33,718 bases of DNA from assembly GCA_020350285.1 (NCBI GenBank), contig CP070708.1, positions 2,837,125 to 2,870,842 on the forward strand, read 5' to 3'. A program made the translations under genes and the position numbers. Shown piece by piece: positions 1-33,718 of this stretch (position 1 is its first letter; every line of letters begins with the position of its first letter). The notes beneath the pieces are model-generated. The model did not search any database. It was given only the letters and a program-made list of their open reading frames with translations, and was not told the origin of the DNA. Origin of the DNA: Anaerolineaceae bacterium (lineage in GTDB: Bacteria > Chloroflexota > Anaerolineae > Anaerolineales > E44-bin32).

Positions 1-652
1 TGTGGGGGGTATCCAAGGCAACAATCTTACCTTGGTCGATGAAAGCCACCCGATCACTCAGCTTATCCGCCTCCATCATGTCATGGGTGGTGAGGAAGAT
101 GGTCGCTCCCCGCGCACGTTCTTCAAGAATGATGTCTCGAATTGCGATGGCCGAGGCGGGATCGAGCCCTTCCGTTGGTTCATCCAGGAATAGGATGCTT
201 GGTCGGTTAACCAAGGCGCGCGCCACCATCAAGCGCTGCTTCATCCCCTTAGAGTAGCTTTCGACCAGGTCCTGTCCTCGACCATCCAACCCTACCCGCT
301 TCAACAACTCCGGCGCGTCGAATTCCTTGACACCGAAAAGGCGGGCGAAGAGCTTCAGGTTGTCCTCACCGCTTAGTTGCTCGTACAGATTGTTGTCTTC
401 AAAACAAACCCCGATCTGTGCCTGTACCTGCTTTGGACGCCGGATCACATCGATTCCCAGGATGGTGACATGTCCCTCCTTGGGTTTGATCTGTCCTGTA
501 AGCATTTTGACGGCCGTGGTCTTCCCGGCCCCATTGGGACCCAAGAAGCCCAGGATTTCCTGGTTGGCTACCTGAAAGTTAATATGATCCACAGCCGTCA
601 GTTGACCGTAGTTGTAGGTGAGATTTTCAGCGATGATCGAGTACTCCGACAT
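1..652 (-). CDS. ABC transporter ATP-binding protein (C-terminus outside window)
   Basis: This is the ATPase subunit of an ABC-2 type exporter; it would power a membrane permease that lies beyond the window. The visible 217 residues hold a complete nucleotide-binding core: Walker A GPNGAGKTT at about 38-46, signature YSKGM at 133-137, Walker B ILFLDEP at 153-159 followed by the D-loop GLD, and the H-loop histidine near 190. Only the region after DQGKIVALDTP is missing. ATG at 652 is chosen because AAGGA sits just upstream on the minus strand and the sequence MSEYSIIAENLTYNYG is a normal start for the family. The E-for-S change in EPTEGLDP is tolerated in this family. The substrate cannot be read from the ATPase. 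Confidence 0.93.
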   Translation of the reverse strand, partial: MSEYSIIAENLTYNYGQLTAVDHINFQVANQEILGFLGPNGAGKTTAVKMLTGQIKPKEGHVTILGIDVIRRPKQVQAQIGVCFEDNNLYEQLSGEDNLKLFARLFGVKEFDAPELLKRVGLDGRGQDLVESYSKGMKQRLMVARALVNRPSILFLDEPTEGLDPASAIAIRDIILEERARGATIFLTTHDMMEADKLSDRVAFIDQGKIVALDTPH

Positions 653-986
653 AATGGTTATCCTTGTTCTAGGGATTCTGATCGCAAGGGTAATAATCCG
701 GCAAACATTTTCCCACAGAATGACCCCTTTGCCGAGGTTTGGAGTCTACAAGGGGGAGGATCAGCCACCTCCGACAGGGCAGCATCATGCTGCTTTCGCA
801 AATATTTACTCGGTGGTATGCTTCGGGCGGCGTGAGATCACTTCCCTGATAGGGCCATTGTTCCTTCAACATACCTGGATATCTCACGCCTCTTTTATTC
901 CATGATGTATGATCTGGAACCAATCCCAAATAAATCTGACCATTCTTCACGACTCTAGTGATTATCTAACACGGAAACCTATCATC
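653..986. other. Intergenic region between divergent genes
   Basis: This spacer separates the minus-strand ABC ATPase from the plus-strand MFS gene, so it should carry both promoters. No convincing -35/-10 pair was found on either strand. The one clear structure is the 15-bp palindrome at 779-793. Short open frames here have no recognisable protein pattern and were not called. Confidence 0.5.
779..793. repeat. Palindrome GCAGCAT-C-ATGCTGC
   Basis: Seven-base arms around a single central base make a near-perfect dyad. It lies 127 bases upstream of the ABC ATPase start and about 195 bases upstream of the MFS start. The centre is too tight for a terminator hairpin and no T-run follows, so a dimeric regulator site is more likely. 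That role is an inference. Confidence 0.4.
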
Positions 987-2177
987 ATGACCTCTGAACC
1001 TGCACCGAGAAACCAATCACTTGGTCAGATTCGAAAAACTAGTCTCCTATACTTTTTCTTCTTCATGGCATTAGGGGGATTTTTCCCATTCATCACACTC
1101 TACTACGAACAGATTGGTCTCACCGGTGTCCAAATCGGTGTGTTGTCTGCCCTTCCTTTGATCGTGGCCTCATCCACCTCCCTCTTCTGGGGCGTACTTG
1201 CGGACGCGCTTCGACTTCATCACAGGATCCTAAGCATTTCACTACTTCTCTCCGCCTGCACCGTTTATTTAATGTCTACAACCTCCCGATATGAATTACT
1301 CATCCCTATCGTTTTGGTCTATTCGTTTTTCGCGACTCCGATCGTACCCCTTCTGGATACTGCAGCGTTGGATACCATCGAAACAAATCGCGCCACATTC
1401 GGTGGACTCCGGGTTTGGGGCACTGTAGGTTGGATCCTTTCCACCTGGATCGTTGGAGTGCTTATCGATCGCTTTGATATCCTTTGGCTCTTTTACAGCT
1501 ATATCGCACTCCTTGGAGTTACCTTCCTCATTTCCCTCTTCCAACCCACTCGAACTCAAATTCCCCGCCCCGCTCTTCGTCAAGGTTTGCGTCAACTGTT
1601 AACCCGGCGGAAATTTATTTTCTTCTTAGTAAGCGTCTTTTTGCTCGCTATAACGGTGGGTACAGTTGATTACTTCTTCAGTCTCTATATGGATGGTCTT
1701 GGAGCAAACAAGGGCACCATCGGGTTGGCGTGGTCGATCTCTGCAACCACCGAGATACCTGTGATGCTCTACTCGGGCACCCTGATGGCAATGATCGGAG
1801 TGAACGGTTTACTGAACATTGCTTTTGTCACCTATGCCCTTCGCTGGCTGCTTTTTTCATTCATCCAAGTCCCTGGATGGGTACTCCCGGTCCAATTGTT
1901 ACAGGGTCTCAGTTATTCCACGTTCCTGGTGGCTAGCGTTACTTACATCAACGATCGAACGCCAAAGAGTTTGAGGACCACGGGCCAGTCTTTACTCGCC
2001 ACAGTGTCCTTTGGGTTGGGGCCAATCGTTGGCGCGATTGCAGGTGGTTACTTCTATGACACGGTGGGGATGACCGTTCTATTCCGCATCATCACCATTG
2101 TTGGTCTGGTTGGTTTGGGGGTATTCATCCTAGCCAGCAGGTTACAAGAAGACACAGAAGAGGCAGAACTACCTTAG
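987..2177 (+). CDS. MFS transporter (MFS_1-like / LacY-NupG-like branch)
   Basis: This is a major facilitator superfamily permease of 396 residues, the usual length, with about twelve hydrophobic segments. The first-loop region reads GLTGVQIGVLSALPLIVASSTSLFWGVLAD, close to the MFS_1-like group that includes sugar and nucleoside symporters and the HcaT-type carriers; the motif-A equivalent GVLADALRLHHRIL lacks the classic DRxGRR signature. ATG 987 (MTSEPAPRNQSLGQ) is preferred over ATG 909, because the extra 26 residues encoded from 909 are polar and precede the cytoplasmic N-terminus typical of the family. No strong ribosome binding site is seen at either start. The substrate is unknown. The gene is monocistronic and converges on the ABC permease at 2214. 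Confidence 0.88.
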   Translation: MTSEPAPRNQSLGQIRKTSLLYFFFFMALGGFFPFITLYYEQIGLTGVQIGVLSALPLIVASSTSLFWGVLADALRLHHRILSISLLLSACTVYLMSTTSRYELLIPIVLVYSFFATPIVPLLDTAALDTIETNRATFGGLRVWGTVGWILSTWIVGVLIDRFDILWLFYSYIALLGVTFLISLFQPTRTQIPRPALRQGLRQLLTRRKFIFFLVSVFLLAITVGTVDYFFSLYMDGLGANKGTIGLAWSISATTEIPVMLYSGTLMAMIGVNGLLNIAFVTYALRWLLFSFIQVPGWVLPVQLLQGLSYSTFLVASVTYINDRTPKSLRTTGQSLLATVSFGLGPIVGAIAGGYFYDTVGMTVLFRIITIVGLVGLGVFILASRLQEDTEEAELP

Positions 2178-2213
2178 TTAACGGGGAATTTTATTACCTC
2201 TGATCAGATCGTC

Positions 2214-3062
2214 TCAAAGATCACGGCGATTGAAACGCCACATCGCAATGATCAGCAAGACTACCGCATAGGCTGCAGCGTAAACGATCATCCATTGGCT
2301 GGGGACAGAAGAGGAAGAAAAGAATGAGACACCCAGCCTCGTCACCAATGGTGACTGCATATTGAAGACGAGCCTCCGCCACACCGCCTCACAAGGGAAG
2401 ATAAGACTCGAAATAATACCGATGTTCACCGCCACCTGGTTCCCAAGAAAAGAGCCGATTTGTTCCATCCACCCACCGACAAAAGCTACACCAAAAAGAC
2501 CAAAGGCCACAACCCCGTTCGCCAGGGTTGAAAGGAACGATCCTCCCCATAACGAGAGGCTCAAGAAGAGCATGCCGTTCATCCAGAGTAGAGCCACACC
2601 TTGTGTTGAATGAGGCGCGAGATAACCCGATGTGGCATAGACCACACCCATCGTCCCCCCAGCCATTAAGAGCAGATAGAAGGTGAGCATAAGGCCGAAG
2701 CCCATCCACTTCCCGATCACGATCTGCCAACGTTGGATCGGTTTCGTGACCAGCGTCTGGATCGTACCTGAATTAATTTCACCAGAAAGGGTGTCCACAG
2801 ATATGAGCGCGCTCATGGCAATGACCATGAAATTCACGCTGTACAAACCTGCGAGTAGCAAAAAATTGACCATTTCATGAAGCAGCACGATGTTCATGCC
2901 GCTCCTTTGTTGCATACTCTTCACAAGATCTAATCTAGCATAATGAAAACCCAAACCATAAATGATGAGGAAAAGCAGCCCCAGAATGAGTGCCGCCCAC
3001 AGAATCTTCCGTCTAGAAGCCTCTCGGATGGTCAACTTAGTGATGGTGAAGATAGATCGCAT
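2214..3062 (-). CDS. ABC-2 type transporter permease
   Basis: This 282-residue membrane protein has about six hydrophobic segments, starting with one at about residues 22-42 (LWAALILGLLFLIIYGLGF). It includes the conserved ABC-2/NosY-type stretch SVDTLSGEINSGTIQTLVTKPIQRWQIVIGKW on the cytoplasmic side, where the ATPase couples. It is the partner of the ATPase directly upstream. The gap is only 13 bases, with an AAGGAAAC ribosome binding site in front of ATG 3062, so the two are translated from one message. It is the last gene of the sigma/anti-sigma/ATPase/permease run. Exported substrate unknown. Confidence 0.9.
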   Translation of the reverse strand: MRSIFTITKLTIREASRRKILWAALILGLLFLIIYGLGFHYARLDLVKSMQQRSGMNIVLLHEMVNFLLLAGLYSVNFMVIAMSALISVDTLSGEINSGTIQTLVTKPIQRWQIVIGKWMGFGLMLTFYLLLMAGGTMGVVYATSGYLAPHSTQGVALLWMNGMLFLSLSLWGGSFLSTLANGVVAFGLFGVAFVGGWMEQIGSFLGNQVAVNIGIISSLIFPCEAVWRRLVFNMQSPLVTRLGVSFFSSSSVPSQWMIVYAAAYAVVLLIIAMWRFNRRDL

Positions 3063-3075
3063 GTTTCCTTAACCG

Positions 3076-4029
3076 TTAACTTTTAAGAGATATAGCCTCA
3101 TCACGGGGCTCCAAGCTGTCGTTCTCGCCAATGATCTCTAGGAAAAGGTCCTCCAGTGCAATGATCTTCGGTTGAACAGTGTACACGTCCCCCCCTTGCT
3201 CAATAAGATAACGTGTGATGCTTGGCAGCTGGTCCTCTGAATCCAGTTGAAAGGTTAGCTGCTCACCTTCAATTTGTAGATTCCGGCACCAGCGGGTTAA
3301 ACCTTGGTGACTCTCAGGTTTGAGATTTCTGACGCGTATGACAACCTGGAGTTCCCCGTTCATCAATGAATCGAGAGATCCAATTCGGACGATGATCCCT
3401 TCCTTGATAAAAGCGACCCGATCACAAGTGACCTCCACTTCGCTTAGGAAATGGGAATTGAGAAATACTGTCGTGCCCTTTGTGCGTAGGTCGCGGGTTA
3501 TATCCCGAACCAGACGACGACCCATGGGATCGAGCCCCGATGTGGGCTCATCCAGAAACACCACCTCTGGATCACTGAGCAACGCTTGCGCCAAACCAAT
3601 TCGCTGGAGCATGCCTTTCGAAAATGTCCTCAACTTTCGATGAGCGTGCGCCTTTAGCTCAACGAGCTCGAGCAACTCATGGATTCGCCGGGTTGTTCGC
3701 TCCCCTTCCATACGATAGAGATCAGCGTGAAGTCTGAGGAACTCCTCCGCAGTGAGCCACTCGTGGAAACGGAAGTGTTCTGGAAGAAAACCGACACGCC
3801 TTTTCGCCTCGCGATCGCCAAGAGGCGCTCCCAGCACATTTCCATTCCCTGCTGTTGGTGTGATAAGCCCGAGAAGCATCTTCATCGATGTGGTCTTACC
3901 AGCCCCATTGGGACCCAAGAAACCAAAGATCTCTCCGCGCTCCACTTGAAGTGAAAGGTCAGCTACGGCGACATTATCCCTGAAGTGCTTACTGAGGTGA
4001 TCCGTCTCGATGACTGGTGACGTAGACAT
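3076..4029 (-). CDS. ABC transporter ATP-binding protein
   Basis: This is a 317-residue ATPase of the CcmA/NosF-like exporter group. Visible motifs are Walker A GPNGAGKTT (about 39-47), signature FSKGM (136-140), Walker B VVFLDEP (156-162) and the switch histidine in NSHF. The roughly 100-residue tail after the nucleotide-binding fold is typical of these export ATPases. It pairs with the permease at 2214-3062. Upstream, a 92-base gap containing a strong hairpin separates it from the anti-sigma gene, so it may be co-transcribed with the sigma pair at reduced level or under control. The ribosome binding site before ATG 4029 is weak. Confidence 0.93.
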   Translation of the reverse strand: MSTSPVIETDHLSKHFRDNVAVADLSLQVERGEIFGFLGPNGAGKTTSMKMLLGLITPTAGNGNVLGAPLGDREAKRRVGFLPEHFRFHEWLTAEEFLRLHADLYRMEGERTTRRIHELLELVELKAHAHRKLRTFSKGMLQRIGLAQALLSDPEVVFLDEPTSGLDPMGRRLVRDITRDLRTKGTTVFLNSHFLSEVEVTCDRVAFIKEGIIVRIGSLDSLMNGELQVVIRVRNLKPESHQGLTRWCRNLQIEGEQLTFQLDSEDQLPSITRYLIEQGGDVYTVQPKIIALEDLFLEIIGENDSLEPRDEAISLKS

Positions 4030-4057
4030 AAAGATCTGCGATTCTCCAATGCAAAGG

Positions 4058-4094
4058 ATAAGGTAGACAGCGTGAGGAACCTTGTCTACCTTAT
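4058..4094 (-). terminator. Strong hairpin between anti-sigma and ABC ATPase genes (possible attenuator)
   Basis: A 12-bp perfect inverted repeat, ATAAGGTAGACA (4058-4069) and TGTCTACCTTAT (4083-4094), encloses a 13-base loop. It lies between the anti-sigma stop and the ATPase start. On the minus strand the stem is followed by CCTTTGC rather than a long T-run, so a classical intrinsic terminator is doubtful. Partial termination, RNA processing or message stabilisation would fit equally well. Confidence 0.5.
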
Positions 4095-4121
4095 TCGTAC
4101 CTTCTCTAGTTTATCTTATTT

Positions 4122-5276
4122 CTATTTCAACGAATCAGCCACAATTAGCGCATGGCTTGGATCGTCAATACCCATGAGACCGTGTAAGATACCCGACTTG
4201 ATCCAAACGAGTGTAAAGCGCGCCATATCTTTCCCATAGGGATCCTTGACCAAGATGCCTGGAGCACCATCAACATCCGCTATCTCCTCATATTGCGCGT
4301 CCGCTGGAATGGGTAGCACCAACGTGGTTAACCAATCCACCTTCTCACTGAACCGTGCCGCCTCCTGATCTGACATCCCTAACACCTGTAAAAATATCTC
4401 ACCCAAGCTGTTAAGGTCCAATTCAGGCGGGACATCAACGGTCGGGGAACGAGCTTGAACCAAGGCCATACAGGTCTCCCTCTCTCCAGTTGAGGGTTGA
4501 TCTTCGTCCCCTTCCAATCCACATTCACCATACATCGCCATGACAATATCAGGGAGGTGTATGGTGACCTGTTTTCCATCTACACTCTCGGGGATTACGA
4601 TATCGCCGCGTCCTATCTCAATTAACAAGCTCTGTAAAAGCTCATGTTCAATTTCATACTGGATGGTCGATGCCGCGATGTAGAAGATGTGTGGTTCACT
4701 CTCCTTCTCAGTGGGCAGTCGTACAGTGAAACCAGCCAGCTTGCTCGCCTCACTGGCATCCTGAACCTCGACTGGCTCCACAAGCTTCTCCATATCGATC
4801 TGATCACCAAGCAGAACCTCGAGGGAACCAAAATAACCTTCCATGTAGTCCGGAAGCATCCCAAGGGTGAGGCTTATCTCTATAGGCTGGATCTGCTCCA
4901 CCCGGAAGAGTGACAGTAAACGTCCGGCAAGGACCTGGACCTGCGGAAAGAGCATAGAGATCGCGATGACAACCACAACCGCTGCAGTCGTCCAAGCGAG
5001 CCTGTATTCCCTCCGAAATAGTCTCCCTAGCATACTGGTCTCCTTTTTATCTATACGTGTCTGCAACCGTTGACGAATAATCCGAGTAGAGGGCACATCT
5101 GCAGATGAATCAAGTATTGTCATGTGACGATGGACACGCTCTGCTCTTTCAGCCGTCTCATTTACTGCCGCCTCGCATTGAGCACATGTCCTCAAATGGT
5201 CTTGCACCCGTATTTCTTCCGTTTTGGACAGTTCACCATCCACGAACGCTCGAAGGGTTCCTTCTTCTATATGCAT
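4122..5276 (-). CDS. Anti-sigma factor with zinc-finger (ZAS-like) domain and one membrane helix
   Basis: This 384-residue protein should hold the ECF sigma factor at the membrane until a signal arrives. The N-terminal zf-HC2/ZAS-like motif H-x3-C-x2-C is at His27, Cys31 and Cys34 (HLRTCAQC). One transmembrane segment at about 93-112 (LAWTTAAVVVVIAISMLF) is followed by a large extracytoplasmic domain of about 270 residues that I do not recognise and that is a likely sensor. ATG 5276 lies two bases after the sigma stop codon, and its ribosome binding site GGAAGGAAAT lies inside the end of the sigma gene, so the two are translationally coupled. That order, sigma then anti-sigma, is the norm for ECF pairs. 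Confidence 0.88.
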   Translation of the reverse strand: MHIEEGTLRAFVDGELSKTEEIRVQDHLRTCAQCEAAVNETAERAERVHRHMTILDSSADVPSTRIIRQRLQTRIDKKETSMLGRLFRREYRLAWTTAAVVVVIAISMLFPQVQVLAGRLLSLFRVEQIQPIEISLTLGMLPDYMEGYFGSLEVLLGDQIDMEKLVEPVEVQDASEASKLAGFTVRLPTEKESEPHIFYIAASTIQYEIEHELLQSLLIEIGRGDIVIPESVDGKQVTIHLPDIVMAMYGECGLEGDEDQPSTGERETCMALVQARSPTVDVPPELDLNSLGEIFLQVLGMSDQEAARFSEKVDWLTTLVLPIPADAQYEEIADVDGAPGILVKDPYGKDMARFTLVWIKSGILHGLMGIDDPSHALIVADSLK

Positions 5277-5278
5277 CG

Positions 5279-5860
5279 TTAATTTCCTTCCAATTCCCGA
5301 TAGCGTTCCTCGAACACTTTTTCCGCCCTCGCCAAGAGGGTTCCCACCGAACTGGTCGCAATATCCAATGCCTCGGCCACTTCCTTATAGGAGAACCCTG
5401 CGTAGCGTAATAGGAGCAATTGTGCGTCGCGCACCTTCATCCCCGTTAAAACCGCCCGCACCCTCACTTGCTCCTCGATTCGCTCAACGCCCTCGACGGG
5501 ATTCTCTGCAGAGTTATCAAACTGGGCGAGCACCCCGGCTTGGACTTCGTAATGTGTACGACGCTTCCGACTTCTCAGCTCATTAAGCGCCGAGTTTGTC
5601 GCTGATCGAAAGAGCCATGCACGCAGGTTGCGAATCTTAGCAACCTTGGTGTGACCCTGAAGTCTGCGATAGAGGCGCCAGAAAACCTCCAGGGAAATAT
5701 CCTCTGCTTCATCGGGATCGCCGAGGATGCGAAGGGTCACCCCAAAGACAAAAGGCCAGTGTTTATGAAAGAGGGCGTCAAACGCCCCGATCCCGCCTTC
5801 TACTTCATCTTTTTCTGCGGGTCTCTGGGTTTCGGAGATGGTCAACATCGACCTCAGCAT
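5279..5860 (-). CDS. ECF-type RNA polymerase sigma factor
   Basis: This is a sigma-70 family group 4 (ECF) factor. Sigma region 2 spans FDALFHKHWPFVFGVTLRILGDPDEAEDI through LRAWLFRSATNSALNELRSRKR, with the usual DPDEAEDI and FRSATN blocks. Region 4 near the C-terminus (MKVRDAQLLLLRYAGFSYKEVAEALDIATSSVGTLLARAEK) carries the helix-turn-helix that reads the -35 element. The frame is open up to ATG 5929, but ATG 5860 (193 residues) is preferred because the longer N-terminus has no sigma homology. ATG 5848 is a further option with a GAGGT that is probably too close. It is the first gene of the operon and likely controls the ABC exporter, perhaps autoregulating itself. Confidence 0.92.
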   Translation of the reverse strand: MLRSMLTISETQRPAEKDEVEGGIGAFDALFHKHWPFVFGVTLRILGDPDEAEDISLEVFWRLYRRLQGHTKVAKIRNLRAWLFRSATNSALNELRSRKRRTHYEVQAGVLAQFDNSAENPVEGVERIEEQVRVRAVLTGMKVRDAQLLLLRYAGFSYKEVAEALDIATSSVGTLLARAEKVFEERYRELEGN

Positions 5861-5929
5861 AGATCTGCTCTCACTATTATGACACCGATCGAAGGTTAGA
5901 TGTGACAAAGACAGAAAGAACGAGATCAA

Positions 5930-6256
5930 TTTGGGAAAGGTAGAGTCGGAGATTATTTATTTTTGGGTTCTTATTCGATAATGAATTTTGCCTGGAGATG
6001 TTTGGAATAACTTCTCACAAACAGATCAGATGTGTCTGTAGTACTAAAAATCGCATCTAAACACACAAAAACGTGTTTAAGAAATGGGACATCATCCGAA
6101 TCTCTGATCGTCTTGAGACGAGTATTCGCCATCGCTATTTTATAGCTTGTCCCTCACCATAGCCATTTCAAACCTCTCACACTGAAATACAGTACAAATC
6201 ATACGAACCGCTATTTCTAACAAGAAAACGGAAAGGCTTATTGAGGATATTCTTCA
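5930..6256. other. Divergent promoter region between the two sigma-factor genes
   Basis: This spacer separates the ECF operon (minus) from the group 2 sigma gene (plus). It is AT-rich and holds a 7-bp inverted repeat TAAACAC/GTGTTTA (6058-6064, 6073-6079) and a plausible plus-strand promoter at 6113-6141. No ORF of interest was seen. Confidence 0.5.
6113..6141 (+). promoter_or_regulatory. Candidate housekeeping promoter for the group 2 sigma gene
   Basis: TTGAGA at 6113-6118 (five of six matches to TTGACA) is separated by 17 bases from TATTTT at 6136-6141 (four of six matches to TATAAT). It is about 115 bases upstream of the ATG at 6257. The leader it implies is long, and the match was found by eye only. 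Confidence 0.35.
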
Positions 6257-7633
6257 ATGAACAATGATATCGACAGTTTGAAGATATACCTGAGTGAGAT
6301 TGGTAAATATTCCATTCTCACACGCAACCAGGAATTCAAGCTCGGTCTCATCATAACCAGCAGTAAGAAGCTTGCAGAACAACTACAGCCCCACCTTGAC
6401 TTGAACTTGGAAATCGCTACTCTAAGATCGTTTTACCAACTTTGTTGCAATCGTCTGCTAGATCTGTATTACGACCTCTCTTCACGATCTTTCACGCTCG
6501 GTGTTTCTTCCCCTCCTCTTGAAGTATTTCTCGAGGAAGCCTTCCTCCTTCGAGAGACTTTCCTGGACGACTTTCCCTCGCCAATCCATGACTGGCTGGA
6601 ACAAGACCTTTGGGGTTTAGATCCAGCGTGGAATCATGTAGCTAAGGTGGCTGTTGAACTTGTACAGACACTCTACCTCCTACCTTCTTCACTCCAGGAC
6701 ATACTTCTACATGAACTATCAGGTACGAGTGATCATCAGGTGATCGCAACGCTATCTCGATCGCTCCCTCCAGGGGAAGAACTCATCGATGAAACGGAGC
6801 AGATTTTAGACCAAGCGGATGTAGCTAGAAAACACTTAATCTCTTCGAATACGCGCCTTGTAGTGAATATCGCTCGAAATTACTTGGGACGGGGTTTATC
6901 CATTTTGGATCTTATCCAAGAAGGCAATCTCGGGTTGATGCACACTGCGACAAAATTCGATCCCGCACTCGGATACAAGTTCAGCACCTACGCAACGTGG
7001 TGGATAAAACAGGCGATAACGCGATCGATTGATGAACTTGCACGCCCAATTCGCCTGCCAGTTCATATCATTGAAAAGATAAATAAAATCCGAAGCATCA
7101 GCTTGAGTTTGGAACAGAAAATGGGTGAGGTGCCCTCATCCATGGACCTTGCACTCGAATCAGATCTCCTTCCAAAGGAAATTGCTCGAGAAATTAAGAG
7201 ATGTATCGAAAATAATGACCCGATTAACCCTGCCCATAACCGGGCATGGATTCGGGCTGCGAGGAACATCGAGAAATTACAACTCTACGCAGCAGAGATT
7301 TTCTCTATCGACATCCCCATTGGGAAAGATGGTGAGAGTACCCTAGCTGAATTTATCCCAGCATCTGATGAGGAAAAACCTGAGGCAATTGTGCTCCGAG
7401 ATTCACTTCGCGAAGAGCTTTTTCTCCTACTAGACAAGCTCAAGGAAAGGGAACGCACAGTCATTATTATGCGCTTCGGTCTCGTGGATGGATACACACG
7501 AACATTGAAGGAAATTGCAGACATCTTTGATATCACGCGCGAGCGCGTGCGTCAGATCCAAGAGAGGGCATTACGTAAACTACGACACCCATCGATAAGC
7601 AAGGATCTCCGTGACTTCCTCTCAGCTACATAG
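6257..7633 (+). CDS. Primary-like (group 2) RNA polymerase sigma factor
   Basis: This 458-residue sigma-70 factor has region 1.2 at the start (DSLKIYLSEIGKYSILTRNQE). A long non-conserved stretch of about 170 residues follows. The full region 2 contains NTRLVVNIARNYLGRGLSILDLIQEGNLGL and the -10-reading FSTYATWWIKQAITRSI, region 3 begins RPIRLPVHIIEKINKI, and region 4 holds LKERERTVIIMRFGLVDGYTRTLKEIADIFDITRERVRQI. The near-consensus regions 2.4 and 4.2 suggest it reads promoters much like those of RpoD. The missing region 1.1 and unusual middle insert point to an alternative sigma rather than the housekeeping one. ATG 6257 has TGAGGA nine bases upstream. It is divergent from the ECF operon. 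Confidence 0.93.
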   Translation: MNNDIDSLKIYLSEIGKYSILTRNQEFKLGLIITSSKKLAEQLQPHLDLNLEIATLRSFYQLCCNRLLDLYYDLSSRSFTLGVSSPPLEVFLEEAFLLRETFLDDFPSPIHDWLEQDLWGLDPAWNHVAKVAVELVQTLYLLPSSLQDILLHELSGTSDHQVIATLSRSLPPGEELIDETEQILDQADVARKHLISSNTRLVVNIARNYLGRGLSILDLIQEGNLGLMHTATKFDPALGYKFSTYATWWIKQAITRSIDELARPIRLPVHIIEKINKIRSISLSLEQKMGEVPSSMDLALESDLLPKEIAREIKRCIENNDPINPAHNRAWIRAARNIEKLQLYAAEIFSIDIPIGKDGESTLAEFIPASDEEKPEAIVLRDSLREELFLLLDKLKERERTVIIMRFGLVDGYTRTLKEIADIFDITRERVRQIQERALRKLRHPSISKDLRDFLSAT

Positions 7634-7936
7634 TCATTCCTCATTGGGAAAACCTCGAGATCAATCACAAGCCTCTCGCCTCATCTAGGAAAGCGGCTAT
7701 GATTGTTTTGATTTTTCGGCATCACAGCTGCATTCAATGCGATAGTTATTCTCGTGTCAGACCGGATTTGTGACCTGAAACCCGAATCCATATAACCCTG
7801 TGACAAAATTCAAGTACCGGATCGATCGAAACACCCATCGTCAGCATTAGATCAAATCATCGTCTCTTCAATTGGTACTTCTGGAGGACTACCAAAGAGG
7901 CGGATGGTAATCGATCATGTCTTGAGAGGGTGACAT
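7634..7936. other. Intergenic region with no recognised element
   Basis: This spacer runs from the sigma gene to the membrane protein gene. No intrinsic terminator, convincing promoter or structured repeat was found apart from the GAGAGGGTG ribosome binding site at its right end. Confidence 0.5.
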
Positions 7937-8740
7937 ATGTCGACATTACAAAAGATTGTCAATGGGTTTTCTATCTGGTTGTGGTGGTTGATAACCTGTA
8001 TCGCAGGATTGTTTATTGGATTGACTGCTTCATTTTTTGTTTATGCGTTGACGAACCCCATGCTCGCTGATCCATCGCAACGAATGTATTTTTATATCGC
8101 CTTTCCACTTGCCGGGCTTACCCTGGGCTTCTCGCAATGGCTTCTTATAAGGCGTTATCTCCCCCAAGTCAGAAGGTGGATCTTGGCCAACACATTGAGC
8201 TACACACTGAGCCTGATCCTGTGGATATTTCTCGATACGTTCTTTCAATCAATGGTGGATAATCTAGGTTACATTAACATTGTGGCCGTTGGTATCGCGA
8301 GTCTTCTATTGTGGTTGATCATCAGACGTCGATTTCTTAGGAGTCTCGGTTGGGCATTGGCAAGCTTCATTGGGTTGTTCACATTTTTCTATACGATACG
8401 AATTGTTGGATACGATCTCGGGCAATCCTCTGGACTGTATATCATTGGTGACCACATTACTTTTGCCTTTTCCACTGGATTACCTTCAGGGATTGCGTCA
8501 GGTATCTTGGTGGTCCTGTTGCTGGGGCCGGTATTGACCCGAGATTCGACCCTGGTCGAAGGATTAGCGAGGCTATCAGAGGTCAGCAAGTTTTCGACGA
8601 GACCAGATCTCAGAGAGAGCGAGGCCCCGTCATCGGAACCAAGTTTTGCTAAGCTCCTGCTTGTAAAAATCGGACTTCCACTACTCACGATTGGAGTCTT
8701 GGTACTCATTCTGTGGATAACAGGCTCATCCTCTCCATAG
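7937..8740 (+). CDS. Polytopic membrane protein of unknown function
   Basis: This 267-residue protein has about seven hydrophobic helices (near residues 10-36, 49-70, 80-101, 108-125, 130-150, 168-198 and 236-262). A polar, Ser/Glu-rich linker at about 207-233 precedes the last helix. I see no catalytic or transport motif and do not recognise the family. The ATG at 7937 is supported by GAGAGGGTG a few bases upstream. The gene is followed after 220 bases by a single-helix protein and an FtsH-like protease on the same strand, so a role in the envelope is possible, but nothing in the sequence shows a function. Confidence 0.72.
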   Translation: MSTLQKIVNGFSIWLWWLITCIAGLFIGLTASFFVYALTNPMLADPSQRMYFYIAFPLAGLTLGFSQWLLIRRYLPQVRRWILANTLSYTLSLILWIFLDTFFQSMVDNLGYINIVAVGIASLLLWLIIRRRFLRSLGWALASFIGLFTFFYTIRIVGYDLGQSSGLYIIGDHITFAFSTGLPSGIASGILVVLLLGPVLTRDSTLVEGLARLSEVSKFSTRPDLRESEAPSSEPSFAKLLLVKIGLPLLTIGVLVLILWITGSSSP

Positions 8741-8860
8741 CGTTCTGAGAACAGCAAGCCTGAAATCATACCCTTAAAATACATGGTTGGAATTAGCAAT
8801 TGGGCCTTTTCCCGTGCATAGAAACTGGTCGAAATTGAACCCCTAACACCACTTCCCTGA

Positions 8861-8879
8861 CTGTAAGCATACTGTAAGC
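8861..8879 (+). promoter_or_regulatory. Tandem CTGTAAGC direct repeat with 11-bp spacing
   Basis: CTGTAAGC occurs at 8861-8868 and again at 8872-8879, separated by ATA, giving an 11-bp repeat period. That is the layout of OmpR/PhoB-type response-regulator boxes; the Pho box also has two CTGT units 11 bp apart. It lies 82-100 bases before the ATG at 8961, a sensible place for an activator site. No regulator gene of this type is in the window. Confidence 0.35.
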
Positions 8880-8960
8880 GAGCGCAAACTTGTCCTCCTA
8901 TACAATTCAATTAACAGGGTTGAGCGCAATGTATGCAAGCGTTCGAGGAAGCGGTGAGAT

Positions 8961-9524
8961 ATGTTACGGGGGATACGTTTTGAAGATGTAATCAAGTCCT
9001 TCGTGGGTCTGGGGATCTTGGCAGCTGCGATGGTTGCCTTTGGACCAGGGTTAATTGAACGTGCAGGTATAACGATCAAATTAGAAGCAGCTTCAAACAC
9101 AGATACCAGCTCTGAGCATCAAATCGCCCTAAAGATTGAGAACGAACTTCCAAAGATAGATGTTTTAGATATTAAGACCCTCGACGATCGTGTCCTAATG
9201 ACCGTGCTCGACTTAGGTAAGGGAGATTGGAACGAGGGTGAATTAACTAAGCTAATCGAGGTAACTTTTTATCTGGTTGAGCTTGCTCAGGATGATAAGC
9301 TACCGATCTTAACTGAAGTCTGGCAAGAAACCGAGGCAGTCACAATCGAAGCCGAGCGAGTGAATGTCTACTTACATAAAGAATCTCTAGCATGCCCATG
9401 GGTTGTAATCGAACAATACAACGGGGTGAACGCATCCTCACTTATTGAAACTTGTGCGCTCCTCCCGGGCGCATATCTGGACATCGATGCAAAAGATATC
9501 GTCTGGCTTGGGAGAGGAGAATAA
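8961..9524 (+). CDS. Membrane-anchored protein of unknown function upstream of FtsH-like protease
   Basis: This 187-residue protein is not recognised. A hydrophobic segment near residues 11-31 (KSFVGLGILAAAMVAFGPGL) could be an N-terminal anchor or an uncleaved signal. The remainder is acidic and soluble, with two cysteines (in LACPW and ETCALL) that could pair outside the cell. The ATG has GGTGAG directly upstream. It ends about 60 bases before the FtsH-like gene on the same strand, so the two are probably co-transcribed and it may be a partner, adaptor or substrate of that protease. This is inference from position only. Confidence 0.7.
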   Translation: MLRGIRFEDVIKSFVGLGILAAAMVAFGPGLIERAGITIKLEAASNTDTSSEHQIALKIENELPKIDVLDIKTLDDRVLMTVLDLGKGDWNEGELTKLIEVTFYLVELAQDDKLPILTEVWQETEAVTIEAERVNVYLHKESLACPWVVIEQYNGVNASSLIETCALLPGAYLDIDAKDIVWLGRGE

Positions 9525-9584
9525 CTGGTTGCCGATTATCTAAACTTCAACAAAAATCCGGTTTTAGAAAAGTGAGTGAAAGAA

Positions 9585-11534
9585 ATGAGCGAGAAAGGTA
9601 AATCGAAGTTCTTATCCATCGGCGATTTGATCAGGAGGAAGAATTTTGGTTTATCAAAGGTGAATAAAGAACCTCATACAGAAGATACCGGTGATCAAAA
9701 TAACGTATTCTTGACCACCCCCGATCGCCGTCGAAGCCCCCTGGCAAGTTTACTCCGCAAATTACGTCACTTTTGGTTTATAGGGTTACTGATCTTCCTC
9801 GTCCTTTGGGCCATGGCAGACCCCTCCAACTTAAACCTGCTTATGTACGGGCTAAGTTTTATCGGCCAGCTACTCTTCGCTGTTCTCTTCATGGTTGTCC
9901 AATTTGGTGCATTATTCTGGTTCATCAGCCGCACCCGCACAGTCATCATTAAACCCGGCGATAACAAAGAGGTCACCTTTGATGACTATTGGGGGCAGCC
10001 TGCCCTGGTCGAATTGGTCACGCAGTGGATTGACCTTCTTTCAGACCGGTCCAAATTTGTCGAGATGGGAGGAGAGTACATCAACGGTATCATGCTCTTT
10101 GGTGAACCTGGCACAGGAAAAACAATGCTGGCCAAGGCCATGGCAGGTGAAGCTGGAGTTGCCTTCCTGTCGGTTGAGGGATCGGGTTTCCGAGGCATGT
10201 TCTGGGGGATGGATACGCTAAAAATGATGAACTTTGTCAAAGGCGCTCGGAAACTTGCACGCGAGTATGGGGCATGTATTGCCTACATCGATGAGATCGA
10301 TGCCGTTGGTCAGAGTCGATCGGGGGTCATGGGAAGAGGTGCAGGGATGATGGGCGGCATGTTCGGTGGGATGATGATGAACGGTGCCCTCACGCGTTTG
10401 CTTTATGAAATGGACGGCATCGGTGAACCCACCTTCTGGGAGCGATTACAGGCGAAAGTATATAAGCTCCTCGGAAAAATCCCTCCAAAACGTGATTGGC
10501 ATGTCCTCTTTATGGGTTCGACCAACCGCCCAGACGTAATCGATCGTGCGCTTCTTCGACCGGGTCGATTCGACCAGGTGATAAAGGTCGAGCGCCCCGA
10601 CCGAGTGGGACGGGCCGAAATCGTTAAAGGTTATATCAGCAAAATCAAGCATGATCCGGACCAGATCAGTGTAGAGGATATTGTGGCCGATACACCTCAC
10701 GCCACACCGGCTCAGCTTATGGCTGCCATCACCAAAGACGCGGTACGCAGAGCGCTCTTCAATGGTCGTAATTACGTGATCCAGGAAGATATCGATCAAG
10801 CACTCCAAGAGCAGCTTGTCGGAATGGCTAATCCGATCACGGAGATGGATCCGCTCCAACTGCGTCAGGTAGCCTACCATGAAGCAGGACACGCGGTGAT
10901 TCAACATTATGTCTTACCCGACCAGCGCATCTCTCGGGTTAGCATCGTCCGTCGCTCAAGCGGCGCTTTGGGCTATATGCTGCCTGTGGATACCGATGAG
11001 ATCTACGCACAACCGCTTCGAAGAATGGTCGGCAAGATCATGGTTTCACTGGCAGGCCACATTGCCGTTAAAGTCTTCATGGGCGAGTTTTGGACCGGTG
11101 CCACCAGCGATTACAACAACGCACGCACCATGCTCCGCTTGCTGGCGATGCACGGCTTATTTGGGCCACCCGTTGCCGAGCTCTTCACGGATATCAAGGA
11201 GCTACGCTTCTCCGACCAACGTGTCGAGCGCTTCTGGTTAGAGCTGGAGGCTCAAGTAGAGCATATGCTCATTATGCACTCAGACGAGGTCCAGGCGCTC
11301 GTCGAGGCGCTGTTGACCAAACACGAGCTTACGAATCAGGAGGTACTCGCTCTCCTGGGCAAAAACAGCCTTCAATTAGCCAAGGATGAAGGTCTAGAAT
11401 TTGAAAGTGTGCTCGAACAAATGATCCTCAGTTCCGATAACCTGATCAACCAGGACTCAGAAACCACTCAACAGGATGTCCTACCATCGGAACCGACAAG
11501 CGAGAACGAGAACCCCGATCTTGAAGTCCCATAA
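9585..11534 (+). CDS. FtsH-like membrane-bound AAA ATPase/zinc metalloprotease
   Basis: This protein is 649 residues from ATG 9585 (GTG 9576 is an alternative start). Two hydrophobic segments at about 62-78 and 86-114 are followed by an AAA module: Walker A GEPGTGKT (173-180), pore-loop-like MFWGM where FtsH usually has a phi-V-G motif, Walker B IAYIDEID (about 232-239), and a second region of homology, TNRPDVIDRALLRPGRFD (313-330). The peptidase domain has HEAGH (432-436) and a plausible third zinc ligand Asp509 in GATSDYNNA. It should degrade membrane or damaged proteins in an ATP-dependent way. It differs from FtsH in a Met/Gly-rich insert at 245-267, a second insert of about 20 residues before the second region of homology, and closely packed N-terminal helices with almost no periplasmic domain. 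It is a paralogue rather than the canonical FtsH. Confidence 0.92.
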   Translation: MSEKGKSKFLSIGDLIRRKNFGLSKVNKEPHTEDTGDQNNVFLTTPDRRRSPLASLLRKLRHFWFIGLLIFLVLWAMADPSNLNLLMYGLSFIGQLLFAVLFMVVQFGALFWFISRTRTVIIKPGDNKEVTFDDYWGQPALVELVTQWIDLLSDRSKFVEMGGEYINGIMLFGEPGTGKTMLAKAMAGEAGVAFLSVEGSGFRGMFWGMDTLKMMNFVKGARKLAREYGACIAYIDEIDAVGQSRSGVMGRGAGMMGGMFGGMMMNGALTRLLYEMDGIGEPTFWERLQAKVYKLLGKIPPKRDWHVLFMGSTNRPDVIDRALLRPGRFDQVIKVERPDRVGRAEIVKGYISKIKHDPDQISVEDIVADTPHATPAQLMAAITKDAVRRALFNGRNYVIQEDIDQALQEQLVGMANPITEMDPLQLRQVAYHEAGHAVIQHYVLPDQRISRVSIVRRSSGALGYMLPVDTDEIYAQPLRRMVGKIMVSLAGHIAVKVFMGEFWTGATSDYNNARTMLRLLAMHGLFGPPVAELFTDIKELRFSDQRVERFWLELEAQVEHMLIMHSDEVQALVEALLTKHELTNQEVLALLGKNSLQLAKDEGLEFESVLEQMILSSDNLINQDSETTQQDVLPSEPTSENENPDLEVP

Positions 11535-11868
11535 AGAGCGTTCACCCTTCCCACCGAAATAATTCCAATCCATTATTTCCAAATGATTTTTTAGCCATTC
11601 AAGCGTTGTTTTCACGCACGATTAGGACCATCACGCCAACGAATTAGACCCCAGATCTCGGCGTAGAATATTAATGTTAAAACACTCCAAGAGTTCAAAC
11701 ACAGCTTAAGTGATCTCGATTTATCTCTCGCAACTCATACTCAATTATTCATTTCTAACCTAGAGTCGGAAGTTGAAATGTGTGATAATACGTCATTAAG
11801 CATTTAATGGCGGGGAAAGATCAATCCACCGTATTTATCCATAGGCTCATTACCAAAGGAGGAGAGAC
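11535..11868. other. Intergenic region, possible terminator and ACT-gene promoter
   Basis: It holds an AT-rich 8-bp hairpin (GAAATAAT 11556-11563, ATTATTTC 11572-11579) followed by a T-run at about 11587-11592, a possible weak terminator for the protease gene. An extended -10-like TGTGATAAT at 11781-11789 has no good -35 and could serve the ACT gene. Nothing else was recognised. Confidence 0.4.
11556..11592 (+). terminator. Weak candidate terminator after FtsH-like gene
   Basis: An eight-base AT-rich stem with an eight-base loop is followed, after about seven bases, by six T residues. The position just after the stop codon fits. The stem has little GC and the T-run is offset, so the call is tentative. 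Confidence 0.35.
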
Positions 11869-12237
11869 ATGGCCAAAGATTTAACAGTCATCTTGGAGGA
11901 TCGCCCAGGCACTTTAGCCGACTTGGGCGAAGCGTTGGGCGCAGCAGGCATCAATATCGACGGCATGTGTGGTATACCCTGCGAAGGAAAGGGAGTGATT
12001 CACATTCTCGTGGAAGATGCAGCAGGAGCTAGGGGAGCACTTGAAGCCGGTGGTTTCGAAGTCTCTGCTGAGCGCGAGGTCTTGCTCCTTGAGGTTGAAA
12101 ACCGACCCGGATCATTGGGAGAGACAGCGCGGAAGATCGCCAATGCCGGTGTGAACATCGAAACAGTCTACGTTGCATCGAACAACCGGTTGGTCGTAGG
12201 CGTTGACAACTTGGAACAGGCTCGCGCGACACTCTAA
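11869..12237 (+). CDS. Tandem ACT-domain protein
   Basis: This 122-residue protein consists of two ACT domains. The first starts DLTVILEDRPGTLADLGEALGAAGINIDGMCG and the second VLLLEVENRPGSLGETARKIANAGVNIETVY. ACT domains bind small ligands, usually amino acids, and regulate metabolism allosterically. Free-standing pairs like this one act as regulators or partners of metabolic enzymes, but no partner is adjacent. The pairing of RPG(T/S)L with the INI(D/E) strand is the family hallmark. The start is secure: AAAGGAGGAGAG ends a few bases before ATG 11869. It is monocistronic and converges on the lipoprotein gene at 12436. Confidence 0.88.
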   Translation: MAKDLTVILEDRPGTLADLGEALGAAGINIDGMCGIPCEGKGVIHILVEDAAGARGALEAGGFEVSAEREVLLLEVENRPGSLGETARKIANAGVNIETVYVASNNRLVVGVDNLEQARATL

Positions 12238-12435
12238 TTAAGCCTGTTCGATCTAACTCCAATCCATAATCTTAAATATCAGATTTATGCCGGGGTTCTA
12301 TCATCGCGTCTGCATAAGAAATCCGGCTCTTTCAGAAACAACAATATTAACCTGATAGACCGATCAGGAGGGTTTGCGGTTAAATCCGATTTCTATCGCG
12401 GGGCATCTTGGTCGCAGAAATCACGACACAACTCC

Positions 12436-13788
12436 TCACTCTTCTGGACCAACCCCCCAAAACAACTCTATGTACTCTTCTTTCGCCATCCCACCCAGAT
12501 ATAGGTCCAAATCGATGTCCAAACTCCCATCCAATGACAGAAGCCGCCGATCATGATGGCAGGAGACGAGAGCGTAATTCCCAGTTTGGTCCCAAACCAC
12601 TGACTCAACCGCTACGGAGGTGCAAAGGGCATCAGATCCTACCAGTCCATATTGAATGCCTGTGTCGGATGGTTTCCCAAAATATAAACGAGGCTCGAAC
12701 TCCTCGTCATAACTCACAAACGCGATTCCCTCAGGTAATTCATAAGCCTGGAAGATGAACCGCTCCTCCTCGTCGCCGTCGATCAGCGTCTCCGGTACAA
12801 GGGTCTCACGATCCACCCGATAGAGATCACACACACTCGCGTATTGTAAACCACTGACTAAGATCGATTCCCCATCCAGGGTCCAGCTCGCGTCACCCCA
12901 AAACCACTCTAAAGGATTTTTCAGTTTCAGCCTCTCCAGATCGGGTTCGATGGGATCGAGCCAAAGGACATTGAACCACTCCCAAAAATGACCGGTGACG
13001 ATCATGCCTGTGCCATCGGGTGACCAAACAGGTTGAGTGTACGCTGCCCGTTGAGTGATATCCCCATCCTCAGGAAAATATTCATTTTGGAATAAGTGGG
13101 TATGCGCCTCCTTTTCCATATCCCACACCCAGATACCGCTCAGCCTCTCCTCCTCCGGATCGGACCCGACGAGAGTCCAATCCAGGTACACGGCGTACGC
13201 TAGTTGGTCACCACCTGGCGACCAGGCAAGGCTGCTGATATGGTACGGGATCTCGGATTCTTCCCGAAGATCTAAGATTGTGCGTGGCTCCGTCCCCATT
13301 AATTCCACAATCACCTTCCCGTCTTTGGTGCCGAAAGCCATGCGACCATCGTTAGGTGATACATCGAAAGACGTCACCTCCCATTCTCTTGGTGAGGCAC
13401 GCTCCAGCTCGACAGCTTGAGGGTCGAGGCGCCAAACTCCCTTCTGATTATGAGAAAGGAAGTAAACTGGCATCGAGAGATCGAAACCATTCGGGATTGG
13501 ATATGGTGTTGATGTGTCGTGCGGTTTGGTTGTAGTATCTTGTGTCAGCATGGCCTGCATAGTTTGCGCCGCTATGGCGGTGTAAGTTGCAGGAACGATC
13601 GCTTGAGGGGTGGGTTGGATTGCCTGCGATGGTGCCACTTGATCGTCCGATAAAGGTGTACATGCACTTGCGATAAGCATAGTGATTGCAATCATCCAGA
13701 AACGAACTCCCTGGTGGATGGATGAGCCAACTGACCTCAATGTCTTTCCAAGACAATCGCGACACTTGGCAAAGGATGCCTTCACCAT
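12436..13788 (-). CDS. Lipoprotein with WD40-like/TolB-type beta-propeller repeats
   Basis: This 450-residue protein is probably exported and lipidated. A positively charged start is followed by the hydrophobic stretch FWMIAITMLIASAC, with a lipobox-like ASAC, and then a Thr/Pro/Gln-rich linker. The mature part has repeated strands of the PD40/TolB type: SSLAWSPGGDQLAYAV, QPVWSPDGTGMIVTGH, DASWTLDGESILVSG and VVWDQTGNYALVSC. A propeller of this kind binds proteins or ligands at the cell surface; no catalytic residues are evident. AAGGAGG upstream of ATG 13788 fixes the start. It follows the NB-ARC/TPR gene after 38 bases and should share its transcript. Confidence 0.85.
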   Translation of the reverse strand: MVKASFAKCRDCLGKTLRSVGSSIHQGVRFWMIAITMLIASACTPLSDDQVAPSQAIQPTPQAIVPATYTAIAAQTMQAMLTQDTTTKPHDTSTPYPIPNGFDLSMPVYFLSHNQKGVWRLDPQAVELERASPREWEVTSFDVSPNDGRMAFGTKDGKVIVELMGTEPRTILDLREESEIPYHISSLAWSPGGDQLAYAVYLDWTLVGSDPEEERLSGIWVWDMEKEAHTHLFQNEYFPEDGDITQRAAYTQPVWSPDGTGMIVTGHFWEWFNVLWLDPIEPDLERLKLKNPLEWFWGDASWTLDGESILVSGLQYASVCDLYRVDRETLVPETLIDGDEEERFIFQAYELPEGIAFVSYDEEFEPRLYFGKPSDTGIQYGLVGSDALCTSVAVESVVWDQTGNYALVSCHHDRRLLSLDGSLDIDLDLYLGGMAKEEYIELFWGVGPEE

Positions 13789-13826
13789 AGGTTGGCCTCC
13801 TTGAAATTCTTACTCCCCATGTCCTC

Positions 13827-16607
13827 TTACCTACCTTCCCCATTATCTCCTTGGGCTTCAGCTATTCGAGCCAACCCTGACGAAGCTATCGTAATGTACT
13901 GTTGTAGATCGATTTCTTCTGCCACTTCAAGTGATTTCTCGAAGTCCGCCTCGGCTTTTTCCCAATCTTGGCGTTTGAGATAAAGCTCACCACGATTGCT
14001 CAAAACGATGCTGATAAATCGACGATGACCCATCTCTCTGGCAAATTCGAGAGCTTCAGTCAAAAACGTCTCCCCTCGATCAAGATCGTCTCTCTCCCTG
14101 GCCAACACACCTAGGTTTGTGAGAAGCAACGTCGTATATTCACGATGCCCAATCTGTCGAGCAAGATCGAGGCCTTCCTGTAGATAACCTTCCGCGACAT
14201 CCTGGTCTCCACGTGTCGTTGCCATACCACCCAGATTCGCCAGTAAGTGGCTGATCCGTGCGCGATCCTCCATCTCTCGAGCCAGTGAAAGAGCCTCTAA
14301 GAAATAACCCTCCGCCTGCTTTTCATCTCCACGATCACTTGCCAGCGCACCCAAATTTGTCAGCAAGAAGCTGATGACTTTGCGATTCCCTTCTGCGCGT
14401 GCCAGTTCAAGACTCTCCTGAAAATAAATATCTGCTTCCTCCAGCGCCCCACCTCGAGCTAACACGACACCGAGGTTCATTAATAGTGAGCTTATGTGGG
14501 GATCTTCGACCTCACGAGCCAGGGCTAAGCCCTCTAAAAAGTACATCTCTGCCTGATCGATGTCCCCCCGACTGAACGCCAAAGTTCCTAAGTTTGATAG
14601 AAGAGCGCTAATTCTAGCTCGCTGATCCGACTCCCTAGCTATGTTCAAGCCTTGTAGATAATGATCTTCCGCTTCTTGATAATCCCCTCGGCTAAAAGCG
14701 ACGACACCGAGTCCTTGAAGTAAGGCACACATGCTTTTCAGATTGTTTATTTCGTGTGCCCGTTCTAACCCCTCTTGATAGTAAGCCTTTGCAATTCGAT
14801 AATCACCTCGCCGTTGAGCCATCCTTCCTAGGTTTTCCAATGCGGTTGATAATCCATGCATGTCATCGATCTTTCGTGCCGCTTTTTCCGCCCTGGTCAG
14901 ATGATCTTGAGCCTGGGCTAAGAGCCCAACCGCCTCCAAGTATGGGTAGAACGCGTTTACGCCTGTAATCAACTGTGGATGCAACTTTCGCTCAAAGGCC
15001 ACCTTAAGCGCAGCAAGAATATTCTGAGTCTCAATCTCGAGCGCAGGGAAATCCTTGTCATGCGCCGTAATATATCCGACAAAGTAATCCACAAATCTCC
15101 CAAATGCAGCCTCATCCTTCAGCTCTAGGCAGGCATATTCGGAAATCGAACGGTTCAATGAGAAGCGATCTTGCTCACGGACCTCCAACAAACCAAAATC
15201 AACTAAATGGTCCAAGACATCTGTTGAAACAGAAGCGATGACCAATGCCGCCTCTTCACTAAAGGAATTCGGTTTGGGTGGTAAGATGGAAAGCCCACCC
15301 AGGGCAGACTTTGATGGCTGATCCAATGCCTGAACGCTGATATCTATCGTGGCTTTCAACGAGAGAGGTTCACCGGGCAAAAGGCTGGGCTGCTGTTCAA
15401 GAGGTGAATGGATCTGAGATAAACGCAACCGTTCCTCAGCGTCTCTCAAACCCTCAAGCGCTGATTTTAAACGACGCATTTGCCCACTGCGAACTTCTCG
15501 CCTTAGATATCTCCCCATCAGCACGAGAGCTAAGGGCAATCCTCCAACTTCATTCACTAACAAACGGGCTTCATCCGGTTCACTGGATGTCACTTCCGGC
15601 ACAAAATGATCGAGCAACCTCAACCCATCCTTTTCGTCTAGTTCATGAAGCTCAATGGCACCCTCACCTGCCATTTCCCGGGCAACTCTGGGTAAGCGGG
15701 TGGTCACAAGATGGGCACAATGATCTCCCCCAATCTTGAATGTGAGCCCTTCATGTGCCTCCCACACATCATCAATCACGAGCAGCATCCGTTTCATAGC
15801 TAATGCCGCATGAATAGCTTGTGCCCGATCCTTCAGGCGTTCTAATTTATTGATCTCCTCCAATGGCAATCCCAAGGCGATAGCCCACTGACTGAGCAGA
15901 ACAAACAAGTCCGGGTCACGACCCAAACCCACCCAAAGAACGCCATCCTCATACCTGTCTCGAACCTCCTGATCGTGTGCGAACTCGATCGCTAAAGTCG
16001 TTTTACCGATACCTGGTAACCCGCATAGCGCAGTAAGTGGCTGATCCTCAACGTCTATGAATCGATCTTTCAGTCTCTGGTAGATCGCCTCTCGCCCGAG
16101 GATCGGGTGATCTGGTTTAGGTGGAAGCAGGTACAAAATCCTCGGCAATCTTGGTTCTTCTGGCCTCAAGAATGCAAGACGCGGATCTTCTGGGGTGCCA
16201 TGTTGATCCCACTCTTGCAGGAGATCTACAAGCGTATCTAACGCGCTCGCATGGGCATGATCATATGTGCTGCGTGCAATACCCATTTGAGCGCTTATGT
16301 AATCAGGGGATCGACCGCTTATGTATCCTTCATTGAGGAGCAGATATGGTCTCCATCGCTTCTCAAAGGGATCAGGTGGTCCCTCTGCAGGCATCAGTTC
16401 CTTGATGGCATGTCGCAGTACATCACGCAAAGCAACCCCATAACCGATCGGCGTCGATCGGTAACCCGCCGCCTTGCGTCTTGCTTCAACGATCCGTAAG
16501 CGCGCCAGAGGATGTTCGCCAAGCTGCTGGGAGTTACCCCACCTTCGTAGAGCTTTGCGAATGGACTTGCGATTGAGTGTTGCCTCAGGGTCCCCGTTTT
16601 TCATCAA
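13827..16607 (-). CDS. STAND NTPase: N-terminal helix-turn-helix-like region, NB-ARC domain and C-terminal TPR array
   Basis: This 926-residue signal-transduction ATPase has an N-terminal region (about 1-140) with a putative helix-turn-helix (SPDYISAQMGIARSTYDHAHA). An NB-ARC module follows, with Walker A GLPGIGKTT (196-204), Walker B LLVIDDVW (275-282), sensor VTTR (301-304) and GLPLA (356-360). From about residue 585 there are eight near-perfect 40-residue TPR units and a partial ninth, each with the NLGxxAxxRGD core and an A(E/D)xYfxEgL(x)LAR helix. By analogy with MalT and Apaf-type proteins, the TPRs would sense a partner and nucleotide binding would drive oligomerisation; a DNA-binding role through the N-terminus is possible. 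The ATG at 16607 has no visible ribosome binding site. The downstream partner is the beta-propeller lipoprotein. Confidence 0.9.
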   Translation of the reverse strand: MMKNGDPEATLNRKSIRKALRRWGNSQQLGEHPLARLRIVEARRKAAGYRSTPIGYGVALRDVLRHAIKELMPAEGPPDPFEKRWRPYLLLNEGYISGRSPDYISAQMGIARSTYDHAHASALDTLVDLLQEWDQHGTPEDPRLAFLRPEEPRLPRILYLLPPKPDHPILGREAIYQRLKDRFIDVEDQPLTALCGLPGIGKTTLAIEFAHDQEVRDRYEDGVLWVGLGRDPDLFVLLSQWAIALGLPLEEINKLERLKDRAQAIHAALAMKRMLLVIDDVWEAHEGLTFKIGGDHCAHLVTTRLPRVAREMAGEGAIELHELDEKDGLRLLDHFVPEVTSSEPDEARLLVNEVGGLPLALVLMGRYLRREVRSGQMRRLKSALEGLRDAEERLRLSQIHSPLEQQPSLLPGEPLSLKATIDISVQALDQPSKSALGGLSILPPKPNSFSEEAALVIASVSTDVLDHLVDFGLLEVREQDRFSLNRSISEYACLELKDEAAFGRFVDYFVGYITAHDKDFPALEIETQNILAALKVAFERKLHPQLITGVNAFYPYLEAVGLLAQAQDHLTRAEKAARKIDDMHGLSTALENLGRMAQRRGDYRIAKAYYQEGLERAHEINNLKSMCALLQGLGVVAFSRGDYQEAEDHYLQGLNIARESDQRARISALLSNLGTLAFSRGDIDQAEMYFLEGLALAREVEDPHISSLLMNLGVVLARGGALEEADIYFQESLELARAEGNRKVISFLLTNLGALASDRGDEKQAEGYFLEALSLAREMEDRARISHLLANLGGMATTRGDQDVAEGYLQEGLDLARQIGHREYTTLLLTNLGVLARERDDLDRGETFLTEALEFAREMGHRRFISIVLSNRGELYLKRQDWEKAEADFEKSLEVAEEIDLQQYITIASSGLARIAEAQGDNGEGR
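13830..14855 (-). repeat. 120-bp tandem coding repeats encoding TPR units
   Basis: The 3' third of the STAND gene is made of about eight and a half consecutive units of roughly 120 bases, seen in the protein as 40-residue TPRs. One unit (the fourth) is a codon shorter. Several neighbouring units share runs of identical codons, which points to expansion by internal duplication. Confidence 0.85.
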
Positions 16608-16914
16608 GAATTCGGCATTTTTTCGGCAGTTCTATGCTCAAATCTACCTTACGGTTATCTTGAATAAAGCTAAAAGCATTAAAGCATGATCGACTTTCGT
16701 GCCGCAATGAGCAAGAAGGCACACGAACTTATTGACTAGGTATCTGGGCAACAGGAAACGGATCTGATGAAACAGAGTACAAACCCACATAAGAAGGCCA
16801 CTTTATAGGTGCTTTTAGCAACAATGTTTATGCGATTTCGAAGATACAAGGCAATTGAAAAATGAAAGCTCAACAGATAATCCCTCACATGAAAACCCAC
16901 CCCAGGAGCCTCTG
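16608..16914. other. Divergent promoter region between STAND gene and RseP-like gene
   Basis: It contains no gene. On the minus strand, GCCGAA is repeated with an 11-base period a few bases before the STAND start (about 16613-16629). The right end, AGGAGCCTCTG before ATG 16915, is the ribosome binding site of the protease gene. No clear promoter was identified. Confidence 0.45.
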
Positions 16915-17964
16915 ATGTCCGTGGAATCCATACGAAATGTCGTCAGTTTCATCGTAATCCTCGGTGTCCTCGTCTTCGTTCACGAAATGGGCCACTTTAT
17001 CATCGCATTATTGGCACGCGTGAAGATTAAAGAATTTGGATTCGGACTGCCCCCACGAATTAGGAGATTAACAAGCTGGCGTGATACAGAGATCACGCTC
17101 AACTGGCTTCCACTTGGAGGTTTTGTACGCCCAGAAGGTGAATTTGACCCCACCATCCCAGGAGGATTAGCTGCCAGCTCACCATGGACACGGTTAGGGA
17201 TTTTCGCTGCGGGCCCGATCGCAAACCTGATCATCGGCTTATGCCTCCTGGTCATCGGTTTCATGGCGGGTTGGCCCGATCAGGTCAAGGTGGTGGATGT
17301 ATCCACTGCGTCTCCCGCTGAAATCGCCGGTCTGCAATCCGACGATGTGATAACGCAGATAAATGGTTATCCGGTGCACAACACGACTGAAGTGCGTGAT
17401 CTGATCTACGAAAATAGAGGCCTCCCTCTTTCATTCGAAATCGATCGAAAGGGGGAGCTATCCACCATAACTCTTACACCGAGGGAAGTCTGGCCCGAGG
17501 GTCAAGGACCGGCTGGCTTCATCACCTCCGGTGTTGTTGTCAAATACAAGCTACCGACAGCCCTTCGAAGGGCCGTTGAGCAGATGATCGCGTTGGTCCA
17601 AGAAACTACCCATCTGACCCTCCGTATTGTGCGTGGTCAGATGACCTCCGGCGAGGCCCGCATAACCGGACCGGTTGGATTGAAGCAGGTTAGCGATCAG
17701 GCTGTGGCAAATGCCATCCAATGGAATGAATGGTTTCCAATTCTTTACCTGGGCGCATGGATGAGCACCGCTATTGGGTTGACCAACCTGCTTCCTCTTC
17801 CGGCCTTAGACGGTGGAAGAGCGTTGTTTGTCGGTATTGAGATCTTTCGGGGAAAACCTATCAGCGTCAAGGTTGAGAAAGCGATCCACGCTGCCGGCGT
17901 GGTGTTGTTGCTCATCCTTTTTATTGTTCTTACGTTGAATGACATTCTCCACCCCTTTGCTTAG
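16915..17964 (+). CDS. rseP: RseP/SpoIVFB-like M50 site-2 zinc metalloprotease
   Basis: This 349-residue intramembrane protease should cut membrane-bound regulators, such as anti-sigma factors, within the bilayer. The HExxH motif is HEMGH at 23-27 in the first helix. The RseP-type GF(V) strand region is LPLGGFVRPEGE. A single PDZ domain lies at about 122-192 (SPAEIAGLQSDDVITQINGYPV). The second catalytic block is NLLPLPALDGGRALF, with the zinc-binding Asp299. ATG 16915, with AGGAG six bases upstream, is clearly better than the in-frame TTG at 16855. The order fits classic RseP, though with one PDZ as in Gram-positive members. An anti-sigma factor with one membrane helix is encoded at 4122-5276 and is a conceivable substrate, but this is not shown. 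Confidence 0.93.
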   Translation: MSVESIRNVVSFIVILGVLVFVHEMGHFIIALLARVKIKEFGFGLPPRIRRLTSWRDTEITLNWLPLGGFVRPEGEFDPTIPGGLAASSPWTRLGIFAAGPIANLIIGLCLLVIGFMAGWPDQVKVVDVSTASPAEIAGLQSDDVITQINGYPVHNTTEVRDLIYENRGLPLSFEIDRKGELSTITLTPREVWPEGQGPAGFITSGVVVKYKLPTALRRAVEQMIALVQETTHLTLRIVRGQMTSGEARITGPVGLKQVSDQAVANAIQWNEWFPILYLGAWMSTAIGLTNLLPLPALDGGRALFVGIEIFRGKPISVKVEKAIHAAGVVLLLILFIVLTLNDILHPFA

Positions 17965-17974
17965 GGGTGGAGAA
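17945..17974 (+). other. Perfect hairpin spanning the stop codon of the RseP-like gene
   Basis: TTCTCCACCCC (17945-17955) pairs perfectly with GGGGTGGAGAA (17964-17974) across an 8-base loop that contains part of the TAG stop. No T-run follows on either strand, so it is not a terminator. It ends 11 bases before the pilin ribosome binding site. An RNA-processing or stabilising role that sets pilin expression apart from the protease is the simplest reading. Confidence 0.6.
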
Positions 17975-17985
17975 AATTCACATTG

Positions 17986-17996
17986 AAAGGAGGTGA
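17986..17996 (+). promoter_or_regulatory. Full-length Shine-Dalgarno site of the Flp pilin gene
   Basis: AAAGGAGGTGA is an 11-base perfect complement of the usual 16S rRNA 3' end. Its GGAGG core is nine bases from ATG 18003. It is the strongest ribosome binding site in the window and implies high translation, as expected of a structural pilin. Confidence 0.85.
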
Positions 17997-18002
17997 ACTG
18001 TG

Positions 18003-18149
18003 ATGTTGTACTTCAAGAAAGAAGCCGGCCAAGGGCTCGTGGAATATGCGTTGATCCTCGTTCTTGTCGCAGTTGTCGTTATCGTCATCCTGTCGCTGCT
18101 CGGACCGGCCATCGGGAATGTGTTCTCGACCATCATGGAGAGCATCTAG
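18003..18149 (+). CDS. flp: Flp/Fap-type type IVb pilin (48 residues)
   Basis: The small gene encodes MLYFKKEAGQGLVEYALI followed by about 22 hydrophobic residues and a short tail. The prepilin peptidase site is visible: Gly9 before the cut, Gln at +1, Glu at +5 and Tyr at +6, exactly the G|xxxxEY rule of Flp pilins. The mature pilin would be a single helix that assembles into fibres for adhesion, or acts as a pseudopilin. The perfect ribosome binding site and the terminator just after it support strong expression. No tad/cpa machinery (TadA, TadB, TadC, TadV, RcpA) is in the window, so its assembly genes must be elsewhere. Confidence 0.92.
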   Translation: MLYFKKEAGQGLVEYALILVLVAVVVIVILSLLGPAIGNVFSTIMESI

Positions 18150-18171
18150 TTCCCAAAGAATTGAATAGAAA

Positions 18172-18246
18172 GAAGACCAGCTTTCAAATCCTTGTTCGCA
18201 AATCATAATTCATCATGAACATCTCGAAAGCTGGTCTTCGGTTTTT
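18172..18246. terminator. Bidirectional intrinsic terminator after the pilin gene
   Basis: GAAGACCAGCTTTC (18172-18185) and GAAAGCTGGTCTTC (18226-18239) form a 14-bp perfect stem. It is followed by GGTTTTT on the plus strand and by TTTCTATTC on the minus strand. The 40-base intervening segment contains an inner 5-bp pairing (TGTTC/GAACA), so the folded form is longer and branched. It sits between the convergent pilin gene and ABC permease gene and can serve both. Confidence 0.75.
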
Positions 18247-18323
18247 GCCAACGATAATCCTAAGGGCGTCCTCCACCTACCTCGATAAACCTCATTCCCC
18301 TTGAGATCACTCCTCTCCAATAC

Positions 18324-19586
18324 CTAATCAAATCTAAAGCGTCTCGCTGCGATGATTAGGAATATCAGCATCATCCCAACCAGGATTCCGATCTCGGGTA
18401 AGATGTCCACCAGGGATGCATTCTCGGCGATCAGCTTGTAATAGGCCTCGATGGCATTGGCATGGGGTACGACCCTAGATATGATAGAGATGGGTCCTTC
18501 CATACGGGTCATCTGCAACTGACCAATCGGAATCGCACCGCCGAGAAATCCCAGCCCAAAACTAAGCAGCAGACCCATATCATTTGCCTGTTTCTTTGAT
18601 TTAACCAGGGCAGCCAGTAATAACCCCAAGGAAGTCGAAACCCCTGCGGCAACGATGGTAAGTACGATCAATCCCGCTGGTGATTGACCCAGAGGGACAC
18701 CAAAAGCGAGGTTACCAACTGTGAACAATATGATAGCTTGAAGACAGGGGATGAGCATAAACCCCAGCATCTTGCCACCAATGACAGCACCGCGTGGAAT
18801 GGGGGCTGCAACCAATCGGCGAAGCGTTCCCACCTCACGCTCATCCTGAATGGACTCCGCACATATCCCGACGACGAAGAAGATGAACAGCACAATGTAA
18901 GCCGCATAGACATAGGATACGTAAGCCATGATCCCACCCGTAGCGACTTCGCCTTTCATATCTTCGCTGATCACCTCGATGGCGGGATTGCGCCGCATCT
19001 CATTCAAACGTGTCATGATCACGCCCAGATTCTGAGCTCCTATGGCAGCCATCTGTTGTGGTGTAGCGCCATCCAACAATCCTGAATTATCGAGGACAGT
19101 TCGGATACCATACTGCACCTCACCCCAGATGGTCACCTCGTCAACTACCTTATTCATGATCCCCCTGATAATACTTACGCCCTGTGGCTGAGCGGGATCG
19201 ACGATGACTTCGATGGACACCGACGTATACGCATTGATCTTTTCGGTAAAGTCAGCAGGTATCAGGATCGCTGCCGCAGCCTCGCCCTTTGCCACCTTCT
19301 CCTCGGCTTCCTCCCCATGTGCAAAGGTCTCAACCGCCAACACGTCGATACTCTGTAGGACCTTAGCGATCTCACTCCCAAAACTCCCTGGATCTTCGTT
19401 CACAAGACCAACATGTAGCAAGATCGAAGGGGTTTCCCCTGGCTGATTGGCCATCAAATTACCGCCTCCTTGCACACTACTGAGGAGGATCGGAAAGAGT
19501 AAAAGCATCGCCATGGCACCACGATCACGGATAAAAATCTGGATCTCCTTCCAGGCCATAGCTAGGGTGTAACGAATGTTATTCAT
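18324..19586 (-). CDS. ABC-2 type transporter permease (second of a pair)
   Basis: This 420-residue ABC2_membrane_3-type permease has one N-terminal helix (AMAMLLLFPILLSSV), a large extracytoplasmic domain (about residues 50-225), then five helices. The DEREVGTLRRLVAAPIPRGAVIGGKMLG coupling stretch is characteristic and precedes the C-terminal helices. The GGGAP-like LGGAIPIGQLQM segment is also typical. It would pair with the permease encoded just upstream and with the ATPase at 20849-21859. The ATG at 19586 has the strong site GGGAGGAGG a few bases upstream, within the 14-base gap. Members of this family export drugs, lipids or peptides; the substrate cannot be told. Confidence 0.9.
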   Translation of the reverse strand: MNNIRYTLAMAWKEIQIFIRDRGAMAMLLLFPILLSSVQGGGNLMANQPGETPSILLHVGLVNEDPGSFGSEIAKVLQSIDVLAVETFAHGEEAEEKVAKGEAAAAILIPADFTEKINAYTSVSIEVIVDPAQPQGVSIIRGIMNKVVDEVTIWGEVQYGIRTVLDNSGLLDGATPQQMAAIGAQNLGVIMTRLNEMRRNPAIEVISEDMKGEVATGGIMAYVSYVYAAYIVLFIFFVVGICAESIQDEREVGTLRRLVAAPIPRGAVIGGKMLGFMLIPCLQAIILFTVGNLAFGVPLGQSPAGLIVLTIVAAGVSTSLGLLLAALVKSKKQANDMGLLLSFGLGFLGGAIPIGQLQMTRMEGPISIISRVVPHANAIEAYYKLIAENASLVDILPEIGILVGMMLIFLIIAARRFRFD

Positions 19587-19600
19587 GCTTGACCTCCTCC

Positions 19601-20845
19601 CTAATCAAAATCGAAGCGCCATAGGCCTACGACGAAGAAAACCAACGTAAAGCCTAAGAGCATGATCAATGCTAGGGATACATCCGCCAGCATCATCCCG
19701 CGGACCATGATGTCATCCAACGCCTTGTTAGCCCAATAGTGGGGCAAAGCCCGAGGGATGGGTCCAAGCATGTTTTCCAGGATGAAATACGGAATAATGG
19801 AACCACCCAAGGTTCCCAAACCCCATAGAAGGAAGGTGCTTAATCCACTGATTTGGCTCTCCGTTCGTGCCAAGGCAGCTATGACAACGCCTAGCGCGCT
19901 GGAGCAGAGTGCAATTAACAAAATTGTGATCACCAAGGCGAGGGGATCATTCCCCAACTTGACCGGCGTGAACCCAAGCAGACCTAAGCCAAATACACCA
20001 AAAACGAAGATGACTGCGACCTGAATGAGCGCGGTGATGAAATTCGGCACGATCTTCCCAGCCAGCAAGGACGCTTTGCTGATGGGTGCAGCCATCAGGC
20101 GACGAAAAGACCCTAACTTCTTCTCATCATAAATGGAACGAGCTGTGGCTTGGGCCGTCAGGAACACAAACAAGACAGTAAAACCTGGGACAGCTACCTC
20201 AGCCGTCCCTGGAAGTTCTTCCTTCTCGCTCTCCTGACCAGGAACGCTTTGAGCGATGGTCACCAACGGGCGATCCCGCGACTGCGTAAACTGACTCTGG
20301 GCTTGAGAAATGAGCTTCTCTGCAGCGAAGGCCTCTTGGTATTCGGGGGGAGCATTGGCTTGCATCTCACCCATCTGCTGTAAACTGGCTAAGATTTGGC
20401 TCTCAAGAGCCATATCCTGAGCCACACCTTCAACGACAAGGCGAACCGCTTCGGTACTTTCGAGATTAGCATCGGGATGGCTTATCAGCCGTAGCGTCAC
20501 CGTTCGACCCTCAAGAATCCCCTCAGTGAAATCCTCTGGGATCGTGAGGTGCCGCGCGATCTCACTTGCTTCAAGCTTTTGTTGAGCCTCGCCCTCATCG
20601 ATCAATTCAACTTGGACGCCTCCTGCCATATCCAGAGCATCGAGCAGTGCCTGCGCTTCACTCCCGCCATCGAGATCAACCACAGGCAAAGGGATGCGAG
20701 CATCCACATCGCCAGCCTCAAACGCTGCTGCTACCGCACTGTAAGCGACAATGAATAACAGAGGCAGCAAGAAGAGCTGAATGAGTGCCCCCCGGTCTTT
20801 GAGAGTGATTTGAATGTCTTTTAAGGCTATGCTTAATGCACTCAT
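19601..20845 (-). CDS. ABC-2 type transporter permease (first of a pair)
   Basis: This 414-residue paralogue of the next gene has the same plan: an N-terminal helix near 20-40 (LIQLFLLPLLFIVAYSAVAAAF), a long outer domain rich in Gln and Glu, then five or six helices. The coupling stretch is IYDEKKLGSFRRLMAAPISKASLLAGKIVPN. It starts three bases after the ATPase stop codon, so the two are translationally linked. Two unequal permeases with one ATPase suggest a heterodimeric exporter. Confidence 0.9.
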   Translation of the reverse strand: MSALSIALKDIQITLKDRGALIQLFLLPLLFIVAYSAVAAAFEAGDVDARIPLPVVDLDGGSEAQALLDALDMAGGVQVELIDEGEAQQKLEASEIARHLTIPEDFTEGILEGRTVTLRLISHPDANLESTEAVRLVVEGVAQDMALESQILASLQQMGEMQANAPPEYQEAFAAEKLISQAQSQFTQSRDRPLVTIAQSVPGQESEKEELPGTAEVAVPGFTVLFVFLTAQATARSIYDEKKLGSFRRLMAAPISKASLLAGKIVPNFITALIQVAVIFVFGVFGLGLLGFTPVKLGNDPLALVITILLIALCSSALGVVIAALARTESQISGLSTFLLWGLGTLGGSIIPYFILENMLGPIPRALPHYWANKALDDIMVRGMMLADVSLALIMLLGFTLVFFVVGLWRFDFD

Positions 20846-20848
20846 GGC

Positions 20849-21859
20849 TCACTCCCTCAACTTCTTTCCCGTCAAATGCAGGAAGACACTTTCCAGGTTG
20901 GGTTCAAGAATCTCGAGCGAAGTGAGCGTAATGTCTTGTTCGTTGAGGAAACCGATTACGTTAACGATGGCCTGCTGGCTGTTTACCGCGACCACCTTGA
21001 TGATCGGAGTGGTGGTTACCGGTTCACGTTCTTTGACTTCTGGATCTTCCTGCTCGGCAAGTGGCGGGGGTGCAGGCTGGGGCATGAGCACCGCTTCCTC
21101 GACCCCTGGTAGAGCTGAGAGCCGTTCCAGAAGGCCGTCGTCTACGCGCTCCAGGCCAACATGGATCACCCCACCGCCCAATAGGGCGATCAGGTTTTTG
21201 ATGGTATCCAGAGCGATGATCTTCCCCTCATCGATGATCGCCACCCGATTACAAAGCAACTCCACTTCTTCCATGTAATGGCTGGTGTAGACGATGCTCA
21301 TACCGCGTTCGCGATTGAGCCGCATCACGCTTTCGAAGATGTGGTTGCGGCTTTGGGGGTCCACACCGACGGTTGGCTCATCTAAGAACAGAAGCCTTGG
21401 ATGATGCAACAGGCCTGCAGCGATGTTGACCCGACGTTTCATCCCACCGGAATACTTCTCTACGGCCTCGTCAGCACGTTCGGTCAAGGCGACGATGCGC
21501 AATACATCTTCCACACGTTCTTTGAGGTCCTTCCCGCCCAAGCCGTAGATCCGCCCAAAGAAGTTAAGGTTGGCGCGTGCGCTTAGTGTGGGATAGAGCG
21601 CCAGATCCTGAGGCACCAAGCCGTTGATCTTCTTGGCCTCGTTCATCTCGGTGCGAATGTCATGACCGGCAATGCGCGCCGTGCCTGAGGTAGGTGGAAT
21701 GACCCCCGTCAGCATGGAGATGGTCTGTGTCTTACCAGCACCGTTGGGCCCTAAGAGACCAAAGACTTCCCCCTCATCGACATTGAAGCTGATGCCTTTG
21801 ACCGCTTCAAAGTCACCGTACTTCTTGACCAATTGATCAACTTCTAGAATTGCAGGCAT
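20849..21859 (-). CDS. ABC transporter ATP-binding protein (DrrA-like exporter ATPase)
   Basis: This 336-residue ATPase has Walker A GPNGAGKTQT (37-46), signature YSGGM (136-140), Walker B LLFLDEP (156-162) and the H-loop in YTSHYMEEVE (191-200). The sequence GLLGPNGAGK and the tail TSLEILEPNLESVFLHLTGKKLRE are like the DrrA/daunorubicin-resistance group, which works with ABC-2 permeases. A Pro/Glu-rich stretch at about 265-285 interrupts the C-terminal regulatory domain, which is unusual. ATG 21859 has AGGAGG five bases upstream. It is the first gene of a three-gene operon with the two permeases. Confidence 0.93.
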   Translation of the reverse strand: MPAILEVDQLVKKYGDFEAVKGISFNVDEGEVFGLLGPNGAGKTQTISMLTGVIPPTSGTARIAGHDIRTEMNEAKKINGLVPQDLALYPTLSARANLNFFGRIYGLGGKDLKERVEDVLRIVALTERADEAVEKYSGGMKRRVNIAAGLLHHPRLLFLDEPTVGVDPQSRNHIFESVMRLNRERGMSIVYTSHYMEEVELLCNRVAIIDEGKIIALDTIKNLIALLGGGVIHVGLERVDDGLLERLSALPGVEEAVLMPQPAPPPLAEQEDPEVKEREPVTTTPIIKVVAVNSQQAIVNVIGFLNEQDITLTSLEILEPNLESVFLHLTGKKLRE

Positions 21860-22394
21860 TGGAACCTCCTCTGATGCTAATTGAGTTGTTTTGAATCGAG
21901 CGATGGGAGATCTTCTGCGATGCCCCCAACTATCCCCTTGATGAATTCTTCAAACAGCTAAACTGCGATTAGTACAAGCTTTCTTTGCGGATCAATTCTC
22001 TCTGTGTTTAACAACTATCAGAACAACCAATGTATGGTTGCAGATGATATGAACGTGTTCTTAATGTAGATGTACCAATACAAGTGGATTGAGAATACTG
22101 GACGAAGCTTGGTCTCATTGTACAACATGAAAATGGAGGTAGTCACCATGTGACATATTAAAAATATTCATGACAACAATAATCGGTATGTTTCCATTAT
22201 GCTGAAGATCGCACCCACCATCGATCGCAATTCTCAATTCGATTAGACCTTTGATAAATCATTAAGGGTTCCGAGATTCGGAACCCCATATGCCCTTCCA
22301 AAATATTTAGTTGTGAACCGATCTTGGATTCTTCACCTCACATTTAATTTAACACATATACTTTTACCTAATTTCGCCCATCGGATCTCGAGGT
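21860..22394. other. Long intergenic region with a terminator-like hairpin
   Basis: 535 bases lie between the start of the ABC operon and the end of the metallo-beta-lactamase lipoprotein gene, both on the minus strand. No gene is supported. The right half holds the 9-bp hairpin at 22266-22286. The remainder is AT-rich and should contain the ABC operon promoter, which I could not pin down. Confidence 0.5.
22266..22286 (-). terminator. Candidate terminator of the metallo-beta-lactamase lipoprotein gene
   Basis: GGGTTCCGA (22266-22274) and TCGGAACCC (22278-22286) form a perfect 9-bp stem with a 3-base loop, about 108 bases beyond the gene's stop codon. On the minus strand it is followed by TTAATGATTT, a broken T-run. 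The GC-rich stem is strong but the tail is weak. Confidence 0.5.
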
Positions 22395-23870
22395 TTACGG
22401 GGAAGAGGTGCCGTTTAATACCCAACTCTCCATAGATTCGTGGAAGACAATGGCATCGGGAAAATAGCTTTCCATCAATTCATAGTCCGGCACCGGATAC
22501 GTGAACTGAAAGTGCATAGGGACGACATACTTGGCCTGGATCCCCTCCAGCACATGAGCTTGTTGGCTTTCCGTGATCAACATGAAGTGTGCCACAAAGG
22601 CGATGTCGATCTGTTTATCGGGAAGCCCTAATCGCTCGAGTTGAGACACAGACACTGAATCTGGGTCCATATCTCCGGTATGGAAGAACCTACGTCCGCC
22701 CACGGTGATGATGTAGCCTAGATTGAGAGTCCCCCCACCATGGTCGAGGAATAATGTTTCCACACCGATCTCATCCACAATCAACTGGAATTTCTCCCCA
22801 ACACGATGTTGAATCTGAATGGGGATGGTCCGATCCTGTAGATTGGTATATCCAGCAACTAAATCAACCACATCGGGACTTGAGACGAACACGGCACCGG
22901 GGTTGTTCTCCATATGGCTGATTACCGTATTTTGATGAAAGTGATCATAGTGTATATGCGTGGCCAAAATTAAATCGACATCATCGAAAGGAGGCTGGGC
23001 GGTCTCGAGTAAATCTGCGACCTCGCGCGGGATCGGATTTCCTTCGAAGAGCGCGTCAATCAGGATCTTTTTGTCACCGACAGTGATCATGAATCCAGCA
23101 TTACCGATGTAAGTAACCTCAACCTGCGCCTCCGTTCTTTCCATGACCCAAAACGATGCATCGCTTAAGCCACATGCCCCTTCAGGGTCACAGGCTTCGA
23201 ATTGTATCGTCTCTTGACCAGTCCATTCTGTTTCTGGAAGCTCGATCGAGGCAACACCCTCATCGATGGATACGATTAAATCAACTTCCCCTGACACATT
23301 CCAAGTCAATTCATCATTCCCAGTTTCCTCGTCATGGACAACATCATCTAAGTCGATCTCGACAAAGGTCTCGTCAGACATAATGATCTGACCGAAGATA
23401 TTGACCACAGGAGCATCGTTTTCCGCCCGTACTGTGAACACAACCTCCTTGGCATCGCACAACTCTTCGGGGTCACATGCCTCAAACCGTAGTGTCTCTG
23501 ACCCTGTCCACTCAGCTTGGGGAAGCGTGACATACACATTCCCGCTTACAAAAACCACCTCCAGTTCATCATTTCCGGATATTTCCCATTGGATCTCGTC
23601 GGCGTTGTGGTCCGCATCGGTCACAAACTCTTCCAGGTCCAGCTTAGCAAAACGCTCGCCATCGGAAATGGATTGATCTTCCAAGTTGATGATCTCCGGC
23701 GCATTACCCTGCGGTGTTTGTGTGGGTGGAATGGATGTTGCGGTTGGCAGGGGTGCAGATGTAGGCACAACCGCTGTCGGTGACGGAACTGAACTACAGG
23801 AAACGACACCGACTATTAATAAGATTGATGTCAGCAGGAACGGCATCCAGTTGCACAATTTTTTCATCAT
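22395..23870 (-). CDS. Lipoprotein with two cadherin/Ig-like repeats and a UlaG-like metallo-beta-lactamase domain
   Basis: The 491-residue protein has a signal peptide with lipobox VVSC (Cys25) and then a Pro/Thr/Ser-rich linker (26-55). Two beta-rich repeats follow at about 57-148 and 153-242, each holding W(T)G(S/Q)ET(L/I)xFEACDPE and an EACDPExxC cysteine pair. A metallo-beta-lactamase fold fills the rest, with HIHYDH at 305-310, HTGD (Asp400) and His453 in VPMHF. The repeats match bacterial cadherin-like or tandem-95 modules by the ENDAPVV linker. The enzyme part looks like UlaG-type metal-dependent hydrolases; the substrate is unknown. ATG 23870 is chosen, as AAGGAAAAAGG lies upstream; TTG 23891 is the alternative. 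It is on the cell surface and divergent from the LuxR regulator. Confidence 0.88.
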   Translation of the reverse strand: MMKKLCNWMPFLLTSILLIVGVVSCSSVPSPTAVVPTSAPLPTATSIPPTQTPQGNAPEIINLEDQSISDGERFAKLDLEEFVTDADHNADEIQWEISGNDELEVVFVSGNVYVTLPQAEWTGSETLRFEACDPEELCDAKEVVFTVRAENDAPVVNIFGQIIMSDETFVEIDLDDVVHDEETGNDELTWNVSGEVDLIVSIDEGVASIELPETEWTGQETIQFEACDPEGACGLSDASFWVMERTEAQVEVTYIGNAGFMITVGDKKILIDALFEGNPIPREVADLLETAQPPFDDVDLILATHIHYDHFHQNTVISHMENNPGAVFVSSPDVVDLVAGYTNLQDRTIPIQIQHRVGEKFQLIVDEIGVETLFLDHGGGTLNLGYIITVGGRRFFHTGDMDPDSVSVSQLERLGLPDKQIDIAFVAHFMLITESQQAHVLEGIQAKYVVPMHFQFTYPVPDYELMESYFPDAIVFHESMESWVLNGTSSP

Positions 23871-24241
23871 CCTTTTTCCTTGTGGGTTCAAGTTACATAG
23901 GTAAGATCTATTCTCTTATCCAAAGATCGAATAGCATTAGATTGGGAATCAGGTGTCTTAAGGGCTTCAGTTTCAGACTCTCAGAAAATATTGGATCAGC
24001 AACCTATGCTGATCGCCTTCTTCACCCAAGTTAAGCTGATGTAATTTTAATACCAACCAAACCAAGGGAGAGTTCAGATGATACCCTCCAGAACGAGCAC
24101 GGTGTCCGCTGACTTAGAGAAGATGTAAACAAAACATGGAGACATACCGATCCGATAACCTGCCTTCAGTGGATGTCTGTAAACCTCAAAACACGAAGCG
24201 CTCCATGCTGTATAATCGCCTCGACGATCGTTGCTAAGAAG
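23871..24241. other. Divergent promoter region between lipoprotein gene and LuxR-type regulator
   Basis: No gene is supported here. The plus-strand frame is open from 24173, giving an alternative longer regulator. No consensus promoter or structured element was recognised; the ribosome binding site of the lipoprotein gene lies at its left edge. Confidence 0.45.
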
Positions 24242-26932
24242 ATGATCCAGAGACAACTTCTCACTACAAAGATCCAAATCCCTCCGCTTCCACCACAAAC
24301 GATCAAGCGCACGCGGTTGTTCGAAGCGCTGGATCGTGGTCTTCAACCCAACATACGTTTGACGCTTCTTTCGGCACCGGCAGGCTACGGGAAAACCACA
24401 TTACTAAGTGATTGGATCCAAGATCGTGGACTCTCCACCGCATGGCTTTCATTGGACGAGGGTGACAACGATTCGATCCGCTTCATGAGTTACCTTCTCG
24501 CCGCTCTCGAAAGTGGGATCCCGACAGCGGATTTCCCCGCTCCTGTTAGCGAACCGCTGTCAGAAGATGAAATCCAACAGCAGATCTTAATCCCCTTGAT
24601 CAACCAGCTAGGTCAATCACCAAGACAGACCACCCTCATCCTTGATGATTATCATTGGATCCAAAGTCAAACGACTCACGACCGCATAGGCTACCTGTTG
24701 GACCATCTGCCACCTCAGGTCCTCATCCTTGTTGCTACCCGCGCCGATCCCCCCCTTCCCCTCACTCGCTTACGGGGTCGTGGGCAGATGAATGAGTTAC
24801 GGATGGAGGACCTGCGTTTTCAGATCGAAGAAGCCGAGGTTTTTCTGGAGACCTTCACGGACTTGAAACTCACATCAGATGATATTCACACATTGACCCA
24901 TCGGACCGAAGGATGGATTTCTGGGTTGCAGATGGCTGCTGCCTCCCTTCAAGTTCATGAGGACAAAGCCACGTTCATACGGGATTTTTCTGGCAGTCAC
25001 CATTACATCATGGACTACCTGCTCGATGAGGTTCTTCGCCGGCAAACTCCCCAAATCCAGGCGTATTTACTCTACACTTCCATCCTGTTTCGCTTATGTG
25101 CACCCCTCTGCGATGCCGTGATGGAGGTAACAGGTGAGAGCTTCCCCCCGAGCCAAAGCATCTTGAAGGACCTGGAAAGAGCGAATCTTTTCATCGTACC
25201 ACTTGACGCTAAGCGTGAATGGTATCGCTACCATCGGCTTTTTGGTGATCTACTCCAGGCTCGGCTGCAGCGGAAAGACCCCCGCCGTATCCCCGCACTC
25301 CACCGTCAGGCCAGTGAGTGGTTCGAGGACCATAGCCTATTGGATGAAGCTGTACAACACGCACTCTTGTCCTACGACCATGCTTACGTGGCCGATCTTA
25401 TCGAACGCGCATCCGAAGAGACATTCATGCGTAGCGAAACAATGACCTTCCTACGCTGGGTACAGCGTTTACCGGAAGAGGAAATCCAGAAACGACCCAA
25501 GCTGGGAATATACAGGGCGTGGGCGCTTCTTTGGCATGGTGCGCCGTTGAGCTCGGTTGAAGCTCAACTTCAGAAGGATCCAGAAGAAAGTGGTCCTCCA
25601 GGCAGCTCGCTTACATTACAGGCCTTCATTGCACTCTCTCAAGGTCAGATGGAGCATGGTTTGGAGCTTATCAAACAAGCCTTGAAGATGTTGCCTGAGG
25701 ATGAAATCTACCTCCGTGACTTTGCGACTTTTTGCGCCGCAGCCACGCAAATTTCCTTAGGGGATCTCGAGGGTGGCATGCAACTGTTGGAACAAACCTC
25801 GCAAAAAAGCCAGCGATCCGGAAACAGGGCAGCTACCGTGATGATCCTCTGTGAATTAGCTGAGATGCGCTTAAGGCAACTACAAGTGAAGGAAGCCGAG
25901 AAGCTATTCCAACAAGCATTAAGTATCGCCACCGATCAAGATGGCAATCTTCTACCGATTGCAGGCGGACCGCTGATCGGCCTCGGCGACGTAGCCCTCG
26001 AACACTATAACCTTGATTCCGCCGAAAGTCTGCTCCAGGAGGGTATCCAGCACGCCGAGCGGTGGAGCCTGATCAGCACGCTGACCGGGCATCTCTCCAT
26101 GGCGATGCTTCATTACGCTCGAGGCGATACACTGGCTTTGGAGGATTCACTTGAAACCCTTTATGAACTCGCTCAACGTTTCGATGCATCTGAATTCGAT
26201 GACATGATCGTGGAGTTGTTCGAAGCTGGATTGAATGTACGCCAAGGAAACTTTGAAGCCGTCCAGGCTTGGATAGCCCGCCGAGATCTGGAAGGCGCAC
26301 CTGAACGCATACCCTCCCTCTATAAAGAAAATCAGGTGCTGGGAAGGATCTATAAATATGAGCTACCGGTCCTTGCGCGTCTGGATATAGCCAAGAAACG
26401 CTACGAGCAAGCATTTAAAGTACTCGATGAACTTTCATCCCAAGCTGAGCGTGTAAATCGTCCTTTCTTACAACTTGAAGCTGAAATCTTGAAAGCACGA
26501 GCATTCCATGCCGTAGGTGATTCAGTCTCCTCCTTAACTGCCTTACGTAGAGCGCTAGAGATCGCTGCACCAGTAGGCGCGGCACGTGTTTTTATAACCG
26601 AAGGGGAAGAATTCATTCAGCTCTTACAAACCGCACGATCCGAGCTAGATTCACCCGATCTGATCGAGTTCATGGACCATCTACTAGCTAAAGCCGGATT
26701 GCCCGTGTCGATGAGACCATCCCCCACCCAAGGCATATTTGAGCCCCTGAGCCCCCGGGAGCTCGAGGTCCTCCATCTCCTTCCTACTGGATTGACCGCC
26801 AAGGAACTCGCAGATGAGTTGATCATCTCAGTGAATACCGTACGCAGCCACCTGAAAAGCATCTACGCCAAATTGGGGGTTCACAGCAGACACGAAGCCG
26901 TCGCTCGAGCCGCTGAACTAGATCTTCTCTGA
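24242..26932 (+). CDS. MalT-type LuxR-family transcriptional regulator (ATP-binding, TPR-like repeats, C-terminal HTH)
   Basis: This is an 896-residue large ATP-binding LuxR regulator. The N-terminus has the MalT-like start (TTKIQIPPLPPQTIKRTRLFEALDRGL) and Walker A APAGYGKTT (45-53), then Walker B-like TLILDDYHWI. The middle is helical with TPR/SEL-like repeats that normally bind the inducer. The last 61 residues are a LuxR helix-turn-helix (LSPRELEVLHLLPTGLTAKELADELIISVNTVRSHLKSIYAKLGVHSR). It should activate transcription when an inducer binds. ATG 24242 (MIQRQLLTTK) is preferred over ATG 24173, which adds 23 non-homologous residues. It is followed by the dikinase cassette on the same strand, so it is a candidate activator of those genes, by position only. 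Confidence 0.92.
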   Translation: MIQRQLLTTKIQIPPLPPQTIKRTRLFEALDRGLQPNIRLTLLSAPAGYGKTTLLSDWIQDRGLSTAWLSLDEGDNDSIRFMSYLLAALESGIPTADFPAPVSEPLSEDEIQQQILIPLINQLGQSPRQTTLILDDYHWIQSQTTHDRIGYLLDHLPPQVLILVATRADPPLPLTRLRGRGQMNELRMEDLRFQIEEAEVFLETFTDLKLTSDDIHTLTHRTEGWISGLQMAAASLQVHEDKATFIRDFSGSHHYIMDYLLDEVLRRQTPQIQAYLLYTSILFRLCAPLCDAVMEVTGESFPPSQSILKDLERANLFIVPLDAKREWYRYHRLFGDLLQARLQRKDPRRIPALHRQASEWFEDHSLLDEAVQHALLSYDHAYVADLIERASEETFMRSETMTFLRWVQRLPEEEIQKRPKLGIYRAWALLWHGAPLSSVEAQLQKDPEESGPPGSSLTLQAFIALSQGQMEHGLELIKQALKMLPEDEIYLRDFATFCAAATQISLGDLEGGMQLLEQTSQKSQRSGNRAATVMILCELAEMRLRQLQVKEAEKLFQQALSIATDQDGNLLPIAGGPLIGLGDVALEHYNLDSAESLLQEGIQHAERWSLISTLTGHLSMAMLHYARGDTLALEDSLETLYELAQRFDASEFDDMIVELFEAGLNVRQGNFEAVQAWIARRDLEGAPERIPSLYKENQVLGRIYKYELPVLARLDIAKKRYEQAFKVLDELSSQAERVNRPFLQLEAEILKARAFHAVGDSVSSLTALRRALEIAAPVGAARVFITEGEEFIQLLQTARSELDSPDLIEFMDHLLAKAGLPVSMRPSPTQGIFEPLSPRELEVLHLLPTGLTAKELADELIISVNTVRSHLKSIYAKLGVHSRHEAVARAAELDLL

Positions 26933-26986
26933 TTCCCTCACCCATCCGTAAATTGGGGATTTGATCCCAGATCACCCATTCATGTG

Positions 26987-27016
26987 ATGACATCTTAGCT
27001 ATGGTGCTACTATAGT
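26987..27016 (+). promoter_or_regulatory. Candidate promoter of the small-protein/dikinase operon
   Basis: ATGACA (26987-26992) and TATAGT (27011-27016) match TTGACA and TATAAT at five of six positions each, with an 18-base spacer. Transcription would begin at about 27023-27024, only a few bases before the GTG at 27026, so the first gene could be leaderless or nearly so. Found by eye. Confidence 0.45.
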
Positions 27017-27025
27017 TGGACCATA

Positions 27026-27325
27026 GTGCATGAAAAGGCTAAATCTTCTTTCTGCCAGGGTGAAGGTTCTCCATATGAGATCCAGATTCATGGCGAGCTC
27101 GACGAGCGTTGGTCCGATTGGTTCGACGGAATCGAGGTCACTATTGAGCATACCTGCGATCACCTTCCCCTCACCACACTGAAGTGCCCTGCGATGGACC
27201 AAACAAAATTACGGGGCATATTGAATAAGATCTGGGATCTGAACCTCAACCTCATATCGGTTCGTGAGGTTCACGATCCAACACTCAAAGAAGTATCGTC
27301 GGATGGGTTTACCGAGTTAGAATGA
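27026..27325 (+). CDS. Small conserved-type protein of unknown function
   Basis: This 99-residue soluble protein has the pattern YEIQIHGELDERWSDWFDG, a middle TTLKCP strand, and DQTKLRGILNKIWDLNLNLISV. This pattern (W..WF.G ... DQ..L.G.L.KI.DL.L.L.SV) recurs in small proteins that I remember from Chloroflexota and related genomes, often next to LuxR-type regulators, but I know no function. The frame begins at GTG 27026 and has no clear ribosome binding site; the promoter just upstream would allow leaderless translation. The next gene follows after 30 bases, so they are probably one transcript. It may be a small partner of the regulator or of the dikinase. Confidence 0.75.
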   Translation: MHEKAKSSFCQGEGSPYEIQIHGELDERWSDWFDGIEVTIEHTCDHLPLTTLKCPAMDQTKLRGILNKIWDLNLNLISVREVHDPTLKEVSSDGFTELE

Positions 27326-27355
27326 TAGAGCCTATCCGTAGGATGGAGGGTAACG

Positions 27356-29959
27356 ATGTCACCTCAACTTATACTCCCATTGAATGATGCCCAAGCCACG
27401 TTGGAATCCGTAGGTGGCAAAGGAGCTTCATTGGCACGTTTGATAAACGCTGGATTTCCCGTGCCGGATGGTTTCCACATCACGACGGAAGCCTACCGTA
27501 GGTTTGTCCAAGAAAATGAACTGCAACAAAACATCGATGCTGCCTTACAGCTTGTTGATGTGGAGAAACCATCCACGCTCGAGGAAGCTGCGAAGGTGAT
27601 TCGTGAAGCCTTTCTGGGTGCCACAATCCCTGGGGATATTGCCAGCGTCATCGTCGGCGCCTATGGTGATCTCGCTGGGACGGACCCTGCTGTAGCCGTA
27701 CGCTCTTCGGCCACGGCTGAGGACCTACCGGAGGCTTCGTTCGCTGGTCAGCAGGAGACCTACCTCAACGTCAGTGGTGCGGATCATGTGCTCGAAGCGA
27801 CGAAAAAGTGTTGGAGCAGTTTGTGGACGGCTCGGGCTATCGGTTATCGCCATCGACAAGGTATCAGCAGCGCGGGGGTTGCGCTGGCGGTTGTGATCCA
27901 ACGACTAGTGGACGCCGAAGTGGCAGGGATCCTCTTCACCGTCAACCCAGTGGATGGCAACCGGGAGCATGCACTGATCAGCGCTGCTTGGGGTTTAGGC
28001 GACGCTGTGGTCGGGGGTCGGGTCACGCCGGATGAATATGTCATGGAGAAGCGTAGCGGGCGTATGGTTAGACGCGAAGTGGCGGATAAAGAGCTCATGA
28101 CGGTTGTGGTGGACGAGGAGACCGAAGATCAACCTGTGCCCGAGAATTTGCGTAATGTACCCGTTCTCCAAGAAGCTGATCTCGTTGAACTTAACCGGTT
28201 TGGAGTCGAGATTGAGGGACTGTATGGCATGCCCATGGATATCGAATGGGCGCTGGCGGACGGCAAGCTAGCCATCGTACAGGCACGACCCATTACAGCG
28301 CTGCCGGAACCTACGTTTGAACCGCCAACCGATTGGCCCATGCCTGATCCCAAAGGACCTTACATGCGCGGCAGCATCGCCGACTTCATGCCGGATCCGC
28401 TGACTCCCTTGTTCCTAACCATGGCCATACCAGCTATCAATGCCGCGATGGGGCGGACAATGAAGGAAATGATCGGCGGCGATGCTTCGATTCTGGAGAG
28501 CTTTATAACCACGATTAACGACTACGCTTATCAATACGTGAAATTGGGTTGCCGGGATTGGTTGTGGGTGGTGTTCAGAATGCTACCGGCCATCCCTCGG
28601 CTCTTACGCGATAGCGAGCGGCACTGGCGCGAAGTCGCACGTCCCCAGTATATGGAGGTTGTGACCCGCTGGCGTGCAAGGTCACCGCAGGAACTGAGCG
28701 CTGTTGAACTCATAACTGGGGTGGATGAGTTGACCAACGCCATGGCAGATCACCTTACTGCACTTCAGGTGGACACCCTCGGCGCCGCAGCTGGGAGCGA
28801 GGGATTGTTCACTACCGTCTACGATAAATTGGTCAAGCGCGAGGGCGACCCCATTGCTGCCACCCTACTTCTAGGTGCTGACAGCACGCCTATCCAGGGC
28901 GAAAAGTCGCTCTACGATCTGGCGCTTTGGTCCCGCCAGCACAACGCTTTGGCAGATTACTTACTAAACACACCGACCAGCGAACTCGCAGCCCGGTTAC
29001 TGGACGATGAAGGACATCCGGAGATCGATGCATGGGAGGAGTGGCGACGCCGCTTCCAGGAACATTTACAACAATACGGCCACAGTATCTACGACCTGGA
29101 TTTTGCCAAGCCGCTACCTGTGGAAGAACCACTGCCACTGTTGGAACTTCTGAAATTGTTCATCCAGGGCGAAGGCGTCAATCCCCATGAACGCCAGCAG
29201 ATACTGGCAGCCAGGCGCGAAGCAGAAGTGGAGGCTGCCTTGAGTAGGGTTAAAGGGTTGAAGCTGCGACTCTTCCGCTGGACCTTACGCTTGGCTCAGT
29301 CCTTTTCTGTGATGCGTGAAGACAGCATCTTCGATATCGGGCTTGGCTACCCTGTGCTGCGCCAGATACTGCACCGGTTGGGCGTCCGCCTCGTAAATGC
29401 CGGGGCTATCGCAGATGCAGACGACATCTATTGGCTGGAAAAAAGTGAAGTCGAAAACGCCGCGGTAGCACTTGATCGAGACGATTCACTGGAAAACCTC
29501 ATGGGGTGGATCGAAGTGCGTAAGGCAGAATGGCGAGCCAAACAACTTGTTCAACCACCTATGCAACTGCCACCTAAGGAACGGATCATGGGAATCAAAA
29601 TGGACGCATTCATGCCCGTCAGCGCCGATGAGCAGACCGAGGAGACCCTCAAGGGCATAGCAGCCAGCTCGGGCCGGGTCACTGCCACCGCTCGCGTCCT
29701 GCACAGCTCGGAGGAATTTGGACAGATGAAAGCCGGTGACATCCTGGTGGCTGAGATTACCACCCCAGCCTGGACACCACTTTTCGCCATGGCTGCCGGG
29801 ATTGTCACCGATATTGGTGGACCACTCAGCCACGGGTCCATCGTCGCTCGTGAGTACGGCATACCCGCTGTGTTAGGGACCGGAATTGCCACGCGCGTCA
29901 TCCAAAGTGGACAGCAGATCACTGTAGATGGCGATGCTGGCTTAGTTACCCTTAACTAG
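27356..29959 (+). CDS. Rifampicin phosphotransferase-like dikinase (PEP-utilising family)
   Basis: This 867-residue protein has the three-part plan of rifampicin phosphotransferase (RPH). The ATP-binding PPDK_N part (about 1-315) has GGKGASL (Lys22), AVRSSATAEDLPEASFAGQ (Arg116), DIEW (Glu297) and VQARPI (Gln309, Arg311). A middle, mainly helical domain covers about 320-770. The swivelling phospho-histidine domain at the end holds TDIGGPLSHGSIVAREYGIPAV, with His826. It would take two phosphates from ATP through His826 and pass one to a substrate. Length and key residues match Listeria RPH nearly one for one, from memory of its sequence. It ends right after the His domain, so it lacks the PEP-binding barrel of PEP synthase. 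The true substrate may be another antibiotic or a metabolite. A GGAGG ribosome binding site lies upstream of ATG 27356. Confidence 0.87.
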   Translation: MSPQLILPLNDAQATLESVGGKGASLARLINAGFPVPDGFHITTEAYRRFVQENELQQNIDAALQLVDVEKPSTLEEAAKVIREAFLGATIPGDIASVIVGAYGDLAGTDPAVAVRSSATAEDLPEASFAGQQETYLNVSGADHVLEATKKCWSSLWTARAIGYRHRQGISSAGVALAVVIQRLVDAEVAGILFTVNPVDGNREHALISAAWGLGDAVVGGRVTPDEYVMEKRSGRMVRREVADKELMTVVVDEETEDQPVPENLRNVPVLQEADLVELNRFGVEIEGLYGMPMDIEWALADGKLAIVQARPITALPEPTFEPPTDWPMPDPKGPYMRGSIADFMPDPLTPLFLTMAIPAINAAMGRTMKEMIGGDASILESFITTINDYAYQYVKLGCRDWLWVVFRMLPAIPRLLRDSERHWREVARPQYMEVVTRWRARSPQELSAVELITGVDELTNAMADHLTALQVDTLGAAAGSEGLFTTVYDKLVKREGDPIAATLLLGADSTPIQGEKSLYDLALWSRQHNALADYLLNTPTSELAARLLDDEGHPEIDAWEEWRRRFQEHLQQYGHSIYDLDFAKPLPVEEPLPLLELLKLFIQGEGVNPHERQQILAARREAEVEAALSRVKGLKLRLFRWTLRLAQSFSVMREDSIFDIGLGYPVLRQILHRLGVRLVNAGAIADADDIYWLEKSEVENAAVALDRDDSLENLMGWIEVRKAEWRAKQLVQPPMQLPPKERIMGIKMDAFMPVSADEQTEETLKGIAASSGRVTATARVLHSSEEFGQMKAGDILVAEITTPAWTPLFAMAAGIVTDIGGPLSHGSIVAREYGIPAVLGTGIATRVIQSGQQITVDGDAGLVTLN

Positions 29960-29976
29960 GAATATGGAGATTAATT

Positions 29977-31578
29977 ATGGATGAATGGAACGTCACTTCA
30001 ACGGGAGATTACCTGTGGACGAACATGATCGTCGGCGAGATATTCCCTACGACAATGACACCGAGCACCTGGTCAGTTTGGCAGGAACTTCTGAGCATCA
30101 TGTCCTTGGGAGACATTCCTTCGTTTGGGAACATCGCCGGCCGTCCTTACCTTAACTACAGCTTGGTCTATTCGTTCCAGATGAAACTCTTACGGAAACA
30201 TGAGCGGGTAATGAATATGATCAAAGACTCAATCGGTGTCCCACCTGTCGGTGTGGACATCCCCTCTTTCCCCGTCTTCTGGAAGACCATCTTGTTCCAG
30301 CTCATTCCCCGTGAGTTCAGGAACGAAATGAAGAAAAACAAACTAAAGGATACCGCACCTGAGTACCTGGTGAGAATCCCAGGTCGCTGCCTGGAGCTAC
30401 AGCATCGGATAGGTGAAACGGGAAGGGAAGAGTTGATCTCCCTTTGGACAGATGACATCAAGCCCCTTTGGAAAGAGACCCATCTCCTCCAGGACAAGAT
30501 GAACGAGGATCTTGCGGGGTTGACACGCAAGCTTAAGGCAGAGTTGACCAAACATATTGGAGACGATGAGGCCGATACGCTCCTGACCACAATCAGCGGA
30601 ACCGGTGAGTTAGCCAGCCTAGGACCATTGGCCGGCATCGTTAAGCTGAGAAGCGGAGAATTGAGTCGCGAAGAATATCTGCAGCGGTATGGTCACCGCG
30701 GGACACTCGAGAACGAATTGGCCGAACCGCGCCCTTACGAGGATCCGACCTGGCTCGACAGGCAGTTGGAAGAATTCAAGAAGTCACCGATAGATGTGAC
30801 CGCGATGCTGGAAAAGCGAGATGTCGAATTCGACACGATACGGGGTGAGATCAAGCGCCTCCTACCCACGAAGTATGCTGAAAGCGTTGAAGAAAAAATG
30901 GGCGTCATCGTGGAGGCGAACGCCACCCGCGAATGGACGCGTTCAGAACTTACGCGCATCTTTGATATCATCCGCAGGTTTTTCCTGCGTGCCGGTGAAC
31001 TTAGCGGGTTAGGTGATGATGTGTTCTTCCTCACGGTTGACGAACTCATAGCTGTCCTGTCTGGGGATACATCGCTGACCGCAAAGATCCCCACCCGACG
31101 GCAGGCGTACGAGAAGTACAGAGCGTTGCCACCTTTGCCGGGCTGGATTCGGGGTCATTTCGATCCAATCGGATGGGCTGCGGATCCGAACCGTCGTAAG
31201 GACATTTTCGACGCCAATATATCCGCACATCCCACAGCACCGAGCATCGGCGATGTCATCGAAGGAAAGCCAGGCTCAGCTGGGATTGTGGAGGGGATCG
31301 TCCAAAGAATTGACAGCCCTGATGAGGGTGATCGACTCCAAACTGGTGAGATTCTGGTCGCTCGGATGACAAATGTGGGCTGGACGCCGATATTCCCGCG
31401 TGCCGGGGCAGTCGTTACCGACATTGGCAGCTCACTCTCACATGCAGCCATCGTGGCTCGGGAATTAGGTATACCCGCCGTAGTTGGCTGTGGTGACGCT
31501 ACGATACGCCTAAAGACCGGTGATCGGGTGCAGGTGGATGGTGGGAGGGGGATCGTAGAGATATTGGAAAAAGCTTGA
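29977..31578 (+). CDS. PEP-utilising/RPH-like protein lacking the ATP-grasp domain
   Basis: The 533-residue protein has no PPDK_N ATP-binding part. The N-terminus (WTNMIVGEIFPTTMTPSTWSV) begins at the point where the middle domain starts in full-length family members, then runs helical to about residue 430. The C-terminal mobile domain is intact: GEILVARMTNVGWTPIFPRAGAVVTDIGSSLSHAAIVARELGIPAVVG, with the phospho-histidine candidate His489. Alone it cannot phosphorylate itself from ATP; the ATP domain must come from another protein, possibly the dikinase encoded 17 bases upstream. Its own substrate pocket may differ. GGAG seven bases before ATG 29977 gives the start. The stop codon overlaps the exporter start by one base (TGATG). 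Confidence 0.85.
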   Translation: MDEWNVTSTGDYLWTNMIVGEIFPTTMTPSTWSVWQELLSIMSLGDIPSFGNIAGRPYLNYSLVYSFQMKLLRKHERVMNMIKDSIGVPPVGVDIPSFPVFWKTILFQLIPREFRNEMKKNKLKDTAPEYLVRIPGRCLELQHRIGETGREELISLWTDDIKPLWKETHLLQDKMNEDLAGLTRKLKAELTKHIGDDEADTLLTTISGTGELASLGPLAGIVKLRSGELSREEYLQRYGHRGTLENELAEPRPYEDPTWLDRQLEEFKKSPIDVTAMLEKRDVEFDTIRGEIKRLLPTKYAESVEEKMGVIVEANATREWTRSELTRIFDIIRRFFLRAGELSGLGDDVFFLTVDELIAVLSGDTSLTAKIPTRRQAYEKYRALPPLPGWIRGHFDPIGWAADPNRRKDIFDANISAHPTAPSIGDVIEGKPGSAGIVEGIVQRIDSPDEGDRLQTGEILVARMTNVGWTPIFPRAGAVVTDIGSSLSHAAIVARELGIPAVVGCGDATIRLKTGDRVQVDGGRGIVEILEKA

Positions 31579-32768
31579 TGAATGCAAGCAACCCTAAGAA
31601 TTTGTACATCCTAGCCTTTACCCTCGTTGTTGTCACGCTGGGTTTCGGTGTCGTCATGCCCATCATTCCTTTTTACATGGAGAATTTGGGCGCCGGCGGG
31701 ACCGAATTAGGTCTGTTGGTGGCTTCATACGCCGTGATGAGGTTGATCTTCGGACCCATCTGGGGAAGCCTTTCAGATCGCGTCGGCCGCAAACCAATCC
31801 TGATGATCGGCGTTCTAGGGTATGGCATTACGATGGTGGGGTTCGGTTTGGCCACACAGCTGTGGATGATGTTCGCAGCACGTATTCTTGCCGGCGTGCT
31901 CTCTTCAGCCACCTCCCCCACTACCATGGCCTACATCGGGGACAGCACCTCCGAAGAAGATCGCGGTGGTGGCATGGGGATCCTAGGGGCTGCTGCCGGC
32001 TTAGGGACTATCTTTGGACCGGCATTAGGCGGGTTGCTCGCCGATAAATCATTATCCACCCCCTTCTTCGTCGCTGGTGGGATGTCGGTTCTAGCGCTAA
32101 TTCTCATTACCGTTCTTTTACCCGAATCCTTAAAGGAAGCCGATCGCTCGTCAAAGGACACCGATCAGCCAATCCTGGACCTGCGTGCCTGGTGGAAGGC
32201 TCTCTTCAGCGCCATCGGCCCCCTGCTGGTCCTGGTCTTTCTGGTGACAGGTGGGCTGATGATCTTCTACGGTATCCTAGGGCTTTATGCACTCGAACGC
32301 TTCGAGTATGGGACCAGCGAGGTCGGTGTGATCTTTACCGTACTCGGCTTGGTGATGGCCTTAGGTCAGGGGTTATTGGTTGGACCCTTTACCAAACGCT
32401 ACGGTGATTTGGCGGTGATTAAGGTCAGTTTCCTGCTCTCTGCCGCCAGCCTGCTGACTGTGATGGTGGCCGATCAATACACGACCTTATTATTAACGCT
32501 CGGTTTCTTCAGCCTTTCCAATGCGCTGCTCATCCCAGCGATCACCTCGCTGACCTCAAAACGCACCACCTTGAGTCAAGGCGTGACCATGGGGCTAAGT
32601 AATTCCTTCATCAGTCTGGGTCGGATCTTCGGCCCGCTGCTGGGTGGTGTGGTCTTCGATATCAACTGGGGGTTGCCTTTTGTAAGCGGTTCTGTTGTGA
32701 TGTTGATCGGATTTCTCGTAAGCTTACGTTGGGTTAAGGAAACGCATGTAACTGGACAAGTTGTCTGA
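31578..32768 (+). CDS. MFS transporter, drug:H+ antiporter-1 (TetA/MdtG-like) type
   Basis: This 396-residue twelve-helix exporter has motif A GSLSDRVGRKPIL between helices 2 and 3, and motif C GAAAGLGTIFGPALGGLL in helix 5; the latter is the mark of drug antiporters. The closest pattern is the TetA/MdtG-type DHA1 group. ATG 31578 overlaps the previous stop (TGATG), so translation is coupled to the ATP-grasp-less protein; a TTG at 31575 is a minor alternative. A pump last in an operon of two phosphotransferase-like enzymes suggests that it exports the compound they act on or its product. This is inferred from position. Confidence 0.92.
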   Translation: MNASNPKNLYILAFTLVVVTLGFGVVMPIIPFYMENLGAGGTELGLLVASYAVMRLIFGPIWGSLSDRVGRKPILMIGVLGYGITMVGFGLATQLWMMFAARILAGVLSSATSPTTMAYIGDSTSEEDRGGGMGILGAAAGLGTIFGPALGGLLADKSLSTPFFVAGGMSVLALILITVLLPESLKEADRSSKDTDQPILDLRAWWKALFSAIGPLLVLVFLVTGGLMIFYGILGLYALERFEYGTSEVGVIFTVLGLVMALGQGLLVGPFTKRYGDLAVIKVSFLLSAASLLTVMVADQYTTLLLTLGFFSLSNALLIPAITSLTSKRTTLSQGVTMGLSNSFISLGRIFGPLLGGVVFDINWGLPFVSGSVVMLIGFLVSLRWVKETHVTGQVV

Positions 32769-32831
32769 CCTTCCTGCTGCTTACTACATAAGCCCCAAAG
32801 GACGCCAACCTTCAGAACCAAGTCCGCCTTT

Positions 32832-32971
32832 TTCCAGTAGAGGCGGCTCCCCCGCTTGTCCTGAGCATGCCGAAGGACCGCCGTACGACCATGCATGAGA
32901 GGCCGGTCTACTGATTATTGGTTATGGCTGTGTATTGAAGCTCAAGCTACCAATTCCAGCAGAGGCGGCTC
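32832..32971 (+). repeat. Two copies of an 18-base direct repeat TTCCAG(T/C)AGAGGCGGCTC
   Basis: Copies at 32832-32849 and 32954-32971 differ at one base. Each is followed about 11 to 13 bases later by CCTGAG. The repeat unit may therefore be about 35 bases long, with the 3' part diverged. Unknown origin. Confidence 0.65.
32858..32878. repeat. Interspersed element GTCCTGAGC...GAAGGAC
   Basis: The imperfect dyad GTCCTGAGCATGCCGAAGGAC is like the short interspersed sequence CTTGTCCTGAGC-N-GTCGAAGGAC that I remember from many bacterial genomes, including Chloroflexota. It has no known function. Only this one complete copy is in the window; a partial CCCTGAG sits at 32981. Confidence 0.5.
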
Positions 32972-33018
32972 TGACGATTGCCCTGAGTAAAGCTTAGGGG
33001 TTGCCATATTGAAGATGT

Positions 33019-33084
33019 AGGGGCAATTCATGCCGTCTCGCAACAGCCCAAAGGTTTTCACGACACGAAGATTGAATTGCCCCT
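33019..33084. repeat. Inverted repeat AGGGGCAATTCA ... TGAATTGCCCCT (MITE-like)
   Basis: Perfect 12-base arms lie at 33019-33030 and 33073-33084, enclosing 42 bases without a gene. The right arm begins exactly where protein homology of the oxidoreductase remnant stops. Short elements ending in GGGGCAATTCA-type arms are abundant in some bacterial genomes, so this is likely a non-autonomous mobile or repetitive element. No target-site duplication is obvious. Confidence 0.65.
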
Positions 33085-33224
33085 TTGATCCCCCGCATCG
33101 TGACTAGAGCATTTGGCATCCGATATCCAAATCCGATGCAATGGGGTACCTGATAGAAACGATTCGGAGCCACCACTGGACCAATGGGCACTTGTTCAAA
33201 GAGGAGTTCGTATCGGTTATCCAT
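33085..33224 (-). pseudogene. N-terminal remnant of a trimethylamine/dimethylamine dehydrogenase-like flavin oxidoreductase
   Basis: The minus-strand frame begins MDNRYELLFEQVPIGPVV and continues APNRFYQVPHCIGFGYRMPNALVTMRGIK. This is the start of the TMADH/old-yellow-enzyme family (LFEPV.IGPV.A.NRFYQVPHC.G.G...P..LA.MR..KA). At residue 48 the homology stops and the frame reads GAIQSSCRENL from the inverted repeat. The remaining several hundred residues, including the flavin-binding barrel, are absent. The start codon is intact, with an AAAGGTGA ribosome binding site at 33232-33239. It is therefore a truncated gene, not a functional enzyme. Confidence 0.78.
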
Positions 33225-33430
33225 TGCGTTTCACCTTTCGTCTGCAGAAGCAGGATCTTACACTCGCGCGATTTGTTCCCACAAATGCGTATTAGAGCAT
33301 AAAATTGGGTAATTGGACCGTAATGTTGTCAAAGGTCTGCATGAGGAAATGTTACCTTCATGAATTAACATCTCAAACGTATTCCGAACCTCGAATTTTG
33401 GATTTGATTTCGATAGTGGTTATCATCTAC

Positions 33431-33436
33431 TATAAA
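33431..33436 (+). promoter_or_regulatory. Possible -10 element TATAAA for the last gene
   Basis: TATAAA lies about 31 bases before ATG 33467, at the right distance for a -10. No convincing -35 is at 16-18 bases upstream (TTGATT is 21 bases away). Confidence 0.3.
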
Positions 33437-33466
33437 TATACGCCCCTAACATGAGGATCGTTCTCC

Positions 33467-33718
33467 ATGATGTCACAAGAACAAAATATCAAGAAGATCG
33501 TTGTCACAGGCGACGTCACGATGGACTGGAGCCTCGCTCGGGATGTTGGCGAACGTGGTGAACGGTGGCGGATCGATCGCTGCTCCCGCATATGGTGGCA
33601 GCGCGGCGGCGCAGCCTTACAAGCCGACCTAATCCAAGCACTCGCCACCTCCGTATCCGAGAAGGATCAAATCACCTATCGGATCTATCAACCCGCAACA
33701 CCAACAGAACCCGTCCAA
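33467..33718 (+). CDS. Start of an unrecognised protein gene (3' end outside window)
   Basis: The frame is open from ATG 33467 (or 33470) to the window end, 84 residues. GAGG lies nine bases upstream and a TATAAA further up, so it is likely a real start. The residues KKIVVTGDVTMDWSLAR and, later, WWQRGGAALQADLIQALA give a beta-strand, GD turn and GGA pattern. These resemble the N-terminus of PfkB-type carbohydrate kinases, or of RyR-domain proteins with a similar start. Too little is visible to choose, and the catalytic part is outside. Confidence 0.6.
   Translation, partial: MMSQEQNIKKIVVTGDVTMDWSLARDVGERGERWRIDRCSRIWWQRGGAALQADLIQALATSVSEKDQITYRIYQPATPTEPVQ

Follow-up and report, generated by a model that had tools for sequence, protein, structure and literature searches.

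Do four closely spaced genes in an Anaerolineaceae genome, encoding a small protein, a dikinase resembling rifampin phosphotransferase (RPH), a second dikinase homolog, and a drug-type exporter, form a functional unit, as the initial annotation of this DNA proposed, and what might such a unit do? We analyzed the whole stretch of 33,718 nucleotides (here called the window), which comes from a single-contig, 3.4-Mb genome that is 80% complete. Our reading, to which we give a probability of about 50%, is that the locus is a locally regulated chemical-response operon for phosphorylation and export, in which one ATP-grasp domain probably charges two swivel domains.

Layout of the locus

Open reading frame calls confirmed that four plus-strand genes are tightly packed between 27026 and 32768, and that a MalT-type regulator lies just upstream of them. 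The features of the locus are as follows.

24173 to 26932, plus strand: MalT-type LuxR/STAND regulator, 919 amino acids (Pfam TPR_MalT, 6e-52; GerE, 7e-17)
26972 to 26992, plus strand: operator TCACCCATTCATGTGATGACA, MalT-box-like, overlapping the −35 box (conservation in relatives)
26987 to 27016, plus strand: promoter, −35 ATGACA, 18 bp, −10 TATAGT (same site kept in relatives)
27026 to 27325, plus strand: small regulator-companion protein, 99 amino acids, GTG start (open reading frame, alignment, AlphaFold)
27356 to 29959, plus strand: small-molecule dikinase (DIK), 867 amino acids (Pfam PPDK_N, 6e-105; PEP-utilizers, 1e-25)
28273 to 29750, plus strand: exchanged substrate-binding segment of DIK, borders approximate (DNA identity, tree conflict)
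29977 to 31578, plus strand: ATP-grasp-less dikinase homolog (AGL), 533 amino acids (Pfam PF00391 only)
31575 to 32768, plus strand: DHA1-type MFS drug exporter, 397 amino acids (Pfam MFS_1, 2e-62)

Gaps of 30 and 17 bases separate the small gene from the DIK gene and the DIK gene from the AGL gene, respectively. The exporter could start at TTG 31575 or ATG 31578, both of which are open, and the ATG overlaps the TGA of the AGL gene by 1 base. In Pfam, DIK matched PF01326 and PF00391, AGL matched PF00391 alone, and the exporter matched MFS_1.

The gene order recurs across Chloroflexota

In a search of named genomes, the locus had a single close relative, in a metagenome-assembled Anaerolineae bacterium (L066). 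When we annotated neighborhoods in other genomes, nearly all of them drafts, with the window's own proteins, we found the order regulator-small-DIK-AGL-MFS of the window's genome (G000) again in G002 and G018. G002 and G018 are two relatives from the same family with the full four-gene order, including AGL; in G002, the regulator, AGL, and the exporter are 84%, 89%, and 89% identical to those of the window. A phylum-wide search recovered exactly the window's order, small-DIK-AGL-MFS, in a genome from another class (G362), on a contig that stops before any regulator. The same genes are rearranged in G003, which has two ATP-grasp-less genes, the second of them frame-broken. Pairs of a dikinase and an ATP-grasp-less gene were found in three further genomes; regulator-small-DIK-AGL runs up to a contig end in G232 (class-wide search), and G571 has a DIK-AGL pair (phylum-wide search).

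A core of regulator, small gene, DIK, and MFS gene is present in G020, G041, G009, G133, and G307, and also in G431, there with a frame-broken regulator (phylum-wide search). In G042, two extra open reading frames lie between regulator-small-DIK and the MFS gene. Class-wide searches added small-DIK-MFS on a short contig (G341), DIK-MFS (G108), and regulator-small-DIK (G062). The constant core is regulator-small-dikinase-MFS, and the AGL gene is the variable part.

Many of these loci were picked via the small protein or AGL, so that order counts come from a biased sample. Among DIK homologs gathered blind to context (at least 48% identity, flank visible), the small gene lay directly upstream in about 7 of 18 and an MFS gene downstream in about 7 of 18. 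DIK homologs at 43% identity or below had no small gene adjacent to them. That about half of the context-blind homologs do without the small gene and exporter speaks against our reading. The recurrence nevertheless spans families and classes, which puts the gene order far beyond chance, and since the small family occurs in just 71 of 350 sampled genomes of the phylum, its association with DIK is not a chance one either. The refuting condition named in the initial annotation, an order confined to this genome, does not hold. Its idea of a four-gene functional unit holds in that the cassette is real, conserved, and locally regulated, a new combination of known families; with the regulator, which belongs to it, the unit has five genes or more. 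AGL is variable, and the small gene is the regulator's companion.

The small protein accompanies MalT-type regulators

With its TPR_MalT region and LuxR-type helix-turn-helix, the regulator is a MalT-like STAND protein. Against the MalT equivalog model NF003420 it scored 435.4 bits, short of the cutoff of 537. In nearly all related loci it lies directly upstream of the small gene. Conversely, the small family, found in those 71 genomes as a companion of MalT-type regulators, is mostly encoded right behind such a regulator, on the same strand, whatever cargo comes next. The cargo of other regulator-small units (38 proteins) included nine DUF4386 membrane proteins, six ABC exporters, three zinc alcohol dehydrogenases, and one MFS protein. 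We considered whether the small protein might be an enzyme subunit and rejected this, as most homologs sit behind MalT-type regulators with other cargo; the same variety of cargoes led us to assign the small protein to the regulator.

The small protein had no sequence match in Pfam, NCBIfam, or the PDB. Its AlphaFold model (pLDDT, 73) predicts, with modest confidence, a beta-alpha-beta-beta-alpha-beta fold, for which the best structural matches were ACT/ferredoxin-like, all of them nonsignificant. The protein may bind a ligand or modulate the regulator. In dikinase cassettes it bears the signature LRGxLxKxWDLN, whereas others have LHGxLxKxRDLG: a dikinase comes next in 14 of 15 LRG-type small genes and in 1 of about 31 other small genes (Fisher test, ~1e-9, a value that ignores kinship). 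The cassette thereby brings to light an undescribed family of small proteins that are companions of MalT-type regulators and for which curated models are lacking.

The window unit shares its STAND/TPR/LuxR architecture with MalT but adds the companion protein, has a dikinase and exporter as cargo rather than maltose genes, and places the start codon very close to the promoter. The gene that follows the small gene often encodes a DUF4386 membrane protein. At some loci the small domain itself continues in frame into a hydrophobic, membrane-like C-terminal segment of ~100 to 200 amino acids (L078:8877-9539, L079:9648-10406 and 14553-15281, and L094:8622-9479).

A conserved operator overlaps the promoter

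The promoter-like site annotated before the first gene is borne out by its conservation in relatives, although the promoter scan alone, with 9 sites against 8.0 expected in shuffled sequences, was not above chance. In the regulator-small gaps of G000, G002, G003, G018, G020, and G133, a palindromic element (GTGATGACA in most) ends in a −35 box, which is followed after 17 to 18 bases by TATAGT or TATACT. A held-out test recovered the operator pattern derived from these loci in 13 of 43 other regions upstream of small genes, where 0.3 to 0.4 were expected, usually with TCACC...GGGTG-type arms, and the MalT-box-like operator is also present at many loci with other cargo. A palindrome that overlaps the −35 box likens the window operator to the MalT box and to the Actinoplanes motif TCATCC-N5-GGATGA, which overlaps the −35 region (PMC7567727). 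A scan of the genome revealed no second credible operator copy; the only other match has 3 mismatches and lies inside a coding gene, and we therefore rejected a wider regulon.

The start codon in the window lies 9 bases past the −10 element, and in five of those six genomes it lies 7 to 9 bases beyond it. The exception is G133, whose small gene starts ~20 bases downstream and is preceded by an AGGAGG-like site. The window has lost the ancestral ATG of the small gene, which now reads ATA, and the GTG one codon on serves as the start. With a leader so short or absent, the sequence suggests that the small-gene transcript is probably leaderless.

DIK has exchanged its substrate-binding domain

DIK comprises an ATP-grasp domain (residues ~1 to 320), a substrate-binding domain (~345 to 785), and a swivel domain with His826. 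It matched PDB entries for RPH at 4e-94. RPH-Lm aligned over the ATP-grasp domain, the end of the central domain, and the swivel domain; the first half of the central domain could not be aligned. Like RPH (RPH-Lm, PDB 5FBS/5HV1), DIK has the order ATP-grasp, acceptor, and C-terminal phospho-His, the same donor residues, and the Arg, Glu, and His residues: K22, R116, T135, H826, and the RE pair at 654 to 655 correspond to RPH Lys22, Arg117, Thr136, His825, and Arg666-Glu667. At the phosphate-binding positions Gln337 and Lys670 of RPH, DIK has other residues by a pairwise alignment that is weak in that region. PF01326 with PF00391, the Arg-Glu pair, and the swivel His place DIK in the small-molecule dikinase superfamily. 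Its scores fell below the curated RPH cutoffs (NF041857, 439.4 against 999 bits; NF000283, 359.5 against 1700 bits), and on these we rejected rifampin phosphotransferase proper. Of the annotated antibiotic-phosphorylating dikinase, then, the RPH likeness and catalytic residues stand, but the RPH assignment does not. The window cassette further differs from RPH in its second acceptor protein, MalT-type control, and exporter.

Protein identity between DIK and its G002 counterpart was 82 to 100% over residues 1 to 320, 22 to 56% over 361 to 800, and 85 to 95% over 801 to 867, while the central part was 50 to 88% identical to that of G003. DNA identity with G002 fell to 44 to 64% only at ~28273 to 29750, against mostly 75 to 94% in the coding sequence on either side. 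The ATP-grasp tree joined G000 with G002 (98/92), whereas the central-domain tree joined G000 with G003 (100/99); forcing the alternative groupings was rejected in both cases (AU test, P = 6e-28 and 2e-178, for groups chosen after the identities were known). DIK is thus a chimera in its central domain, the substrate-binding domain having been swapped between orthologous operons, and since the breaks fall at domain borders, exchange of a specificity module fits. Stogios et al. described this region as the fastest diverging within the family (PMC4844700); our observation, an exchange between operons that are otherwise orthologous, is more specific.

The exporter and neighboring genes

The last gene was correctly annotated as a drug-type exporter. 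The protein resembles NorA structures (3e-48) and Tet(A/B/C)-type proteins in length and motifs as well as in overall similarity, has antiporter motif C GLGTIFGPALGG at 142, and passes the DHA1 superfamily model TIGR00880 (131.8 against 131 bits). It nonetheless falls under every specific Tet cutoff; the Tet(A/B/C)-type match (7e-57) reached 193 of 475 bits. ABC-2 exporters adjoin full-length AGL relatives in L126 and L127, so that the pairing of dikinase and exporter recurs with different exporters.

Within the exporter gene, 31973 to 32173 (residues ~140 to 205) is 61 to 66% identical to G002 DNA, compared with ~80% around it; this is perhaps a small exchange or a fast-evolving substrate region. 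ICMT-type membrane methyltransferases recur beside these dikinases (L068:10482-11099, L130:11455-12093, and L138:3470-4210). PADLOC matched none of the enzymes, the exporter, or the small protein, and weakly matched the DNA-binding region of the regulator; an antiphage system was rejected, as no enzyme was matched.

AGL may receive phosphate from DIK

As annotated, the second enzyme has the middle and phospho-histidine parts of a dikinase; it has no ATP-grasp domain and no room for one. AGL consists of an acceptor domain (R318, E319, and R322) and a swivel domain with His489, with an RPH match over residues 229 to 531. These four residues, invariant in 15 sequences, correspond to Arg666, Glu667, Lys670, and His825 of RPH-Lm (PMC4844700). 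The AGL model (pLDDT, 84) is predicted to fold like the last two domains of RPH, matching RPH-Lm with a Foldseek E value of 1.5e-17. Between G000 and G002, the dN/dS ratio for AGL is 0.13 to 0.14, indicating purifying selection, which together with the invariant residues led us to reject an assembly remnant or pseudogene.

Full-length AGL relatives of 789 to 790 amino acids keep the ATP-grasp domain. One such 790-amino-acid AGL-type enzyme, with its own ATP-grasp domain, fills the slot in a regulator-small-enzyme-MFS locus (G018:C92), and the AGL-family tree implies at least four changes of ATP-grasp state. A full dikinase is present in the locus of 8 of 12 ATP-grasp-less members and 0 of 7 full-length ones (Fisher P = 0.013, ignoring kinship; pairs were too few for an independent-pair test). 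ATP-grasp-less relatives in G039, G108, G081, and G307 have no full dikinase adjacent, but in G039 a stand-alone ATP-grasp protein of the DIK type lies ~4 kb away. G009 carries a natural 1420-amino-acid fusion (L081:8977-13239) of one ATP-grasp domain with two acceptor-plus-swivel modules, the second of which resembles DIK, not AGL.

There is a precedent in HpeHI, where an ATP-grasp protein charges a separate acceptor/swivel protein (PMC12167813). Compared with HpeHI, CreHI, and PpsAB, AGL is HpeH-like, an acceptor-plus-swivel protein apart from an ATP-grasp domain, but it sits beside a complete dikinase that has acceptor and swivel domains of its own; the window operon contains no stand-alone ATP-grasp subunit of the HpeHI type. 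Taken together, the colocation of AGL with dikinases, the G009 fusion, the G039 ATP-grasp protein, and the HpeHI precedent favor charging of AGL by DIK in trans.

On this basis, a compound would be sensed by the MalT-type STAND regulator, probably together with the small protein. The regulator would then activate the single promoter through the MalT-box-like operator, which overlaps the −35 box. The ATP-grasp domain of DIK would load phosphate onto its own swivel histidine and also onto that of AGL, so that one donor site would serve two substrate-binding sites, and the MFS protein would expel the phosphorylated or parent compound. Of this scheme, gene content and its recurrence, operator conservation, the catalytic residues, purifying selection on AGL, and the domain exchange were observed. 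We infer that the regulator does the sensing, that charging occurs in trans, that the MFS protein exports this same compound, and that the cassette serves detoxification and not biosynthesis. More tentatively, as a wider principle, one ATP-grasp domain may charge swivels in cis and in trans, with substrate-binding modules swapped like cassettes and the system triggered by a MalT-type sensor that has a previously undescribed ACT-like companion.

HpeH alone moves phosphate from 4-phosphoacetophenone to acetovanillone (PMC12167813), and AGL could by analogy be a transphosphorylase that works without any ATP-grasp domain, passing phosphate from DIK's phosphorylated product to a second acceptor. 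Its intact acceptor-side residues and the relatives that lack a neighboring dikinase would suit such a role. We think it unlikely, given that 8 of 12 ATP-grasp-less members have a full dikinase in the locus and that the G009 fusion, with one donor and two acceptors, points to a shared ATP-grasp domain.

Rather doubtful is a biosynthetic or modifying cassette, in which the dikinases would act on intermediates on the way to a secreted metabolite, activating or joining them (compare PigC and RedH), and the MFS protein would export the product. The PigC and RedH models are among DIK's better matches, and ICMT-type methyltransferases (L068, L130, and L138) or, beside another AGL relative, an LCM methyltransferase occur nearby. 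Yet the PigC and RedH cutoffs were far from reached, and the cassette has no scaffold-making enzyme: besides its one or two dikinases, it holds a regulator, the small protein, and an exporter.

The missing donor domain and the frameshift that splits the comparable G003 gene might also mark AGL as a catalytically unimportant remnant or a decoy or regulatory subunit of DIK, but with its low dN/dS and invariant catalytic residues and His, this is very improbable. A catabolic two-component phenol-type kinase that borrows its ATP-grasp domain from a neighboring gene, split in the same way as HpeHI, CreHI, and PpsAB (PMC12167813), is extremely unlikely, as the operon has an exporter, a full-length partner enzyme, and no aromatic catabolic genes.

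The cassette thus looks like an inducible phosphorylate-and-export unit that recurs across Chloroflexota. Across the phylum, it joins one dikinase clade with a regulator, its operator, and an exporter and so offers an inducible system in which the substrate can be sought. We did not meet the suggested one-donor, two-acceptor layout in the literature searched, and nothing was found in the open-license literature on a rifamycin-associated element or the genomic context of this dikinase family; the natural G009 fusion makes the layout easier to test.

Other sequences in the window

On the minus strand, 22395 to 23891 encodes a lipoprotein-like protein that combines a bacterial Ig domain with a metallo-beta-lactamase fold. 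Downstream of the exporter, the repeat TTCCAGNAGAGGCGGCTC occurs at 32832 to 32849 and 32954 to 32971; the genome holds nine copies with at most 1 mismatch, compared with none for a backward control.
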